64,000 nt of DNA from Gemmataceae bacterium (GTDB taxonomy: Bacteria; Planctomycetota; Planctomycetia; Gemmatales; Gemmataceae). Under the pieces are notes generated by a model, which worked only from the letters and a program-made list of their open reading frames with translations, made no database searches and was not told where the DNA came from. The position numbers were made by a program, and so were the translations under genes. Location of the stretch: the NCBI GenBank assembly GCA_022842245.1, contig JALHPZ010000016.1:62001-126000 (forward strand), read 5' to 3'. Below, one piece after another: positions 1 through 64,000 of this stretch; the first letter of the stretch is position 1; each line of letters begins with the position of its first letter.

Positions 1-1764
1 TTGCCCATGAGCGTGACGGTCTCGCTCGCACTCGCCATGCGGAAGATGACCCGCGCGAATTCGCTGGTCCGACAACTGGTCGCCTGTGAGACGATCGGTT
101 CGGCCACCGTGATCTGTACCGACAAGACCGGGACCCTCACGCGAAATCGAATGACGGTCGTGCAGGCGGTGGGCGATTGTCCGGTTCTGCGGTTGAACGC
201 TGCCGTGAACTCTACAGCTCAATTGTCCGAAAAAGATGGGCAGCCGATTGCGATCGGCAATTCGACTGAGGGCGCGTTGCTGTTCTGGTTGCGGGCGAAC
301 GGCGAGACGGATCCGCTTCACATCCGTTCGGAATCCCGAATCCTCTTCCAATCGACCTTCTCTTCTCAAACGAAACGCATGATCACGGTCGTCGAACGCG
401 ACGATTGGCTCGTCGTTCTGGTCAAGGGCGCGCCGGAATTGTTGTTGGCCGATTCCGCGACGTTCGCGATGCCGAAAGAGGAGTTCGAATCGTCGCTGCG
501 CGAGTCGACCGCGGTTGCCATGCGCACGCTCGGATTCGCGCACCGGGATCTGCCGGCCGGCACGTCGTCGGAAGACGTGGCATCCATGTACCGGTCGGGG
601 GAGTTGGAACGCGGACTTCATTTTGACGGGTATGTCGGCATCCGCGATCCGTTGCGCGACGATGTGCCCGACGCCATCCGTGAATGTCGGCGTGCGGGAA
701 TCTCGGTGGTCATGATCACCGGCGACAACCCGGAAACGGCCCGCGCGGTGGCTCGGGATGCCGGCCTGCTGGAAGCGCCCCGCGATCTGCTCCTGACCCA
801 TGCGGACCTGAAACGAATGACCGACGAAGAAGTGACCGCGGCGCTGCCGCAACTCGCCGTCGTCGCCCGCGCGCAGCCGTTGGACAAATATCGCCTCGTG
901 AAACTTTTCCAGCGGGAAGGCCAAGTCGTCGCCATGACCGGCGACGGCACGAACGACGCGCCGTCCCTGAGACAGGCGGATGTCGGCCTGGCGATGGGGC
1001 TATCCGGCACCGAAGTCGCGAAGGAAGCCAGCAAGATCATTCTGCTGGACGACAGCTTCGCCACCATCGCCAAAGCCGTGCGCTGGGGCCGCGCGCTCTA
1101 TGAGAACATCCAGAAGTTCATCGTCTTCCAACTGACGATCAACGTCTCCGCGCTCGCCATCGCGCTGCTCAGCCCGTTCCTCGGCTTTCGCCCGCCGTTC
1201 ACGGTGCTGCAACTGCTATGGATCAACGTGATCATGGATACCTTCGCGGCGATCGCGCTCTGCTCCGAGGCTCCGCGCAAGCAACTCATGGAACTACCGC
1301 CGAAACGGCGCGACGAGAACATCCTGACGCGAAACATGCTCGCGATCATCGTCGCCACTGCCGCGTTTTTCGTCGTCGCGATGCTCGCGCTGCTGCTCGG
1401 CATGCATTTCGAAGGCTGGTTCGCAGGCACTGGAGCGGTCTCGGCCGAATTCGCGCCCCTCACCCTCCGACAGTCGACGATCTTCTTCACCGTCTATGTC
1501 TTGTTCCAATTCTGGAACCAGTTCAATTGCCGTTCCCTCGATCCACGCACGTCGGGGCTGGCCGGCCTCCTCGGCAACCGTCCGTTCCTGGTCGTGTCCG
1601 CCCTCACGCTCTTGGGCCAGGCGATCATCGTGACGTTCGGCGGCCGAATCTTCCACGTCGAAAAACTCGCGATCGGCGATTGGCTCGCGATCCTCGCCGG
1701 TACGGCGTCGGTCGTCGTCTTCGCGGAACTGGTCCGCCGAATCCGCCGGAAGGAGTCGTCGTGA
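1..1764 (+). CDS. Calcium-transporting P-type ATPase, C-terminal part (5' end outside window)
   Basis: The frame is open from the first base, so the N-terminal membrane segments and actuator domain lie outside the window. The visible 587 residues begin just before the phosphorylation loop: DKTGT is at about residue 41 (phosphorylated Asp41). A nucleotide-binding domain follows, then the hinge motif TGDGTNDAPSL near residue 313, then about six hydrophobic C-terminal segments. The spacing and the long C-terminal membrane domain fit type II (Ca2+/cation) pumps, which use ATP to export cations across the inner membrane. The exact ion is inferred. The stop codon overlaps the GTG start of the following ferredoxin gene, so the two are probably co-translated. 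The nominal TTG at base 1 is a window edge and not a real start. Confidence 0.9.
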   Translation: MPMSVTVSLALAMRKMTRANSLVRQLVACETIGSATVICTDKTGTLTRNRMTVVQAVGDCPVLRLNAAVNSTAQLSEKDGQPIAIGNSTEGALLFWLRANGETDPLHIRSESRILFQSTFSSQTKRMITVVERDDWLVVLVKGAPELLLADSATFAMPKEEFESSLRESTAVAMRTLGFAHRDLPAGTSSEDVASMYRSGELERGLHFDGYVGIRDPLRDDVPDAIRECRRAGISVVMITGDNPETARAVARDAGLLEAPRDLLLTHADLKRMTDEEVTAALPQLAVVARAQPLDKYRLVKLFQREGQVVAMTGDGTNDAPSLRQADVGLAMGLSGTEVAKEASKIILLDDSFATIAKAVRWGRALYENIQKFIVFQLTINVSALAIALLSPFLGFRPPFTVLQLLWINVIMDTFAAIALCSEAPRKQLMELPPKRRDENILTRNMLAIIVATAAFFVVAMLALLLGMHFEGWFAGTGAVSAEFAPLTLRQSTIFFTVYVLFQFWNQFNCRSLDPRTSGLAGLLGNRPFLVVSALTLLGQAIIVTFGGRIFHVEKLAIGDWLAILAGTASVVVFAELVRRIRRKESS

Positions 1765-2138
1765 AGGAGATCCTGTCACCGGCCGAAATGGCCGAGAAAT
1801 TGTTGATCGGCCACTACTCGCGACACGTCTTCCTGTGCATTGGCGACGCGTGCTGTTCCGCCGAGGCCGGCGCGAAGGCGTGGGAAGTGCTCAAGGACGT
1901 ATTAAAACGCCGTAATCTCTCCCTCGCCACCGGACCCTGCGCAAGCTACCGCACCAAGGTGCAATGCCTGCGCGTTTGTTCCGGCGGTCCGATCCTGGTC
2001 GTCTACCCCGAAGGGACCTACTACGCCGGAATGACGGCCGAACGCATTCCGGAGTTCGTGGAACGGCACCTCGTGAATGGCGCACCGATCGAAGAATGGA
2101 TCTTCGCGCGGAACCCGCTGCCTCGATCTACACCTTGA
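1761..2138 (+). CDS. Thioredoxin-like [2Fe-2S] ferredoxin
   Basis: This 125-residue protein starts at a GTG that overlaps the stop of the P-type ATPase (GTGA arrangement). Cysteines at about residues 26, 31, 32, 60, 69 and 73, with the later pair as CLRVC, match thioredoxin-fold [2Fe-2S] ferredoxins of the NuoE/Aquifex type. The tail GGPILVVYPEGTYYAGMT is typical of the stand-alone '(2Fe-2S) ferredoxin domain' family. It is a soluble electron carrier whose partner is not identifiable here. Coupling to an ion pump is unexpected and may only reflect operon packing. The last 11 bases overlap the convergent amidohydrolase gene. Confidence 0.85.
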   Translation: MKEILSPAEMAEKLLIGHYSRHVFLCIGDACCSAEAGAKAWEVLKDVLKRRNLSLATGPCASYRTKVQCLRVCSGGPILVVYPEGTYYAGMTAERIPEFVERHLVNGAPIEEWIFARNPLPRSTP

Positions 2139-3330
2139 AGATCTCGCGCACGTTGTCGCGCAGGAGCCGTGTGCCGAGCGCAACCGCTTCCGTCTCGTTC
2201 AGCAGGCCGGGCCGCACGAACTCGTCCGCGATCGTCCGCGCGAGGATGCGGCGGTACATGCCGTACTTCGGCAGCACGAACTCCAGCTTGTACGCGTCCG
2301 AGTAGTAGCCGACGAGTTTTGTTTTCGGCACGCCCTGCAACCGCTCGCGCAGGTCGGCGGAGATGTAAGCGGGGATGTTCGAATACCACCAGTGCCCATT
2401 CGGCACCACGTTCGGGAAGATCCACGAATACGCGACCAGTTCCTGATTCTGCCCGCTCGTGAGCACCGAGATCGGGAACGTCACGTCGGGGAAGGCGTTG
2501 AACAGTTCCTTGTACTGGATCAGCGAGCATCGGCGGTCGAAGAGGTCCTGCCCCTGGAAAACGCCGTTCTCGTACACGCGCCGGTTGACGCCGATCATCA
2601 GATCGAACGGCAGCTTGAACTCCCGGCAGTTCTCCGCCAGCATCCAGAATATGCTGCTCCCTTTCTCCGTCGGCGCGAAGTCCGGCGGCAGCGAGATCGC
2701 GCATGCCTTCGCCCCCTTCGACACGAACTTCTCGAACAAAGCCCGGATCGCCTTCTTCAGCGTCGGCAGATCGCCCGCGTCGATGCCGGTCGCCTTCGCC
2801 AACCGTTCGCGAACGCCCGGCTCCTGGAACTTGAACACCAGCGTATCCGTCCGAAGACACGGCACGTACTTCGACGTGTCGAAGCCCTCGAGGTTGTCGT
2901 CGAACTCGTTGGTGAGGAAGATCTTTTCGAGTTTGGTCTTCGCGAAGACCTGGGCTTCCCAGTCCTTCGCCGCGAACCGCTTCACGCTCTCGTCGAACAG
3001 CGAGTCGGCGTCCGCCGCCGTCACGCGGTCGCCGGTGAAACCGAGGAAGTTACGGCAGATCTCCACGAACCAGCGATACTGGGCCGTATTGTCGTAGCGG
3101 TCCATGTGGCGGATGATCTCGCGGCAGCGAGCCTTCGGGTCGGCGTCCTTCGCCAGCAGCGTCTGCGGCATCCCGGCCGAGTGCGCCAGTTCCGTGTAGT
3201 AGTGGTAGCCGAGGATGTCGTCGAGCGACCGCGAGACGGGCGAGAGTGGATCGATGTGCGAATGCGGATCGATCAGCGGAATCGCATCAAAGGCGGCGGT
3301 CAGGGATTGAACGAGTCCATCGGCGAGCAT
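2128..3330 (-). CDS. Amidohydrolase-family protein, uronate-isomerase-like
   Basis: A 400-residue protein with the N-terminal metal-binding motif DPHSHIDP (HxH of amidohydrolase TIM barrels) at about residues 21-28. Its overall layout resembles the uronate isomerase (UxaC) branch: an early 'GYHYYTELAHSAG' segment and a C-terminal 'KLVGYYSDAYKLEF' block. It is shorter than classical UxaC (about 470 residues), so a lyase/hydrolase or isomerase acting on a sugar acid or related small molecule is possible. The substrate cannot be read from sequence. It has no signal peptide. The 3' end overlaps the convergent ferredoxin gene by 11 bases. Upstream lies the hairpin-rich gap that follows the penicillin-acylase gene on the same strand. 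Confidence 0.8.
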   Translation of the reverse strand: MLADGLVQSLTAAFDAIPLIDPHSHIDPLSPVSRSLDDILGYHYYTELAHSAGMPQTLLAKDADPKARCREIIRHMDRYDNTAQYRWFVEICRNFLGFTGDRVTAADADSLFDESVKRFAAKDWEAQVFAKTKLEKIFLTNEFDDNLEGFDTSKYVPCLRTDTLVFKFQEPGVRERLAKATGIDAGDLPTLKKAIRALFEKFVSKGAKACAISLPPDFAPTEKGSSIFWMLAENCREFKLPFDLMIGVNRRVYENGVFQGQDLFDRRCSLIQYKELFNAFPDVTFPISVLTSGQNQELVAYSWIFPNVVPNGHWWYSNIPAYISADLRERLQGVPKTKLVGYYSDAYKLEFVLPKYGMYRRILARTIADEFVRPGLLNETEAVALGTRLLRDNVREIFKV

Positions 3331-3497
3331 GGCGGTAATTCCGGGAAAGTTTGTCGATTTTACCGATGGCCTGTCTTACGCCGGCGGGCAGAAATTACAA
3401 TTCAAGCGAGTCCGGAAATGATTTTCGCTGGGAAACCAGCCTTTTCGAATAAGCGGACCGATTGGCACGGCCCATGCATATTCCCTTTCGTCCGACA

Positions 3498-3682
3498 CGG
3501 TTCCCCCAACCGGCCGGACGGTGCGAGAGCCGCGACGGCGGCCTTCCCCCAAGGTATCGTCGATCCCCCCAAGATCGCGGTTCCCGCACCCGAAGCCCCC
3601 GGCGGGTCCCCCACTCGCCGGACATCTCGAAGGACACGTCAATCATCCCCCCGCCACTCCGCCGTTCCCCCAACGGCGGAGT
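3498..3682. repeat. Series of five hairpins with C5 (minus strand G5) loops
   Basis: The gap 3331-3689 holds no credible gene. It contains five short inverted repeats whose loops are runs of C on the + strand (G on the - strand): 3498-3512 (5-bp stem), 3542-3554 (4 bp), 3561-3577 (5 bp), 3599-3621 (9 bp with one G-U pair) and 3656-3682 (11 bp). The stem sequences differ from unit to unit while the loop stays C5, usually flanked TT/AA. This looks like conserved structure and not copied sequence. On the minus strand, the direction of both flanking genes, the transcript would carry five G5 loops. Confidence 0.6.
3656..3682 (-). terminator. Hairpin after the penicillin-acylase gene
   Basis: A perfect 11-bp stem (3656-3666 with 3672-3682) and 5-nt loop begins 8 bases after the minus-strand stop codon of the hydrolase gene. 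There is no U-tract after it on that strand, so termination is inferred from position and stem strength only. It is also the last unit of the hairpin series. Confidence 0.45.
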
Positions 3683-3689
3683 TGGTCTT

Positions 3690-5933
3690 TTATTGGGGTG
3701 ACAATCGCAAGCTCGCGACGGCGGAGCGGATCGCCTCGTTGGGCGTCCACGCGATCGGAATCGATTCGCCCGACTGCCAGAGCTCGAATTGATCGGCGTA
3801 CTGTTCCGTGCAGGGATTGCCGCTCTGGCCGCCGGCCAGGACGAACCGCGAGTTGGACCAGTTCCCCACGTCGAAAACCGCCCGCAGGTTAGGGATGTTG
3901 TGCGTGTACGCGAGCGGATCGCCCGGCTTCGCGGCGCACTGGAGGACGGTATTGGAATCGCCGCCGGCCGGCACGGGACCGACGTTGAACGCACGGCCAA
4001 GCCAGTGATCCTTGAAGATCGGATGTTCGAGCCGGAGTTGCCGCAGGTCGCCCCATTGCCAGAACGCCGGGCCGGGCCCGCGCGTCGAACGCAACTCGCG
4101 GACGACCTCCCGGAGCGTCTCGCGAATCACTTCCGTCCAATACTCCTCGAACCAGCCATCAGGCTTGGTTCGCAGGAGACCGACTAGATGCGCCACGCGT
4201 CGCTCGGAGAACAGACTGCCCGAAAACGGCTCGTCGTCGCCGACCCCCAGCACGGCCTTCCAGGCGGTCGGCGCCTTCGCCTTCGCGATCCGCACCGCGA
4301 GCTTCGACACGAGCAACTCGAAGACCGTCGCCGCCGGCGCGTCGGCCGCGACGCGGCCATCCCAATCCCGCAACAGGTCCAAGCCCAGCCGCACTTCGGC
4401 GTCCCCGTCGTCCGTCGTGGCGAGCACGATCTCGCGGATTTCCTCCCAGGGCATCGACCGGACGTTCCGATGGAGTTCGCCACATAGCAGCACACTCCAG
4501 TCCGTCCGCCGCGACAGTTCGTCGCGGATGATCCGCGCACGGTACGCGTCGATGAAATCGTCCCCGAATCGCCCGTCGCCCGTCGGATCATCGTTCGCCG
4601 TCGCGAGGAATCCTCCGGCCGGATTGACCGTGAACGGCATCTCGTCGAACGGGATCAACCCGTCCCAAATGCTTTCGTCGGCGGGCAGCGGAATCGCGCC
4701 GTTCCCGCGGATTCGCCGGGGAAGCTGACCGACGAGTTGATGCGCGATCGTTTCCGTTTCGTCCGCATAGACGAGATTCATCGGCAACGATGGCCAGGCC
4801 GCGAAAGGGCGGCGGAACGCTTCGAACGAACGCGCCCGCGGAGAATCGAAGAATCCGCGCAAGGGCAGCGGTTCCAGCCAGACCGCCCGCATCGCGAGAC
4901 ACTCGCGTTCGTTTTCCCAGACCACTGGTCCGCGCGGCGTCATCACGACGGCCAGTTCTTCATCCGGACCGTCCGCGACGCGAATCGTCTCACGGATGCG
5001 CGGGAATGTGTCGCTCGGGGTCTCGATCACAAGGTCGGTATTGTCGGTCAGGCCGGCGGTCACGCCCCAGCAGGCGAAGCCGTTGTGTCCGATCGGAAAG
5101 ACCGGAGCGCCGACGAGCGCCGCCCCGGCGACAGCCCAAACCGGCGTGTCGACGTGCGCGAGGTACCACGGTGCCGGCACCGACGGCGCGAGGTGCGGGT
5201 CGTTCGCTAGGATCGGCCGACCCGTCGCCGTGCGGCTCCCCGCGATCACCCAGTTATTGGAACCGCCGCCGCGACCGAACACGCGCAGGAACGCCGCGAT
5301 GTCGTCGGCGACGGGATTCGGACCGGTCCGGATATTGCCGATTTCAATCGATGCCGGGTCGAGCGCCCGCAGCGCGTCCGCGCCGTCGGTCCGGAGGATC
5401 TGCAGTCGCGCCAGCTCGACATCCCAATTCGAGGGCAGCAAAAATGTCTGCAGTTTGACCAGCCCCAGCACGTCGGCCGGTTCCCACTTCGACAGCGGAG
5501 CTTTCAGTAGCTGGCATTCGTGCGGCGGTTTCACACCGGCAAAGCCGTGAGAGGCGTTCACGCCGGCGACGAACGCCGCGAGCGCCGCTCTGATGTCCGG
5601 GTCGACGACGGCGAGTTGCGCGTCGGCCGCACGCCGGAACCCGATCCGCCGAGCGATGCGGTCCACCGGCAGTGCGTCCTTGCCGACCAGTTCGGCGAGC
5701 GTGCCGCGCATCACGCGAAGGAGCATCTCGAGTTGAAAGCCGCGATCCTGCCCTTGCACGAACCCCAGACCGAAGAACGCGTCGGGCTCGTTCTCGGCTT
5801 CGATGGTGGGCACGCCGTGCTTGTCGCGGCGGATCGTGAGGTTGGCACGGAGGCCGGCGAGCCGATGCTCGCCGGAGATGACCGGCCGCCGTGCACCGAG
5901 TGCCAGGCGCAAAAGGAACTGCGGGAATGTCAT
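3690..5933 (-). CDS. Penicillin acylase family protein (Ntn hydrolase)
   Basis: The 747-residue length is normal for the penicillin amidase (peptidase S45) family. The N-terminal part carries the alpha-chain signature (KHGVPTIEAENEPDAFFGLG, then GFVQGQDRGFQLEM). The mature beta chain begins at the autocatalytic serine in GGGSNNW (Ser225), followed by ANDPHL. The family cleaves amide bonds of acylated substrates such as beta-lactams, acyl-homoserine lactones or N-acyl amino acids. The true substrate is unknown. No convincing signal peptide is visible, which is unusual since many relatives are exported. It lies 28 bases downstream of a DUF1501 gene on the same strand, suggesting one transcript. 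Confidence 0.9.
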   Translation of the reverse strand: MTFPQFLLRLALGARRPVISGEHRLAGLRANLTIRRDKHGVPTIEAENEPDAFFGLGFVQGQDRGFQLEMLLRVMRGTLAELVGKDALPVDRIARRIGFRRAADAQLAVVDPDIRAALAAFVAGVNASHGFAGVKPPHECQLLKAPLSKWEPADVLGLVKLQTFLLPSNWDVELARLQILRTDGADALRALDPASIEIGNIRTGPNPVADDIAAFLRVFGRGGGSNNWVIAGSRTATGRPILANDPHLAPSVPAPWYLAHVDTPVWAVAGAALVGAPVFPIGHNGFACWGVTAGLTDNTDLVIETPSDTFPRIRETIRVADGPDEELAVVMTPRGPVVWENERECLAMRAVWLEPLPLRGFFDSPRARSFEAFRRPFAAWPSLPMNLVYADETETIAHQLVGQLPRRIRGNGAIPLPADESIWDGLIPFDEMPFTVNPAGGFLATANDDPTGDGRFGDDFIDAYRARIIRDELSRRTDWSVLLCGELHRNVRSMPWEEIREIVLATTDDGDAEVRLGLDLLRDWDGRVAADAPAATVFELLVSKLAVRIAKAKAPTAWKAVLGVGDDEPFSGSLFSERRVAHLVGLLRTKPDGWFEEYWTEVIRETLREVVRELRSTRGPGPAFWQWGDLRQLRLEHPIFKDHWLGRAFNVGPVPAGGDSNTVLQCAAKPGDPLAYTHNIPNLRAVFDVGNWSNSRFVLAGGQSGNPCTEQYADQFELWQSGESIPIAWTPNEAIRSAVASLRLSPQ

Positions 5934-5961
5934 GGTTCCGAAATGATACGGAACCGCTGGT

Positions 5962-7338
5962 TCAGAACAGTTCGTCGATCGGTTCCGGGTCGTCCAGCAC
6001 CGGCGTCGGTCGCCCCGTCGGGTCGATGAGGCTCAGTTTCGGATCGATGCCGAGTACTTTGTAGATCGTCGCGTGGATGTTCGAGGGCGTCACGGCACGG
6101 GTGTGCGGTTCGGTACCGAGACGGTTCGTCGAACCGACGATCCGGCCGCCCTTCACGCCGCCGCCGCCCATCAGGCAGAACATCGCATTGCCCCAGTGGT
6201 CGCGGCCGGGGGTACCCTTGCTCATCGGCGCGCCGCCGTTTCCGCCGTCGTTCATCTTGGGCGTCCGGCTGAATTCGCCGCAGAGAACGACGAGCGTCGT
6301 GTCGAGCAAGCCTCGCTCGTCGAGATCGGTGAAGAGCGACGCCACGCCGGAGTCGACCTTCGGCAGGTAATCCTCGTAACCCTTCTGCAGATCCCAGTGA
6401 TGATCCCACCCGCCGAGATGGACGTTGACGAAGGTGGAACCGGCTTCGACGAGCCGGCGGGCCAAAAGCATCGATTGCCCCGGCGTGTGCCGGCCGTACC
6501 GGTCGCGGAGTCGCGGGTCTTCCTTCGAGATGTCGAACGCCTTGCGGGCATTGGCGCCGGTGACGAACTCGAACGCTTCCTTCGAGAAGCGATCCATCGC
6601 GTTCGACTCCGCGGAGGGTGCGAGGGACCGCTTCGCGGCGTCGAAGCGCTCGGTCAGCGCTTTCCGGTCCTCGAGTTTGTCGATCGTCAGCCCCGACGCG
6701 AGATTCAGGTTCTGCACCTTGAAATACGCCGGCGTCGGATCGCCGGTGACGAACGGATTGTGCTGCGTGCCGAGGATGTTGCCGCCGAAGTAGCCGGGCA
6801 CGAGACCGATGCTCGCGGCGTGGGGCACGGCGACATAGCCGGGCATGCCGGGCTGGCGCGGGCCGAGTTCGCGGTTCACGATTGCGCCGATGCCGGGGAA
6901 CTTCTGCGGCGTGTTCGCCCCGCTCACGCCCATGTCCTTCGTCGTCAGCATCCGGTGCCCGCCGGCAAAGTGGTCGCCGGTGTCGTGGTGCAGCGAGCGC
7001 ACCATCGAGAACTTGTCCGTCACCTTTGCCTGCTTCGGATACAGTTCCGTGATGTCGAAGCCCGGCACGACGGTGCGGATCGGCTTCCAGATGCCGCGAT
7101 ACTCGGCCGGGGCGTCCGGCTTCATGTCGTACATGTCCATGTGGCCCGGCCCGCCGTCGAGCCAGATCAGTATCACGGAGGTGTCGCGGGTCCGGTTCGC
7201 CAACGAGGCGCGATCGTTGGCGGCGAGGGCGCGGGGGATGGCGACGCCGGCCATGCCCGCCAGGCCGATCTGGAGAAAGCTCCGGCGGTTCGCGCCGTCG
7301 CAATAGCGGCTGGTCAGACCGAGATCGAGTCGGAACAT
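5962..7338 (-). CDS. DUF1501 domain-containing protein, Tat-type N-terminus
   Basis: A protein of 458 residues in the alkaline-phosphatase-like/sulfatase-like DUF1501 family that is expanded in planctomycetes. A twin-arginine motif (NRRSFLQIG, about residue 17) precedes a hydrophobic stretch, so folded export is likely. Family blocks visible include LIWLDGGPGHMDMYDMKP, a central GGWDHHWD and GEFSRTP. The chosen start is MFRLDLGL; an in-frame ATG at 7371 would add 11 residues and has AGGAGA upstream, so the longer form is possible. Family members usually accompany DUF1553/cytochrome partners, but here the downstream neighbour is a penicillin-acylase-type hydrolase. Biochemical activity is unknown. 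Confidence 0.88.
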   Translation of the reverse strand: MFRLDLGLTSRYCDGANRRSFLQIGLAGMAGVAIPRALAANDRASLANRTRDTSVILIWLDGGPGHMDMYDMKPDAPAEYRGIWKPIRTVVPGFDITELYPKQAKVTDKFSMVRSLHHDTGDHFAGGHRMLTTKDMGVSGANTPQKFPGIGAIVNRELGPRQPGMPGYVAVPHAASIGLVPGYFGGNILGTQHNPFVTGDPTPAYFKVQNLNLASGLTIDKLEDRKALTERFDAAKRSLAPSAESNAMDRFSKEAFEFVTGANARKAFDISKEDPRLRDRYGRHTPGQSMLLARRLVEAGSTFVNVHLGGWDHHWDLQKGYEDYLPKVDSGVASLFTDLDERGLLDTTLVVLCGEFSRTPKMNDGGNGGAPMSKGTPGRDHWGNAMFCLMGGGGVKGGRIVGSTNRLGTEPHTRAVTPSNIHATIYKVLGIDPKLSLIDPTGRPTPVLDDPEPIDELF

Positions 7339-7486
7339 GGGCTTACTCGAAAAACGGGGCGGGTGGCGCACGGAGCGCCGGCGGGTCTCCTCACATTCTC
7401 ATATTCGATCCGGATTGTCAATCATTCGCTTCAAAAAGGTCGATGGCTACGATCGACACGCCGATCCAACGGCCATCTCAATTTGA

Positions 7487-9058
7487 TCATTCTCTCGGAG
7501 ACAGGCGGTACAGCAGGAAATTTGCATCCTCATATTCCCGTTCAAAATCGGGATCTTCGATCGGCTTGTCGGCCGATACGACCACATGAGTGATACCCGC
7601 CCGCCGCATCTCCGGCAGCGCCTCGCCCCATTTCGCGGCTGTGTACCACTCCTGTACTTGAACGACGCGCCGGTGCCATTCGAGCACTTCGAAATCGGCG
7701 TAGGGGATCGCCTTGAAATCGATGTAGATCGGCACGCCTCCGGCGAGCCGGAACCGCTGGAGATCGACCGGGATTAGCGAGCGGTTCGTCGGTCGCGGCG
7801 GCGGAGTGAACGTCGTGGAGATGTTGCCACGTCGATCGGAAAGCGCCGGGATGCGTGTCGGGATCAGGTAGACGTTGCCACGGGTCCGCGTTCGGTTGAG
7901 GTACTCGTACAGGCCCTGTTCACTGGCTTGGTTCATATTGTAGCCGACCGTGTCGAAAAGGTGCCAGGCTCCGAACGTGAGCGATGCGACAAAGATGGGG
8001 ATCGCGATGATGAGAGACAACTTCGCGGCCCGTCGTTCGAGAAACATCGAGAGCTTACCGAACACGACTGCCGTGGCTACCGGCACCAGAACGGCCGAGA
8101 TGCGCCAGGGGAACAGCAACGCGAGCAGGTGCCAGCCGGAGAGATACGCCATCGCCGTAAGGATCGCCGAGCCGACGAGCGCGGCGAACAGGACAACGGC
8201 CAGCGGCGAACGCCGGACAAGCACGATCGCCAGCACGATCCACGCAATTTGAAGCTGCGCCAGCGGATCGAACCAGCGCCCGACGGAGGCGTGGTGCGGG
8301 ATGCGCACCTCGGCGAGAAGTCGTTGGGCCTCGGCGAACGTGGCCGCGTCGGTCGGTTGGAAACGGATCGCGTTCCACGCCACGATGGGCGCGAGGCCGA
8401 GCACGGCCAGGCCGAACAACCGCAGCGCCGGCTTGCGTCCACCGATTCGAGCCGTCGCGACGAGGTAGCCGAGGCCGAGCAGCGTCGCCGGCAGCAGGTA
8501 CGTGAAGTGCATCGCGCAGGCACCGACGGCGCAGGCGACCGCCAGAACAGTTCGATTCTTCAGGAACGCCGCGAGCGACGCCACGAGCAGCACGCCGAAG
8601 ACCGAGGGCTGGAAGCCTGCGCCGAGGATGTACTGCCCGGCCACGCCGCACTGGAAATACCAGGGGTAATCGACGCCGAACGCCTGCACGGAGAGCCAGC
8701 GCCAGATCGCGGCGTGCGTTAGCAGCAGGAGCGCGAGGAGTGCGAGTTGCCCCGATCGCCTAGCCGGCAGGCCGACCGTCGAATCGAGAATCGATGCGAG
8801 CGAAACGACGTAGAGCAGCATGATCGCGGCGTAGGACGCGAAGATCGAGAGAGAGGGAATCTCGAATCGTGTGAACGCGACCCAGGCGGTGAAGAGCGGC
8901 GTCGGGTCGCTTGTCTGCGCGAGCCAGTCCTCGGCCAATTGGCTACCGGGCCGGAGCGCTTCGGCGTGAAGGAGGTATTGGTTCTGATTGGAAAATCCAA
9001 GCGGGGACTGCGTATAGGCGACGACGAACGCGACAGCGGCGAAGAGGAGAAATCGCAC
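7487..9058 (-). CDS. Polytopic membrane protein of unknown function
   Basis: 523 residues with an N-terminal hydrophobic segment (MRFLLFAAVAFVVAY) and about ten further hydrophobic helices, ending in a soluble region of about 130 residues. The architecture is like GT-C-fold or DUF6798-type planctomycete proteins: many membrane helices plus a C-terminal periplasmic domain with VVSADKPIEDPDFEREY near the end. No catalytic motif can be assigned with confidence. The gene lies downstream of aspS on the same strand but is separated by a strong inverted repeat, so it is probably transcribed separately. Confidence 0.75.
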   Translation of the reverse strand: MRFLLFAAVAFVVAYTQSPLGFSNQNQYLLHAEALRPGSQLAEDWLAQTSDPTPLFTAWVAFTRFEIPSLSIFASYAAIMLLYVVSLASILDSTVGLPARRSGQLALLALLLLTHAAIWRWLSVQAFGVDYPWYFQCGVAGQYILGAGFQPSVFGVLLVASLAAFLKNRTVLAVACAVGACAMHFTYLLPATLLGLGYLVATARIGGRKPALRLFGLAVLGLAPIVAWNAIRFQPTDAATFAEAQRLLAEVRIPHHASVGRWFDPLAQLQIAWIVLAIVLVRRSPLAVVLFAALVGSAILTAMAYLSGWHLLALLFPWRISAVLVPVATAVVFGKLSMFLERRAAKLSLIIAIPIFVASLTFGAWHLFDTVGYNMNQASEQGLYEYLNRTRTRGNVYLIPTRIPALSDRRGNISTTFTPPPRPTNRSLIPVDLQRFRLAGGVPIYIDFKAIPYADFEVLEWHRRVVQVQEWYTAAKWGEALPEMRRAGITHVVVSADKPIEDPDFEREYEDANFLLYRLSPRE

Positions 9059-9096
9059 CGCGAACCTCGAAAAGACAATGGATGCGATGGACCGGC

Positions 9097-9158
9097 GAGC
9101 CGAACCCCGTGAGGGGTCGGGTGTCGCGAATCACCCGACCCCTCACGGGGTTCGGCTC
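9097..9158. repeat. Perfect 27-bp inverted repeat between aspS and a membrane-protein gene
   Basis: Bases 9097-9123 and 9132-9158 are exact reverse complements (27 of 27) separated by 8 bases (TCGCGAAT). The arm itself contains the smaller palindrome CCCCGTGAGGGG. It begins 12 bases after the aspS stop on the minus strand. It may act as a terminator, but it is far longer and more perfect than a normal one and has no U-tract, which fits a dispersed palindromic element. Confidence 0.85.
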
Positions 9159-9170
9159 CCGATCAGACGG

Positions 9171-11045
9171 TTATTGCTTCAACTCGATTCCCAGTTCCTT
9201 CAACTGCCGGCCTTCGACCGTTGCCGGCGCGCCGGTCATCAGGTCGCGAGCCTTCTGGTTCTTCGGGAACGCGATCACATCGCGGATGTTCGTCGTGCCG
9301 GCGAGGATCATGCACCAGCGGTCGAGGCCCAGCGCGATGCCGCCGTGCGGCGGTGCCCCGCTCTGGAGCGCGTCCAGCAGGAAGCCGAAGCGCGCCTTCG
9401 CGTCCTCGATGCTCATGCCGAGCATCTTGAAGACGGTCGCCTGCACGTCCGGGCGGTGGATACGAATGGAACCGCCGCCGACCTCGTAGCCGTTGAGCAC
9501 CATGTCGTAAGCCTTGGCCCGCACGGTACCGGGGTCGGATTCCATCCGGTCCACGTCTTCATCCATCGGCGCGGTGAACGGGTGGTGGATCGCCACCCAA
9601 CGCTTCTCCTCGTCGTCGAAGGCGAACATCGGGAAGTCGAGAACCCAGAGCATCTGGAAATGCTCCGGCTTCGCGACGAACGGTTTCGGCGCCCGCTTCT
9701 CCTTCTTGGCCGTCTTTTCCTCGACCGCGTCGTGCTCGGCCTTTTCGTCCCACCAGTTCTTGTACAGCTTCAGTTCCGACCCCAGATGCGAACGCAGTGC
9801 CCCAAGTGCGTCGCACACCACCGATTCCTTGTCGGCGACGAACAACAGCACGTCGCCGGGCTGCGCGCCCATCCGCTCCTTCAGCTTCGCCTTCACGGCG
9901 TCCGGGAAGAACTTCTCGATGCTGCCGGTCAGCTTGTCGCCTTCGACTTTCATCCAGGCGAGGCCCTTGGCCTTGTACTGGGCGACGAACGACGCCAGCT
10001 TACCGCCCGGCTTCAGGTCGGTGTTGCTGAACTTGTCGGCCGCCCCCTTCGCGCATAATCCCCGCACGACGCCCCCGCCGGCGACGCAGTCCTTGAACAC
10101 CTTGAACTCGCTCTCGGCCGCGATGTCCGAGACGTCCGCGATCTCCATCCCGAAACGCAGGTCGGGCTTGTCGCTGCCGAAGCGGAGCATCGCGTCCTTG
10201 TAGCTCATCCGCGGCAAAGGCAGGCTCAGCTTCACGCCGAGGCACTTCTCGAGCAGGTCCGCCGCCAGCCCTTCCATCACGCCCAGCACTTCCTCGCGCT
10301 CCACGAACGACATCTCGACGTCGAGCTGCGTGAACTCCGGCTGCCGGTCGGCGCGGAGATCTTCGTCCCGCAGGCAGCGGGCGATCTGGAAGTACCGGTC
10401 GTACCCCGAGATCATCAGAAGCTGCTTGTAAAGCTGAGGAGACTGGGGCAGCGCGAAGAACTCGCCGTTGAACACCCGGCTCGGCACGAGGTAATCCCGC
10501 GCCCCTTCCGGCGTGCTCTTGCCGAGCAGCGGCGTCTCCATCTCGAGGAACCCGTGCGCGTCCATGTAGTCGCGGATCAGCTTGCAGATCCGGTGGCGGA
10601 GCATCAGCACCTGCTGGATGCTGCGGCGGCGCAGGTCGAGATAGCGGTATTGCAGGCGGAGGTCTTCGTTCGCCAGTTCCTCGTCCGGGAACTCCGTGAC
10701 GGAAAACGGCAGCGGCGGGGATGCGTTCAGGACGCGGACTGACTTCGCTTCCAGTTCGACCTGCCCGGTCGGAATGTCCGAGCGTTCCTTCCCGGCGATC
10801 CGCTTTCGGACGACGCCGGTGACGGAGAGCACGTATTCGCGGCCGACGGTGTTGGCGAGTTCGAAGAGCGCCTTGTCGGAATCTTCGACGACGACCTGCG
10901 TGAGGCCGTAGCGGTCGCGGAGGTCGATGAAGACCTGGTTCGGGAAGTTCCGGGTGATGAGGACCCAGCCGTTGAGCGTGACGGTCTGTCCGATGTGGGA
11001 ATCGCGTAGTTCGCCGCAGGTGTGCGTCCGCTGCCAGTCGGCCAT
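9171..11045 (-). CDS. aspS: Aspartyl-tRNA synthetase
   Basis: The 624-residue class II synthetase charges tRNA-Asp (possibly also tRNA-Asn). The order of domains is bacterial. An N-terminal OB-fold anticodon-binding domain (starting MADWQRTHTCGEL) is followed by motif 2 (FQIARCLRDEDLRADRQPEF). A bacterial insertion domain comes next, and motif 3 (GGIALGLDRW) lies near the C-terminus with the usual NIRDVIAFPK tail. The start at 11045 is preferred over upstream in-frame codons because a TATAAT -10 box lies at 11086-11091, which would be inside a longer protein. The insertion domain has a Lys/Glu-rich stretch (KTAKKEKRAPKP). It is a single-copy housekeeping gene of normal length. Confidence 0.97.
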   Translation of the reverse strand: MADWQRTHTCGELRDSHIGQTVTLNGWVLITRNFPNQVFIDLRDRYGLTQVVVEDSDKALFELANTVGREYVLSVTGVVRKRIAGKERSDIPTGQVELEAKSVRVLNASPPLPFSVTEFPDEELANEDLRLQYRYLDLRRRSIQQVLMLRHRICKLIRDYMDAHGFLEMETPLLGKSTPEGARDYLVPSRVFNGEFFALPQSPQLYKQLLMISGYDRYFQIARCLRDEDLRADRQPEFTQLDVEMSFVEREEVLGVMEGLAADLLEKCLGVKLSLPLPRMSYKDAMLRFGSDKPDLRFGMEIADVSDIAAESEFKVFKDCVAGGGVVRGLCAKGAADKFSNTDLKPGGKLASFVAQYKAKGLAWMKVEGDKLTGSIEKFFPDAVKAKLKERMGAQPGDVLLFVADKESVVCDALGALRSHLGSELKLYKNWWDEKAEHDAVEEKTAKKEKRAPKPFVAKPEHFQMLWVLDFPMFAFDDEEKRWVAIHHPFTAPMDEDVDRMESDPGTVRAKAYDMVLNGYEVGGGSIRIHRPDVQATVFKMLGMSIEDAKARFGFLLDALQSGAPPHGGIALGLDRWCMILAGTTNIRDVIAFPKNQKARDLMTGAPATVEGRQLKELGIELKQ

Positions 11046-11085
11046 TGCCAGAACCCTTCCGTTCCGAGGTTGATCGAAGAGGGGC

Positions 11086-11091
11086 ATTATA
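11086..11091 (-). promoter_or_regulatory. Probable -10 box of aspS
   Basis: The minus strand reads TATAAT here, 41 bases before the aspS ATG. Spaced upstream sequence shows no good -35 hexamer, so this is a partial sigma70-type match. It supports the short aspS start. Confidence 0.5.
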
Positions 11092-11129
11092 GGGACGGGA
11101 GAACGATTGACGGGTTCGAGGAAAACGAA

Positions 11130-11159
11130 GAAGCCCGCGGTCGAACGACCGCGGGCTTC
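11130..11159 (-). terminator. Rho-independent terminator of the HTH/receiver gene
   Basis: A perfect 13-bp GC-rich stem (11130-11142 with 11147-11159) and 4-base loop lies 16 bases after the minus-strand stop of the regulator gene. On that strand it is followed by TTCGTTTTCC, a usable U-rich tail. Confidence 0.75.
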
Positions 11160-11175
11160 GGGATGCGGGGGAACC

Positions 11176-11751
11176 TTACGCGTCGCGCTTCGACTCGGCG
11201 AGGCGGCGGATGCGTTCGGCGAGGAGAGCCACGTCGAAGGGCTTCTTGAACACTTCGTTGAAGCCGTGTTCCTGAAGCTTTTCGGGCGCGGCTTCATCCT
11301 CGCCGGCGAGGCCGATGATGAGCGTGGTGGTGTAGGAGTCGTTCTTGCGGAGGTTCGAGGCGATCTGCATCGACTCGCTGCGGCCGAGGCCGAGGTCGAT
11401 GATGATCGTATCCGGGTGGAAGCTCTGGGCGAGCGTGCCGGCTTCGAAACCGCTCTGGGCGAGTTCGTACTTGAAGTCGTCGACTTCCGGGAGCAGTTCC
11501 TTCATCCGGTCGTTGAACAGCTTCTCGGTGCCGATGAGCAGCACCTTGTGCCATTCTTCCTCTTCCAGTTCACCCAAAGGCATTCCGTGCTCTTTGAGGA
11601 AGCGGATGAGTTGTTCGCGGGGGATCCGGCGATCCTGGCTACCGGGGATCCGGTAGCCTTTCAGCCGGCCGCTATCGAACCATTTGGAAACGGTTCGAGG
11701 GGCCACCTTGCAGATTTTGGCAACCTGGCCGGTGGTAAACACCTTTTTCAT
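11176..11751 (-). CDS. HTH (excisionase/MerR-like) DNA-binding protein with degenerate receiver domain
   Basis: A 191-residue two-domain protein. Residues 1-56 form an excisionase-type winged helix-turn-helix (FTTGQVAKICKVAPRTVSKW, then GYRIPGSQDRRIPREQLI). Residues 68-185 look like a response-regulator receiver. The phospho-acceptor Asp is present (IIIDLGLG, Asp119), as is the conserved Lys before Pro (KKPFD, Lys170). The N-terminal acidic pair that binds Mg2+ is missing (VLLIGTE), and the switch Thr/Ser is not evident. The domain order (DNA-binding first) is reversed from usual regulators. The start at ATG 11751 has GGAG 8 bases upstream. It probably regulates transcription, perhaps without phosphorylation; targets are unknown. 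Confidence 0.85.
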   Translation of the reverse strand: MKKVFTTGQVAKICKVAPRTVSKWFDSGRLKGYRIPGSQDRRIPREQLIRFLKEHGMPLGELEEEEWHKVLLIGTEKLFNDRMKELLPEVDDFKYELAQSGFEAGTLAQSFHPDTIIIDLGLGRSESMQIASNLRKNDSYTTTLIIGLAGEDEAAPEKLQEHGFNEVFKKPFDVALLAERIRRLAESKRDA

Positions 11752-12307
11752 CGGGGGCACTCCATTTTCGGCGCACTCACGGCAAGCCGCCCTTGTTTAG
11801 GGGGTCGGCGGCAAGCCCGAGGGGGCGGGACGACGTCGCGACGGGGCGTCGCGTCGCCCGGCGGGGGGCATCCATTCACGTCCATTCAATCCCGACGGAG
11901 CGTGCAGTCGTATCCCGGCCGGAGGGCACGGTCATTCCACCGCGATACGACTACAGCGATTTCATCGGCTATCGCGCTCCGCGAAGATTAACCTGGGTTG
12001 GCGAAGTTCTCAGGTTGGTGAACTTGGCGAACTCGGCAAACCCGCCGTTGTCCCGGTAGGCATTGCGGCCGTCGTACCGACCCATTCCGGTACGACCTCG
12101 GCCAACCGCGGAACTAACATTGTCCATCGACCCGACATATCCGGTCCCCGCGACAATTGTGGGCATCGGTGCCTGGAACTCCGACCCGGAAGTTCGGCGC
12201 GTACCGGTTGGTCCGGTTGTGACGCGCGACCGCCGCATTCTACGCGCGCGAATTCCCGAACCGGGGTCGCATCGGCCCTCTTCGCGATTCCGTTTCATCG
12301 AGCGGGA
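11752..12307. other. 556-base gap without a confident gene
   Basis: No protein homology, tRNA or terminator is recognisable. A minus-strand reading frame at 11969-12298 could encode about 109 residues and starts 9 bases past the GNAT stop. Its second half (GRYDGRNAYRDNGGFAEF) has codon use closer to real genes, but the first half is Arg-rich and shadow-like. It is left unannotated as a gene. Confidence 0.4.
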
Positions 12308-12775
12308 TTAGAACTTCTTCCAGAACAGCGCCTTGTCGTCGCCGTCGCGATAGAAGTCCGGGATTTGTGCGACTTGCGAATAACCGGTCTTCAAATAGAA
12401 CCGGCGCGTCGGTTCGTAGTTCGGCAGCGAGCTGGTATCGATGAGCAGCAACCGCTGACCTTTCGATCGCAAGGCCGCCTCGACATCTTCGATCAACGTC
12501 CGGCCCAACCCGCAGCCCTGGCGGCCCGCGTCCACGGCGATCCACCACAGTTCCCACGTGCGGTCGGTCATCGGCACTGGCGCGAAGTAGGTGAAGCCGG
12601 CGATCCCCTCCGCGTCCGCGAACACGCGAGCGACATGCCCCTCGGCCTCGTTCGCCGCGTGGTAGTCGTCCAGCACTTCGCGCAGGGCGACGATCTCGTG
12701 GGGTTGGAAGACGCCCGTGCCGTTCGCGAGGGCGACCAGCGCATCGGTGTCGGCGGGAGTGGCGGATCGGATCAT
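12308..12775 (-). CDS. GNAT-family N-acetyltransferase
   Basis: 155 residues, the normal size of a single GNAT domain. It starts at MIRSATPADTDAL, a typical first beta strand. It contains the acetyl-CoA pyrophosphate-binding loop (RQGCGLGRTL, the Q/RxxGxG/A motif) and a C-terminal 'FYLKTGY' block seen in many family members. The acceptor substrate is unknown. The reading frame runs further upstream through the tRNA-Cys gene, so upstream starts are rejected. It lies just downstream of tRNA-Cys on the same strand. Confidence 0.88.
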   Translation of the reverse strand: MIRSATPADTDALVALANGTGVFQPHEIVALREVLDDYHAANEAEGHVARVFADAEGIAGFTYFAPVPMTDRTWELWWIAVDAGRQGCGLGRTLIEDVEAALRSKGQRLLLIDTSSLPNYEPTRRFYLKTGYSQVAQIPDFYRDGDDKALFWKKF

Positions 12776-12786
12776 GAAACGGCACA

Positions 12787-12807
12787 GGCCGCCCGGCGAG
12801 GGCGGCC
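12787..12807 (-). terminator. Hairpin downstream of tRNA-Cys
   Basis: An 8-bp perfect GC stem (12787-12794 with 12800-12807) with a 5-base loop lies between the tRNA 3' end and the GNAT start on the minus strand. The tail is not U-rich (TGTGCCGTTT), so termination may be partial. Confidence 0.45.
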
Positions 12808-12825
12808 CGTTCGAGGAAAGTTCAG

Positions 12826-12897
12826 AGGTCCCGCCCGGACTCGAACCGGGGAATAACGGTTTTGCAAACCGTTGCCTTACCACTTGGCGACGGGACC
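12826..12897 (-). tRNA. tRNA-Cys (anticodon GCA)
   Basis: On the minus strand the 72-base gene folds as a complete cloverleaf. It has a 7-bp acceptor stem GGTCCCG/CGGGACC and a D-arm starting GCCAAGTGGTAAGGC. The anticodon stem is ACGGT/ACCGT with loop TTGCAAA (anticodon GCA). The T-arm carries GGTTCGAGTCC, and the discriminator base is U as expected for tRNA-Cys. CCA is not encoded. A sigma70-like promoter lies just upstream. Confidence 0.97.
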
Positions 12898-12920
12898 AAC
12901 TCATCCAACGAGTCAACGGA

Positions 12921-12949
12921 ATCTTACGGTTCCGGCCGCTTCGCGTCAA
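12921..12949 (-). promoter_or_regulatory. Sigma70-like promoter of tRNA-Cys
   Basis: On the minus strand TTGACG (12949-12944) and TAAGAT (12926-12921) are separated by 17 bases, the ideal spacing. The -10 box lies 23 bases before the tRNA 5' end. The -35 box overlaps the stop codon of the upstream glycosyltransferase gene. Confidence 0.7.
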
Positions 12950-14088
12950 CGAATCGACCGGGTGAGTATCGACCGAACCGCCGCGCGGTCTGTAGTCGAT
13001 TCGGTTCGGGCGAGTCCGGCATAGAACGCCTCGAAGCGGCGCACCATCGCATCGCGGGAGTATTCGCTGATCGACCGTTCGCGGGCCGAGGCAGCCATTT
13101 GCCTCGCCCGTTCGACGTTCGTGATCAGTTCGACCAACGACTCCGCGATCGATTCCGGCCGCGAATCGCGCGCGATCAACCCGTCCACGCCGTGCCGCAC
13201 CAACTTCGCATTCGCGCCGACCTCCGTGGCCACGATGGCGCGTCCGGCGGCCATGTATTCAAGCAGTGCGTTGGACATTCCCTCCGAATGGGATGGCAGC
13301 ACCGCCGCGTCGCACCCCACCAGGAACGCCGGCACATCCGAAACCGACCCCCGCAGGCGGAACCGCGCGCCCAGGTTCCATTCCCCGTGCAGTCGTTCGA
13401 GTTCCGGCCTTTGCTCCCCGTCGCCGGCCACTTCGAATACGACGTTCGGAACCCGGTCGAACACGAGCCTGGCCGCCCGCATCAATCCATCGACATTCTT
13501 CACCGGCCGGAGGTTCGCGACGCACCCGATGCGAATGGTTCCGGAGAATCGCGGCGGAGTGCAAGCGGCGAAGCGTTCGACGTCCACGCCGTTCTTGATC
13601 GAGACGACCCGGTCCGGCGCGAGGCGATCGGTTTCAAGGAGGCTGGCGCGGCCGGCGTCGGAGTTCGTCAGCGTCACGTCCACCATGTTGCACAGCACGC
13701 GGTTCAAGAGGCGATGCTTGGGGGTGAGCCAATAGCCGAGATTGTTGCGGACGCGGACGATCGCGGGTACGCCGAGTCGCCGGGCGAGGGGGATCGCGAA
13801 ATACGAGGAGTCGAGGAAGTACGCCTGCACGATGTCCGGCCGGCGTTCCCGCCAGAAGGCCCGCAGCCGTTTCGCGGCGCGGTACGCCCGGAAGCCGAGC
13901 AATTTCGTCACGCCGAGCCGCGTCACTTCGCAATCGGCAGGTTCGAGTTCCCGCGATACGGTCGGCGAACCATCGAGCAGGACGAGCGACGGCTCGAAGC
14001 GCGCACGGTCCAGCGACCGGATCAACGCGAGCAATTGCGATTCCGTGCCGGCGCGGCTCAGGTTGTCGATGACGAAGGCGATCCGCAC
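12946..14088 (-). CDS. Glycosyltransferase family 4 protein
   Basis: A GT-B fold enzyme of about 380 residues beginning VRIAFVIDNLSRAGTESQLL, the classical first strand and glycine loop of GT4. The donor-binding C-terminal half includes GCVANLRPVKNVDGL and the EX7E-type block with HSEGMSNALLEYMAAGRAIVA. It transfers a sugar from a nucleotide-sugar to a cell-surface glycan or glycolipid; specificity is unknown. The GTG start at 14088 is chosen because the family begins at this strand. An ATG at 14148 would increase the overlap with the upstream glycosyltransferase from 31 to 91 bases. It forms a translationally overlapping pair with that gene. Confidence 0.88.
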   Translation of the reverse strand: MRIAFVIDNLSRAGTESQLLALIRSLDRARFEPSLVLLDGSPTVSRELEPADCEVTRLGVTKLLGFRAYRAAKRLRAFWRERRPDIVQAYFLDSSYFAIPLARRLGVPAIVRVRNNLGYWLTPKHRLLNRVLCNMVDVTLTNSDAGRASLLETDRLAPDRVVSIKNGVDVERFAACTPPRFSGTIRIGCVANLRPVKNVDGLMRAARLVFDRVPNVVFEVAGDGEQRPELERLHGEWNLGARFRLRGSVSDVPAFLVGCDAAVLPSHSEGMSNALLEYMAAGRAIVATEVGANAKLVRHGVDGLIARDSRPESIAESLVELITNVERARQMAASARERSISEYSRDAMVRRFEAFYAGLARTESTTDRAAVRSILTRSIR

Positions 14089-15272
14089 GGGGCGAGCGCG
14101 AAGGCCGCGTCCGGCGGAGTCGGTACGTTCGCAAAGCGTGCCGGGCATGATTCGGATTCCATAACGGACACGATCGATTCGAGAAGCGAGGCGTACGCGT
14201 TCGCCTGGGCGGCGAAGGAGAATTCGGCCAGCATGCGGTCCCGTGCGGCACGGCCCATCGCGGTCCGCCGCTCGTCGTCTGCCAGCAATTCATCGATGGC
14301 GGACGCGATCGCTCCGGGATCGCCGGACGGCACGAGCAAGCCGCTCACCCGGTCCGCGACGACTTCCGGCGAACCCCCGACGCGCGTCGCGACGCAGGCG
14401 ACGCCGGCCGCGCCCGCCTCCAACAGTACGTTCGGCATCCCTTCCGTGTACGACGGCAGAACCACGAGGTCGGCGGCCGGCAGCAGCGAGTCGAGCCGGT
14501 CCGTGAACCCCGCAAGAATGAATCGCCCTGTCAGGTTTCGCTCGCGAATCGCGGATTCGATCGCCGGCCGTTCAAGGCCATCGCCGAAGTGGATGAACCC
14601 CGCGTCGGGATGTCTTTGGAAAACAGACACGGCCGCGTCGACGAGAAGGCTGAAACCCTTCTCCGGGCTAAGCCGTCCGGCCGAGAGGACGATCTGCCTC
14701 GGGGGGATCGGGAAGAAGGCTCGCAGTTGCCCGACATCCGTCGGCGTGTTCGATTCGAACGCCGCGAGGCGCGAGGAATTGCGGATGACACGGACCCGTT
14801 CCGCGGGGACCCCGGCCCGAAGCACCTTCGCCGCCTGGGCGTCCGACACGGCGACGACGCGGTTGAGGAATCGCAGGTGGAAACGGTCGAGTCGTTCGTA
14901 TTGCCGGACTTTCCAGTTCTCGCCGGTCCATCCGCGCGAAACGCCGACGATCGGAATGCCGGTCCGGCGGGCGGCGATGCGGCCGAAGATATTCGCCTTG
15001 TACCCGTGGGAGATCAATACATCGGCACGCAGCGATTCGAGTCTGTCCGCGAGTTCCCGAATGGTGGCGCGGACCTTTGGGAAGTCGCTGTCGAGCGACT
15101 GCGCAGGGAACCCCTTCGCTCGCACGGCATCGAGGAACGCGGCGCAACGCCCATGCTCAGCGAACGACAGAAACGTCGTGCGTGTATCGGCGGGCAGCGC
15201 CTCGGCCAGGCCCAGCATCTGGCGTTCGGGGCCGCCGAACATCGTGCTGGCCGTCAGGTGGACCACATGCAT
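14058..15272 (-). CDS. Glycosyltransferase family 4 protein
   Basis: A GT4 enzyme of about 404 residues starting MHVVHLTASTMFGGPERQML. The acceptor-side GGPE loop and the C-terminal SAGRLSPEKGFSLLVDA and YTEGMPNVLLEAGAAGVACV blocks are diagnostic. The frame opens 24 codons earlier, but the family-typical first strand fixes the start at ATG 15272. It is the first gene of a two-gene overlapping unit with a second GT4 gene, so both probably act on the same glycan. The sequence is intact, with donor and acceptor unknown. Confidence 0.88.
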   Translation of the reverse strand: MHVVHLTASTMFGGPERQMLGLAEALPADTRTTFLSFAEHGRCAAFLDAVRAKGFPAQSLDSDFPKVRATIRELADRLESLRADVLISHGYKANIFGRIAARRTGIPIVGVSRGWTGENWKVRQYERLDRFHLRFLNRVVAVSDAQAAKVLRAGVPAERVRVIRNSSRLAAFESNTPTDVGQLRAFFPIPPRQIVLSAGRLSPEKGFSLLVDAAVSVFQRHPDAGFIHFGDGLERPAIESAIRERNLTGRFILAGFTDRLDSLLPAADLVVLPSYTEGMPNVLLEAGAAGVACVATRVGGSPEVVADRVSGLLVPSGDPGAIASAIDELLADDERRTAMGRAARDRMLAEFSFAAQANAYASLLESIVSVMESESCPARFANVPTPPDAAFALAPCGSPSSSTT

Positions 15273-15483
15273 CGCCCGGCATCCCTGCGGGAAGAGCTTC
15301 AGCCGTGAAGTGTAGACCGGGCGGAATTCGAATGTCGAGGTCAATTCAAAGCGTCGGGAATGGCTGCGATTCAGTTCTTAATGGATGAAAATTCAAGATT
15401 CCCGGATGGGCGGCGAACTCCGGATGACGGATTGTCCCCGGCAGTAGATTGGATGGGATCACTAACATCGTGCCGGTGTTGCC

Positions 15484-15660
15484 ATGTGGGAATTCCTGTT
15501 CGAACTGCTCTTCGAAACAACCACCACGGCCACCGGGCACGTCCTTGTCTATTGCCTGACCCTCGGACAGGTCCGTTGCAGCGATGGCACGGCCCAGATC
15601 ATCGGCATCGTCTTCTGGATTCTCGTTCTTCTGGCCATCGTCTACTTCGCGGCCCGTTGA
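15484..15660 (+). CDS. Small membrane protein (58 residues), hypothetical
   Basis: An ATG frame encodes MWEFLFELLFETTTT, a short polar loop with two Cys, and a C-terminal hydrophobic helix (IIGIVFWILVLLAIVYFAAR) ending at TGA. High GC at third codon positions and a clear membrane helix suggest a real gene, although no strong ribosome site is seen upstream. It lies 68 bases before cysC on the same strand. Function is unknown. Confidence 0.5.
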   Translation: MWEFLFELLFETTTTATGHVLVYCLTLGQVRCSDGTAQIIGIVFWILVLLAIVYFAAR

Positions 15661-15728
15661 ACCGGGCGCTCGGTCGCGTTTCCACATCTTCATATATTGT
15701 GCGGTGAGTACCCGGATTCGAGGCGGGA

Positions 15729-16421
15729 ATGTCCGAGAGCCAACCCCTGCGCATCGTTCATCACGAAGGCACCGTCACGCGCGACGAACGCCGGAGCGCC
15801 CTCCGGCAAACTGGCGGAACCCTTTGGTTCACCGGACTGTCGGGCTCCGGCAAGAGCACGCTCGCCGCGGCACTCGAACAGGCATTGGTTCGGCTGGGGC
15901 ACGCGGCCTACCGGCTCGACGGCGACAACATCCGCTTCGGCTTGAACGCCGGATCGAAGATCCTTGCGGAAACCCGCGGCTATTCCGAAGAGTCAGCCCG
16001 TCGGTTCGGGCTGGGGTTCGCTGCAATCGATCGGGAGGAAAACGTGCGCCGGATCGGCGAGGTCGCGAAATTGTTCGCCGATGCCGGGGTCTTCGCCCTC
16101 ACGAGTTTCATCAGCCCTTATCGAAAGGATCGGGACGCCGCCCGGAAGATCCACACCGGGAACGCGTCCGGTGCGTTACCGTTCATTGAGGTCTTCGTGA
16201 ATACGCCGATCGAGACCTGCGAACAGCGCGACCCGAAAGGGTTGTACAAGCAGGCCCGCGCCGCCATCGCAAGCGGGAAGGGGATGGGGTTCACCGGATT
16301 GGACGATCCCTATGAACCGCCAACGGCGCCGGAACTGACCTTCGACGCTTCTACCCGCTCTGTCGAGGATGGCGTCGCGATGATCCTGGGGTACCTGCGG
16401 GCGAAGGGGATGATCGGCTGA
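15729..16421 (+). CDS. cysC: Adenylylsulfate kinase (APS kinase)
   Basis: 230 residues. APS kinase phosphorylates adenosine 5'-phosphosulfate to PAPS, the donor for sulfate assimilation or for sulfation of glycans. The Walker A loop GLSGSGKST lies at residues 36-44. APS-binding RLDGDNIRFGLN and FISPYRKDRDAAR, and the Lys-containing lid DPKGLYKQAR, are all present. The N-terminal HHEGTVTRDERR segment is typical of bacterial CysC. A TATATT box at 15693-15698 could be its -10. There is no cysD/cysN or reductase here; the neighbours are two glycosyltransferases. A role in making PAPS for sulfated surface glycans is possible but unproven. Confidence 0.93.
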   Translation: MSESQPLRIVHHEGTVTRDERRSALRQTGGTLWFTGLSGSGKSTLAAALEQALVRLGHAAYRLDGDNIRFGLNAGSKILAETRGYSEESARRFGLGFAAIDREENVRRIGEVAKLFADAGVFALTSFISPYRKDRDAARKIHTGNASGALPFIEVFVNTPIETCEQRDPKGLYKQARAAIASGKGMGFTGLDDPYEPPTAPELTFDASTRSVEDGVAMILGYLRAKGMIG

Positions 16422-16680
16422 TCGACCATTCCCGGTTCATCAATCCTTCTTGTGGAATCGTGGACAATCGTTCGCGTAGGCATACCATTAACTTGTGCCT
16501 TCTTCCCCAGTACGTCGGCGAACATTGGTTTCTTTCCGGCGTCCTTCTCGATAGGTCTCACTGGTGAAGTCGAGGTGCCGGCGGATGGCCGCGTCACCCA
16601 CCCGAATCGAAGCCGTGCGGCTCCGACGGGCGTTCCGTTTCCTCCTTTGAAGGGAGCCGGTCCTCACGGAAGGCCGGCCG

Positions 16681-18855
16681 ATGACGATGCTCGATCAAGT
16701 ACGCAATATCGGAATCATGGCCCACGTCGACGCCGGCAAAACCACGACCACCGAGCGGATCCTGTATTACAGCGGCACCAAGCACAAGGTCGGCGACGTC
16801 GACGACGGCGACACGACCACGGACTTCGACCCCTTGGAGCGTCAGAAGGGCATCACGATCAACTCCGCGGCCGTGTCCATCGACTGGGCGGACCGCGCGG
16901 GCAAGGACGTGCAGATCAACATCATCGACACGCCCGGCCACGTGGACTTCACGGCCGAGGTCGAGCGGTCCCTGCGCGTGCTGGACGGCGCCGTCGGCGT
17001 CTTCTGCGCCAAGGGCGGCGTGGAAGTGCAATCGGAAACGGTGTGGCGCCAGGCCACCAAGTACAAGGTTCCCCGCGTCGCCTACGTCAACAAGCTCGAC
17101 CGCATGGGTGCGGACTTCTGGGCCTGCGTCGAACAGATGAAGACGAAACTGCACGCCAACCCGTGCGTCGTCACGATTCCGGCCGGTCAGGACGAAGCCC
17201 TCGAAGGGATCATCGACCTCATCGGCATGAAGCTCATCACGCGGGATACGACCGACAAGACGAACCGCAAATTCTTCATCAACGACGTGCCGGCCAAGTA
17301 CCTCGACGAGGCCAAGACCCGTCGCGAGCAGATGCTCGATTCGCTATCCGCCGCGTCGGATGAAGTGACGGAGTTGATTCTCGAAGGCAAAGACGTGCCG
17401 GTGGATTTGATTCGCAAGACGCTCCGCAAGGGGACGCTCGAAGGGGTCTTCACGCCCGTGACCTGTGGGAGTTCCAAGAATTTCCACGGCGTCCAGCACC
17501 TGTTGGACCTTGTCGTGGATTGCCTCCCCAGTCCGTTGGACCGTCCGCCGGTCGATGGCATCAACCCGAAGACCAAGGATGTGGTCAAGCGTGCACCGGA
17601 TGCCAAGGAGCCGTTCTCCGCGCTGGCGTTCAAGACCGTGGCCGAACCGACCGGCGACCTCGTTTACATCCGCGTCTATTCCGGCGAAATGAAGCCGGGC
17701 GAAAACTACACAAACACGACCAACGGCAAACGGGAACGGATGGCCCGTTTCTACCGGATGATGGGCGACAAGCGGATCGAACTGGAAAAGGCCGGCCCCG
17801 GCGACATCGTGGCCGGGATCGGCTTGAAGGAAACCTATACGGGCAACACCCTTTGCGACCCGGAAAACCCGGTCGCGCTTGAATCGATCCAGTTCCCGAA
17901 GCCGGTGATTTCGCAGGCCCTGTCGTTCTCCAAGACATTGGACGCCGGCAAGGTCGGCGAAGCGCTCAACCGCCTCGTGCGCGACGACCCGACTTTGAAG
18001 ACGCACACTGACGAAGAAACCAAGGAAACGATTCTTTCCGGGATGGGCGAACTTCACCTGGAAATCTCGATTGAAAAGCTGAAGCGTGCCATCGGCGTGC
18101 TGCAGGAGAACACCGAACTGATCAAGCTCGGCAAGCCGCGCGTGGCGTACCGCCAGTGCCTGAGCAAGATGGTGGACTTCGAGTACAAGTTCGTGAAGCA
18201 GACGGGTGGCCGCGGGAAGTTCGCCGTCATCGTGGTGAAATACACGCCGCTGACGCCGGAGGCGATCGCGGAAAAGGTGGCCGAGATCGAGGAATTGAAC
18301 GACCCGAAGGTGAAGCCGGACCCGAACAACATCTACTTCGTGAACGCCATCACGCAGGGGGCGATTCCGAAGGAATACATTCCGAGCGTCGAGGAAGGCC
18401 TCCGCGAGGCGGCGAAGAAGGGGTACAAGTACCCGTTCCCGTTCGTGGACCTGGAGTTCGAACTCCACTTCGGCAAGTACCACGATGTGGACTCGTCGCA
18501 GGACGCGTTCTACCTGTGCGCACTCGAAGCCTTCCGCGAGGCGGAAAGCAAGGCGGGCATCACGCTGCTCGAACCGATCATGAAGGTCGTGGTGATTTCG
18601 CCCAAGGACTACCAGGGGCAGATCACGGGGAACATCAGCAGCAAGCGAGGCATCATCGAAGAAACGAGCGAAGAGAAGGGCGTCGCGAGCGTCATGGCCA
18701 AGATCCCGCTCGCCAATCTCTTCGGCTATACGAGCGACCTGCGCAGCGCAACGAAGGGCCAGGCGAGTTTCAGCATGGAGTTCAGCCACTACGCGCCGGT
18801 GTCGGTGGAACTGGCCGACCTTCCGCCGAACATCGCCCGGCCCGACAAGAAGTAA
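16681..18855 (+). CDS. fusA: Translation elongation factor G
   Basis: The 724-residue ribosomal translocase GTPase is complete. G1 is AHVDAGKTTT (residues 14-23), G2 is GITINSAA, G3 is DTPGHVDF and G4 is NKLDRMG. Domains II-V follow, with the C-terminal YTSDLRSATKGQASFSMEF block. The G2 region (TDFDPLERQKGITI) differs from the usual EF-G form (MDWMEQEKERGITI). The gene is isolated from rpsL/rpsG/tuf, so it may be one of the divergent EF-G types found in planctomycetes, perhaps with paralogues elsewhere. A weak promoter (TGGACA-N16-TACCAT) lies at 16461-16488, about 190 bases upstream. GGAAGG precedes the ATG. A strong terminator follows. Confidence 0.95.
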   Translation: MTMLDQVRNIGIMAHVDAGKTTTTERILYYSGTKHKVGDVDDGDTTTDFDPLERQKGITINSAAVSIDWADRAGKDVQINIIDTPGHVDFTAEVERSLRVLDGAVGVFCAKGGVEVQSETVWRQATKYKVPRVAYVNKLDRMGADFWACVEQMKTKLHANPCVVTIPAGQDEALEGIIDLIGMKLITRDTTDKTNRKFFINDVPAKYLDEAKTRREQMLDSLSAASDEVTELILEGKDVPVDLIRKTLRKGTLEGVFTPVTCGSSKNFHGVQHLLDLVVDCLPSPLDRPPVDGINPKTKDVVKRAPDAKEPFSALAFKTVAEPTGDLVYIRVYSGEMKPGENYTNTTNGKRERMARFYRMMGDKRIELEKAGPGDIVAGIGLKETYTGNTLCDPENPVALESIQFPKPVISQALSFSKTLDAGKVGEALNRLVRDDPTLKTHTDEETKETILSGMGELHLEISIEKLKRAIGVLQENTELIKLGKPRVAYRQCLSKMVDFEYKFVKQTGGRGKFAVIVVKYTPLTPEAIAEKVAEIEELNDPKVKPDPNNIYFVNAITQGAIPKEYIPSVEEGLREAAKKGYKYPFPFVDLEFELHFGKYHDVDSSQDAFYLCALEAFREAESKAGITLLEPIMKVVVISPKDYQGQITGNISSKRGIIEETSEEKGVASVMAKIPLANLFGYTSDLRSATKGQASFSMEFSHYAPVSVELADLPPNIARPDKK

Positions 18856-18876
18856 GTTGCCGAAGTCGAATCCAAA

Positions 18877-18910
18877 GGCCCTGTGACCCATGTCGCGGGG
18901 CCGTTCTTTT
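18877..18910 (+). terminator. Rho-independent terminator after fusA
   Basis: An 11-bp stem with two G-U pairs (18877-18887 with 18892-18902), a CCAT loop and the tail GTTCTTTT lies 21 bases after the EF-G stop. AAA precedes the stem, so it can also stop the convergent minus-strand operon that ends at 18909. Confidence 0.8.
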
Positions 18911-19829
18911 ACACAATCGTTGCCCGCAGCGGCCACTTCTCGCAGCGACGGCAAACCGAGATCTGTACGGCCGCGTCCGGTGCCCCGAAATCGAACCCCG
19001 CCGCCCGACGGAAACCTTCCGCGTCGGCGTCCTCCGCCGGCTTCCAGCGGGCGGCATCCGCCGGCGTCCATTCGCTCGAAGCCACTGTCAGCAAGTAATC
19101 CATCGGGTGTAAGCACGTCGCGCATTTCGGCACCCGGTCCGGCACGCGGGGCCAGCCCCCGAGTTTCACGCCCCGCGCCGGCAATTCCAGATCCCGCGCC
19201 TCGGCCACCGTCCGCCGCATTGATTCCGGCATCAACTCCAGGGGAGGCAACTCGGTTAACCGCTCGGGAAAGATTCGGCAGGCCACCGGCACGAAACCCA
19301 AGTCTGCCGACTCTGGTATCTCCGGATTCGCAATCGGTACGTTACCCTCGCGTGCGTGCCAGACGCCGACGACATGCGGCGCGCCGGCCTTCGTTGTGCG
19401 CGGCGACCAGAACAGTTGGAAGAGGTCCGTTTTGGGTCGCTTCGGAAATTGCGGCGGCAGGTCGTCCGCTCGAACTTGCAGAACCGCCGCCATCGGCATG
19501 CGATGCTCCGGACATTGCGGCCAGGGTTCCGCGGCCGGCCAGAAGAACGCACCGCCGAGTTTCGATTCGTCCGGTCGCGGCTCGTCCCCGAAACGCGGAT
19601 GCAACCGTATCGCGACCCGTGCCAGCGGTTTTAGTTCCGGGTACCGTAAGAGCGGATCGCTGGCCGGCTTCGGCGTCGTCCGCACGGCGCCGAACGGTAC
19701 CCGATGCGATTCGAGCATCGCGAGGTGCTTCTCGCGTGCGATCCGGTCCGCGCGCGGACCGGGCGGAGTCGATCGCGAACAACCCGCGACCAGCACGGGT
19801 GCGAAGCCAAGAAACTGCCGCCGGTTCAT
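18909..19829 (-). CDS. YwqG-like (DUF1963) lipoprotein
   Basis: 306 residues starting MNRRQFLGFAPVLVAGC. The hydrophobic segment ends in a lipobox (LVAGC, Cys17), so the protein is probably lipid-anchored outside the inner membrane. The body matches the YwqG/DUF1963 pattern: GGAFFWPAAEPWPQCPEH, MAAVLQVRADDLP, then a C-terminal CATC pair and the family-like LTVASSEWTP. The role of the family is unknown. Its ATG overlaps the stop of the upstream methyltransferase gene (ATGA), making it the last gene of the sbcD-sbcC operon. It ends inside the bidirectional terminator shared with fusA. Confidence 0.8.
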   Translation of the reverse strand: MNRRQFLGFAPVLVAGCSRSTPPGPRADRIAREKHLAMLESHRVPFGAVRTTPKPASDPLLRYPELKPLARVAIRLHPRFGDEPRPDESKLGGAFFWPAAEPWPQCPEHRMPMAAVLQVRADDLPPQFPKRPKTDLFQLFWSPRTTKAGAPHVVGVWHAREGNVPIANPEIPESADLGFVPVACRIFPERLTELPPLELMPESMRRTVAEARDLELPARGVKLGGWPRVPDRVPKCATCLHPMDYLLTVASSEWTPADAARWKPAEDADAEGFRRAAGFDFGAPDAAVQISVCRRCEKWPLRATIV

Positions 19830-20467
19830 GCCGGTCCTTTCTTCGCCAAGGCCCAGACGACGATCGGGAAATCCGGCTCGTTGTCCAACGAATGCCGCCA
19901 TTTCTGATAGATCGTCCAGCGCGGGCCGAAATTCGATCGCACGCACGCGCGATTGCCCCACGATCCCGTGACGATGGCATCGAGCGGAAAGCCGCATTCG
20001 GCGAGGAAATACTTCAGGCCGGTTTCGGTCCAGCGCGAGCAATCCACGGGATACGGATGCACCTTCACAAGGAACGGCGTGCTGATGAGGGCATGCCCGC
20101 CGGGGTTGAGCATCGCGTGGACGTTGCGCCCGGCCCGGTAGGGCCAGAGCAAGTGCTCGAACACCTGCTCGGCGATGACGAGATCGAACGTCTCGGGATG
20201 CGGGGCTTCGCAGATGTCGAACGCGGGAAATTCGAGTGCGCGGTAATCGCGGAACATATTGGGGCGATCCCAGAACCGGCCGGAGATTTCGCAGGCCTTG
20301 ATCGTGGAGGGATTCAAGCCCGCGACGAGGCGCTCGAGTTCGCGATTGAGGACGACACGCATCCATTGATCGTGGGCATGGCCGGACCAGACCCACGGCC
20401 CCACGAGCCGATTCAACCATTGCCACCGCGGGCTGGAAAGCGTTCGTTCGAGGTAGTTCATCGCCAT
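19826..20467 (-). CDS. Class I SAM-dependent methyltransferase
   Basis: A protein of 213 residues with a shortened class I methyltransferase core. Motif I is atypical (IKACEISGRFW), followed by FDLVIAEQVFEHLLWP (motif II region), NPGGHALISTPF (motif III region) and a C-terminal strand. The 'EHLLWPYRAGRNVHAMLNPGG' layout is like methyltransferase type 11 enzymes found near sugar or nucleoside pathways. The substrate is unknown. The ATG follows the sbcC stop directly (TGAATG), and the 3' end overlaps the next gene by 4 bases, so it is translationally coupled on both sides. Its presence in a nuclease operon is odd. Confidence 0.8.
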   Translation of the reverse strand: MAMNYLERTLSSPRWQWLNRLVGPWVWSGHAHDQWMRVVLNRELERLVAGLNPSTIKACEISGRFWDRPNMFRDYRALEFPAFDICEAPHPETFDLVIAEQVFEHLLWPYRAGRNVHAMLNPGGHALISTPFLVKVHPYPVDCSRWTETGLKYFLAECGFPLDAIVTGSWGNRACVRSNFGPRWTIYQKWRHSLDNEPDFPIVVWALAKKGPA

Positions 20468-23400
20468 TCATCGTTCCATGCGGGCCACCCGCGTCGCGCC
20501 GTCGACGAGTTCGAAGCGATAGCCGTCGTCGAACGCGTCGGCGAATTCTTCCTGGTGGCTGACCAGAAGGATGCGGTGCAGGTAGGCGCGAAGGTTTTGA
20601 AGTTCCTGGATCATCGACTGCCGGCCGGTCCGGTCGAGGCTGCCAAAGCCTTCGTCGATGATGACGCACTCGATCGGGAGGTGCCGTCGGCTGGCGTATT
20701 GGCCAATTCCCAGCGCGAGGGCCACGGCGACGCGGAATTTCTGGCTGCCGGAGAGGAATGCCACATTGATGGGCGCGCTTCCGGTCGCGCGGTTCACGCA
20801 CTCGAGGTCCAGCGCTTTCTCCGCGCCGGCGAGGTCGTCCGTGCCCGTGAAGGTCAGGAACAACTGGCCGCCGGACAGTCGGTCCAGGACGGCGTTGGCG
20901 CAATCGACGATCTGCCGTTCCGCCTTGCGGACGAGGTGCCGCTGCAACCGGTCGCGGCCCAACAATTCCGCCAGGATCTTATACCGCTGGAATTCGAGTT
21001 CGGTCGCCAGGGACTGATCTCCGAGTTCGGCGCGTCGCGACCGGTGGAAGTCGAAGGTCGATTTGGTCCGATGGGCCGATTCCCGCTCCTTGTCCCGTTC
21101 CTCGTACTCGGTTTGGGCGGCGACGATTTCCATTTGGATCTGGTCGGGGTGCTGTCGCGCCGGCTCCGGAAACGCCGCGCAGATCGACTCGCGTTCGGCG
21201 ATTTCCTCGCGAATCGAGGCCAGGCTGCCCCGGGCCGTTTCCAAACTCCGGAAAGTGGCTTCCACGCCCTCTGCGACGAGCGTGTCGTGTTCGGATTTCC
21301 AGGTGTAGTACTCGTTCATTCCGGCTTTGGCCGCGAGTTCGCGCCAGTCTGGTGATAGTTTCGCCAGTTCCCGCTCGATCAATTCGCGGCAATGGGTTCG
21401 CGTGACGTCCTCGGTATGCAGTTTTCCGACAAGTTCCGTGCGCGTCGTCGTGGCGTCGTGGGCCTCCTTGCCGAGCTTGTCGATTTCGTTCTCGACCGCG
21501 AGGAGATTGGAACGGGCCGCTTGGATCGTATTCTGCAACGCCTGCTCGGCGCTCTGCCGATCGATGTACTCGCGACGGATCGCGAGCACGTCGCCGGACG
21601 GAATCCGAGATTGCAGTTTTTCCAGCGACCGGGCGGCGGAATCGCGCTCGGCGTGGAGTTGCCGCCACCGCTCGGTAGCGTCGTCGGCGAGGCGAAGGGA
21701 TCGCTCCGACTCCGCGAGCCGCCCGCACTCGCGCGTGAGGGCCGAGAGCTCGTCCCGTTGCGGGAACCGGGTGTCCGTCCAGTCGGTCGGATCGGACGGC
21801 GCGATGCGCTTCGCGTAGTCCTTCGGTAGTTCCGCGTAAGCCAGCTTGAGCGAGCGCAGCAGTCTCGTCTCGTCCGTCGCGGCGTGCTTGCGTTCCACAT
21901 CGTGTGCGCGGTATTCCTCGCGAAGCCGATCCAATTCCGCCCGGGCTTCCCGCTCCCATTCGGCGTTGGTCCGCTCCCGATCGGCGGCGGCGCGGCGGGC
22001 GGATTCGCAGGCGTCGCGTTCGGCCTCGGCGCGGCGAAGTTCGTCTTCGCGGCGAGACTTTTCGTCCGCGAGATGCTCCGGCGTGAGCGGCTGACTGCAG
22101 GCCCGACAGGTCGTCTCGTCCAACAGGGAATGGAACGATTCGAGCCATTCCGCCGACTGCCGGGCCAGGGCCGCGGCGGCCGCGGCTCGCTCGTCGGCCA
22201 CGAGCCTTTCATTCCGGGCTTTCGCGAATGACCGTTCGATCTCGGTGAACTTTTCTCGTTTCAATTCGCCTTCCGCACGCACCTCGGCGATCCGCCGATC
22301 GGCGCTTTCGATTCGTTGTCTCACCGAGGCAAGTTCGATCCGATCGTCGTGGATTCGTTGCAGAATGGGGAGTACTCGGACCAGTTCGCGGAGGCGTTCG
22401 ACGTCCTTCTGAGCCGAGTCGCGGACGGAGCGCGGGTCGGTTTCGAATGCGGCGAGTTGACGGTCGCAATCGGCGAGTTTCGCGGCTTGCTCCTCGGCGA
22501 GTTCCACCGACTTGAGAATTCCCGACAGTTCGCGGAGCCGGACGTTCCCCTCTTCGACCGCCTTCAGGTTCCGGTCGAGTTCGAGGCGGAGCGTGTCCCG
22601 CTTTCGTCGGGCGGTCTTATCCGCACTTTCGGTGAGCGTTTGTCGTTGAACGGCCGCGTCCCGTTCGGCCTTCCATCGCTCCGTCTTCTTTTCGGATTCG
22701 ATCAACTTCGCGCGCGTGGTGACGACGACATGGGCCGCCGGAAGAACGCCGCGAAGTTCCAGAAGTCGCGAATGCGACCGTTCGATCCGGATCGCCGAGC
22801 CGAGCAGGTACTCGGCCTTCTTCAACTTCTCGCGGGACTGGGCCAGTTTTTGCTCGGCCTCGACCCATTGGCCGGCTTGAACCGAAAGCCCTTTCAGCGA
22901 TTCCAGCCGCTCCCCGGCCGAGCGTCGTGCCGCGTCCGCTCGTTCGATTGATTCAATGGCCGACTGGTATTCCGCATCGGTGATGATCGGCACCGATTCC
23001 GTTTGAGCCTGGATCGCTTCCAACTGGTATTTCAACGTCTTCTTGCGATCGTTCGCGGCCTCGGCGAGGGCTTGATACCGTTTCAGATCGACGATGCGCG
23101 CCAGCACCTCCGCGCGGCCGCTGGGCTTGCTGTCCAGCAGCTTTTCGGCTTTACCCTGCAACAACAACACGGACGATGTGAACGTTTCGTAATCCAGCCC
23201 GATCTGGCCTTCGATCCATTTCTCGAAATCGACTTTCTTGTTCGTGTCCTCGACGGCCGACCAGTCGTCGCCATCGGCGCGAAAGACCTGCTGCGTCCCG
23301 CTCGCAGAGCCGGACTTCGTGCGCTTGAGCGTGCGCACAATGCGGAAGAGCCTGCCGTCGATGCGGAAGTCGAAGACAACCCGGAGTTCCTTCGAATCCT

Positions 23401-23596
23401 TGTTGATGAGCTCGATCGCGTTCTGGCTGCCGCCCCGGTGGTGGCCAAACAACGCATAAGTGACGGCGTCGAAGATCGCCGACTTGCCCGATCCGTTCGC
23501 GCCGGACAGCATCCAGATGGCCGCGCCGTCGAACGGAACGGTCTGCTCCTCTCGATACGAAAGGAATCCGGATAACTGGATGCGCTGCGGGATCAC
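20468..23596 (-). CDS. sbcC: SbcC/Rad50-type nuclease subunit (SMC-like ATPase)
   Basis: 1042 residues. Walker A GANGSGKS lies at residues 32-39, with Rad50-type LINKDSKELRV after it. Long heptad-like coiled coils (about 180-480 and 520-850) flank a zinc-hook CRAC (Cys497, Cys500). The C-terminal lobe has the ABC signature (AFLSGSQKFRVAVALA), Walker B and D-loop (ECVIIDEGFGSLD) and an H-loop (LLVSHQEEF). With SbcD it forms the complex that opens and trims hairpin and blocked DNA ends. It overlaps sbcD by 4 bases (ATGA). The family is usually about 1000 residues, so the gene is complete. It may be relevant that this genome region contains several long palindromes, which are SbcCD substrates. 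Confidence 0.93.
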   Translation of the reverse strand: MIPQRIQLSGFLSYREEQTVPFDGAAIWMLSGANGSGKSAIFDAVTYALFGHHRGGSQNAIELINKDSKELRVVFDFRIDGRLFRIVRTLKRTKSGSASGTQQVFRADGDDWSAVEDTNKKVDFEKWIEGQIGLDYETFTSSVLLLQGKAEKLLDSKPSGRAEVLARIVDLKRYQALAEAANDRKKTLKYQLEAIQAQTESVPIITDAEYQSAIESIERADAARRSAGERLESLKGLSVQAGQWVEAEQKLAQSREKLKKAEYLLGSAIRIERSHSRLLELRGVLPAAHVVVTTRAKLIESEKKTERWKAERDAAVQRQTLTESADKTARRKRDTLRLELDRNLKAVEEGNVRLRELSGILKSVELAEEQAAKLADCDRQLAAFETDPRSVRDSAQKDVERLRELVRVLPILQRIHDDRIELASVRQRIESADRRIAEVRAEGELKREKFTEIERSFAKARNERLVADERAAAAAALARQSAEWLESFHSLLDETTCRACSQPLTPEHLADEKSRREDELRRAEAERDACESARRAAADRERTNAEWEREARAELDRLREEYRAHDVERKHAATDETRLLRSLKLAYAELPKDYAKRIAPSDPTDWTDTRFPQRDELSALTRECGRLAESERSLRLADDATERWRQLHAERDSAARSLEKLQSRIPSGDVLAIRREYIDRQSAEQALQNTIQAARSNLLAVENEIDKLGKEAHDATTTRTELVGKLHTEDVTRTHCRELIERELAKLSPDWRELAAKAGMNEYYTWKSEHDTLVAEGVEATFRSLETARGSLASIREEIAERESICAAFPEPARQHPDQIQMEIVAAQTEYEERDKERESAHRTKSTFDFHRSRRAELGDQSLATELEFQRYKILAELLGRDRLQRHLVRKAERQIVDCANAVLDRLSGGQLFLTFTGTDDLAGAEKALDLECVNRATGSAPINVAFLSGSQKFRVAVALALGIGQYASRRHLPIECVIIDEGFGSLDRTGRQSMIQELQNLRAYLHRILLVSHQEEFADAFDDGYRFELVDGATRVARMER

Positions 23597-24810
23597 GGTG
23601 TGTCGCTTTCCTCGATCAGGGCGTTCAGTCGAGTCAGGAGTTCGGCACGCTCGCCCTCGTCGTGGAATGCGAGTTCCGATTCGGCATAGTCGCGGACGGT
23701 TTCGGCGAAATTGTGGCTGCGCTCGGCCGGGGGAGATGTCAGCGTCGGGCCGATGTCGTTCGTTTCCGTCCAGTCGCGGGCGTACCAGCGAGGAAAGATC
23801 GCCTCCAGGTCGCGGAGGATCTCTTCGAGATTGTCTTTGCCCCGTGTGTAGCGGATGCGGAGCTTCACCAGATCGTCCGTCGGCTCCGGATATTCGGCGC
23901 GCAGGCGGGCGAGGTCTTCCGTGGGGTCGTTCACGATCACTTCGAAAATGCCTGTCGAGGGCAGTGGCAGTTCAACGATTTCGCCGACGGTGCCGTTCGG
24001 ACCAAGCTCGAAGAGGACGGTTCGCTTGGAGTCCAGTTGCTCGCCGAGGTCCATTTTCTCGATGCTGCCGCTGTAGCGGACGTGCCGGTGGCCGCCGAGG
24101 CACTGGGGTTTGTGGATGTGGCCGAGGGCGACGTAGACGTATTGCTCGGCCATCCGGGCATCGTTCACCTGAACGTCGTCGTCGAGATTCAATCGGAAGA
24201 GGCTCGTACCGATGTCCGCCCCGCGCACCGTCGCGTGCGCCACGAGGACCGTGGGGATCGATTCGAAGCGGGCGTGCTCGCGGAATCCCTGCAAGGTCCG
24301 CTCGAAGGCGGAGATCAGCATTTTCTGCTTCTCATCCGGCGAAGTGTACTTTTGGTGGGACTCTCCTTGCAGGTAGCGTGTCGGCGTGGGATAGGGCATC
24401 AGGATGAACTGGATGCCGCCCAACCGGAGAAAGGTCGGTTCGGCGGCGAGGTAGAACCGGCCCGGGGGAACGGGATCACCCGGCGCGCCGACCATCGGCG
24501 CCGCGAGCGCCATCGCGTGCGAGAGCGTGCGGCAGAAGTTCTCGTTGTCGTGGTTGCCGGTGATGGCAAGGATCGTTCCGCCGCGACCTAGGAAATCGGC
24601 GAAGACTTCCTGCCAGTGGTGGATCGTCTCACGCAGGGTATCGGGGCGCGCCAGCTCGCTGAAGAGGTCCCCGGCGACGAGGAGCGTATCGACCTTGTGG
24701 TCGTGGCACTGCTTCGCGACGCGTTCGACGGCGCGGCGCAGATCGGCGGTACGGTCGATGCGGCCGAGCCGGTCGCCGAGGTGCCAGTCGGCCGTGTGAA
24801 GGATGCGCAT
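23593..24810 (-). CDS. sbcD: SbcD/Mre11-type exonuclease subunit
   Basis: The 405-residue calcineurin-like phosphoesterase contains all family motifs. These are DWHLGD (Asp8, His10), AGDLFSE, TGNHDNEN, a His in VAHATV and GHIHKPQ near residue 230. A capping domain and C-terminal helical tail follow and contact SbcC. The protein supplies the Mn2+-dependent nuclease active site of the SbcCD complex. It is the first gene of the four-gene operon. The upstream gap holds an imperfect inverted repeat element and not an obvious promoter, so transcription may also come through from the ferredoxin gene. Confidence 0.93.
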   Translation of the reverse strand: MRILHTADWHLGDRLGRIDRTADLRRAVERVAKQCHDHKVDTLLVAGDLFSELARPDTLRETIHHWQEVFADFLGRGGTILAITGNHDNENFCRTLSHAMALAAPMVGAPGDPVPPGRFYLAAEPTFLRLGGIQFILMPYPTPTRYLQGESHQKYTSPDEKQKMLISAFERTLQGFREHARFESIPTVLVAHATVRGADIGTSLFRLNLDDDVQVNDARMAEQYVYVALGHIHKPQCLGGHRHVRYSGSIEKMDLGEQLDSKRTVLFELGPNGTVGEIVELPLPSTGIFEVIVNDPTEDLARLRAEYPEPTDDLVKLRIRYTRGKDNLEEILRDLEAIFPRWYARDWTETNDIGPTLTSPPAERSHNFAETVRDYAESELAFHDEGERAELLTRLNALIEESDTP

Positions 24811-24831
24811 GATGAATAAAGCAAATCACGA

Positions 24832-24922
24832 TTCACCGCGGAGGACGCAAAAGAGGCAGAGAGGAAGATTGGAATTCTGAAAACAGTCTTCTCTCTGCGA
24901 ACTCCGCGTTCTCTGCGGTGAA
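24832..24922. repeat. Imperfect inverted repeat between ferredoxin and sbcD genes
   Basis: Arms at about 24832-24868 (starting TTCACCGCGGAGGACGC) and 24886-24922 (ending TTCTCTGCGGTGAA) pair with several mismatches around an AT-richer centre. It almost fills the gap between two minus-strand genes. The purine-rich 'CGCAGAG' vocabulary differs from the flanking genes and matches a dispersed repeat type that I recall from planctomycete genomes; this needs a search. Confidence 0.7.
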
Positions 24923-24927
24923 AACCC

Positions 24928-25284
24928 TTACTTCGTTCCCCAGACCGGCGGCGGGGCGATGGCATCCGTCGGGCGCTTGCCGGCGTCGGCGCGCCCGCTG
25001 CCCGCGAGCCGGCTGACGACGCGCACGGTCATGTCCCGATCGCACGCAAGCTGGCAGCTCAGCCGCACGCCGGAAATCCCCTTCGCGGCCAGCACGGCCT
25101 TCTCGGCTTCTGTCATCGTGTTCGGTTCGCCGGCGAGGAATTCCACGCGGCACGTCGTGCAGCGGGCGTTGCCGCCGCAGGCGTGCAACTGGTCCACCTT
25201 CGCGACGTCCGTCAGCGCGAGGATCAGCCGTTGCCCGTCCGCCACGTCGAACGCGCCCAATCCGTCCACAGTCAGTTTCGCCAT
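24928..25284 (-). CDS. [2Fe-2S] ferredoxin (adrenodoxin/plant-type fold)
   Basis: 118 residues. The cluster ligands are in CGGNARCTTC (C-x5-C-x2-C) with the fourth Cys in RLSCQLAC, the pattern of [2Fe-2S] ferredoxins. The family tail before it (MTEAEKAVLAAKGISGVRLSCQ) is also typical. The last 25 residues (AGSGRADAGKRPTDAIAPPP) are a low-complexity extension beyond the fold. It is a soluble electron carrier with unknown partner. No reductase or oxygenase lies nearby. It is oriented with sbcD downstream on the same strand and is divergent from the ABC transporter operon. Confidence 0.9.
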   Translation of the reverse strand: MAKLTVDGLGAFDVADGQRLILALTDVAKVDQLHACGGNARCTTCRVEFLAGEPNTMTEAEKAVLAAKGISGVRLSCQLACDRDMTVRVVSRLAGSGRADAGKRPTDAIAPPPVWGTK

Positions 25285-25379
25285 GTCATTCTCCGAAAAA
25301 TCGTTCCGTACCGCAATTTGTAGGCTTTCGCGGCGAATGTTCTATGACTACGGAAGTGTGATCCCGTCGGAGGAAACCC

Positions 25380-26342
25380 GTGCCCGTCGATCAATCGGTC
25401 ATCGCCACCGATGGCCTCTGCAAGACGTACGGATCGGTCGAAGCGCTCAAGGGCGTGTCGCTGTCGGTGAACCGCGGGGAAATTTTCGGCCTGCTCGGCC
25501 AGAACGGCGCGGGCAAATCCACGCTCATCAAGATCCTGCTCGGAATCGTTCGCAAGTCCGATGGCGGCGCCATGCTGCTCGGCGAAACCGCCGGCCGTAG
25601 CGATATCCGCAAACGCGTCGGCTACCTGCCGGAAGACCACCAGTTCCCGCAGTACCACACCGGCGCGAGCCTGCTGCACTTTTACGGCCAGCTCTACGGC
25701 ATGAGCCGCGCCGAGCGCAACCGCAAGATCCCCGAAGTCCTCGAGACCGTCGGCATCCGCAAGCGTATGGACTACAAGCTGCGCACCTATTCGAAGGGGA
25801 TGAAGCAGCGTCTCGGCATCGCGCAGGCGATCTTCCACAATCCCGACGTCATCTTCCTCGACGAACCCACCGACGGCGTGGACCCGGTCGGCCGGAAGGA
25901 GCTGCGCGAACTCTTCGAGAAACTGCGGGACGAGGGGAAGACGGTCTTCGTGAACTCGCACCTGCTCGGCGAAGTCGAGCTGATGTGCGATCGCGTGGCC
26001 ATCCTGCAGCGCGGCGAACTGGCGCAGATCGGCACGGTCGCGGAATTGACGAAGCAGGAAGGTCGCTACGTCATCGGCCTGGCAGACGGCGAAGAGTTGC
26101 CACTGGACGAACTCGAACGGCGCGGCCTGAAGACGACTAAGGTCGGCGATCGCTGGGAGGTGCTTGTGCCCGGAGAAGCGGACATCGACACGATCGTGCG
26201 GTTGCTCGCCGAGCGAGGCCTCAAGCTCCGCCACCTCGTCGCTAAGAAACAATCGCTCGAAGACGTGTTCGTCGAGATGGTCGATCAGGCCGATCCCGGC
26301 GTCGATAACCGCAAGAAGAAGACGCGGGAGGTGGGGGCGTGA
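25380..26342 (+). CDS. ABC transporter ATP-binding protein
   Basis: 320 residues. Walker A GQNGAGKST, Q-loop YLPEDHQFP, signature YSKGMKQRLG, Walker B VIFLDEPTDGVD and a switch His (VNSHLLGE) are all intact. A C-terminal extension of about 90 residues carries the regulatory domain seen in CcmA/NatA-type exporters. The GTG start at 25380 has GGAGG 7 bases upstream. It energises the permease encoded next, whose start overlaps its stop by 4 bases. The substrate is unknown; this subfamily (ABC-2) includes drug, polysaccharide and gliding-type exporters. Confidence 0.93.
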   Translation: MPVDQSVIATDGLCKTYGSVEALKGVSLSVNRGEIFGLLGQNGAGKSTLIKILLGIVRKSDGGAMLLGETAGRSDIRKRVGYLPEDHQFPQYHTGASLLHFYGQLYGMSRAERNRKIPEVLETVGIRKRMDYKLRTYSKGMKQRLGIAQAIFHNPDVIFLDEPTDGVDPVGRKELRELFEKLRDEGKTVFVNSHLLGEVELMCDRVAILQRGELAQIGTVAELTKQEGRYVIGLADGEELPLDELERRGLKTTKVGDRWEVLVPGEADIDTIVRLLAERGLKLRHLVAKKQSLEDVFVEMVDQADPGVDNRKKKTREVGA

Positions 26343-27802
26343 ACAAGTTCCTCGCGATGCTGAAGGATTCCTACAAGGAAGCCGTGGACGGGTGGATCTT
26401 CACCGTCATGCTCGTCCTCTCGGGCGTCGTTTCGCTGTTCGTGCTGAGCATCTCGTACCGGCCGATTTCCGTGGAACAAGCGATTCCGAAGATGCTTCCG
26501 GAAATGCGGAATATCGGCAACCCGCAGCCGTTCCAAATGGTGTCGCCGGATCGGGGTGCCAGCCCGAAGCTGCTGGTCTACCAGTACAGCGCGAAGGTGG
26601 ACGAGGTTGCGGCCAAACCGCGTGGCGGCGACATCTGGAAGGATGAAGTGTCTTTCCGTTTGAAGATCGAATCATCGGGTGGCGGCGGCATCGAGGTCGG
26701 GGCGGACAAACAGCCGAAGAAGATCGACTTCAATGCATTCTTCCGGGACTCGTTCACGGAGGCGGTGCGTATTTGGGCGGTGCCGGCCGGAGCGGAGAAG
26801 CCGGCGTTCACGGACGAACTGGCCATCGAGTTCCTGAAACACCAGTTGGTCGGCGCGACACGACTTGATGTGACGGACGTGCGCAAGATCGGCGAGCGCG
26901 AATACCGGGTGACGGCGAACGGCGCGAGCAGTCCACTCGCCTGGCCGCACAAGCCAAGCCTCTTTTTCGGCACGGTGCCGCTATCGATCTTCGAGATGCC
27001 GCTCGGCGACCAGATCCACCTCGTCGAGAACACCTTCGTCAACGGCATCGGGGCCTGGTTCGTCCTCATGGCGGGCGTGATCGTCACGGCCGGTTTCGTG
27101 CCGAACATGCTCCGCAAGGGCGCGATCGATCTCCTGCTCACGAAGCCGCTGGCGCGATCCACGATCCTCCTCTACAAGTACATCGGTGGTCTCATCTTCG
27201 TCTTCGTGCTCGCCCTCGCCGCGTACGGCGGCATCTGGATCGCCATCGGGCTGCGCACCGGCGTCTGGGCACCGGGCCTGCTCTATTGCGTCCTCGGCGT
27301 CACGTTCTATTTCGCCATCCTCTACGCCTGCTCCACGCTCGTCGGCGTTCTCACGCGGAATGCACTCGTCGGCATCGTCGTCACGGTTCTCTTCTGGTTC
27401 GTCGTCTGGATCATCGGCACCGTGCACAACACGCTCACCGTGCTGGACAACTTGGAAGTGCAGGGCGCTCCGCCGCGCGCCGCCAAGAAGGCCGACGCCA
27501 AGAAGACCGAGAAGCCGAAGAACGAGGCCGATGAGGACGAGGTTCCGGATGGTCCGCCGAAACCGCCACGCACGCTCGTCAAGGTGTTCGAGGTTCTGAA
27601 TGCGGTCACGCCGCGCACCAAGGACCTCGACACGCTCACATCGAACCTCATCAGCCGCGAGTTGCTCTCCGAGGGCGAACAGCGCCGGGAAGGGTTGAAG
27701 CTGCGCAGCATCGATTGGGGCGAAGTGCTGGGCGTGGCCGGGGCCTACATCGCCGTGTTCCTCGGCCTCGCGCTACTGAGGTTCGTCACGCGCAGCTACT
27801 GA
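26339..27802 (+). CDS. ABC-2 type transporter permease
   Basis: 487 residues starting at a GTG overlapping the ATPase stop. The first membrane helix (about 18-36) is followed by an extracytoplasmic domain of about 190 residues and then a bundle of five helices. A Lys/Glu-rich loop (AKKADAKKTEKPKNEADEDE) lies before the last helix, probably cytoplasmic. This topology is typical of planctomycete ABC-2 permeases with a large periplasmic insertion. It acts with the preceding ATPase. The next gene starts 11 bases downstream. Confidence 0.88.
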   Translation: MNKFLAMLKDSYKEAVDGWIFTVMLVLSGVVSLFVLSISYRPISVEQAIPKMLPEMRNIGNPQPFQMVSPDRGASPKLLVYQYSAKVDEVAAKPRGGDIWKDEVSFRLKIESSGGGGIEVGADKQPKKIDFNAFFRDSFTEAVRIWAVPAGAEKPAFTDELAIEFLKHQLVGATRLDVTDVRKIGEREYRVTANGASSPLAWPHKPSLFFGTVPLSIFEMPLGDQIHLVENTFVNGIGAWFVLMAGVIVTAGFVPNMLRKGAIDLLLTKPLARSTILLYKYIGGLIFVFVLALAAYGGIWIAIGLRTGVWAPGLLYCVLGVTFYFAILYACSTLVGVLTRNALVGIVVTVLFWFVVWIIGTVHNTLTVLDNLEVQGAPPRAAKKADAKKTEKPKNEADEDEVPDGPPKPPRTLVKVFEVLNAVTPRTKDLDTLTSNLISRELLSEGEQRREGLKLRSIDWGEVLGVAGAYIAVFLGLALLRFVTRSY

Positions 27803-27813
27803 TTGGACCGCCC

Positions 27814-30261
27814 ATGCCCGACGTGCTGGCACTCGAAGCGATCGTCGAAGCCGACGCCGCGCGCGTCGGCGGGAAGGGGGCGAGCCTCGCCGTCACGCTC
27901 CGCGCCGGGCTGCCGGTGCCGCCGGGGTTCGTCGTAACGACGGACACGTTTCGGCGATCCCATTCCGCCGGCATCCGATCGGATGCCGCACTCTCGCAGT
28001 CCATCCGCGAAGCGTATCGTGCCCTCGGGGGAGCGGTCGCCGTGCGTTCCTCCGCGACGGGCGAGGACGGCGCGGACGCGAGCTTCGCCGGGCAACAGGA
28101 GACGATTCTCGGTGTCGTCGGCGAGGAGGCCGTGCTCGATGCCATCGAACGATGCTGGAAGTCGCTTCATACGGATCGTGCCATCGCGTATCGCCGCCAG
28201 AAGGGGATCGCCGACGGTGCCGTCGCGATGGCGGTCGTCGTCCAACGGCTCGTGCCGGCCGAGACGGCGGGCGTACTCTTCACGCGCGATCCACTGGACC
28301 TGGCCGCGGACCGCATGATCGTCGAGGCGAGCTATGGCCTCGGCGAAGCGGTTGTGTCGGGGAAGGTTACGCCGGACCGGTACACGCTCGAGTTCGTTTG
28401 CGGTCGCGTCGTGGAGAAATCGCGAGGACTGAAGACAGTGCGAATCGTCGACGGCCGGGAGGAGTCGGTGCCGGAGGGACTTCAAGATGCGTTCTGCCTG
28501 AAGGAAGACGAACTGGAACGGCTCGCGGAACTCGGCCGACGGGTGGAAGCGTTTTACGGTCAGCCGCGCGACATTGAGTGGGCCATCGCGGAAGGCCAGG
28601 TTTATCTCCTTCAAGCAAGGCCGATCACGAAGACGAGCGCCGACCGCGATGCGATTCGACGGGGAATCATCGACGAGTTGAATGCGAAGGTCGACCCGCG
28701 TGAGACGGTGTGGGTACGGTACAACCTGAGCGAGATCCTGCCGAGGCCGACGCCGATGACCTGGGCCGTCGTGCAGCGATTGCTCGCTGCCGACGGCGGC
28801 GTCGGCCTGATGAACCGCGATCTCGGCGGCGACCCCGATCCGATGCTCGGCTCGCTCACGGCGTTCGATCTCGTCGCCGGCCGGCCGATGGCGAATCTCG
28901 CGCGCATGCCGCGCTTGCAGTTCCGTCATCCTCCCTTCGAGTACCCCTTCGCAAAATACAAGCTCAACCCCGTGCTCGCGCTCGATCCGAAGCCGGTGGC
29001 GAACCCGCTGCGGGATGGGTGCATCGTCGGCCTGCTGCGGCTCCCCGGCACGATCTGGCGGCTGTGGCGCATCGGGTCGCGCGCCGCGAAGCGAGCCGAG
29101 TCTTTTGCGGAGGAGTATCGGTCGCGAATCGCACCGCCGTTTGTCGCGGCCGCGCGGGCCGAACTGGCCAGGGATTGTTCCGGCATCGATTCAAAAGAAC
29201 TATTGAGGTCGTTCACGACTTGGACGGAGCAGACTCTAGTCGAATTCGCCCGCGACAGCCTGAAACCGACTTTCTTCGCCGACGCGGCCTGGTCGGCACT
29301 CGTCGAACTGTTCACGCCGCGACTAGGCGAGGCCCGGGCGCGCGCTGCCGTGGCGGAACTCGCGCTCGGCGCGGAACCGGACACCGACGCGAATCTCGCC
29401 GGCTCGCTCCTGGACCTCGCGAACGGCCGCATCGATCGCGCCGCGTTCCTCGACCGATTCGGGCACCGCGCCGCCGGCGAAATGGAACTCGCCGAACCGC
29501 GCTGGAGCGAAGACGACGCGGCCCTGCGAGACCTCGCGCCCGGTTCGGCGAAACCGAAAGTCGACGACGGCGCGTTCGACCGGATCGCGGACGAGGCGAA
29601 ACTCGCGGCTCCGGCCCGAACGCAGGCGAAGCTGCGCCACGATCAACTCCGCACATACTTGGGTCTGCGCGAGACGGCCAAGCACCATCTCCTGCTCGGC
29701 TACGCGGTGCTCCGCAAACTCCTCCTCGAATTGGACCGTCGCCATCGAATGATCGGCGACATTTTTTATTTGGTGCCGTCGGAACTGGAACGCGTCGTCG
29801 CGGGGGAGGACCTTCGTCCAATCGCGGCTGCGCGCCGGGCACGGCGTCGATTGGATCTCGGCTTCGAAGTGCCGCCGGTCTTGTTCTCGGATGATCTGGA
29901 CGCGATCGGTCGGCCGATCCCGATTCCTGCCGGGGCGGTAGAATTCGCGGGGACTCCACTTTCGGCCGGTGTCGCGGAAGGGCCTGCGCTTGTGTTGAAC
30001 GATCCGAGCGACACGAAGGGCGTGCCCGACGGCTTCGTGCTCGTCTGCCCATCCACCGATCCGGCATGGGTGCCCCTGTTTGCGCGGGCATCGGCTCTGG
30101 TGATGGAGGCGGGCGGCGTGCTCTCGCACGGCGCGATCGTCGCACGCGAGTTCGGCCTGCCTGCCGTCGCCGGGTTGCCCGCGATCACGCGGCAAATCCG
30201 GTCGGGCCAACGGGTGCGCGTGGACGGTGGCACGGGGCGCGTCGCGATCGTCAGCGTTTGA
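27814..30261 (+). CDS. PEP/pyruvate-binding dikinase-type protein, rifampicin-phosphotransferase-like
   Basis: 815 residues in three parts: an N-terminal ATP-grasp domain (VGGKGASLAVTLRAGLPVPPGF, VRSSATGEDG, LLQARPITK), a middle helical region of about 400 residues, and a C-terminal swivelling phosphohistidine domain with GGVLSHGAIVARE (His772). The TIM barrel of PEP synthase is absent and the His domain is at the C-terminus. This is the order and length of rifampicin phosphotransferase (RPH), which transfers the beta-phosphate of ATP to the drug. Other unstudied relatives share it, so the acceptor is not certain. It follows an ABC exporter pair in one operon, and its 3' end overlaps the convergent GTPase gene by 11 bases. 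Confidence 0.85.
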   Translation: MPDVLALEAIVEADAARVGGKGASLAVTLRAGLPVPPGFVVTTDTFRRSHSAGIRSDAALSQSIREAYRALGGAVAVRSSATGEDGADASFAGQQETILGVVGEEAVLDAIERCWKSLHTDRAIAYRRQKGIADGAVAMAVVVQRLVPAETAGVLFTRDPLDLAADRMIVEASYGLGEAVVSGKVTPDRYTLEFVCGRVVEKSRGLKTVRIVDGREESVPEGLQDAFCLKEDELERLAELGRRVEAFYGQPRDIEWAIAEGQVYLLQARPITKTSADRDAIRRGIIDELNAKVDPRETVWVRYNLSEILPRPTPMTWAVVQRLLAADGGVGLMNRDLGGDPDPMLGSLTAFDLVAGRPMANLARMPRLQFRHPPFEYPFAKYKLNPVLALDPKPVANPLRDGCIVGLLRLPGTIWRLWRIGSRAAKRAESFAEEYRSRIAPPFVAAARAELARDCSGIDSKELLRSFTTWTEQTLVEFARDSLKPTFFADAAWSALVELFTPRLGEARARAAVAELALGAEPDTDANLAGSLLDLANGRIDRAAFLDRFGHRAAGEMELAEPRWSEDDAALRDLAPGSAKPKVDDGAFDRIADEAKLAAPARTQAKLRHDQLRTYLGLRETAKHHLLLGYAVLRKLLLELDRRHRMIGDIFYLVPSELERVVAGEDLRPIAAARRARRRLDLGFEVPPVLFSDDLDAIGRPIPIPAGAVEFAGTPLSAGVAEGPALVLNDPSDTKGVPDGFVLVCPSTDPAWVPLFARASALVMEAGGVLSHGAIVAREFGLPAVAGLPAITRQIRSGQRVRVDGGTGRVAIVSV

Positions 30262-31762
30262 CGCTCTGCCAGAGGATGCCGAGCGCTTCACGTCCGGCGT
30301 TCAACACCTGGTCGACGGTCTTGCGCGCGGCGCCGGCGCGGCCCTCGCGGTGGAACGCCTTCAGGAGCGCCGTGCCTCGCGTGTCGTCAAGTGCCGCGGC
30401 GAGCATCTCGATCAGTTCGCCCTGGACGTTCCACTCTTTGCCCGACTCGGCGCAGACCGGGACAATGACCGGGAAGCGCTCGCCGAGGTCGGCGCGGGCC
30501 GCGGCCAGGGCGTCCCGCATCTGCTCTTCCTTCTTGCGCGTGCCGGCCTTCCAGTCGTACGGCGGTGCCCACTCCATCGCGGGCGTGAGCAGGTCGACGT
30601 GCGTGAGCGCGACGATCGCGGGCGGGAAGCGGAGGTGCGGCTTGGCGGCGAATGCGTTCTCCAGTCGATTCAGCATGGCGACGTCGGCGGTGCGGGCCGC
30701 CGTCCGCGCATGGCCAACCACCAAAATCAGGTCGGCATTTTCCGCGGCGGACACGGCGTTCGCCACCTCCGATTCGGTCGGCCCCGCCGCGCCGTAGCCG
30801 GCGGTGTCCACGAGCGTCATCGGGGGCAAGTCCGGCAGATTGAGTGCGTATTTCGTCGCCCCCGCCGTGGCCGGCAGAGTGTCGGTTGCCGCACGATGCT
30901 CGCCGAGCAAGGCGTTCGCCACGCTCGATTTCCCGGCCTTCACCTGCCCGACGAGGGCGATCGTCAACGATGCGGGTGCGCCGCTCGGTCCGTTCTTATC
31001 GATCAGTTCCCGATATTTATCGGCGCCGACCTTGAGTCGGCCGCTGTTCAGCTCGATGAGATGCTTGCCCAGTTCGTGCACGAACGCCGTGTGAAACCAG
31101 AGCATCACGTTTTCCTGCACGCGATTCAGTATGGAACCGCTTGCCTTGGAGGCGACGTATTGAAGGCCGGTGTTGATGGGATTCACGACGGCGCGGGCGA
31201 ACCACGACAGGTCCAGCGCCGTCTTGCCCCAATCGACGGCGCGCTTGGCGGATTTCCAGTCGTCCACGCGGAAGAGGTGGCTGCCCGGCACGTACTTCGT
31301 AACTCGGTCGTTCAGGTCGCGGGCGACGAGTTCTGCGCAGGTGACGATCTCCGGAAGCGTGAGATGGCCGAAGGGGTCGGCGGCGTCGGGCCGGTAGACG
31401 CGGGCGACGTCGAGGGCGAGCGCGATGGCGGTATCAGCGTAGCGGTGCGCGTCCACCACCTCTTCGGTTGAGATGGTGGTAACGGCGGTGGCGCGGGCTT
31501 CGACCACGCGCCACGCTTGCCGGTCGCGATCGGTCCAGGTGGCGGGCGGTTCGCCAATGCCGGTGTCGGGCAGCAGCTTCGCGCGGGAGCGGCGCGTCCA
31601 GCGCCAGCCAAGGAAGTACGCGAGCGCGAAACAGCCCATCATGGGCCACCACGCGATGAAACCCCAACCGGTGGAATAAAGGTGGTACGACCCGACCGCC
31701 GTGAGGAACGCGAACGGCGCGAGCGCGAGGAGCGCGACGGCGATCAGGCGGCGGGTGCTCAT
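30251..31762 (-). CDS. Membrane-anchored dynamin/Era-like GTPase
   Basis: 503 residues. Two N-terminal transmembrane helices (about 6-27 and 33-53) anchor a helical domain and then a GTPase: G1 GQVKAGKSS (272-280), a Thr-containing switch I, G3 DTAGYG (319-324) and G4 THVD (387-390). The fold resembles bacterial YcjX/dynamin-like or 'GTPase domain-containing' proteins such as the YfjP group. It may act at the inner membrane; its effectors are unknown. It stands alone on its strand, ends in an 11-base overlap with the convergent phosphotransferase-like gene, and is intact. Confidence 0.85.
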   Translation of the reverse strand: MSTRRLIAVALLALAPFAFLTAVGSYHLYSTGWGFIAWWPMMGCFALAYFLGWRWTRRSRAKLLPDTGIGEPPATWTDRDRQAWRVVEARATAVTTISTEEVVDAHRYADTAIALALDVARVYRPDAADPFGHLTLPEIVTCAELVARDLNDRVTKYVPGSHLFRVDDWKSAKRAVDWGKTALDLSWFARAVVNPINTGLQYVASKASGSILNRVQENVMLWFHTAFVHELGKHLIELNSGRLKVGADKYRELIDKNGPSGAPASLTIALVGQVKAGKSSVANALLGEHRAATDTLPATAGATKYALNLPDLPPMTLVDTAGYGAAGPTESEVANAVSAAENADLILVVGHARTAARTADVAMLNRLENAFAAKPHLRFPPAIVALTHVDLLTPAMEWAPPYDWKAGTRKKEEQMRDALAAARADLGERFPVIVPVCAESGKEWNVQGELIEMLAAALDDTRGTALLKAFHREGRAGAARKTVDQVLNAGREALGILWQSVKR

Positions 31763-31887
31763 CGGGCGATGTCCGGTGGGGCGAACGGTGATTCGGGAAT
31801 TGTACCCGGTGATTTTTCCGATTCCCGTGATTCATAGAAAGCTCCCATGCCCGCGGGATTCCTCCGCGGGGCAACCCGGAGCCGATC

Positions 31888-32847
31888 ATGATCCGCTATT
31901 TCCTCTCCCTTGCGGTCGCGGCGCTCGCCGCGGGTCCGCTCCTCGCACAGGCGAAGGAGCCGAAGAAGGTTGAGCGTCCAACGCCGACGGCCGCCGACGT
32001 CGCCTACGGCGATCATGCCCGTCAGAAGTTCGATTTCTGGCAGGCGAAGTCCGATAAGCCGACGCCGCTCGTGCTGCTGATCCACGGCGGCGGCTGGGTG
32101 AACGGCGACAAATCCACCTATGGCACTGGCGCGATCAAGCCGTTCCTGGACGCTGGAATCTCCGTCGCCTCCGTGAACTATCGCTTCATCCAGCACGCCA
32201 TGGAGCAGAAGGTTTCCCCACCGGTGAAGGCGCCGCTGCACGACGCGGCCCGCGCGCTGCAGACGCTACGATCGAAGGCGAAGGAGTGGAACCTGGACAA
32301 GACTCGTGTTGGCGCGACCGGCGGCTCCGCCGGCGCGTGCACGTCGTTGTGGCTCGCGCTCCACGACGACCTCGCCGATCCGAAGAGCAACGATCCGATC
32401 GCCCGCGAATCGACGCGGCTGACGGCCGCCGCCGTGAACGGCGCGCAGACCTCGCTCGATCCCAAGCAGTTGAAGGAATGGATGCCCAACGCCGTGTATG
32501 GCGGGCACGCCTTCGGCTACCGGGGCGAGGGGCGGCAACGCGGCGACGAGTTCAAGCTCGCGCTGGAGAACCGCGAGAAGATCCTGCCGTGGATCAAGGA
32601 GTATTCGCCGATCGAACTGGTGACGAAGGATGATGCGCCGGTCTTCCTGCAATACGCGACGCAGGACAAGCCGGTGGAGCCGGGACAATCGCCGAAGGAC
32701 CCGACGCACGCGGCGATCTACGGCGTGATGCTGGTGGAGGCGATGGCGAAGGCTGGCGTCGAGGCGGAAGTCTCGTGGCCGGAAAAGCCTTCGAAGAAGT
32801 ACAAGAACGTGAACGAGTTCCTGATTAAGAAGCTGGCCGCGAAGTGA
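31888..32847 (+). CDS. Secreted alpha/beta hydrolase (carboxylesterase, BD-FAE-like)
   Basis: 319 residues with a cleavable signal peptide (MIRYFLSLAVAALAAGPLLAQA). The oxyanion motif HGGGW is at 66-70 and the nucleophile is in GGSAGA (Ser147), both characteristic of the hormone-sensitive-lipase/BD-FAE branch. A C-terminal Asp/His pair is expected around residues 250-290. It probably hydrolyses esters outside the inner membrane, perhaps on plant or algal polysaccharides. It is a single gene that ends 2 bases from the convergent crotonase-like gene, and the start is chosen by its signal peptide. Confidence 0.88.
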   Translation: MIRYFLSLAVAALAAGPLLAQAKEPKKVERPTPTAADVAYGDHARQKFDFWQAKSDKPTPLVLLIHGGGWVNGDKSTYGTGAIKPFLDAGISVASVNYRFIQHAMEQKVSPPVKAPLHDAARALQTLRSKAKEWNLDKTRVGATGGSAGACTSLWLALHDDLADPKSNDPIARESTRLTAAAVNGAQTSLDPKQLKEWMPNAVYGGHAFGYRGEGRQRGDEFKLALENREKILPWIKEYSPIELVTKDDAPVFLQYATQDKPVEPGQSPKDPTHAAIYGVMLVEAMAKAGVEAEVSWPEKPSKKYKNVNEFLIKKLAAK

Positions 32848-32849
32848 CC

Positions 32850-34361
32850 TCAGGCGGCCCTTCGCTCGACAGATGTCGATCGGGGGGCCTCCCGTTCGTT
32901 GTGGAACCCGGCCGCGGCCGCCAGCCCGGGATCCAGGTTCGCGATGCGAGCACGGAGACGCCGCACAATCGTGTCGCGGGCCGATTGGACTTCGATTTCC
33001 TCCATTTCATCCTCGTCGATCATTGCATGCGGTCCGGTGCCGAGCATGGCGGCGGCCAATGCATTCACTTCGTTCGGCCGGTCGGCGTGGTAGAACGTTT
33101 CCCGCAGGCCGGCGTCGGCGAACGGACGCAGACGGGGTGCCAGCGACACGGCGGCGGACGCGCCGATGGCGTCGAGGGTTTGGAACGGAGCATGGTTGGC
33201 CACGGCGGTACTGGCGTCGTCAATCCGGTCGAATGCATGGCCCTCGGCCGCCAGTCGCAAGGCTTCGTCCCAGTAGGCGGCGAGGGCCGGGCGGATCGCG
33301 AGTTGTGGCGAATCGGCTACTACGAGCGGTTCGCATCCCGCCGCGCGGAGCCAATCCGCGATCGTCGCTTGCGCCGATCCGGCAGTCATTTCGACGACGC
33401 GGTGATCGGGTATCACGGGGAATCCAAGACGGATCGGCCGGGCGTGCGGGGCGAGCACGGCGCGAACGATCGCGAACGGATCGCCGGATTCCGACTCCAA
33501 TACGAGCCGGGTGCGGCCGGTTCCTTGCACGCGTTTCCGCGCCCGGTCCCATTCCAGTGGCGTCACGCGACCACGGACCAGCGGCTCATGGAGGCGTTTG
33601 CCGAGCAGTTCCGGATCGTCCGTCACGACGGTACCGCCGCGGAGCAGGAATTCGATCGCCGCGGGGACCGCTTGCGGACATCGGCGCAGTTCGATCGAGT
33701 CGATAGGCCACCCGTGTCCGGGATGTTCGACAGGTCGATGCCATCGGGGAGCTGAAAGAAAAGCCTTCAGTTCCTGCTCGTCGGCGTCCGAGGCGCGTCG
33801 CTTCGCCCACCAACCAAACTGCCGCTTGCGGGGTCGATCTTCGAGACGGTCGATCCAAGAGTTCCATTCGATTCGTTCGCGCCGTTCGCAGAAGGCCGCA
33901 TCGACAAGACCGATCGCATGGGCTTCCCGCGGCGTCAACAGGCCAAATTCATAACGACCGGACAAACGGCGAACGCGTGCAGTCGATCCCCATCGCGGCC
34001 GATCCTGGAAACCGATCCAGCTATCGGGTGTCGCGGTGGCGAGCCGGTAGTCGCAAGCGAGTGCCAGTTCGAGCCAACGACCGGTGGTCAACCCGCTCAG
34101 ACACGCGATGGTGACAAGGGGCAGGTTTTCCCAATCGCGAAGCCGTCGCCGGCCTTCGATCGCAGCTTCGGTCGGATCGGCGAATCCCGGTTCAGTCAGC
34201 GAAGAGGCACAACCCTGAACCATGAGGATTTCGATGGCGGGTTGGGCACGGAGAACGGCCATTACCCGGTCGAGATCCGTGAATGCGGCACCGCGCAGTT
34301 CGAGGTGCGCGACGCGACCCGAGCAGACCAACCGGCAGTGCGGCGTTTCGAGGAGCATCAA
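32850..34361 (-). CDS. Crotonase-fold protein with degenerate 3-hydroxyacyl-CoA dehydrogenase-like tail
   Basis: 503 residues. Residues 10-190 resemble the enoyl-CoA hydratase fold, with ACLSGLTTGRWLELALACDYRLAT matching the oxyanion-hole/AhxGGG region. The usual catalytic acidic residues are not obvious. Residues 220-440 align by pattern with FadB-type dehydrogenase: GRVTPLEWDRARKRV, PLVVADSPQLAIRPALAAYWDEALRLAAEGHAFDRID. The GxGxxG NAD-binding loop is missing. The fusion therefore looks like a FadB/PaaH-type protein that lost cofactor binding. It might be a scaffold, or might keep only hydratase/isomerase activity. No other beta-oxidation genes are nearby. Confidence 0.7.
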   Translation of the reverse strand: MMLLETPHCRLVCSGRVAHLELRGAAFTDLDRVMAVLRAQPAIEILMVQGCASSLTEPGFADPTEAAIEGRRRLRDWENLPLVTIACLSGLTTGRWLELALACDYRLATATPDSWIGFQDRPRWGSTARVRRLSGRYEFGLLTPREAHAIGLVDAAFCERRERIEWNSWIDRLEDRPRKRQFGWWAKRRASDADEQELKAFLSAPRWHRPVEHPGHGWPIDSIELRRCPQAVPAAIEFLLRGGTVVTDDPELLGKRLHEPLVRGRVTPLEWDRARKRVQGTGRTRLVLESESGDPFAIVRAVLAPHARPIRLGFPVIPDHRVVEMTAGSAQATIADWLRAAGCEPLVVADSPQLAIRPALAAYWDEALRLAAEGHAFDRIDDASTAVANHAPFQTLDAIGASAAVSLAPRLRPFADAGLRETFYHADRPNEVNALAAAMLGTGPHAMIDEDEMEEIEVQSARDTIVRRLRARIANLDPGLAAAAGFHNEREAPRSTSVERRAA

Positions 34362-34412
34362 GGGCGATGTTCGCGAAATCGGGTTCGGATCGTCAAGGGG
34401 AACCGGCGGCGA

Positions 34413-35681
34413 TCACCGGGGTCGCGTGGCGCGATCGGCGATCTCACGGTGTCGGACGGCTTTGCCGTGGTCGCCGGCCTTCTCGGCGCGCTCGGCCAGT
34501 TGTCGGTGGGTCGGCGCATGGTTTGGATCGAGCTTCAAGGCCGAATCCAGCCATCGGAGACCTTCCGTTTCGAGCCCATTACGAAGGCAAAGCTCGCCGG
34601 CCTGGGATCGCAGGTCGGCGTTTCCAGGATCGATGGTAATGGCGCGCGTCGTTTCCGCCAGTTTGTCCAGGTCGGCCTTGCATCGCTTCCAGCGCTCCTC
34701 AATCGCCGTGGCTTCCGCCGGTGGCCCGGTGTGGTTCAAGGTTTGCATCAGCATGTACAACAGATCCGGTTCGAACGGCCCCAATTCGACCGCCCGACGG
34801 AACGACGAAAGTGCTTGTTCGGGCCGGTCGCGGGTCAGTTCGATCTTGCCCTTGAGTTGCAATGCTGGAAGAGAATCGGGCTTTCGTTTGAGCACTGTAT
34901 CAACCAGTGCCATCGCATCGTCCAGCCGGTTCTGTTCGATCCGACACTGGGCCAATTGCAATCCGAGTTCCACGTTCTTGGGCGCGGCCCCCAGTGCGGG
35001 TTCCAGGAGGGCTGCCACTTCGTCTGGCGGAACTTTCGCGATGAGCAGTAATCGAGCCAAAGCTTGAACGTGGGCGGGGTTTTCGGGTTCCAGCTCGTGC
35101 GCTTTTCGCTGGGCCTCGATCGCTTGTTTTCGGAGCCGGGCCCGCTCGCACACTTCGCCCCGCAGCGACCACGCCTTGACCGATTTCGGAGCCCGAGTCG
35201 TCCAGACTTCCGTCGCTCGCACGGCATCGGAAAGACGGAACGACGCGAAGTCCCGATACACGAGCACCTGCGCGATGTACTTCGAATCCGGGTGGTCCTC
35301 GTTCAGGCATTTCCGCAAATGGTAGTCGTACTCGACGGAGAGCGAATCGGTCTGCGCCTGGATCAACCCGGTTTCGAGGTCGATCGCCTCGGGTACCCAG
35401 CCGAGGCGTTTCGCGTTCGCGAGGTGTTTCCGGGCCGCGGCGATATCGCCGGACATGCGGGCGACGCGGGCGGCGAGGAACTGCACCTGTCCGCTTTCGG
35501 GTCGTCGCGCCTCGGCTTCCAAAAGCAGAACCTGAGCGCAGTCCACATCGTCGGCGTCGAGTGCGGCCTCGGCCTCCCGGATCCGCGAGTCGATCCGCCA
35601 GTCACCGACGAACATCCCGATGCCCAGGCCGATTCCCGCGAGAGCGGCAACCACGAGTACGATCCGTCCGATCCGGCGCAT
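34413..35681 (-). CDS. Membrane-anchored tetratricopeptide-repeat protein
   Basis: 422 residues. One N-terminal signal anchor (MRRIGRIVLVVAALAGIGLGI) is followed by about ten TPR-like helix pairs. Examples are ARKHLANAKRLGWVPEAIDLE, QAIEAQRKAHELEPENPAHV and GLRWLDSALKLDPNHAPTHR. It is probably a periplasm-facing protein-interaction scaffold. It follows the multihaem cytochrome gene by only 10 bases on the same strand, and that protein itself ends in TPRs, so the two may form a complex in electron transfer or cytochrome assembly. No enzymatic motif is present. Confidence 0.88.
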   Translation of the reverse strand: MRRIGRIVLVVAALAGIGLGIGMFVGDWRIDSRIREAEAALDADDVDCAQVLLLEAEARRPESGQVQFLAARVARMSGDIAAARKHLANAKRLGWVPEAIDLETGLIQAQTDSLSVEYDYHLRKCLNEDHPDSKYIAQVLVYRDFASFRLSDAVRATEVWTTRAPKSVKAWSLRGEVCERARLRKQAIEAQRKAHELEPENPAHVQALARLLLIAKVPPDEVAALLEPALGAAPKNVELGLQLAQCRIEQNRLDDAMALVDTVLKRKPDSLPALQLKGKIELTRDRPEQALSSFRRAVELGPFEPDLLYMLMQTLNHTGPPAEATAIEERWKRCKADLDKLAETTRAITIDPGNADLRSQAGELCLRNGLETEGLRWLDSALKLDPNHAPTHRQLAERAEKAGDHGKAVRHREIADRATRPR

Positions 35682-35691
35682 GAGAGCTTCC

Positions 35692-37626
35692 TTATCGCGA
35701 TTGTCCTCGATACCACTTCCGATAATCGTCTTTCGCGGATGGCTTCGGTGCCAGCCGGACTGCCGTTTCTAGCCCCGCCTCTCCGCCGGCCCGATCGCCC
35801 TGCCGCTCCCGGCAATGCGCGAGGAGCAGGTGCGCCTCGGGCAGCAAGGGATGGATCGCAAGCGCGTCCCGGCATGCGGTTTCGGCCCTGGGCCAATCCT
35901 GCATCAAGATCAGCGTGCGCGCCAGCTGAAGGCGGTGCTCGATCAAGCGGGGATTCACGGCCACAAGTCGATCGGAGACGGTCAGCGCCTCGGAGTAATC
36001 GCGATTGGCTACGAGCGCATCCGCTAGCAGCATCGAGGCGTTCTCGGACCCATTGGCGAGTCGATGAGCCTTTCGTGCCGCATCGAGGAACCGGGTCGGT
36101 GCGTCGAGACGCGACGATAACCGTGCCATCATGTCCCACGCGGCCGCGTCGCCGGGCCAACGCTTCAAGGTCCGCGTCAGGCGATCCTCGGCTTCGGCCA
36201 GGTAGATCGAACGGCTGCCGGGCATCTTCCCGATGGTTTTGGCGAAGGCGATGGCGAAGTCCCGCTCTAACTCATCCCCCATCAGGGCATAGGGCGAACG
36301 CGCGAACGGAACGATCGGGTCCGCGTCCGCCGGCAGGGAACGCCGGGGCGTCAGACCCTCGTCCGGTCGCCGAAGTACACGGTGATCGGTCACGGCGGTA
36401 TGGACGATATTCGAACTGTCCGCCTTGGGCATATGACAGGCGATGCAACTGTCCGACTTCGCGGCCCGTTCCGCAACCGGGGCCGTGCAACCCTTCGATT
36501 CGTGGCACGTCTGACATCGAGTCCGGTAATAGGCGTCCGCCGAGGTCGGATCCGGCTTGGCGTGGGCGTCGTGGCAGCTCGTACAGTCCAGTTTCCCACC
36601 GCTGCCCGTGTAGCATTTGCTCACGTGCATCTGGTCGAACTGTCCCACCGATTTGTGGAAGTCGGTGATAGTCGGGTGCCGGACGAACACGGAGACAAAC
36701 TGATCCCACGGCAATCCCGGGCGATACTCGAATATGTCCCGCTCCCGGCGCGTGACCCGTTCTTCGCCCTGGAGATGGCACTGCTGGCAAATCGCGCCAC
36801 GGAGGTCGTGCGACAAATGCTTCGGATTCACGATCGACGTATCGACGCCCGCAGGGGCCGCGACGTCGGTCCGCTCGCGCACATGCAACTCGCCCGGCCC
36901 ATGACAGCGCTCGCAGCCCACGTTCAACTGTTCGGGAAACGACCCGCCGACGATCCGGTTCGGCGACCCCGGTACCGCGTCGACCTGATTGACATGGCAG
37001 TAGAGGCATTCCTTCGAAATGATCCGTCGGCCGCCGGTGCCGAGGTCGTAACTCGGCGACAGATCCCATTTCTGCATCGACTGGCCATACCAACTGATTG
37101 GCGTCTGGAAGACCGCGCCGTCCTCGATGGCGAGGTACGAGCGGCCCCGGGTTCCCGAACCGATTGCGATCGACGCCGCCATCACATGATCGGGCAGGGG
37201 GGTACTCTGCCCGTTCTTCGCCGAAACGATGTGCCGGTCGACCGTACCGGCCCGCTCCGCACGCAGTTCGTATCCTTGCGACGCGAATGGGTTGTTCGCG
37301 GCGAAGTTCTCCGGGAAGCCGGGCCGGCCAACGCGGTCGGCCGATCGCCCCATCGGGTGCTTGTGATAATCGGAATCGTGTTTCGGGTGGCAGCCGGCGC
37401 AACTTGCGTCGCCGGTGTACTTCACGTTCGGCTTCACGTTGCGGAACGGGGTATCGAAAACGAGTCGCGGATCTGGCGGTGCCGGGTCCGGTTGAACTTC
37501 TTCGACCGTTTGGACTGGCGGAGGGTTTTCGCGAATGAGGAAGTACCAGCCCGAAACGAGTCCGACCGCCAGCGCGAGCAGAATGGCGATTCCAATCATT
37601 GCGGGGCGTCGCGGACGTTCGGCCAT
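35692..37626 (-). CDS. Heptahaem c-type cytochrome with C-terminal TPRs
   Basis: 644 residues. A membrane anchor (about 9-30) precedes seven CxxCH haem sites: residues 76-80, 207-211, 238-242, 280-284, 348-352, 371-375 and 394-398. The C-terminal 200 residues are TPR repeats (AWDMMARLSSRLDAPTRFL; PLLPEAHLLLAHCRERQGDR). The architecture resembles multihaem proteins of the cytochrome c554/nitrite-reductase-related class found in planctomycetes. It needs periplasmic haem attachment, and its redox partner and substrate are unknown. It heads a two-gene unit with a TPR anchor protein. Confidence 0.92.
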   Translation of the reverse strand: MAERPRRPAMIGIAILLALAVGLVSGWYFLIRENPPPVQTVEEVQPDPAPPDPRLVFDTPFRNVKPNVKYTGDASCAGCHPKHDSDYHKHPMGRSADRVGRPGFPENFAANNPFASQGYELRAERAGTVDRHIVSAKNGQSTPLPDHVMAASIAIGSGTRGRSYLAIEDGAVFQTPISWYGQSMQKWDLSPSYDLGTGGRRIISKECLYCHVNQVDAVPGSPNRIVGGSFPEQLNVGCERCHGPGELHVRERTDVAAPAGVDTSIVNPKHLSHDLRGAICQQCHLQGEERVTRRERDIFEYRPGLPWDQFVSVFVRHPTITDFHKSVGQFDQMHVSKCYTGSGGKLDCTSCHDAHAKPDPTSADAYYRTRCQTCHESKGCTAPVAERAAKSDSCIACHMPKADSSNIVHTAVTDHRVLRRPDEGLTPRRSLPADADPIVPFARSPYALMGDELERDFAIAFAKTIGKMPGSRSIYLAEAEDRLTRTLKRWPGDAAAWDMMARLSSRLDAPTRFLDAARKAHRLANGSENASMLLADALVANRDYSEALTVSDRLVAVNPRLIEHRLQLARTLILMQDWPRAETACRDALAIHPLLPEAHLLLAHCRERQGDRAGGEAGLETAVRLAPKPSAKDDYRKWYRGQSR

Positions 37627-37727
37627 CGATGAAACTCGCGGGGAGCAGATACCTTCAAAGTACCGCTCCGCCCCGGATCTGGATACCTGATCCGCGAAAC
37701 CGTGTCGTGACCGATTGGGCCAATCCG

Positions 37728-38417
37728 TTACCTGGTTGAACCGCCGAAGTCGCAGACTAGCGTCGACGTGTGCCGGACGATTGCGTATTTCATGCAGTCG
37801 ATTTCACCGGACTTTTCTTCGATCCGTCTCACCGCGACGCAATACCGTCCTCGATCGGCGAAAGCGGACGTGCGGCCGTCCTTGTCCGTCTTCACGACGG
37901 GGGACTCCTCCTCGCCCTTGCCCGGCGGCACAACCGTCACTTCGGCATCCGCCAGAGGCTTGCCTCCGGACAACACCTTGAATCGCACCATTTCCCCGTC
38001 TCGCTCCGGGACGAGTTCCAGCGGGACGGCCTTGCCGATTTCCGCCGTCTTGGCGAACGGATCGCCGACGATCGTCTTCGGGTAGTACCACGAAAGCGAA
38101 GCGGGGTTGTCGCCGCGTTGGACGACTCCGCCCGCGGTCGTGCCGAACACCACAATGGGTTTGCTGGAGAGTTTCGCACGGAAGAAGTTGCCGTCGCCCT
38201 TCGCCATCGTCGGCTTGGTTTCCTTGCCGTCCGTATCGCGGGCGGTGAGTTCGGTCTTTTCAGCTCGCGTCGGGAAGAGTTTCGGATCCGGCGCCGCCGT
38301 GTGGCCGAAGACGACGCGGGCCTCGCTTTCGCCCTCCGGAACGTAGACGAACACCCAGTGGGCCTGCGCGGCGGTCGCCAGCAGGGCCGCCGATGCGATT
38401 GCAATCAGATAACGCAT
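37728..38417 (-). CDS. DUF4198-like exported protein (possible metal-uptake component)
   Basis: 229 residues with a signal peptide ending in QAH (MRYLIAIASAALLATAAQAH), so the mature protein begins with His (HWVFV), a feature of DUF4198/COG5266 proteins linked to cobalt/nickel uptake. The body contains two beta-rich domains (VPLELVPERDGEMVRFKVLSGGKPLADAEVTVVPPG is Ig-like). The ATG at 38417 has GGAG 8 bases upstream; the frame extends further, but that start is not supported. Two genes away, divergently, lies nikR. A link to nickel is inferred from family and neighbourhood only. It is 20 bases downstream of the DUF1559 gene. Confidence 0.7.
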   Translation of the reverse strand: MRYLIAIASAALLATAAQAHWVFVYVPEGESEARVVFGHTAAPDPKLFPTRAEKTELTARDTDGKETKPTMAKGDGNFFRAKLSSKPIVVFGTTAGGVVQRGDNPASLSWYYPKTIVGDPFAKTAEIGKAVPLELVPERDGEMVRFKVLSGGKPLADAEVTVVPPGKGEEESPVVKTDKDGRTSAFADRGRYCVAVRRIEEKSGEIDCMKYAIVRHTSTLVCDFGGSTR

Positions 38418-38437
38418 GGTGATGCTCCGGGTGAGAT

Positions 38438-39433
38438 TCAATATTCGCCGATGGTTTCGCCGCCGTTGCGCGAGCCCAACGCGGCCCAGGTCGGCGTGTC
38501 GATCGTGTCGCGGACGAACCGGACGGACCCGTCGGCGAGCAGAGCGTTCACGCCTTGCTCGTGGAGGCTACGGGCGGCCTTCCACGCCGGGTTACTGTGT
38601 TGCACGCAGTCGAAGGATTGGCTGTTGGGCGTGAGGACGTTGTTGTAGAGCGTGCAGTTGTAAGCGCCGTCCGCCCAGAGCGCGCCGCGGTCCGTGACAA
38701 ATGTGGTGCTGGCATCGCAATTCGCTTGGGAGAGCGACGTCACATGCTTGTAAAAGCGCTTCAGGTCGGTGGTGCCGGTCGGTGCCGTGCCGCCGGCGCC
38801 GAGAAGCGTTTCGGAGAAGGCGACCGTATTGCTGGTACCGTCGGTGATCCCGACGATCGTGACACCGGCATTTTTCACCACGTCGAGGTCAACGCCGGTG
38901 AAGATGCCATTGCACGTCAGAGCGTTGCCGTTGGCGTTGCCGCCGCTGCACGCGACGTAATTGCTCGGCCCCTGGTCGGGGATCACGACCCGCTGTTCGT
39001 CGGACGGGCAGAAGAACGATTTGACCACCGACCGGATCGCCGGAACGTTGATCTGGAACGGGACCGATTGCGGTTGCAGCGTGCCGCCGCCATACAACGG
39101 GTACGTGAGGTCGAGCGCGTTGTAGACGTTCGTTTGTTCGAGGTTCGGCGTGAGCTGCGCGAGGGCGGACCAGCGGAAGTGGCCCTTGGGATTCGTGGGG
39201 TCGACGGGCCAGGTCTTGCGCCAATACCCGGTGGGGAAGGTACCGCGGGCGCCCTCGAAGTTGTGCATCGCGAGGCCGATCTGCTTCAGGTTGTTCTGGC
39301 AGCTCATGCGGGCGGCGGCGGATCGCACCTTCTGCACTGCGGGAAGTAGCAGGCCGATGAGAATGGCAATGATGGCGATCACCACAAGCAGTTCGATGAG
39401 CGTGAAGGCTGTGCGGCGGGACGAGCGGATCAT
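38438..39433 (-). CDS. DUF1559 domain-containing pilin-like protein
   Basis: 331 residues. The N-terminus has a type IV pilin-like prepilin helix ([16 protein letters not shown]) typical of type II secretion/pseudopilin substrates in planctomycetes. The DUF1559 body contains [41 protein letters not shown] and the C-terminal WADGAYN and [12 protein letters not shown] blocks. It should be processed by a prepilin peptidase and exported; function is unknown. Such genes are highly duplicated in these bacteria. GGAGG lies 7 bases before the ATG at 39433. It shares a divergent promoter region with nikR. Confidence 0.93.
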
Positions 39434-39483
39434 CGGCGGCCTCCGTGGGGGCGGTGTTACGATTTGATGTTGTGTAATACTGC

Positions 39484-39496
39484 GCGAACGGTTCGC
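39484..39496. promoter_or_regulatory. 13-bp palindrome between DUF1559 and nikR
   Basis: GCGAAC-G-GTTCGC is a perfect palindrome around a single central base, in the 128-base region between divergent starts (39433 and 39562). Its location suits an operator. It does not resemble the known NikR box (GTATGA-N16-TCATAC), so the cognate regulator is unknown. Confidence 0.35.
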
Positions 39497-39561
39497 CGCG
39501 GTCCACACTTTTTTCCCGATAATAGGCGGAATTCCTGAACTTCTTGAAATCGAGCCGAACC

Positions 39562-40002
39562 GTGTCCGACGTCACCCGCTTTTCCGTCTCGCTTGAAGCC
39601 GACTTGCTAGCGCGATTCGATGCCTATGTCGCCGATGGCAAGTTCGCAACGCGCTCCGAGGCGGTGCGGCAACTCGTCCACCAGCGGTTGGCGGCCGACA
39701 AATGGGACGCGAACGACGCCGAGATGATCGCGACGCTGACGCTTGTGTACGACCACCACAAGCCGAAACTCGTGGAGAAGTTGATCGAAGTGCAGCACGG
39801 CCACGCCAACCATGTGGTGGCGAGCCTGCACGTCCACCTGGACCACGATCACTGCATGGAACTGATCGTGTTGAAGGGGAAACCATCCCGCCTACGGTCG
39901 TTGGCGGCCGAGTTGCGCGGCCTGAAGGGTGTCCACCAGGGCGAACTGTCGCTGGCGGGGGAGACAGGCGGGCATTCGCACGACGGGCACCACCATCATT
40001 GA
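39562..40002 (+). CDS. nikR: Nickel-responsive transcriptional regulator NikR
   Basis: 146 residues: a ribbon-helix-helix DNA-binding domain ([20 protein letters not shown], residues 5-24; SEAVRQLV) and an ACT-like metal-sensing domain. All four Ni2+ ligands of E. coli NikR have counterparts: His79, His90, His92 and Cys98 in [14 protein letters not shown]. The C-terminus carries an extra His-rich tail ([11 protein letters not shown]) that might buffer nickel. The GTG start at 39562 is used because the fold begins here; the ribosome site is weak. There is no nickel transporter operon beside it, only a DUF4198 gene two genes away. It probably represses nickel uptake genes when nickel is plentiful. 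Confidence 0.92.
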
Positions 40003-40036
40003 CTTTCGGAGGCGGGAGTCCTCGACGACGTGCGAC

Positions 40037-40266
40037 ATGACTTGGAACCCATCCCTCTACCTGACCTTCGACCGCGAGCGGACGCAGCCGGCGATCGACC
40101 TCGTGGTCTTTAGCCGTTCCTGCACGCTTCGCCGGACGATATGGCCCACCGACGATTCGAAGAGGTATTGTTGGAGCGTGTGACGGTTGCCTATCCCCGC
40201 CGGCCGGATGGAAATGTGCTGTTCCCGATTCTCCGGTAGTTCTTCGTGGCCTATCGGACGCGATGA
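40037..40266 (+). pseudogene. tam: Decayed trans-aconitate 2-methyltransferase gene (N- and C-terminal remnants)
   Basis: Two remnants of one gene are joined with the middle missing. At 40037-40114 the frame reads MTWNPSLYLTFDRERTQPAIDLV, the N-terminus of Tam (E. coli: WNPSLYL..ER..PA). In another frame 40141-40266 reads RFEEVLLERVTVAYPRRPDG, then NVLFPILR, a TAG stop at 40237-40239, and FFVAYRTR. This matches the Tam C-terminus (..Y...L.. YP...G..L..F.RLF.VA). About 200 internal codons, including the SAM-binding site, are gone, and the join is out of frame. It cannot make enzyme. Confidence 0.75.
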
Positions 40267-40298
40267 TCGACGTTGGATCGATCCTTGAATTCCCCGGC

Positions 40299-40326
40299 TT
40301 GACGCCTCGGCCGACTCCGTTATAGT
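40299..40326 (+). promoter_or_regulatory. Sigma70-like promoter of the envelope operon
   Basis: TTGACG (40299-40304) and TATAGT (40321-40326) are separated by 16 bases. Transcription would start near 40333, about 15 bases before the LptD-like start codon. No operator is recognisable. Confidence 0.65.
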
Positions 40327-40347
40327 TCGCCACCTTGAACTGTCGGG

Positions 40348-43218
40348 ATGCGAACCAGCGCGGGAGCGGCCGTGGCCTGCCGAGCGGCGATTTACACCTT
40401 GATCGGGGCGATCGTGGCCGGGGCCGCATCAATGGCGGTCGCCCAGGAATTACCGCCGTTTCCGGCCCTTCCGCCATCGCTTGCGCGGCCGAAGCCACCG
40501 GTCACCGCGTACCAGCTACCCTTGCCGCCGCCCACATTGCCGCCGGTTTCGAACCTGTTCGATACGCCGCCGCCGCCGCCGCGGAACACGACGCCGGTGC
40601 CCGTCCCGAAAGACGAACTGTTCATGACGGACGGATCGCGAATCAACCTGCCGGCCGGAGCGCAACGGCAACTCGTTCGATTCAGCCCGCGGTATGGTAA
40701 TCTCGGCAAGTTCGATTTCGAACCGATTGGCGATGGTTCGCAGCGTCTGGTTTATACTGGCGGCCTGATCATCAACGTCGCTTACGAAATCGAGACGCGC
40801 ACCGGTCTGGCACCGCAGGAGTACGAGTTCGCGGCCGACAACCTCGTGATGTGGGTGAAGAACCTGAACGGGCGGGACGCGGCCGGCGGCCTCGCGATCG
40901 AGCAGATCCAGTCCGGCGACGGGAAACTGGAGATCGAACTGTACATGACCGGTAACGTGGTGGTGCGCAGCAAGGACGAGCAGGTGAGCGCGTCGACCGG
41001 TGCCCGGACGGTGACGACCCGGACGCTGCGGGCGGAGCAGATCTACTACGACGTGAACAAAAACCGCGCCGTGGCGATGCAGGCCGACCTGGAACTGGCG
41101 TACGGCAATCTGCCGGATACGGTGCACCTGCACGCCGGCCGGATCGATCGGCTTGGCCAGTCGGAGTGGCGCGCCACGCGCGCCGGCGCCTTCTCCAGCA
41201 AGCTGCCGTCGGACCCCGGCCTCGAATTTCTCACGAGCGAAGCTACCTACACGGAACGCGAGACCGAACTGAGGAACATCTTCGGCATCCCGTACCGCAA
41301 GATCGGCACGGGCGAGATCGACTACGGCTACGAGCGCATCCTCACGGGCCGGAATGCCCGCATCGAACTCCTTGGCGTACCGTTCTTCTACACGCCGTAC
41401 TTGCGCACCGATCCGGCCGAGCCGCTCGGCCCGCTCAGCGGCTTCGGCTTCGGCAACGACCGCATCTTCGGCGCCCAGTTCTTCACCACCTGGGATCTCT
41501 TCAAGCTCTTTGCGCTCCGGCCGCCCGATGGCCACAAATGGCGCTTGCACCTCGATTACCTCGGTGATCGCGGCCCCGGCTTCGGCACCGACTACGATTA
41601 TCGCAACCGGGACTTTCTGGGCTATGGCGGTCCGAATTTCGGCACCATCCGCGCCTACGGGATTCCCGATGGCGGCGTCGACACGCTTGGGGGCTTCCGC
41701 GGTGTCGAGCCGAAGGAATCGCTCGCCAAGAACGGCGAGCGCATCTTCCGCGGCCGTGCGATCTGGCGACACCAGCACGAATTCGTTGCCGACCGCGATG
41801 CCGACGGCCAGCTGACGTCCGGCCCGTTCGTGACATTGCAACGGCAGCTCGCCTACCAGAGCGACAAGAATTTCTTCGAACAGTATTACAAGACCGAATT
41901 CGACAGCGGACCGAACCAGGAAACGTTCGCCCAACTTGCCGGCAGTACCGGCCAGTTCTTCGGCTCGTTACTGGTGCAGGGGGGCCAGGTACGAAGCTGG
42001 ATGACGGAAACGCGCTGGTTGCCGAAGGTGTCCGGCGCGGTGATGGGGCAGTCCTTCTTTGATCTGGTGACCTACACCTCGCGCGCCGACGTCGGCTATG
42101 CGCAGCTTCGACCGAGCACGATATCGCCACTGCCGGTGCTGGCGACGGAGCAGCAAAGGCTCGACACCGGTCGCATCGACTGGTGGCAGGAACTGAGCTT
42201 GCCGTTCAACGCCGGTCCGCTGCGCGTCGTGCCATACGGCGTACTCGACCTGACTGGCTATTCGCGGGACCTGGCCGGTGACAGCCGCGGGCGCGTGTAC
42301 GGCGGCGGCGGGGCACGGGCCTCGCTTACCGCTTCGCGCTTGTACGCGAACGCCAGCAACGAGATTTTCAATGTTCGCGGCCTGAATCACAAGGCCACGT
42401 TGCACGCGAACTATTTCGCCGCCCGCAGCAGCGTCGGCGCGAATGAACTCCCACTCTTGGACCGGTTGAACGACGACACTATCGACCTCTCGTACCGCAC
42501 CATCACGCCCTGGCAGGCGAATTTCGTCAGCGCGCAGGACGCCCTCGCCCTCACGACCTCGCCTTGGTTTGATCCGCAGCGCCTCGCGATCCGTCGGCTC
42601 GTCGAGAACCGCGTCGAAACCCGTGACGACATGCAGGTCGTCCAACTCGGCCTCGACCAGCGCCTCCAGACCAAACGCGGATTTCCGGGACGCGAGCACA
42701 CCGTCGATTGGTTCACCGCGAATGTATCGACCTCGATCTTCCCAAACGCCGACCGCGACAACTTCGGCAAGTCGACCGCGTTCCTCGAATACCAGACGAT
42801 CTGGAACGTCGGCGACCAAACCGCAGTCACGTCGTCCGGCTGGTTCGATCCGTTCGCCACCGGTGCCCGCTACTGGAACCTTGGCCTGTACCTCGCCCGG
42901 CCGGACCGGACGAACTTCTACATCGGCTACCGCGAGACCGACCCCGTGAACAGCAAGGCCGTCATCGCGTCGATCGGCTACCAGCTCACGCGCAAGTACT
43001 CGCTGAACCTCGGATCCAGCTACGATTTCGGCACGCAGCAGGCGCTCTCGAACACGTTCCTCGTTTCGCGCACCGGTACCGACCTGACCTTCACCGTGGG
43101 CGTGACCTACAATCAGCTCACGAACAACACCGGCTTCACGTTCTCGTTCGTACCCAACCTCGCCGCCGCCACGGGCCTGACGCGAATCGGTTCGCCGGGC
43201 GTCGGCAGCCGCCAATAA
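40348..43218 (+). CDS. LptD-like outer-membrane protein
   Basis: 956 residues. A signal peptide (cleaving near SMAVAQ) is followed by a proline-rich linker (residues 33-78). Next comes an OstA/LptA-like jellyroll domain (about 90-330, with YTGGLIINVAYEIETRTG and TRTLRAEQIYYDVNKNRAV). The C-terminal half is a large beta-barrel with alternating hydrophobic strands ending FTFSFVPNL. This is the layout of LptD, which inserts lipopolysaccharide into the outer membrane. It resembles that family more than any porin, although the barrel is divergent. It heads an operon with a diacylglycerol-kinase-like gene and an ABC transporter. The length is similar to the usual 780-950. Confidence 0.82.
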   Translation: MRTSAGAAVACRAAIYTLIGAIVAGAASMAVAQELPPFPALPPSLARPKPPVTAYQLPLPPPTLPPVSNLFDTPPPPPRNTTPVPVPKDELFMTDGSRINLPAGAQRQLVRFSPRYGNLGKFDFEPIGDGSQRLVYTGGLIINVAYEIETRTGLAPQEYEFAADNLVMWVKNLNGRDAAGGLAIEQIQSGDGKLEIELYMTGNVVVRSKDEQVSASTGARTVTTRTLRAEQIYYDVNKNRAVAMQADLELAYGNLPDTVHLHAGRIDRLGQSEWRATRAGAFSSKLPSDPGLEFLTSEATYTERETELRNIFGIPYRKIGTGEIDYGYERILTGRNARIELLGVPFFYTPYLRTDPAEPLGPLSGFGFGNDRIFGAQFFTTWDLFKLFALRPPDGHKWRLHLDYLGDRGPGFGTDYDYRNRDFLGYGGPNFGTIRAYGIPDGGVDTLGGFRGVEPKESLAKNGERIFRGRAIWRHQHEFVADRDADGQLTSGPFVTLQRQLAYQSDKNFFEQYYKTEFDSGPNQETFAQLAGSTGQFFGSLLVQGGQVRSWMTETRWLPKVSGAVMGQSFFDLVTYTSRADVGYAQLRPSTISPLPVLATEQQRLDTGRIDWWQELSLPFNAGPLRVVPYGVLDLTGYSRDLAGDSRGRVYGGGGARASLTASRLYANASNEIFNVRGLNHKATLHANYFAARSSVGANELPLLDRLNDDTIDLSYRTITPWQANFVSAQDALALTTSPWFDPQRLAIRRLVENRVETRDDMQVVQLGLDQRLQTKRGFPGREHTVDWFTANVSTSIFPNADRDNFGKSTAFLEYQTIWNVGDQTAVTSSGWFDPFATGARYWNLGLYLARPDRTNFYIGYRETDPVNSKAVIASIGYQLTRKYSLNLGSSYDFGTQQALSNTFLVSRTGTDLTFTVGVTYNQLTNNTGFTFSFVPNLAAATGLTRIGSPGVGSRQ

Positions 43219-43238
43219 AACATCCCGGAGGAAATCGG

Positions 43239-43661
43239 ATGGACCAAACCGTTCCGATGCCGGGGTGGAGCATGGCCCTCGACGACCGACCTATAAAAAA
43301 ACGTCGACTTTGGCGGGATAAATTCCGCGAGGCGTTCCGCGGCACCAAGCGTGGCATCCGCGGGCACTCCAGCTTCTACGTCCACTTCTTCTGTGCCGCG
43401 CTTGTCGTCGCCATGGCCGGCGCTCTCGAATGCGACTGGCTCGAATGGTGCCTCCTCGTCGGCTGTATCGGTTTCGTCTTCGTCGCCGAACTCTTCAATA
43501 GTGCCATCGAAACGCTCTTCCACGGTCTGGACGAGGAATCGAAACGGCGCATCCACGGCTGCCTCGACATCGCCGCCGGTGCGGTGCTGGTGGCAAGCCT
43601 GACGGCCGCGACCGTCGGCGGCATCGTTTTCGTCCGCCGATTTCTGGCGCTCTGGGCGTAA
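43239..43661 (+). CDS. Diacylglycerol/undecaprenol kinase (DgkA family)
   Basis: 140 residues. After a short basic N-terminus come three membrane helices with the family signature AELFNSAIETLFHGLDEESKRRIHGCLDIAAGAVL. The catalytic acidic residues of DgkA (Glu in 'AE.FN.AIE') are present. The enzyme phosphorylates diacylglycerol or undecaprenol in the inner membrane and so helps lipid recycling during envelope synthesis. GGAGG lies 7 bases before the ATG, and the gene starts 20 bases after the LptD-like gene. It fits well in an envelope operon. Substrate preference cannot be read. Confidence 0.88.
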   Translation: MDQTVPMPGWSMALDDRPIKKRRLWRDKFREAFRGTKRGIRGHSSFYVHFFCAALVVAMAGALECDWLEWCLLVGCIGFVFVAELFNSAIETLFHGLDEESKRRIHGCLDIAAGAVLVASLTAATVGGIVFVRRFLALWA

Positions 43662-43765
43662 TCCAAAATCGTGAAACCCGCGGCCGGGATCGGGTGTATG
43701 ACCGATACGTTCGCCGCTGCGGTATCATTTCTATTGGCGAACGCGGATTCGCATTCGGTGGCATC

Positions 43766-44656
43766 ATGCCCGGTCGAATTGGAATTATTTTTATCCTGAT
43801 CTTTTGGTTCGCCACGGTCGGCTATGTCGGCTACCGCGACGTCTGGCCCCGGCTTGTCCGCGATGCCGCGCCGACCGTCTGGATCGATCTCACGGACGAG
43901 GCGACGCAGACGGTACCGGTGCGTTGGGGGCTGTACCGCGGCGAGATGCGCGTCGGCACGATGAACTCGCAGATGGTCTTCGACTCCATTTCCGAGCAGT
44001 TCCGATTCGTCACGAAATACCGCGAATTCCAGGTCGACGTGCAACCGATCCGGTGCGTCGTGCCGGAGATGGAACTGACGACACAGTTGGACCGCTCGGG
44101 CCAGCTGCGCGGCCAAACGCTCCATGGCACGCTGATCGCGAAATTGCTCGGCCAGGAACTGGCGCGCGGCACGGCCAAGATCGAGTGCGTCGTGCGCGAC
44201 GGTGAACTCGTCGGCCAGTGCCGGCTTGAATCAGACTTCTTCCCCGCGATCGAGGAACCACTCGAAGCAACACCCGTGCCCGACGGCCAGGTACTCAATC
44301 CCCTTCAGCCAGTGAACCGCCTCCGTGGCGTCCGCGCGGGCCTGCGTTGGGTGATCTACGAAAACGACCCGCTCGGCGACGCCATCGCGAACGCGACAAG
44401 ACAGGTTTTGAAGAAGATAGGTCTGGCTTCGAGCTTGTTCGCGCCGAAACCGACGGAGCGGCAGTCGATGATCGCCACCGTTTCGGACGAGCCGGAAACG
44501 ATCCGTACGACAACGGGCGATCATCGGTGCTGGTCGATCGAGATCCGCGGCGAGCGCGGTACCGCCACGATCTGGGTCCGCGCGAGCGACGGTTTCGTGA
44601 TGCGCCAGATTGCCGTGGTCGGCGGCGACTCGTTGCGATTGGAACGCGAGGAATAG
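43766..44656 (+). CDS. Membrane-anchored beta-rich protein, unknown function
   Basis: 296 residues from ATG 43766. A signal anchor (MPGRIGIIFILIFWFATVGY) precedes a probably periplasmic beta-rich region (VRWGLYRGEMRVGTM; RATVWVRASDG-like tail, actually ATIWVRASDGFVMRQIAVVGGDSLRLE). The 'Y.GE..+GT' and terminal 'VW..ADG.V..Q' pattern is reminiscent of DUF3108-type lipid-linked periplasmic proteins, but the match is weak. It lies between the LptD/DgkA genes and the ABC ATPase gene, 10 bases before the latter. A role in the same envelope pathway is inferred from context only. Confidence 0.65.
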   Translation: MPGRIGIIFILIFWFATVGYVGYRDVWPRLVRDAAPTVWIDLTDEATQTVPVRWGLYRGEMRVGTMNSQMVFDSISEQFRFVTKYREFQVDVQPIRCVVPEMELTTQLDRSGQLRGQTLHGTLIAKLLGQELARGTAKIECVVRDGELVGQCRLESDFFPAIEEPLEATPVPDGQVLNPLQPVNRLRGVRAGLRWVIYENDPLGDAIANATRQVLKKIGLASSLFAPKPTERQSMIATVSDEPETIRTTTGDHRCWSIEIRGERGTATIWVRASDGFVMRQIAVVGGDSLRLEREE

Positions 44657-44666
44657 GGAGAAACCC

Positions 44667-45434
44667 GTGATCGAGCTTTTGGATGTCGAAAAGAAATACG
44701 GCACCAAAGTCGCCGTGCGCAAATTGAACTTGAACATCCGAGCCGGCGAACTGTTCGCGTTCCTCGGCCCGAACGGCGCGGGCAAGACGACGACCATCAA
44801 GATGATCTGCGGGCTGCTCTTTCCGTCCGCCGGGACGGTGCGCGTCGGCGGCTTCGACATGAAACATTCCGGGGACGAGGCCCGGAAACTCATCAGCTAC
44901 GTCCCCGACCAGCCGTTCCTCTACGAGAAACTCACCGGCCGCGAATTCCTGCAATTCACCGCGGACCTCTACGGCATGGAGCCGGACGCCGCGCGACGGC
45001 GGATGGACACCGTGATCGAACTCTTCCACCTCCACGATTTCGCCGACACGCTGACTGAGCGCTATTCCCACGGCATGCGGCAGCGTACCGTCTTCGCCGC
45101 CGCCATCCTGCACGAACCGAAGCTGCTCATCGCCGACGAACCGACCGTGGGCCTTGATCCGAAGTCGATCCGCGAATTGAAGGTGCTGCTTCGCAAACTC
45201 GCGAAGGGCGGCACGACCGTCTTCCTCTCGACGCATACTCTCGACATCGCGGAGGAACTGGCCGACCGTGTCGGCGTCATCCACGACGGCGAACTGATCG
45301 CCTGCGATACCGTCGAGGGACTGCGCCGCAAAGCCGATACCGACGGTACCCTCGAAGACGTCTTCATGAAGATCACCGACGAGGCGGCCGGCGGAACCGA
45401 CGGCTCCGCCCGGCTTGCGGAGGCCACCGCATGA
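44667..45434 (+). CDS. ABC transporter ATP-binding protein
   Basis: 255 residues. Walker A GPNGAGKTT, Q-loop YVPDQP, signature YSHGMRQR, Walker B LLIADEPTVGLD and a switch His (STHTLDIA) are complete. It belongs to the ABC-2/CcmA branch. The GTG start at 44667 follows AGGGAG. It is the fourth gene of the LptD-like operon, and its stop overlaps the permease start by 4 bases. The substrate is unknown; a lipid, glycan or LPS-related molecule is a fair inference from context. Confidence 0.92.
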   Translation: MIELLDVEKKYGTKVAVRKLNLNIRAGELFAFLGPNGAGKTTTIKMICGLLFPSAGTVRVGGFDMKHSGDEARKLISYVPDQPFLYEKLTGREFLQFTADLYGMEPDAARRRMDTVIELFHLHDFADTLTERYSHGMRQRTVFAAAILHEPKLLIADEPTVGLDPKSIRELKVLLRKLAKGGTTVFLSTHTLDIAEELADRVGVIHDGELIACDTVEGLRRKADTDGTLEDVFMKITDEAAGGTDGSARLAEATA

Positions 45435-47140
45435 CCGCGATCGATCAAGCCACGGTCTTTCGTCGTTTGCGCCGCACACTCGCAGTCAACGGCCTGCGCG
45501 CCATGCTCGAAACCGGTCGCCTGCGCTTCTACACGATGATCGGCACGAGTGCCCTCGTCGCCGCGTTCGTCTTCGGTCTCTCGGCGTTCGGCTTTCTCGA
45601 ACTGTTCGGCTCCCGAATCCCCGCCAAGGGCCTCATCGTCGCCGGCCTCTTCGACCTGATGTTCTTCACGCTCGGCACGATGCTGCTCTTTTCCACCGGC
45701 ATCATCCTCTATGCCAGCCTCTTCGCGTCGACCGAGGCACGCTTCCTGCTCGCGACGCCGGCGCGGGCCGACCGCATCTTCGCCATGAAGTTCCAGGATG
45801 CCGTGCTGTTCTCGTCGTGGGGCTTCGTCGTCCTCGGCATGCCGGTACTCGTCGCCTACGGCCTGACAGCCGGCGTGCCAGCATACTACTACCCGCTCTT
45901 GCCGCTTTTCCTGCTCGGCTTCGTCCTCCTGCCCGGTTCCATCTCCGCCATCGCCTGCCTGCTCTTCCTCCGCTACGTGCCGCGGAGTCGCAAGCAGGTG
46001 ATCGCCGTCGCCGGCGCGATCCTCCTCGCTCTGCTGGCCTACTGGATTGCCCGCACCACCTCAGCGTCGCGCGCCGCACTGTTGGAGAACAACCGGGACG
46101 CACTCGAGAGCTTCATCGGTCAGTTCAAACTCGCCCGCAATCCGCTTGCGCCGAGCCACTGGATGACGAATGGCCTGATGGAGGCGGCGCGTGGCGAAAC
46201 GGTTCGCGGCGTCCTCCTGCCGCTCGCACTACTCTGGAGCAATGGCCTGCTTGCCTACCTCTTGGCCGCGCTCGCTGCGCGCCGGCTCTACCGCACCGCC
46301 TTCGACCGTTCCGCCGGCGGCGGTGGCCGCGCCAAACGCTATCGCGGCAACCTCCTCGACCGCGCGATGGAACTGCTCGTCTTTTACCTCGACCGCCCGA
46401 CTCGCGTCCTCGTCGTCAAGGACTTCCGCACCTTCCGCCGCGATCCGGCGCAATGGGCGATTCTCGTCATCTTCGCCGCGCTCATGCTGCTTGGGGTGCG
46501 GAACTTCAATCTCTTCTCCTCCGCCGATATCCAGGGGATCGACCGCTACATCATCGGATTCGTGAACCTCGCCGGTATCTCCGTGCTGCTTTGCGCCGGG
46601 TTGAGCCGGTTCATTTTCCCACTGATATCGTTGGAAGGGCGCAAGTTCTGGATCCTCGGCCTCATGCCGGTGAGCCGCCGGCAAATCCTCGTCGGTAAGT
46701 TCGCCTTCGCCGCGACGGGGGCGATCCTGATCGGGCTGGCGCTCGTGGTCGGCAGCGAATTGCTGCTCGGCCTTCCGATCGAAGGCGTACTCGTGCACGC
46801 CCTCACGATCATCACCGTCGCGATCGGCCTAAGTGGCATCAACGTCGGACTCGGAGCCTACCTGCCGAACTTCCGTGAGACTGATCCATCGAAGATCGTG
46901 GTCGGTTTCAGCGGGACCGTGAACATGGTGACCGGACTGGGATTCGTTCTCCTCGTCGTCGCGATGATGGCGCTGCCGATGCACGTGGCCGCGACGCTGC
47001 GGCATTTCAAGAATCTGGAATTCATCGCGTTCCCGTGGTGGGTCTACCTCGGCCTACCGCTCGGCGTGGTCCTCGGCGCCGTCGCGACGCTGCTCCCGCT
47101 CCGCGCCGGCGCGCGGTCGCTGGAACGCGTGGAGTTTTGA
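45431..47140 (+). CDS. ABC-2 type transporter permease
   Basis: 569 residues, overlapping the ATPase gene by 4 bases (ATGA). About twelve hydrophobic helices are visible in two halves separated by a cytoplasmic region with DRAMELLVFYLDRP. An 'IISLEGRKFWILGL' block (here LISLEGRKFWILGLMPVSR) is typical of large two-lobed ABC-2 permeases, in which one polypeptide carries the equivalent of two subunits. It exports an unknown substrate together with the preceding ATPase. The stop lies 6 bases from the convergent DUF790 gene, so this ends the operon. Confidence 0.88.
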   Translation: MTAIDQATVFRRLRRTLAVNGLRAMLETGRLRFYTMIGTSALVAAFVFGLSAFGFLELFGSRIPAKGLIVAGLFDLMFFTLGTMLLFSTGIILYASLFASTEARFLLATPARADRIFAMKFQDAVLFSSWGFVVLGMPVLVAYGLTAGVPAYYYPLLPLFLLGFVLLPGSISAIACLLFLRYVPRSRKQVIAVAGAILLALLAYWIARTTSASRAALLENNRDALESFIGQFKLARNPLAPSHWMTNGLMEAARGETVRGVLLPLALLWSNGLLAYLLAALAARRLYRTAFDRSAGGGGRAKRYRGNLLDRAMELLVFYLDRPTRVLVVKDFRTFRRDPAQWAILVIFAALMLLGVRNFNLFSSADIQGIDRYIIGFVNLAGISVLLCAGLSRFIFPLISLEGRKFWILGLMPVSRRQILVGKFAFAATGAILIGLALVVGSELLLGLPIEGVLVHALTIITVAIGLSGINVGLGAYLPNFRETDPSKIVVGFSGTVNMVTGLGFVLLVVAMMALPMHVAATLRHFKNLEFIAFPWWVYLGLPLGVVLGAVATLLPLRAGARSLERVEF

Positions 47141-47146
47141 TCGCGA

Positions 47147-48361
47147 TTACTCGATCATCGAGTCTGCGGCGGCGAGTACCGCGTCCGCCGACGGCGTGCG
47201 CTTGTAGCGCACCACCTCCGGCCCGAAGGCCGCGTCGTCCGCCTCGTCGGCGCGCATCGCCTCCGAAACCACGAGCAGGAACCGCCCCGGCAGCCGCTTG
47301 CGAAGCCTCTGATATTGCGCATCCAGATTGCCACGCCGCCAGTAACCGAAGAACTCGAGATGCACCTCGTGGCCGGTCTTGGTATGGGTCAGTGTGAAGT
47401 CGGGCATCCAGATGCCGTCGGGACCGAGGGGCACCGGCGCGGGATCGACGGCGATCGTCCAGCCGTCGGCGTGCTGGCGGGCGTTCTCGGCGAACACGGC
47501 GAACTCCGGCGGGGAGTATGTTCCGAAGTCCGGCGACGGGGATCGCAGTCCGTCGCTGGAATCGAGTTCGAAGGTCTTGCGCTTCCGCTCCGCACCCCAC
47601 AGGACCTCGGCCGTGAGACGGAACGATTTGCAATGCAGGAGCGAGGGGAGGAACAGCGCGAGTTGCAGGCCGTACTTCTGCGTGGAGGAAAAGAGCGAGA
47701 GCGGACCATCGAGTTCGAGCGTGTACGCTCCGGCCGGCGTGTCGCGGACGGTACAGATGAGGCGATGGAACTTGACGGCGCGGAAGAGTTGGCGAAAGCG
47801 CGACGGCGACTCACCGCGCACGACGGCTTCCATGCTCGTGGACCGCACAAGCACCGCCTGCGCCAGTGCGACGTTGTACCGATGTAAGAGCTGTTCCGCC
47901 GAGATCGACGCGAACTTCAGCACCTTCTGCTCGGCCGCGAGGTCGGCGAAGAGCGCCTGCTCGATCGCATCCACCGGCTGTTGCAACTCCTCCGAGACTT
48001 GCGCGAGCGCCAGCGCGCGATCGAATCGGATGCCCGTGGCGGCCGCGAGCTTGCGCTGGATCGCCGAGATGCGGAACGCCGCTTCGCGCACCTCGGCCGG
48101 GTTCAACTCCGTCGCCGTCTCGTAGTCGCAGCGATCGTCGAGGAGCTTCGCGAGGCCCTGATGGACGATCTGCCCCGGTCCCTCGCCAACGAGGTTCGAG
48201 AGTTCCTCTTCGATCTGTTCGCGCGTGTGTCCCGGCGCGTCGGCGTAGATGAAGAGGAGTTGCTCGGCCACGTCCCGCCAGTGGTCGGCGTTCGGATCGA
48301 GGTATTGCGGCACGATCTTGTTGCGGACGTGCCGGACGCGAACGAGATTACCGGTAAGCAT
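47147..48361 (-). CDS. DUF790 family protein (predicted PD-(D/E)xK nuclease)
   Basis: 404 residues. DUF790 proteins are predicted archaeal/bacterial nucleases. The C-terminal GIWMPDFTLTHTKTGHEVHLEFFGYW fits the PD-(D/E)xK-like core (PDF...E.HLE). An N-terminal helical region begins MLTGNLVRVRHVRNKIVPQY. The longer in-frame start (48388) lies inside a repeat element and would add residues encoded by it, so ATG 48361 is chosen. In other genomes the family often pairs with an XPB/Rad25-like helicase, but here no helicase lies beside it. It is otherwise complete. Confidence 0.82.
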   Translation of the reverse strand: MLTGNLVRVRHVRNKIVPQYLDPNADHWRDVAEQLLFIYADAPGHTREQIEEELSNLVGEGPGQIVHQGLAKLLDDRCDYETATELNPAEVREAAFRISAIQRKLAAATGIRFDRALALAQVSEELQQPVDAIEQALFADLAAEQKVLKFASISAEQLLHRYNVALAQAVLVRSTSMEAVVRGESPSRFRQLFRAVKFHRLICTVRDTPAGAYTLELDGPLSLFSSTQKYGLQLALFLPSLLHCKSFRLTAEVLWGAERKRKTFELDSSDGLRSPSPDFGTYSPPEFAVFAENARQHADGWTIAVDPAPVPLGPDGIWMPDFTLTHTKTGHEVHLEFFGYWRRGNLDAQYQRLRKRLPGRFLLVVSEAMRADEADDAAFGPEVVRYKRTPSADAVLAAADSMIE

Positions 48362-48372
48362 GGAGATGATGT

Positions 48373-48470
48373 AGCCACAGATGGACACGGATGAAAACAG
48401 ATCGGAGAAGACTTATTCAATTCCTTGAAATCCAATCTTATCTGTCTTCATCCGTACTCATCTGTGGCCA
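48373..48470. repeat. Imperfect inverted repeat filling the gap between two minus-strand genes
   Basis: Arms at about 48373-48401 (GCCACAGATGGACACGGATG) and 48439-48470 (CATCCGTACTCATCTGTGGC) are reverse complements with a few mismatches. The element ends one base before the stop codon of the PVC-type dehydrogenase gene and almost reaches the start of the DUF790 gene. Its AT-richer 'ACAGATGAACACGGATGAA' wording is unlike the flanking coding DNA and resembles a dispersed intergenic repeat, from memory. Confidence 0.7.
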
Positions 48471-51386
48471 TTACTTCTTCTGAAGGTACGCGATCAGGTC
48501 GCGGATTTCGTCGTCCTTGAGCGTGTCGAGCAATCCCTCCGGCATCACGGAGTTGTTCGTCGGCGTGCGCTTCTCGATGTCCTCCTTAGCGATCACGATC
48601 TGCTCGTTCGCGGTGCGGACGGTGACGGCGGCGGCCGTCTCCTTCTTGACGAGGCCGGTGACGACGCGGCCGTCCAGCAAGTTGAACTGCACCATCTTGT
48701 AATCGAACGGCACCGCTGTGTTCGGGTCGAGGACGTTCTCCAGGATGAAATCGAGGTTCGCCCGCTGGCTTCCGGTCAGCTCGGGGCCGACGTCGCCGCC
48801 TTCGCCGAAGAGCTTGTGGCAGGCGGCGCAGCTCTTCGCGTAGAGGGCTTTGCCCTTCTCGGCATTCGCGGACATGAGCGCGTCGGTGTTGAGCAGGGCT
48901 TTGATGCGTTTCGTTTGTTCGACGCGGTTCGCGTTCGCCGGTTTCACGACGCCCCAGACGGCGGCGAGCTTGGCAGTCACGTCCTTGTTATTGAGCGCGA
49001 CGATCTGCCGCGCGGCGAAGGCGCCGATGTCGGACTTCGGCACGCTGCCCTTCTCGACGGCGTCGAGCAGGGCGAGCGCGAACTTCGGCCGTGACGCGAG
49101 CGTGAGGATCGCGTCGGCCTTTTCCTCGGATGGCAGGCTGACGTAAATCTTGAGGATTGCGGCCGGAATCTGTTCGTCCGAATAGCCGGCGAGGCCGCGG
49201 ATGGCCGCACCGCGGAGGGTCGGGTTCTCCAGCCATTCGAGCAATGCCGTCGAGAAGAACTTCGGCTTCACGGGCAGTAGTTTCTCGATGGCCCGTACGC
49301 GGGAGGCCTGGGGGAGTTTCTCGCTCGTGACTTGATTCATCAAGTGAAACACCGCTCGCGGATCGCCGAACTTCAAGGCAAGGTCATGGGCCGATTCCCG
49401 AATCGTCGCGTCCTTCTCCTGGATGAGCGTATCGTAGATCGCTTTCCACGATGCCGGCTGCGGAATGCTCTTGCGGTCTTCGAATGCCAGCATGATGCCG
49501 CGGAGAATGTCCTGCTTCGCGTCGCCGTCGGCGGCGTTCAGGATCGGAAACACGGTTTCGAGTTGCTTCGCCGGCTCCGAGTTCGGCCGCGTCAGCACGA
49601 GTCGAACGATATTCGTGCGAACGCGGCGGATGGCGATAGAGTTGACGATCTTGAGAGCTTCATCCGGCTTCGCGAGAACGGCGGGCTGAATGCCGAGCCA
49701 ATAGAGTTGCGTAAGCTTGTCGTCGGCGTTGTCTTCGACATGGGAGAAGAGTTTGGTTGCGTGCGCGAGTGCATCGGCCGTCGGGTATTTCGACAAGACG
49801 AGTGCTTGATCACGCCGGTACATCGGATCGGCGTGCGCATAACTCGCGATGGTTTGACGGGTCACGTCGGCCAGATTCGGGTTGTCCAGACCGTAGCGCA
49901 TCAGCCAGCCGCGAACCGCCGGTATTTGACCGATGCCATTCTGGATGTGGGGGTGCCCCAATCCACCGACGGCAATTTGGGTCCAAACATGTCGGAGCAG
50001 TTTCCGTTCGTCGTATTGGCCGATGGGAACGCCTTCGTAGAGCGCCTCGAGTCGTTCGCCAGCGGCCGTGCGCTCTTGCAGGATCCGGCGGGCTTTTCGG
50101 GAGAGCCATTCGTTCGCGCTCAGCGCCGATTCGCGAAGCTCCTCCTTCGTGCGCTTGCTTACATCCCCCTCGAACTTCTTCGGCGTCCCGTATGCCACGC
50201 GGTAGATGCGCCCGTTGCTGGTGTCGGCCACGTCGTAGTTGTGGCACTCGCCGGTGTCGGTCCAGTCGCTGACGTAGAGCGCCCCCTCCGGGCCTTGCTT
50301 CACGCAGATGCCGCGGAACCAAGGGTCGTTCGCGAACAGGAAGTCGGGGCGGCGGACGCCCTTCATGCTGGACGCGGTGCGTTCGAGTCCGTCGTTGTTC
50401 AGGCGGCTGCCGTGGATATTGCAGGTGAAGAGCGTGTTGCGGTACTCCTTCGGGAAGTTGTCGCCGAGGTAGATCGCGCAGCCGCTGTGGGCGTGGCCGC
50501 CACCGGCGTCGTCGTGGTCCTTGCGCAATGCACCCGTCTTCTGATCGGCGCGGCTCTCGGTCCAGTGCCCGCCGGCCCAGTGCTTGTAATCCACGGCGCT
50601 CTTCATCAGGTCGAAGGCGTACGGGTTCGGGTCCTGGCCATACATGCGCGTGTAACGACCGCCGGGGACAACGTGGAAGAGGTGGTCGATGACGCAATTC
50701 GTGATGAACATCTCGCCGTGCTCGTCGAAGTCGAGGCCCCACGGGTTCGTGGTGCCGGTCGCAACGACCTCGAACGTCTTGCGCGTCGGGTGGTACTTCC
50801 AGACGCAGGCGTCGCAGTAGGTGCGCTTTTCCTTCGGCGTGCCGGGGGTACCGATCCACGATTTCGACTGGATGCCGTTGCAGCCGTAGAGCCAGCCGTC
50901 GGGCCCCCAGACGAGCGAGTTGAAGACGTTGTGCTTCGTGTCGGTCATGTTCCAGCCGTCCAACACGGCGACGGGCTTGCCGGGCTTGTCGTCGGCGATC
51001 GGCACGAAGAGCAGGTTCGGCGACGAGCAGAGCCAGACGCCACCGAAGCCCCATTCGATGCCGGAGAGGTTGACGCCGTTATCGATGACGACGGTTTTCT
51101 TGTCGTGCTTGCCGTCGCCGTCGGTGTCTTCGAGGACGACGACGCGGTCCTTCCCCTTGCCGTCGCGGCTCCACTTGGGATAGCTGAGGCACTCGACCAC
51201 CCACATCCGGCCGCGGTCGTCAAAGGTGAACGCGATCGGCTGCACGATGTCCGGCTCGCCGGCGAAGAGCGTGACGTTGAACCCCGGCGGCACCGTCATC
51301 TTTGCGGCCGCGTCCTTCGTGGGGACCGGTTTGTCGGCGGCCGAGACTTGCGGAATGAAGACCAGGAGGAAAAGCAGCCAACGCAT
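48471..51386 (-). CDS. PVC-type membrane-bound dehydrogenase with C-terminal cytochrome c
   Basis: 971 residues with a signal peptide (MRWLLFLLVFIPQVSA). Residues about 30-380 form a quinoprotein-glucose-dehydrogenase-like beta-propeller (VPPGFNVTLFAGEPDIVQPI; DDRGRMWVVECLSYP). Residues about 430-830 are HEAT-like helical repeats. The end has a haem c domain (CAACH at 853-857; GGDVGPELTG) and the typical tail VTGLVKKETAAAVTVRTANE. Planctomycetes have many copies of this architecture; substrates are unproven but carbohydrates are likely. The much longer open frame upstream of 51386 is antisense to the kinase gene and is rejected. Confidence 0.93.
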   Translation of the reverse strand: MRWLLFLLVFIPQVSAADKPVPTKDAAAKMTVPPGFNVTLFAGEPDIVQPIAFTFDDRGRMWVVECLSYPKWSRDGKGKDRVVVLEDTDGDGKHDKKTVVIDNGVNLSGIEWGFGGVWLCSSPNLLFVPIADDKPGKPVAVLDGWNMTDTKHNVFNSLVWGPDGWLYGCNGIQSKSWIGTPGTPKEKRTYCDACVWKYHPTRKTFEVVATGTTNPWGLDFDEHGEMFITNCVIDHLFHVVPGGRYTRMYGQDPNPYAFDLMKSAVDYKHWAGGHWTESRADQKTGALRKDHDDAGGGHAHSGCAIYLGDNFPKEYRNTLFTCNIHGSRLNNDGLERTASSMKGVRRPDFLFANDPWFRGICVKQGPEGALYVSDWTDTGECHNYDVADTSNGRIYRVAYGTPKKFEGDVSKRTKEELRESALSANEWLSRKARRILQERTAAGERLEALYEGVPIGQYDERKLLRHVWTQIAVGGLGHPHIQNGIGQIPAVRGWLMRYGLDNPNLADVTRQTIASYAHADPMYRRDQALVLSKYPTADALAHATKLFSHVEDNADDKLTQLYWLGIQPAVLAKPDEALKIVNSIAIRRVRTNIVRLVLTRPNSEPAKQLETVFPILNAADGDAKQDILRGIMLAFEDRKSIPQPASWKAIYDTLIQEKDATIRESAHDLALKFGDPRAVFHLMNQVTSEKLPQASRVRAIEKLLPVKPKFFSTALLEWLENPTLRGAAIRGLAGYSDEQIPAAILKIYVSLPSEEKADAILTLASRPKFALALLDAVEKGSVPKSDIGAFAARQIVALNNKDVTAKLAAVWGVVKPANANRVEQTKRIKALLNTDALMSANAEKGKALYAKSCAACHKLFGEGGDVGPELTGSQRANLDFILENVLDPNTAVPFDYKMVQFNLLDGRVVTGLVKKETAAAVTVRTANEQIVIAKEDIEKRTPTNNSVMPEGLLDTLKDDEIRDLIAYLQKK

Positions 51387-51671
51387 GGAGATGTTCCGAA
51401 AGGAGTTCGGTCGGAATGGCGGTAACATAACGAATTCGAACCGACATTGGGAGATGCCCGCTGGCAGCTCAGTATTATCCCGGTCGATATTCGTGCGAGC
51501 CAAAACAATTCGTCCGGCCAAAGAGCTTGCAACAACAGAAGGCTTTCCTCGTCGGATGAATTCACAGGAGATCACTCCTGTCGATTTCCGGGTTGAAGAA
51601 ATACCGTTCAAGGTTTGCCGGTCCATTTTTGTCTCCACTCGCCGTTCCTTTCGGCCGAGCAGGGAGTCCAG

Positions 51672-52145
51672 ATGTCCCGAACGCCCAAGCGCGATGATTT
51701 CCCCACGGTGAACCTGAAGGGGGCCGTCGTGGGAATGTCCTTGTCGGATACGACGGTGCCGCCAGTCCGTGAGCGGGCTGCTCAGTTCGGGTCTTCCGTC
51801 GTGCCGGTCGTGCTCACGCGCGAGGGCGTTCCGGAACGGATCGGCGAGCACGAGATCCTCGCGGAGATCGGCCGCGGCGGCATGAGCGTCGTTTACAAGG
51901 CGTACCACCGGAGTCTGTGGCGACTGGTCGCGTTGAAGACTCTTCAAGCCGACGGCTATACGGACTTGGAACTTCGGGAACGGATTCGCGCGGAGGCCGA
52001 GGCGGTCGCCCGCATCCAACACCCGGGCGTGATCCAGGTCTTCGAGACCGGCACGGTCCAACTCGACCGTAACCGCACACTGCCGACCCCTTACATCGCT
52101 CTCGAATTTGTCGATGGCGGCGACCTCGCCAAGCTCTGCGCGTAA
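51672..52145 (+). CDS. Ser/Thr protein kinase, N-terminal fragment (split by in-frame TAA)
   Basis: 157 residues covering the kinase N-lobe only. The glycine loop IGRGGMSVVYKAYH, catalytic Lys in LVALKTL, alpha-C Glu in RAEAEAVARIQHP and hinge ALEFVDGGDLAKLC are all present. The frame stops at TAA 52143-52145 (codon 158), exactly where the C-lobe helix should continue; the same frame goes on as PQPARVAARIVAKLARAVAVAH. It begins at ATG 51672, with GGGAG 5 bases upstream. Alone it cannot bind substrate or catalyse. It and the next entry are one gene broken by a single nonsense codon, unless the stop is read through. Confidence 0.8.
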   Translation: MSRTPKRDDFPTVNLKGAVVGMSLSDTTVPPVRERAAQFGSSVVPVVLTREGVPERIGEHEILAEIGRGGMSVVYKAYHRSLWRLVALKTLQADGYTDLELRERIRAEAEAVARIQHPGVIQVFETGTVQLDRNRTLPTPYIALEFVDGGDLAKLCA

Positions 52146-52175
52146 CCTCAGCCCGCGCGAGTCGCTGCGCGGATC

Positions 52176-54953
52176 GTGGCCAAGCTGGCGCGTGCGGTCG
52201 CCGTCGCGCACGATCGCGGCGTCATCCATCGCGATTTGAAGCCGGCCAACGTCCTGCTCACGCGGGACGGCGAGCCGAAGATTGCCGACTTCGGCGTCGC
52301 GAAGCAATTGCGGGCGGAACGCGATTCGGCGGGCCGATTCCTCACGCAGACGGGCATGGTGGTCGGTACGCCGGAATACATGGCACCGGAGCAGGCACGC
52401 GGTGCGGAAGCCACCGCTTCGGCCGACAACTACGCACTCGGCGTGATCCTGTACGAGTTGCTCGTCGCTCGTGTGCCGTTGCAGGCACCCACCGCGGCCG
52501 AAACCATGCAACTCATCCAGCGACTGGAACCACTCGCACCTCGTCACCTCCAACCGGACCTGCCGCGCGACATCGAAACGATCTGCTTGAAATGCCTCGT
52601 GAAGGACCCCGCAAAGCGTTACGCGACGGCGAGAGAGATGGCAGAGGATCTCGAGCGGTTTCTGGAGCACCGGCCGATCGTCGCGCGGCGAGTCTCGGAA
52701 TGGGAACGGTTCGGGCGCTGGTGCCGGCGGAACCTCCACTTCGCGGCGACTCTCGGCGGCATCGCGGGGATCTTCCTCACCGCCTTCCTGCTCGTGTCAT
52801 GGAGTTACCGCCAGGCGGAAACGGCCCGCGCCGAGGAATCGCGGCAGCGCAAGATCGCCCAGTCACGTGGCGAACTGGAACGCTGGGAACGATACCGGGC
52901 GAACATCGTGGCGGCGGCCGGTTCGCTGCAAGCCAAAAACGCGGGCAACGCCGGCCGCATGCTCGAAGCGGCCCCTGTCGAACACCGGAACTGGGAATGG
53001 CGGCACTACCTCGGCCAGTTGGACCGTTCGCAACACGTTGAGCGATTCGAGACCTTACCGCAAAGCGGCCTGCTCATTGCGCTCGATGGAGATCGAATCA
53101 CCTTTGCGTCCGGCCTCCGCGCGTTGCACGTCTGGGACCTGAACACACGGCGCAACGCATCGGTTCACGCGGCGGATTCGGACGTGTCGTATTTTCAGGT
53201 GGCGCCGGATGGCCGCGTCTTCGGCCGTTTGCGCGGCGACGTGCTCGAGATCGCGGATCTCGCGACGGGCGAAATCCGCATGTGCCTGCCGGGCCTGAAG
53301 GCCCACTATATGAGCTACCACTTCAGTTCGGATTCGCGTCGACTCGCGACCGGCCAGTTCGACGGACGTAGCCAGCTTTGGGACATTGCCACGGGCCGAG
53401 AACTCGCGTCGCTCACTCCGCGCGAATGCCTACCCATGCCGATCGCAATCGACCCGAGCGCCCGGTGGGCCGTGTTCGTCAAGGAAGGGCTGGGCGTGGT
53501 CGAAATCGGAGACTTCGAACGCGGTACGATCGCGCACCGGCTCCAGGTCCACGAGCACGGGATCTTTGGTGCGTTCTTCAATCCCGCCGGTACGCACGTC
53601 GTCGTCACGGAACGGTTTCCTTCCAACACTTTGAAACTCTTCCGCCTCTCGAACGGTGCGCTCGAGCGGGAATTCACGGGACATTCGAACTGCATCGCGT
53701 GCTGCGCGTTCAGCCCCGACGGCCGGCGAATCGCCTCCGGGTCGGACGATCAAACCGTTTGCGTCTGGGACGTGGACACGGGACGTCGGCTCTTCGAGGG
53801 CGTGGGTCACCTTGGCCGCGTGAACACCCTCGCCTTTTCGCCCGATGGGCGAACGCTGGCATCGGGTTCCCACGACCAGACGATCCACCTTCGGGATGCC
53901 GAGACCGGAGCGACGCGAGAGGTGTTGTTCGGCCACGAGTCCGGCGTGTTCGACCTCGTCTTTACGAAGGATGGCCACCGACTCGTCACGATCTCCCTCG
54001 AACGCAGCCTTCGAGTCTGGGATATGCGCGCCATCGGTGCCGAGACGCTCCGCGGCCACGGGTCCTTCGTTTACGGCACAGCCTTTCATCCCGACGGCGA
54101 ACGCGTGGCCTCCGCAGCCTGGGACGGGACCGCCCGACTCTGGAACGCGACAACGGGTCAGGAACTGGCCAGTTTCGACCACGGCCCCGGTGCCGTCGTC
54201 ACCGCCGTCGCGTTCGATCCCGCCGGTGCCCGTCTCGCGACCCGGTCGCGGGCCGCCGTTCAACTGTTCGACCATGCCACCGGCCGAACACTGAAACGGT
54301 GGGACGTGCCCGTCAACAGTTGGCACGATACCCGCTTGGCGTTCGACCCGACCGGTCGATGGATCGCCACCGGAGGCGACGGTTGCGTCCTGCAGGTCTT
54401 CGATTCCCGCGGCACGGACGATTTTGCGCTCGCCGGCCACGCCAACGAAGTCCGCGACGTCGCCTTCAGCCCCGACGGGCGCTGGCTCGTCAGCGGGGGC
54501 GACGACGGCGATTGCGAAGTCCTCGTCTGGGACTTCGCCGCGCGCCGCGCCGTCCACAGACTCCATGGGCACACGCAGGGGATCTTCGGCCTCTCCTTCT
54601 CCGCTGCCGGCGACAAACTCGCGACCGCCTCCGTCGACAACACCGTGAAAATCTGGAACACGGCGGATTGGAGCGAACTTGGTACACTCGGGCATCCATC
54701 CCGCGTTTATGGTGTCGCATTCTCACCGGACGGCAGACGGCTCGCGTGTGCCTGTGCGGATAACAGCATCCGTCTTTGGGACCCGAAAACGCTTCAAGAG
54801 GCTACTGAACTCCGCGGCCATGGGCAGTACGTCCACCATGTCGCCTTCAGCCCCGACGGCACGCGTCTTGTCTCCGGTTCCGGCGACAAGACCCTACGCA
54901 TCTGGGATACGCGGTCGCTGAAGGACCGTGCGGGGCACTTCGGCAAACGCTAG
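52176..54953 (+). CDS. Ser/Thr protein kinase C-lobe plus transmembrane helix and WD40 propeller (downstream fragment)
   Basis: 925 residues in the same frame as the preceding fragment. It opens with the kinase C-lobe: catalytic loop HRDLKPAN (residues 18-25), DFGVAK, and APEQ. A single membrane helix (GGIAGIFLTAFLLVSWSY) comes next, and then at least eight WD40 repeats such as GHSNCIACCAFSPDGR and GHVHH-type GHGQYVHHVAFSPDG. Full kinases of this plan are very common in Gemmata-like planctomycetes and sense outside signals through the propeller. Without the glycine loop and Lys the fragment should be inactive. The nominal GTG start at 52176 has no ribosome site. The 3' end overlaps the convergent Dus gene by 60 bases. 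Confidence 0.85.
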   Translation: MAKLARAVAVAHDRGVIHRDLKPANVLLTRDGEPKIADFGVAKQLRAERDSAGRFLTQTGMVVGTPEYMAPEQARGAEATASADNYALGVILYELLVARVPLQAPTAAETMQLIQRLEPLAPRHLQPDLPRDIETICLKCLVKDPAKRYATAREMAEDLERFLEHRPIVARRVSEWERFGRWCRRNLHFAATLGGIAGIFLTAFLLVSWSYRQAETARAEESRQRKIAQSRGELERWERYRANIVAAAGSLQAKNAGNAGRMLEAAPVEHRNWEWRHYLGQLDRSQHVERFETLPQSGLLIALDGDRITFASGLRALHVWDLNTRRNASVHAADSDVSYFQVAPDGRVFGRLRGDVLEIADLATGEIRMCLPGLKAHYMSYHFSSDSRRLATGQFDGRSQLWDIATGRELASLTPRECLPMPIAIDPSARWAVFVKEGLGVVEIGDFERGTIAHRLQVHEHGIFGAFFNPAGTHVVVTERFPSNTLKLFRLSNGALEREFTGHSNCIACCAFSPDGRRIASGSDDQTVCVWDVDTGRRLFEGVGHLGRVNTLAFSPDGRTLASGSHDQTIHLRDAETGATREVLFGHESGVFDLVFTKDGHRLVTISLERSLRVWDMRAIGAETLRGHGSFVYGTAFHPDGERVASAAWDGTARLWNATTGQELASFDHGPGAVVTAVAFDPAGARLATRSRAAVQLFDHATGRTLKRWDVPVNSWHDTRLAFDPTGRWIATGGDGCVLQVFDSRGTDDFALAGHANEVRDVAFSPDGRWLVSGGDDGDCEVLVWDFAARRAVHRLHGHTQGIFGLSFSAAGDKLATASVDNTVKIWNTADWSELGTLGHPSRVYGVAFSPDGRRLACACADNSIRLWDPKTLQEATELRGHGQYVHHVAFSPDGTRLVSGSGDKTLRIWDTRSLKDRAGHFGKR

Positions 54954-55943
54954 CGAATCGCACGGGAGATCGTTGAAACACTCCTCGCGGACGGAATCGT
55001 CTAGGATCGCCAACAGTTCGAGTGGACAGGTTGCCCGTTTGATCTCATCGAATCGTTTGAACGTGCCATAGGCCGCCGCGATTCGGAGCCACTGCTTCCA
55101 CCGCTTTGCCAGTCCTGGCGAAGGTCCGTCAGGCGTCCGTTCCATCAACCGTCTCAGTTGGGCGGGCCAGTCAATCGTGCTGACCGGCCGTTGTTCCGCG
55201 AGGCCGAGTTCGGCGGCGACTCGCCCCGCCAGTTCCGGATCGGCCAGCGCCCCACGGCCGAGCATGAAGTGCTTGCATCCCGATTCCTCTCGGCATCGAC
55301 GGAACTCCGCAATGGTTCGGATGTCGCCGTTCGCTACGACCGGGATTCCCAGTTGATCGCGAACCTGCCCGATCAGCGGCCAGAACACCGGCGGCGCGTA
55401 GCCCTGGGTCCGGGTGCGCGCGTGAATGGTGATCCACTCCGCGCCGCCCTCGGCCGCCATCGCGGCATTCTCGAAGATCGCATCGACGCGGTCCCACCCG
55501 AGCCGCATCTTGGCAGACACGGGCACTTCGACGGGGACTGCGGCGCGGACGGCGGCGACGATTTCGCGGATCCGCCGCGGGTAGCGGAGCAGGGTGGCCC
55601 CGCCATCGTGCCGATTGACGGTCGGGGCCGGGCAGCCGAAGTTCAAGTCGATCGCAATGGCGCCCAGTGCAACGGCGGTCGCCGCCGATTCCGCCATCAG
55701 GCCGGCATCACCACCTAAAAGTTGAACCTGCACAGGCAGGCCGGTGGGCGTTCGACAGCCGGTGCGGAGTTCCGGCACGTGGCGGAGCAGGGACGTACGA
55801 GAAATCGGGAGATGTGCCACGCGGAGGAATTCGGACACCGCGAATGTGAATGCGCCGCCAGCACCCTGCAACGCCCGCATGGGGGCATCGGTGACGCCCT
55901 CCATCGGGGCAAGGATCAGCGCAGGCGAGTCCGGACGGAGCAT
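54894..55943 (-). CDS. tRNA-dihydrouridine synthase
   Basis: 349 residues. FMN-dependent Dus enzymes reduce uridines in the tRNA D-loop. Visible motifs: [46 protein letters not shown] with the active-site Cys, [12 protein letters not shown] (His/Arg for substrate) and VVANGDIRT with FMN-phosphate-binding GRGALADP. The sequence is closest in layout to the DusC branch. ATG 55943 is used because the enzyme fold starts directly there; a longer frame exists upstream. No ribosome site is visible. A possible TACAAT -10 lies about 6 bases before the start, so the mRNA could be leaderless. Confidence 0.93.
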
Positions 55944-56008
55944 CCAGAGATTGTAGCCGCCCGGCTTCCATACTTTGTATCGTGTGTCGGGAACGAAGGA
56001 GAGTTGTG

Positions 56009-56761
56009 ATGGTGGATTCGGGAAAGGTCGCGCTGGTGACGGGAGCCGGTTCGGGCATCGGTCGTGCCGTAGCGCTGGCATTGTTGCGCGAAGGGTATCG
56101 CGTCGTGCTGGCGGGGCGGCGGCCGGACGCACTGGCGGCGACGGCGGCGCTGGCGGCAGAAACCACCTCGCTTGCCGTCCCGACGGATGTGACTGATCCG
56201 GCATCGGTTCAATCTCTGTTCGAGAGGACGGTTCACGAGTTCGGCCGTCTTGACGTACTCTTCAACAACGCCGGGATCAGCGCTCCGGCGGTGCCGCTGG
56301 AAGACCTCAGCTACGCACAGTGGCGGCAGGTGGTGGATGTGAATCTCACCGGGCCGTTCCTTTGCACTCAGGAGGCGTTCAAGGTGATGAAGGCCCAGTC
56401 GCCGCGCGGGGGGCGGATCATCAACAACGGGTCGATCTCCGCGACCGCGCCTCGTCCGAATTCCGCGCCCTACACGGCCACGAAGCATGCGATCACCGGC
56501 CTCACCAAGTCCACATCGCTGGACGGTCGCAAGTACGACATCGCCTGCGGTCAGATTGATATCGGCAACGCCGCGACGGAAATGACCACCCGGATGGCGG
56601 ACGGAATCTTGCAGGCCAACGGCACGATCGCGGTCGAGCCTCGGATGGACGTGGAGCACGTGGCGCGGGCCGTGGTCTACATGGCCGGGCTGCCGCTCGA
56701 AGCGAACGTACTGTTCATGACCGTGATGGCGAGCCAGATGCCGCTCGTGGGGCGCGGGTAG
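56009..56761 (+). CDS. SDR-family oxidoreductase
   Basis: 250 residues, the classical short-chain dehydrogenase size. The cofactor motif TGAGSGIG is at 11-18, NNAG near residue 89, and the catalytic Ser142, Tyr155 and Lys159 (YTATK) are in place. The Arg-rich loop after strand 2 (AGRRPD) suggests NADP(H) preference. The substrate is unknown. AAGGAGA lies 6 bases before the ATG. It is divergent from the Dus gene and convergent with a DUF1501 gene. The C-terminus lacks the usual GG..S.V.GG.. tail and ends [16 protein letters not shown]. Confidence 0.92.
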
Positions 56762-56764
56762 GAA

Positions 56765-58165
56765 TCAGGCGAACAGATCCCGGATCGGCTCGCCGTCGGG
56801 TACAAGCATGAGCGGGCGGTTGAGCGGGTCGGTGAGCATCGAATCCGGTGCGATCCCCATCGCATGATAGATCGTTGCGACGATGTCACTGGCAGTTACC
56901 GGGTTCAGGCTGGGGTAGGCGCCATGCCGGTCGCTGGCGCCGTGGACGTATCCGCCCTTCAATCCGCCCCCAGCGAAGAGTACGGAGTAGCAAAACTCCC
57001 AGTGATCGCGGCCGGCGCCCCCGTTGATTTTCGGCGTGCGACCGATCTCGCCCATGACGACGACGAGCGTGCGTTCCAGCAACCCGCGGTCGGTCAGGTC
57101 GGTGATGAGTTGTGTGAACCCGCGGTCGAAGGGCGGGAGGAGTTCGTTCTTGAGTTTGCCGAAGTTGTTGCCGTGCGTGTCCCAGGTGGCGTTGGCGTCC
57201 GGCGCCCACGAGATGCAGGCGAGGCGCGTGCCGGCTTCGACCAGCCGCCGGGCGAGCAGCAGGCTTTGGCCGTAGATGTTCCGGCCATAGGCGTCGCGGA
57301 CCTTCGCGGATTCCTGATCCAGCTTGAAGGCGCGCTGGGCGCTCGATGAAGTGAGCAGATCGCAGGCGCGGGCTTGGAGCCGTTCCAGCGCGTCGGCCTG
57401 TCCGCTCCGCGCGGAACTTCCGACGCGGTTCACGCCGTTCAATAACTCGCTGCGATCGCGCACGCGGTCGAGGGTCATCCCGGCTTCGGGGGTCAACGCG
57501 GGCAGGTCAAAGCCGGCCGGATCCTTGCCGCCCTTGAGCACAAGGAACGGGTCGTTCGTCTTGCCGAGCCAACCACCCAGGAAGCCCGGTTGCGGCGGTC
57601 CGCCCGCGCCCTCCGCCGTCAGGTAAGGCATCAGGACGTAGGGCATCACTTTCGACGTGGGTGGCCGAAAGTAGCCGACGGCGGAACCGATGGCGGGGTG
57701 GTCCGTGGGCTTCGCGCCGACGATGCCGGCTTTCACGCCGCTCGGGATGCCGGTGAGCGCGGTGTACACGGCCGGGGCGTGCGCGACTTCCTTGTGGTGG
57801 ACGGACCGCACGAGCGTGCAGCGATCCATGATCTTCGCAAGCCGTGGCAGGTGTTCGCAGACCCGTATGCCCGGCACCGACGTGGCGACGGGTTGGAACT
57901 CGCTGCGCATCTCCTTCGGCAGGTCCGGCTTCATGTCCCACATGTCGAGGTGGCTGGGGCCGCCGTTGAGGAATACGAGGATGCACGAATCCGCGGCGCT
58001 CGACTGCGATCGTCGTTCGCGTGCCGCCAGGAGGTTCGGCAGCGAAAGGTTGAGTGCGCCAATCGCGCCGATCTGGAGCATGTTTCGGCGCGAGAGGCCG
58101 GCCGGACCCGGACAGGGGCCTGGCTCTCGAATGGGTACGGCTGGCGAAGGTGTTCCGGCGGGCAT
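56765..58165 (-). CDS. DUF1501 domain-containing protein, Tat-type N-terminus
   Basis: 466 residues. The N-terminus MPAGTPSPAVPI leads to a twin-arginine motif (SRRNMLQIG, Arg26-Arg27) and a hydrophobic stretch, consistent with Tat export. Conserved blocks LVFLNGGPSHLDMWDMKP, RSVHHKEVAHAP, WAPDANATWDTHGNNF, MGEIGRTPK and GRDHWEFCYSVLFAGGG mark DUF1501. It is distinct from the other DUF1501 protein in this window (different N-terminal half). Activity is unknown; the family is sulfatase/phosphatase-like. The gene shares a 234-base upstream region with the divergent esterase fusion gene and ends 3 bases from the SDR gene. Confidence 0.9.
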   Translation of the reverse strand: MPAGTPSPAVPIREPGPCPGPAGLSRRNMLQIGAIGALNLSLPNLLAARERRSQSSAADSCILVFLNGGPSHLDMWDMKPDLPKEMRSEFQPVATSVPGIRVCEHLPRLAKIMDRCTLVRSVHHKEVAHAPAVYTALTGIPSGVKAGIVGAKPTDHPAIGSAVGYFRPPTSKVMPYVLMPYLTAEGAGGPPQPGFLGGWLGKTNDPFLVLKGGKDPAGFDLPALTPEAGMTLDRVRDRSELLNGVNRVGSSARSGQADALERLQARACDLLTSSSAQRAFKLDQESAKVRDAYGRNIYGQSLLLARRLVEAGTRLACISWAPDANATWDTHGNNFGKLKNELLPPFDRGFTQLITDLTDRGLLERTLVVVMGEIGRTPKINGGAGRDHWEFCYSVLFAGGGLKGGYVHGASDRHGAYPSLNPVTASDIVATIYHAMGIAPDSMLTDPLNRPLMLVPDGEPIRDLFA

Positions 58166-58399
58166 CGTCGGACTCGATAATAATTGGAGACGGATCGGCG
58201 ACCGTGCAACGGTCCACTTCGGCGGGATTATCGAGCATAACGTGTCATGGTCGGAATTGCGATGGAAAATCGCGTACCGCGTACGAACGGACGATTGTGA
58301 TTCGGTTCTTCTGGCATCCCCGCCAGGATTCTGGAAGTGAATCAAATTTTCGGTAAAGAAATCCCGCTGTCCGAACGCACTGCTACCGGGAGTCCGTCG

Positions 58400-60997
58400 A
58401 TGAAACCTCTCCTGCCGGGATTGCTCGCCCTCGTCTTTGCACTGTCCGTTTCCCCCGGCCGTTCGACGGCGCAGGACCATCCCGACCGCATCGTGCAGCC
58501 CGGCGTCCCGCAAGGGAAAGTGACGTCGGACCAGTTCTCGGAGAGCAAAATCTATCCCGGCACGAAACGCGACTACAGTGTCTATGTGCCGGCGCAGTAC
58601 AAGCCCGAAGAACCGGCCGCGCTGATGGTATTCATGGATGGCAGCGGCTACGCGAACCCGAAGGGCGGCTTCCGCGTGCCGATCGTGTTCGACAATCTCA
58701 TCCACAAGAAGGCGATGCCCGTGACGATCGCCGTGTTCGTGAATCCGGGCACGATCCCGGCCACCATGCCCGGCGCGCAGGCCCGAAGCAATCGCTCGTT
58801 CGAATACGACTCGATGGGCGACACTTATGCGAAGTTCCTGGTCGAAGAATTCCTGCCGGTGGCGCTCAAGGGGTTGAACGTCACGAAGGACCCGACGAAG
58901 CGGGCCGTCTGCGGCATCTCGTCGAGCGGCATCTGCGCGTTCACGGTCGCGTGGGAGAAGCCGGAGCAGTTCGGCCTCGTGCTGAGCCACATCGGCAGCT
59001 TCACGAACATCCGCGGCGGTTGGGCCTATCCGGGCCTCGTGCGCAAGACGAAGGCCAAGCCGAAGGCGATCAAGGTGTACCTGCAGGACGGCAAGGACGA
59101 CCTGAACAACCTCCACGGCAACTGGCCGCTCGGTAATCAGGAACTCGCGATGGCGCTGCAATTCGCCGGCTACACTTACAAGCTCGAAATGACCGAGGGC
59201 GGCCACAGCGGCAAGTGGGGCGGCGAAGGGTTGCCCGAGGCGCTCAAGTGGCTCTGGAACGACAAGTCCGAAAGCACGAAACTGCCGCACGTCGAAACGA
59301 AACCGGAATGGAAGCCTCACCCGGACGCCGTCGCGAAGGACGGCGTGCCGAAGGGGAAGGTCGAACAAATGCCGGAGTTCGAATCGAAGATCTTCCCGAA
59401 CACAACGCGAGCCTGGTCGATCTATGTCCCGGCGCAATACTCCGCGGACAAACCCGCCGCTCTGATGGTCTTTCAGGACGGCGAGGGGATGAAGAACGTC
59501 AACGGCCGCTGGCGCGTGCCGACCGTCTTTGACAACCTGATCGCGCGCGGCGACATGCCGCCGACGATCGCGGTCTTCATCAACCCAGGCCACGAGAAGG
59601 GCAAGCCGCGCGTGCAAGGGCGGCACTCCAACCGCGGCTTCGAGTACGACAGCCTCGGTGAACGCTACGTGCGATTCCTGACCGAAGAGATCATTCCGGA
59701 AGTCAAGAAGAAGTACTCGATCTCGGACGACCCGGAGACGCACGCGATCGGCGGCTCCAGTTCCGGTGCGATTTGCGCCTTCACCGCCGCTTGGGAGCGC
59801 ACCGACGTCTTCCGCAAGGTCTACTCGAGCGTCGGCAGTTTCACGAACCTGCGCGGCGGCGACGTCTACCCCACGCTGGTCCGCAAGACGGAACCCAAAC
59901 CGATCCGCGTATACATGGCCGACACGAGCGGCGACATCGACAACGCCTTCGGAAGCTGGCCGTGGGTGAACCAGCAGATGGCGTCCGCGCTCAAGTACAT
60001 GGCCTATGACGTCCGCTTCGACTGGGCAGAAGGCTACGCCCACAATGCCGACTTCGGCGGGTCGAAGTTCCCCGAGGCGATGAAGTGGCTCTGGCGCAAG
60101 GAAAAGCACACGCCCGTCTTCGATACCAAGGGTGACCTCGGGGGCGACCTGACTCTGCTCAACCTGCTAGTGCGCGATCAATCGTGGCAGGTCGTCGCCA
60201 AGGACCTCGGCTTCGCGGACGCGCTCTGCGCCGACAAGGCCGGCAACTTGTACTTCTGCGACATGCGGGCGCCCGCCGTCCTCCGCATCGGCGTCGACGG
60301 TACGCGCAAGGAGATCTGCAAGGAGTCGGTCAGCGGCCTGGAATTCAGCCCGGATGAATCGGTGCTGTATGGCTGTCAGGGGGCGAAGAAGCGGGTCATC
60401 GCGATCAGTCCCGCCAGTGGCGAAGTCAAGGTTGTCGCGGAAGGGGTGACTCCGAACGACCTCGCGGTGACGAAAGACGGTTTCATCCTGATCACGGAGA
60501 CCGGTGCGAAACAGGTGACGCGCATCGACCCGAAGACCGGTGACGTGAAAGTCGTGGATACGGGCGTCAATAAACCCAACGGCATCGCGATCTCGAACGA
60601 CGGCGGCACGCTGGCCGTGTCGGATTACGGCGGCACGCACACCTGGACGTTCCGCGTGAATGCGCAGGGCGTCCTCGACGCCAAGATGCCGACGATGCCG
60701 ATGCGCCTGCCGATCGATCCCAAGGGCGAGTTCAAATTCAACGAACCGCCGCCGTACATCCAGAACTCCCAATGCGACGGGATGGCGGTCGATAAAGCCG
60801 GGCGGTACTACGTCACGAGCAAGCTCGGCGTGCAGATCTTCGATCCAACCGGCCGCCCCTGCGGCGTGCTGCCGAAGGTTGACGCCGATCAACCGCTGAC
60901 GACGTGCATCCTCGCCGGCCCTGACCACAGCACGCTCTACATCGCGCACGGCAAGACGATCTACAGCCGCAAGCTCACCGTCCAGAAGCCGAAGTGA
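58400..60997 (+). CDS. Secreted tandem esterase fused to SMP-30/gluconolactonase-like propeller
   Basis: 865 residues with a signal peptide (MKPLLPGLLALVFALS, cleaving near STAQ). Residues about 35-295 and 315-605 are two copies of an IroE/feruloyl-esterase-like alpha/beta hydrolase (each with YVPAQY, ALMVF.DG, EYDS.G, GSFTN.RGG and a KWLW end). Copy 2 has the canonical GSSSG nucleophile motif (Ser454). Copy 1 has GISSSG with the second Gly replaced by Ser (Ser174). Residues about 615-865 form an SMP-30-like beta-propeller (NDLAVTKDGFILITETG; GIAISNDGGTLAVSD). It probably hydrolyses carbohydrate esters and perhaps lactones outside the cell. GGGAG is 7 bases before the ATG. Confidence 0.88.
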   Translation: MKPLLPGLLALVFALSVSPGRSTAQDHPDRIVQPGVPQGKVTSDQFSESKIYPGTKRDYSVYVPAQYKPEEPAALMVFMDGSGYANPKGGFRVPIVFDNLIHKKAMPVTIAVFVNPGTIPATMPGAQARSNRSFEYDSMGDTYAKFLVEEFLPVALKGLNVTKDPTKRAVCGISSSGICAFTVAWEKPEQFGLVLSHIGSFTNIRGGWAYPGLVRKTKAKPKAIKVYLQDGKDDLNNLHGNWPLGNQELAMALQFAGYTYKLEMTEGGHSGKWGGEGLPEALKWLWNDKSESTKLPHVETKPEWKPHPDAVAKDGVPKGKVEQMPEFESKIFPNTTRAWSIYVPAQYSADKPAALMVFQDGEGMKNVNGRWRVPTVFDNLIARGDMPPTIAVFINPGHEKGKPRVQGRHSNRGFEYDSLGERYVRFLTEEIIPEVKKKYSISDDPETHAIGGSSSGAICAFTAAWERTDVFRKVYSSVGSFTNLRGGDVYPTLVRKTEPKPIRVYMADTSGDIDNAFGSWPWVNQQMASALKYMAYDVRFDWAEGYAHNADFGGSKFPEAMKWLWRKEKHTPVFDTKGDLGGDLTLLNLLVRDQSWQVVAKDLGFADALCADKAGNLYFCDMRAPAVLRIGVDGTRKEICKESVSGLEFSPDESVLYGCQGAKKRVIAISPASGEVKVVAEGVTPNDLAVTKDGFILITETGAKQVTRIDPKTGDVKVVDTGVNKPNGIAISNDGGTLAVSDYGGTHTWTFRVNAQGVLDAKMPTMPMRLPIDPKGEFKFNEPPPYIQNSQCDGMAVDKAGRYYVTSKLGVQIFDPTGRPCGVLPKVDADQPLTTCILAGPDHSTLYIAHGKTIYSRKLTVQKPK

Positions 60998-61208
60998 TCG
61001 AACCAATCCGGCCGACAGTTCGACAGTGAATCCCCGCGGTGCTCGTCGTCCGACGCACCGCGGACACGAACTCACTTGCAGGCTAGCCAATCGGTTCGTG
61101 CCCGGTGTCGGACGAACCGGATACACTGATCGCATTCCAGCGAGCGGTCCGAATCTGCCGCGGCCGCTCATCAATTCCCGCCTGGCCTGCCGATCGCGAG
61201 TTCGCCCG

Positions 61209-63671
61209 ATGCCCTCTACCAACCCTCTCGCTCGCTACGAAACAACCGGGTTCCGCTTCACGGACCGGGACTACTACGACCGTCACGTGGTCTTCGATCA
61301 CTGCGTGCGCATCGAATCCGCGACGCAACGGGAGCGGTTCGAAGCCGTCGCCCGAACGTTGCGGGACATTCTCGCCCAGCGCTGGGTGACAACCGCCGAG
61401 ACCCATGACAAGAACAATCCGAAACAGGTCTACTACCTCTCGCTCGAATTCCTGATTGGCCGGTCGATGGTCAACAACATCATCAACCTGGGGGTCGAGC
61501 AGTTCGTCCTGCAAGACTTGCGGTCGGACCCGCGACAGGACTGGGGCCAGGTGCTGGAGACAGAACCGGACGCCGGACTGGGGAACGGCGGACTGGGGCG
61601 TTTGGCGGCGTGCTTCATCGACTCGCTGGCTTCGCTCCAGTTTCCCGCCATCGGTTACGGGCTGCGCTACGACTACGGCATCTTCCGACAGGAGATCGTG
61701 AACGGATACCAGGTCGAGCATCCGGACCCGTGGCTGCAATTTCCGGATCCATGGGAAGTGTCCCGACCGAACGAATCCGTCGTGGCCCCGCTCGCGGTCA
61801 CGTTCGAAGCCCGCCACGGCGAACTGACCACGCATTCGGGCCAGCCCATGCGCTTAGTGGGGATTCCTTACGATCGCCCGGTCGTGGGGTATGGTGGCCG
61901 GACCATCAATACGCTGCGTCTTTGGAAAGCCGCCACCCCGCGTGAATTCAAATTCGGCGAATTCAGCAGCGGGGACTTCTTCGGAGCCGTATCCGATCGT
62001 GTCATGGCTGAAAGCGTCACCCGCGTGCTCTATCCGGACGATTCCACTTCTCGCGGCCGGTCCCTGCGGTTCCTGCAGGAGTACTTTCTTGTCCGGTGTT
62101 CCCTGGCGGATATCGTGGCGCGCTTCCGCCGTCGCGGTAACGACTGGAAAGACTTGCCGGACAAGGTCGCGATTCAACTCAACGATACGCACCCCGCGAT
62201 GGCCGTGGCCGAACTGATGAAGATTTTGCTGGACGAAGCCATACTTCCGTGGGAACAAGCGTGGGACCTGACCGTTCGCACCCTCGCTTATACCAACCAC
62301 ACGCTACTGCCCGAAGCGCTCGAAAAGTGGCCGGTCGATCTCTTTGCCACGCTCCTTCCCCGATACCTCGAGATCATTTACGAGATCAATCGCCGATTCC
62401 TCGACGAGGTGCGGGAGAAACTCCACAACGACGAAACCCGCTTGGCGGCGGTCAGCCTGATCGAAGAAGGCGCGGAAAAGAAAGTCCGGATGGCCCACCT
62501 GGCGATCGTGGGAACGCACAGCACCAACGGCGTCGCCGCCATCCATTCGAACTTGCTGCGTACCAAAACCATGCCGGAGTTCGCCCACATCTTCCCTCAG
62601 CGTTTTCGCAACGTGACCAATGGCGTCACCCCGCGACGGTGGCTGAAACTCGCCAACCCTCCGCTCGCGAAACTCCTGACGGATGCGATCGGGGACTCCT
62701 GGATCGTCAACTTGTACCATCTGAAGCGGGCCGAACCGCTCGCCCAGGATCCGGCGTTTCTGGACGGGTTCCTCGCCGCGAAACGAGCCGCCAAAGTGCG
62801 CTTCGTGGATTGGATCTGCTCCACGGCCGGGATCGAGTTAAACCCGGATACGATCTTCGACTGCCAGATCAAACGGATCCACGAGTACAAACGGCAACTG
62901 CTCAATGTCCTGCAGATCGTCATCTGGTACAACCGGCTCCGAAAGGATCCGAAGATTCCATTCCCGCCAAGGACCTATCTCTTCGCAGGCAAAGCCGCTC
63001 CGGCGTATTGGCTGGCGAAGGTCATTATCAAACTCATCACGTCCGTCGCCCGCGTCGTAAACTCGGACTCCGCCGTGCGCGACCGGCTCCGCGTCGAGTT
63101 CCTGCCCAACTACTCCTGCACGTTGGCCGAACATCTAATCCCGGCCGCCGATGTCTCCGAGCAGATCTCCACGGCGGGGTACGAAGCCAGCGGGACCAGC
63201 AACATGAAGTTCATGATGAACGGTGCCATCACGATCGGTACCCGCGACGGGGCGACCGTGGAAATCGCGGAGGAAGTCGGGGAGGATAACATTTTCCTCT
63301 TCGGGCTGACGGCCGATCAGGTCGCCGCCAACAAGGGCTGGTACGACCCGCGCTGGCATTACAACCACGATCCGGAAACCCGGGAAGTCCTCGACATGAT
63401 CTTTTCCGGCTACTTCTGCAGGGACGAACCGGGGATCTTCCAGCCGATCCACGACACCCTCCTGACACACGGCGATCATTACATGCACTTGGCCGATCTG
63501 ACCGATTACGTCGCGACTCAGGGTCGAATCGCCGCGCTCTACAGGAACCGCTCTGATTGGGCCAAAATGGCCGCGCTCAACGTCATTCGATCCTGCAAGT
63601 TTTCCAGCGATCGGTCGATCGCGGAATACGCGAAATACATCTGGGGCGCGGTCCCTTGCCCGATGGACTGA
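61209..63671 (+). CDS. glgP: Glycogen/starch phosphorylase
   Basis: 820 residues, the normal length. The enzyme releases glucose-1-phosphate from glycogen using pyridoxal phosphate. Family motifs are intact: YYLSLEFLIGRSMVNN, LGNGGLGRLAACF, NDTHPAMAVAELMK, NVTNGVTPRRW, RIHEYKRQLLN and the PLP lysine in EASGTSNMKFMMNG (Lys667). The frame is open for 61 more codons upstream, but the enzyme starts at MPSTNPLARYETTGF, so ATG 61209 is chosen. No other glycogen gene lies within the window. A convergent membrane protein ends 58 bases downstream. Confidence 0.95.
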   Translation: MPSTNPLARYETTGFRFTDRDYYDRHVVFDHCVRIESATQRERFEAVARTLRDILAQRWVTTAETHDKNNPKQVYYLSLEFLIGRSMVNNIINLGVEQFVLQDLRSDPRQDWGQVLETEPDAGLGNGGLGRLAACFIDSLASLQFPAIGYGLRYDYGIFRQEIVNGYQVEHPDPWLQFPDPWEVSRPNESVVAPLAVTFEARHGELTTHSGQPMRLVGIPYDRPVVGYGGRTINTLRLWKAATPREFKFGEFSSGDFFGAVSDRVMAESVTRVLYPDDSTSRGRSLRFLQEYFLVRCSLADIVARFRRRGNDWKDLPDKVAIQLNDTHPAMAVAELMKILLDEAILPWEQAWDLTVRTLAYTNHTLLPEALEKWPVDLFATLLPRYLEIIYEINRRFLDEVREKLHNDETRLAAVSLIEEGAEKKVRMAHLAIVGTHSTNGVAAIHSNLLRTKTMPEFAHIFPQRFRNVTNGVTPRRWLKLANPPLAKLLTDAIGDSWIVNLYHLKRAEPLAQDPAFLDGFLAAKRAAKVRFVDWICSTAGIELNPDTIFDCQIKRIHEYKRQLLNVLQIVIWYNRLRKDPKIPFPPRTYLFAGKAAPAYWLAKVIIKLITSVARVVNSDSAVRDRLRVEFLPNYSCTLAEHLIPAADVSEQISTAGYEASGTSNMKFMMNGAITIGTRDGATVEIAEEVGEDNIFLFGLTADQVAANKGWYDPRWHYNHDPETREVLDMIFSGYFCRDEPGIFQPIHDTLLTHGDHYMHLADLTDYVATQGRIAALYRNRSDWAKMAALNVIRSCKFSSDRSIAEYAKYIWGAVPCPMD

Positions 63672-63729
63672 GATCGAGTGGCAAGCCAAGTATGGTGCAT
63701 CGCGACGGCGTCGAGGGGAACGAAACGGA

Positions 63730-64000
63730 TCATGCCATTCGTTTTCGCTCGCTCGCCGAGTGACGGTGCCATCTACCGATCGCGCCGACGAAACCATATC
63801 CAACGAGCGTCAGCAGAAAACCGGAATGGAGCAGGGTGCCGCTCCAGTACCAGGTTGTTAGGTCCCAGGTGATGAGGGATCGACACACGAAGTAGTGCGT
63901 GAAGATGGTGACGATGCCGGTAAGAAGCCCGAATCGCAGCAAGATGGCGATGCCGAAGACGCCGAGGACGCCGCAACCGGCGTAGTAGAGCCAGGGGGAA
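63730..64000 (-). CDS. Membrane protein, C-terminal part (continues past window end)
   Basis: About 90 C-terminal residues are visible in a frame that runs off the window, reading from the edge SPWLYYAGCGVLGVFGIAIL and ending GRWHRHSASERKRMA. Three hydrophobic helices (YAGCGVLGVFGIAILLRFGL; GIVTIFTHYFVC; WSGTLLHSGFLLTLVGYGF) and a basic tail indicate an integral inner-membrane protein. The family is not recognised. It ends 58 bases from glgP, convergent. Confidence 0.6.
   Translation of the reverse strand, partial: SPWLYYAGCGVLGVFGIAILLRFGLLTGIVTIFTHYFVCRSLITWDLTTWYWSGTLLHSGFLLTLVGYGFVGAIGRWHRHSASERKRMA

Follow-up and report, generated by a model that had tools for sequence, protein, structure and literature searches.

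A predicted sigma-54-dependent RNA with repeated C5 loops in the Gemmataceae, possibly a sponge for a C-loop-binding protein

Introduction

What is encoded by inverted repeats whose loops stay constant while their stems change from unit to unit? Such repeats occur near the start of a 64,000-nucleotide stretch of DNA from a Gemmataceae bacterium (the window), between a UxaC-like gene for a glucuronate-isomerase-like amidohydrolase (2128-3330, minus strand; Pfam UxaC 28 bits against a cut-off of 25), and a penicillin-amidase-family gene (3690-5933, minus strand). A preliminary description held that constant loops on varying stems are the pattern of a structured RNA or a binding array, a proposal that the results below strongly support. 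To our knowledge, planctomycetes have hardly been studied for post-transcriptional control. The combination of a single invariant loop motif with a promoter, an upstream site and a terminator that can all be recognised offers a concrete entry point to RNA control in the Gemmataceae.

A predicted RNA gene on the plus strand

A sigma-54 (-24/-12) promoter element, TTGGCACGGCCCATGCA, lies on the plus strand at 3462-3478, with its GG at 3464-3465 and its GC at 3476-3477. The spacing TGGCAC-N5-NTGC, together with activator-type sites further upstream, is that expected of a sigma-54-dependent transcription unit. The predicted +1 (~3489), 12 nt 3' of the -12 GC, coincides with the first base of the first conserved stem. 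At the other end, the GC-rich hairpin ACTCCGCCGTT-CCCCC-AACGGCGGAGT (3656-3682), with 11 pairs and a C5 loop, precedes TGGTCTTTTATT, and the two form an intrinsic terminator at 3656-3694; the hairpin plus TCTTTTATT has the arrangement typical of such terminators, 11 pairs and then the U-run TGGTCTTTTA, and the U-rich tail is retained in relatives. All four members of the genus carry the correctly spaced element TTGGCA(C/T)-N6-TGCA, of which TTGGCA and TGCA are invariant, and across the Gemmataceae the corresponding position holds a sigma-54 element too.

The UxaC-like gene is the syntenic partner of the locus and is divergent to it in all four genus members, whereas G000/G001, G002 and G003 each have another gene on the far side; the penicillin-amidase-family gene, which is convergent and whose 3' end meets the terminator in the window, is not beside the RNA in G002 or G003. 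The locus having its own promoter and terminator, a constant divergent neighbour and a variable far-side neighbour, it is best read as a free-standing RNA gene on the plus strand. Because length differences between orthologues are not multiples of three, it is likely to be non-coding. The plus strand folds at -92.2 kcal/mol (z = -5.0), with none of 200 shuffles equally stable. A structured RNA of ~205 nt at 3489-3693, rather than part of a minus-strand transcript, is therefore a strongly supported prediction from the sequence.

Hairpins and C-runs of the locus

Seven runs of at least five C are present on the plus strand of 3489-3693, starting at 3503, 3546, 3565, 3596, 3608, 3647 and 3667. 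The first stem, P1 (3489-3520), consists of an outer CGTCCG/CGGACG helix and the inner hairpin CGGTT-CCCCC-AACCG (3498-3512), with its C5 loop at 3503-3507. P2/P3 (3520-3590) is an outer helix, 3520-3535/3575-3590, around the hairpin CCTT-CCCCC-AAGG (3542-3554; C5 at 3546-3550), and carries an unpaired C6 at 3565-3570 on its 3' side; the same arrangement is found in orthologues of several genera. P4 (3599-3621) is the hairpin CCGGCGGGT-CCCCC-ACTCGCCGG, with 8 of 9 positions paired and the C5 loop at 3608-3612. A further unpaired C6 run lies in the linker at 3647-3652, where TCCCCC is kept in all four genus members. Counting the terminator hairpin, the RNA thus has C5 loops on four hairpins, plus two C6 runs that are unpaired.

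Four of the five C5 inverted repeats originally listed for the locus are confirmed by this structure. Although a fifth hairpin (CGATC-CCCCCAA-GATCG, 3561-3577) is possible on paper, it is absent from the minimum-energy fold and from the relatives, its C6 run lying in an internal loop of the larger helix 3520-3535/3575-3590. Of two extra C-runs that had been pointed out, the one at 3596-3600 partly overlaps the fourth stem, and the other is the conserved linker run. The proposed rhythm of about 20 bases does not hold, the run starts being spaced by 43, 19, 31, 12, 39 and 20. On the plus strand of the window, there are no C5 hairpins with a stem of at least 5 pairs besides the four of the locus, and on the minus strand a single C-run has a stem of 6 pairs and a few others have stems of 4, a comparison that is a list of observed cases only, since shuffling creates additional C-runs. 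Exact copies of TTCCCCCAA number 3 in the window, against 0.41 expected.

Conservation and placement of the loops

When 41 relatives were searched at the DNA level, the element turned up in the three other genomes of the genus, at identities of 96%, 73% and 72%. The hairpins are kept in these orthologous gaps. The outer stem of P1 reads CGTCCG/CGGACG, CGTCTG/CAGATG or CGTTCG/CGAACG among the relatives, indicating compensatory change, and the P4 stem is swapped for TGGCCCGTT/AACGGGCCA in G002 and for CCGCGGGTT/AACTCGCGG in G003; the changes in P4 and in the terminator stem are likewise compensated. Across 13 orthologues from several genera, the outer stem P1 is paired in 100% of cells, compared with 96% when the 3' arms are re-dealt. 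The corresponding values for P2 are 96% and 55%; the first of these takes in a shift of register by one base between genera and is therefore an overestimate of true compensation. These counts were made on hand-aligned arms, as MAFFT with RNAalifold, applied to all 13 sequences, aligned the long helix wrongly and retrieved P1 and P3 only.

The placement of the C-runs was assessed in 46 RNAs of the family by shuffling that left the C-runs intact and shuffled the remaining bases. In the minimum-energy folds, 185 of 260 C-runs (71%) lie in apical loops, as opposed to 22% in the shuffles, and 246 (95%) are unpaired, as opposed to 64%. Every one of the 46 RNAs is more stable than its own shuffles (z from -2.4 to -11.4), and the hairpins are far in excess of what shuffled sequence yields. 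A test that does not depend on folding gave the same picture: perfect 4-bp stems flank 56 of 158 distinct C5 runs, compared with a mean of 12.9 and a maximum of 22 when the 3' flanks are re-dealt. Viewed from the loops, 192 of 225 apical loops (85%) contain C4 or more, and U directly precedes 233 of the 260 C-runs. The RNAs are partly orthologous, so these counts are not independent events, and the shuffles ignore shared ancestry. As the RNAs were found through their C-runs, the number of runs is no evidence in itself; the evidence lies in the placement of the runs in loops and in the agreement across types that cannot be aligned.

Distribution in the Gemmataceae

That a class of such RNA genes exists in the Gemmataceae can be held with high confidence. 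A strict pattern (TGGC-N8-TGC followed by two TCCCCC) occurs in 46 of the 95 genomes of Gemmataceae, while the reversed control gave few matches. A slightly tighter form (TGGCAY), applied to 392 genomes across the phylum, matched the window's own genome and one of the 391 others, probably by chance, and gave 4 matches in the control. The promoter-plus-C5 pattern is, in its strict form, essentially absent from the 391 other planctomycetes. Many Gemmataceae genera share the layout, often at a locus that diverges from the UxaC-like gene, and it occurs elsewhere in the form of unalignable paralogues, up to about seven per genome. Gemmata-type genomes hold several of these RNAs, G050 having six by a one-run pattern in addition to the UxaC-linked one, whereas one genus, g20, seems to be without them. 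All that the unalignable types share is a sigma-54 promoter, a first stem close to +1 that often starts with CGTC or CGTTC, C5-C8 loops and, usually, a terminator hairpin with a C loop of its own.

By strict criteria and hand count, the promoter followed by at least three C5 runs is found at 44 of 64 Gemmataceae loci upstream of a UxaC-like gene. In the sister family, a sigma-54 element is present at 4 of 6 UxaC-like loci (L127, L128, L156, L157), again divergent to the UxaC-like gene, but what follows it is a methyltransferase-like reading frame that lacks C5 loops; at one Gemmataceae locus (L152), the element precedes a universal-stress-protein-like frame. One genome, G055, has the UxaC-like gene and a type-A RNA on one contig (L007, L093) separated by ~23 kb, indicating that synteny can be broken without loss of the RNA. 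Another, G072 (L012, L031, L034, L035), contains 41-bp tandem repeats that include TTCCCCCAA but do not belong to the sigma-54 type.

A scan of 84,980 genomes returned 115 stretches; among the 80 inspected, most non-Gemmataceae matches resemble chance, with 2-3 C-runs. One stretch from Desulfovibrio (L216, 1825-2010) combines a sigma-54-like promoter, C5-loop hairpins and a C5-loop terminator (GAGCCTTCGGTCCCCCTCCGAAGGCTCTTTT) and is a possible independent case outside the planctomycetes. Clusters of C-runs without a promoter proved uninformative as a search handle, being mostly proline-rich coding sequence. The Rfam 15 covariance models, at gathering and relaxed thresholds, gave no relevant match to the window element and 36 homologous or related loci, hitting tRNAs only, and searches of the open-licence literature brought up no account of such RNAs in planctomycetes. 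The combination of features and its family-wide scale appear to be new, the single ingredients being already known from other bacteria.

Upstream sites and a putative regulon

Enhancer-binding proteins of sigma-54 promoters bind 70-150 nt upstream. In the window, putative activator half-sites (TTTTACC, GTCTTAC, ATTACAA) lie on the plus strand within 3350-3440, a stretch that includes the divergent promoter region of the UxaC-like gene as well, and the TTACAA is 68 nt 5' of the -24 element. Sites of the form TTRCAA/TTGYAA precede the sigma-54 element at 20 of 23 UxaC-linked loci (2.5 in shuffles) and at 36 of 44 other loci (4.9 in shuffles), mostly 70-150 nt 5' of the promoter and often paired ~19-23 nt apart. 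From these common sites, we infer a single regulon of multi-loop RNAs under one enhancer-binding protein. Sigma-54 control of chaperone, protease, UspA and CsrA genes has been reported in Planctomycetia (PMC12316311), which makes a stress-type stimulus for the RNAs plausible.

Small proteins of ~50-75 aa with a core resembling VEEMLRDIAFVLRMTRRVK form a family whose genes, in most members examined, also have a promoter of the same kind just 5' of them (L326-L329, L332-L334, L336-L339, L343, and, in the window's own genome, G000:C8:59032-59282, minus strand). This family has no significant match in Pfam or NCBIfam, and in several of its mRNAs C5 runs are present, be it in the leader, at the coding start or in the terminator.

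Candidate functions

The reading that we favour, at a probability of roughly one half, is that the Gemmataceae RNA is a sigma-54-dependent sponge that would titrate a putative C-loop-binding protein by the logic of CsrB and RsmX/Y/Z. A putative enhancer-binding protein would bind the repeated TTRCAA/TTGYAA sites ~70-150 nt upstream and activate sigma-54 RNA polymerase, the transcript would stop at its own C5-loop terminator, and the stems would serve solely to display 4-9 single-stranded UCCCCC motifs. With the activator on, the RNA would be made and would capture a factor recognising single-stranded UCCCC(C), thereby lifting or imposing the effect of that factor on mRNAs. A protein is the most likely partner because only the loop motif is kept, in 4-9 copies, on several unalignable RNAs under one control system. 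CsrB/CsrC and RsmX/Y/Z similarly repeat one short loop motif many times on variable stems, comprise several unalignable RNAs under common control and have their own promoter and terminator; their motif, however, is GGA, whereas here it is UCCCCC, under sigma-54 control. CsrA itself was rejected as the partner, since GGA is found in or at only 1 of 225 apical loops of the Gemmataceae RNAs. A wider form of the proposal, to be taken as tentative, is a Gemmataceae sigma-54 regulon with paralogous sponge RNAs as its main RNA output, which may titrate an undescribed poly-C-loop-binding regulator in a Csr-like manner, with UCCCCC in place of GGA and without Hfq. From such a class one would expect a single activator, a single stimulus and a single C-loop-binding partner; a protein in this last role would represent a new type of global RNA-binding regulator.

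The main rival to the protein sponge, somewhat doubtful but to be taken seriously, is that the same sigma-54 RNA regulates by base-pairing, its UUCCCCC loops kissing G-rich motifs near the translation starts of many mRNAs. The model for this is sX13 of Xanthomonas, a 115-nt RNA with three loops and an apical, C-rich 4C/5C motif that is independent of Hfq (PMC3771888). Apical C-rich 4C/5C loops are found here as in sX13 and the C-rich staphylococcal sRNAs, UCCCC loops are equally able to pair with G-rich mRNA as they do in sX13 (PMC3771888), and Hfq was not detected in any of the 95 Gemmataceae genomes. Moreover, there is no G5 run in the 8810 nt of the 46 RNAs, indicating that the loops stay free. 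The RNAs described here differ from sX13 in having 4-9 C-runs, a sigma-54 promoter and several paralogues per genome; up to nine identical loops per RNA, together with several paralogues, exceed what a few targets would need. AGGGGGA upstream of ATG is ~2.2 times as frequent as its reversed control in nine Gemmataceae genomes, but seven outgroup genomes outside the family show an equal, ~2.25-fold excess and thus no sign of co-evolution, and GGGGG occurs in the start region of none of the 45 predicted genes of the window. Neither figure gives a signal of G5 Shine-Dalgarno targeting that is specific to carriers. If the partner is G-rich mRNA, this would be the most loop-rich case of regulation by C-rich sRNAs known to us.

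A role in cis, as a leader or regulatory element for one of the adjacent genes, is improbable compared with a trans-acting RNA. Such a role is suggested by the type B paralogue, which, at most of the loci examined, lies just 5' of a gene on its own strand. In the window, however, the downstream gene is convergent and the terminator sits at its 3' end, and among orthologues the downstream neighbour varies, with the constant UxaC-like neighbour being divergent. A leader role may apply to the second RNA type, which lies upstream of a conserved gene whose product mostly starts with M(S/N)AP(V/L)YV, with a TATAAT-like box between the two (L039-L041, L043, L044, L046-L051, L053, L054).

Two readings are very improbable. 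A minus-strand transcript of the flanking genes that forms G5 loops or a G-quadruplex, as the preliminary description envisaged, is in keeping with a minus strand that is somewhat more stable than its shuffles (z = -2.75), but the lower z of the plus strand and the position of promoter and terminator on it make the loops C5, with no need for a quadruplex, and the orientation of the C-runs relative to the sigma-54 element is constant in orthologues though the intervening sequence has changed. Equally hard to credit is an array acting as DNA, the C-runs or inverted repeats being binding sites or a mobile palindromic repeat, since these intergenic inverted repeats are not scattered copies of one sequence, their stems change with compensation, and a promoter on the 5' side and a terminator at the 3' end enclose them.

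Sigma-54-dependent RNAs in other bacteria

Sigma-54-dependent small RNAs include Qrr1-5 of Vibrio and CrcZ of Pseudomonas, both Hfq-linked, the Qrr RNAs being multi-copy and CrcZ titrating a protein. The Gemmataceae RNAs resemble them in predicted sigma-54 dependence and in copy number (Qrr) or proposed protein titration (CrcZ), but differ from these Hfq-linked RNAs, which have other motifs and no C5 loops. Another such RNA, Pxr of Myxococcus xanthus, has a loop that is probably a C-run. Pxr is a sigma-54-dependent stem-loop sRNA of a host that lacks hfq, paralogues of it exist, and its SL1 loop is essential, a single C-to-A change abolishing function (PMC5568312, PMC5684412). The likeness lies in the sigma-54 promoter, the -24/-12 element here having the correct spacing. 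Pxr comprises three stem-loops and is encoded next to pxrR, an NtrC-like gene, whereas the RNA described here has many more C loops and is flanked in the window by the UxaC-like and penicillin-amidase genes, with no adjacent NtrC-like regulator. Tandem units reminiscent of Pxr were observed in Myxococcales/Polyangiaceae (L218, 3874-4000 and 4203-4330; L242, 5619-5740 and 5919-6040), but with no NtrC-like gene adjoining; each unit comprises a sigma-54-like promoter, a hairpin with a UUCCCCCCCC loop, a second hairpin with a C6-C8 loop, and a long U-run.
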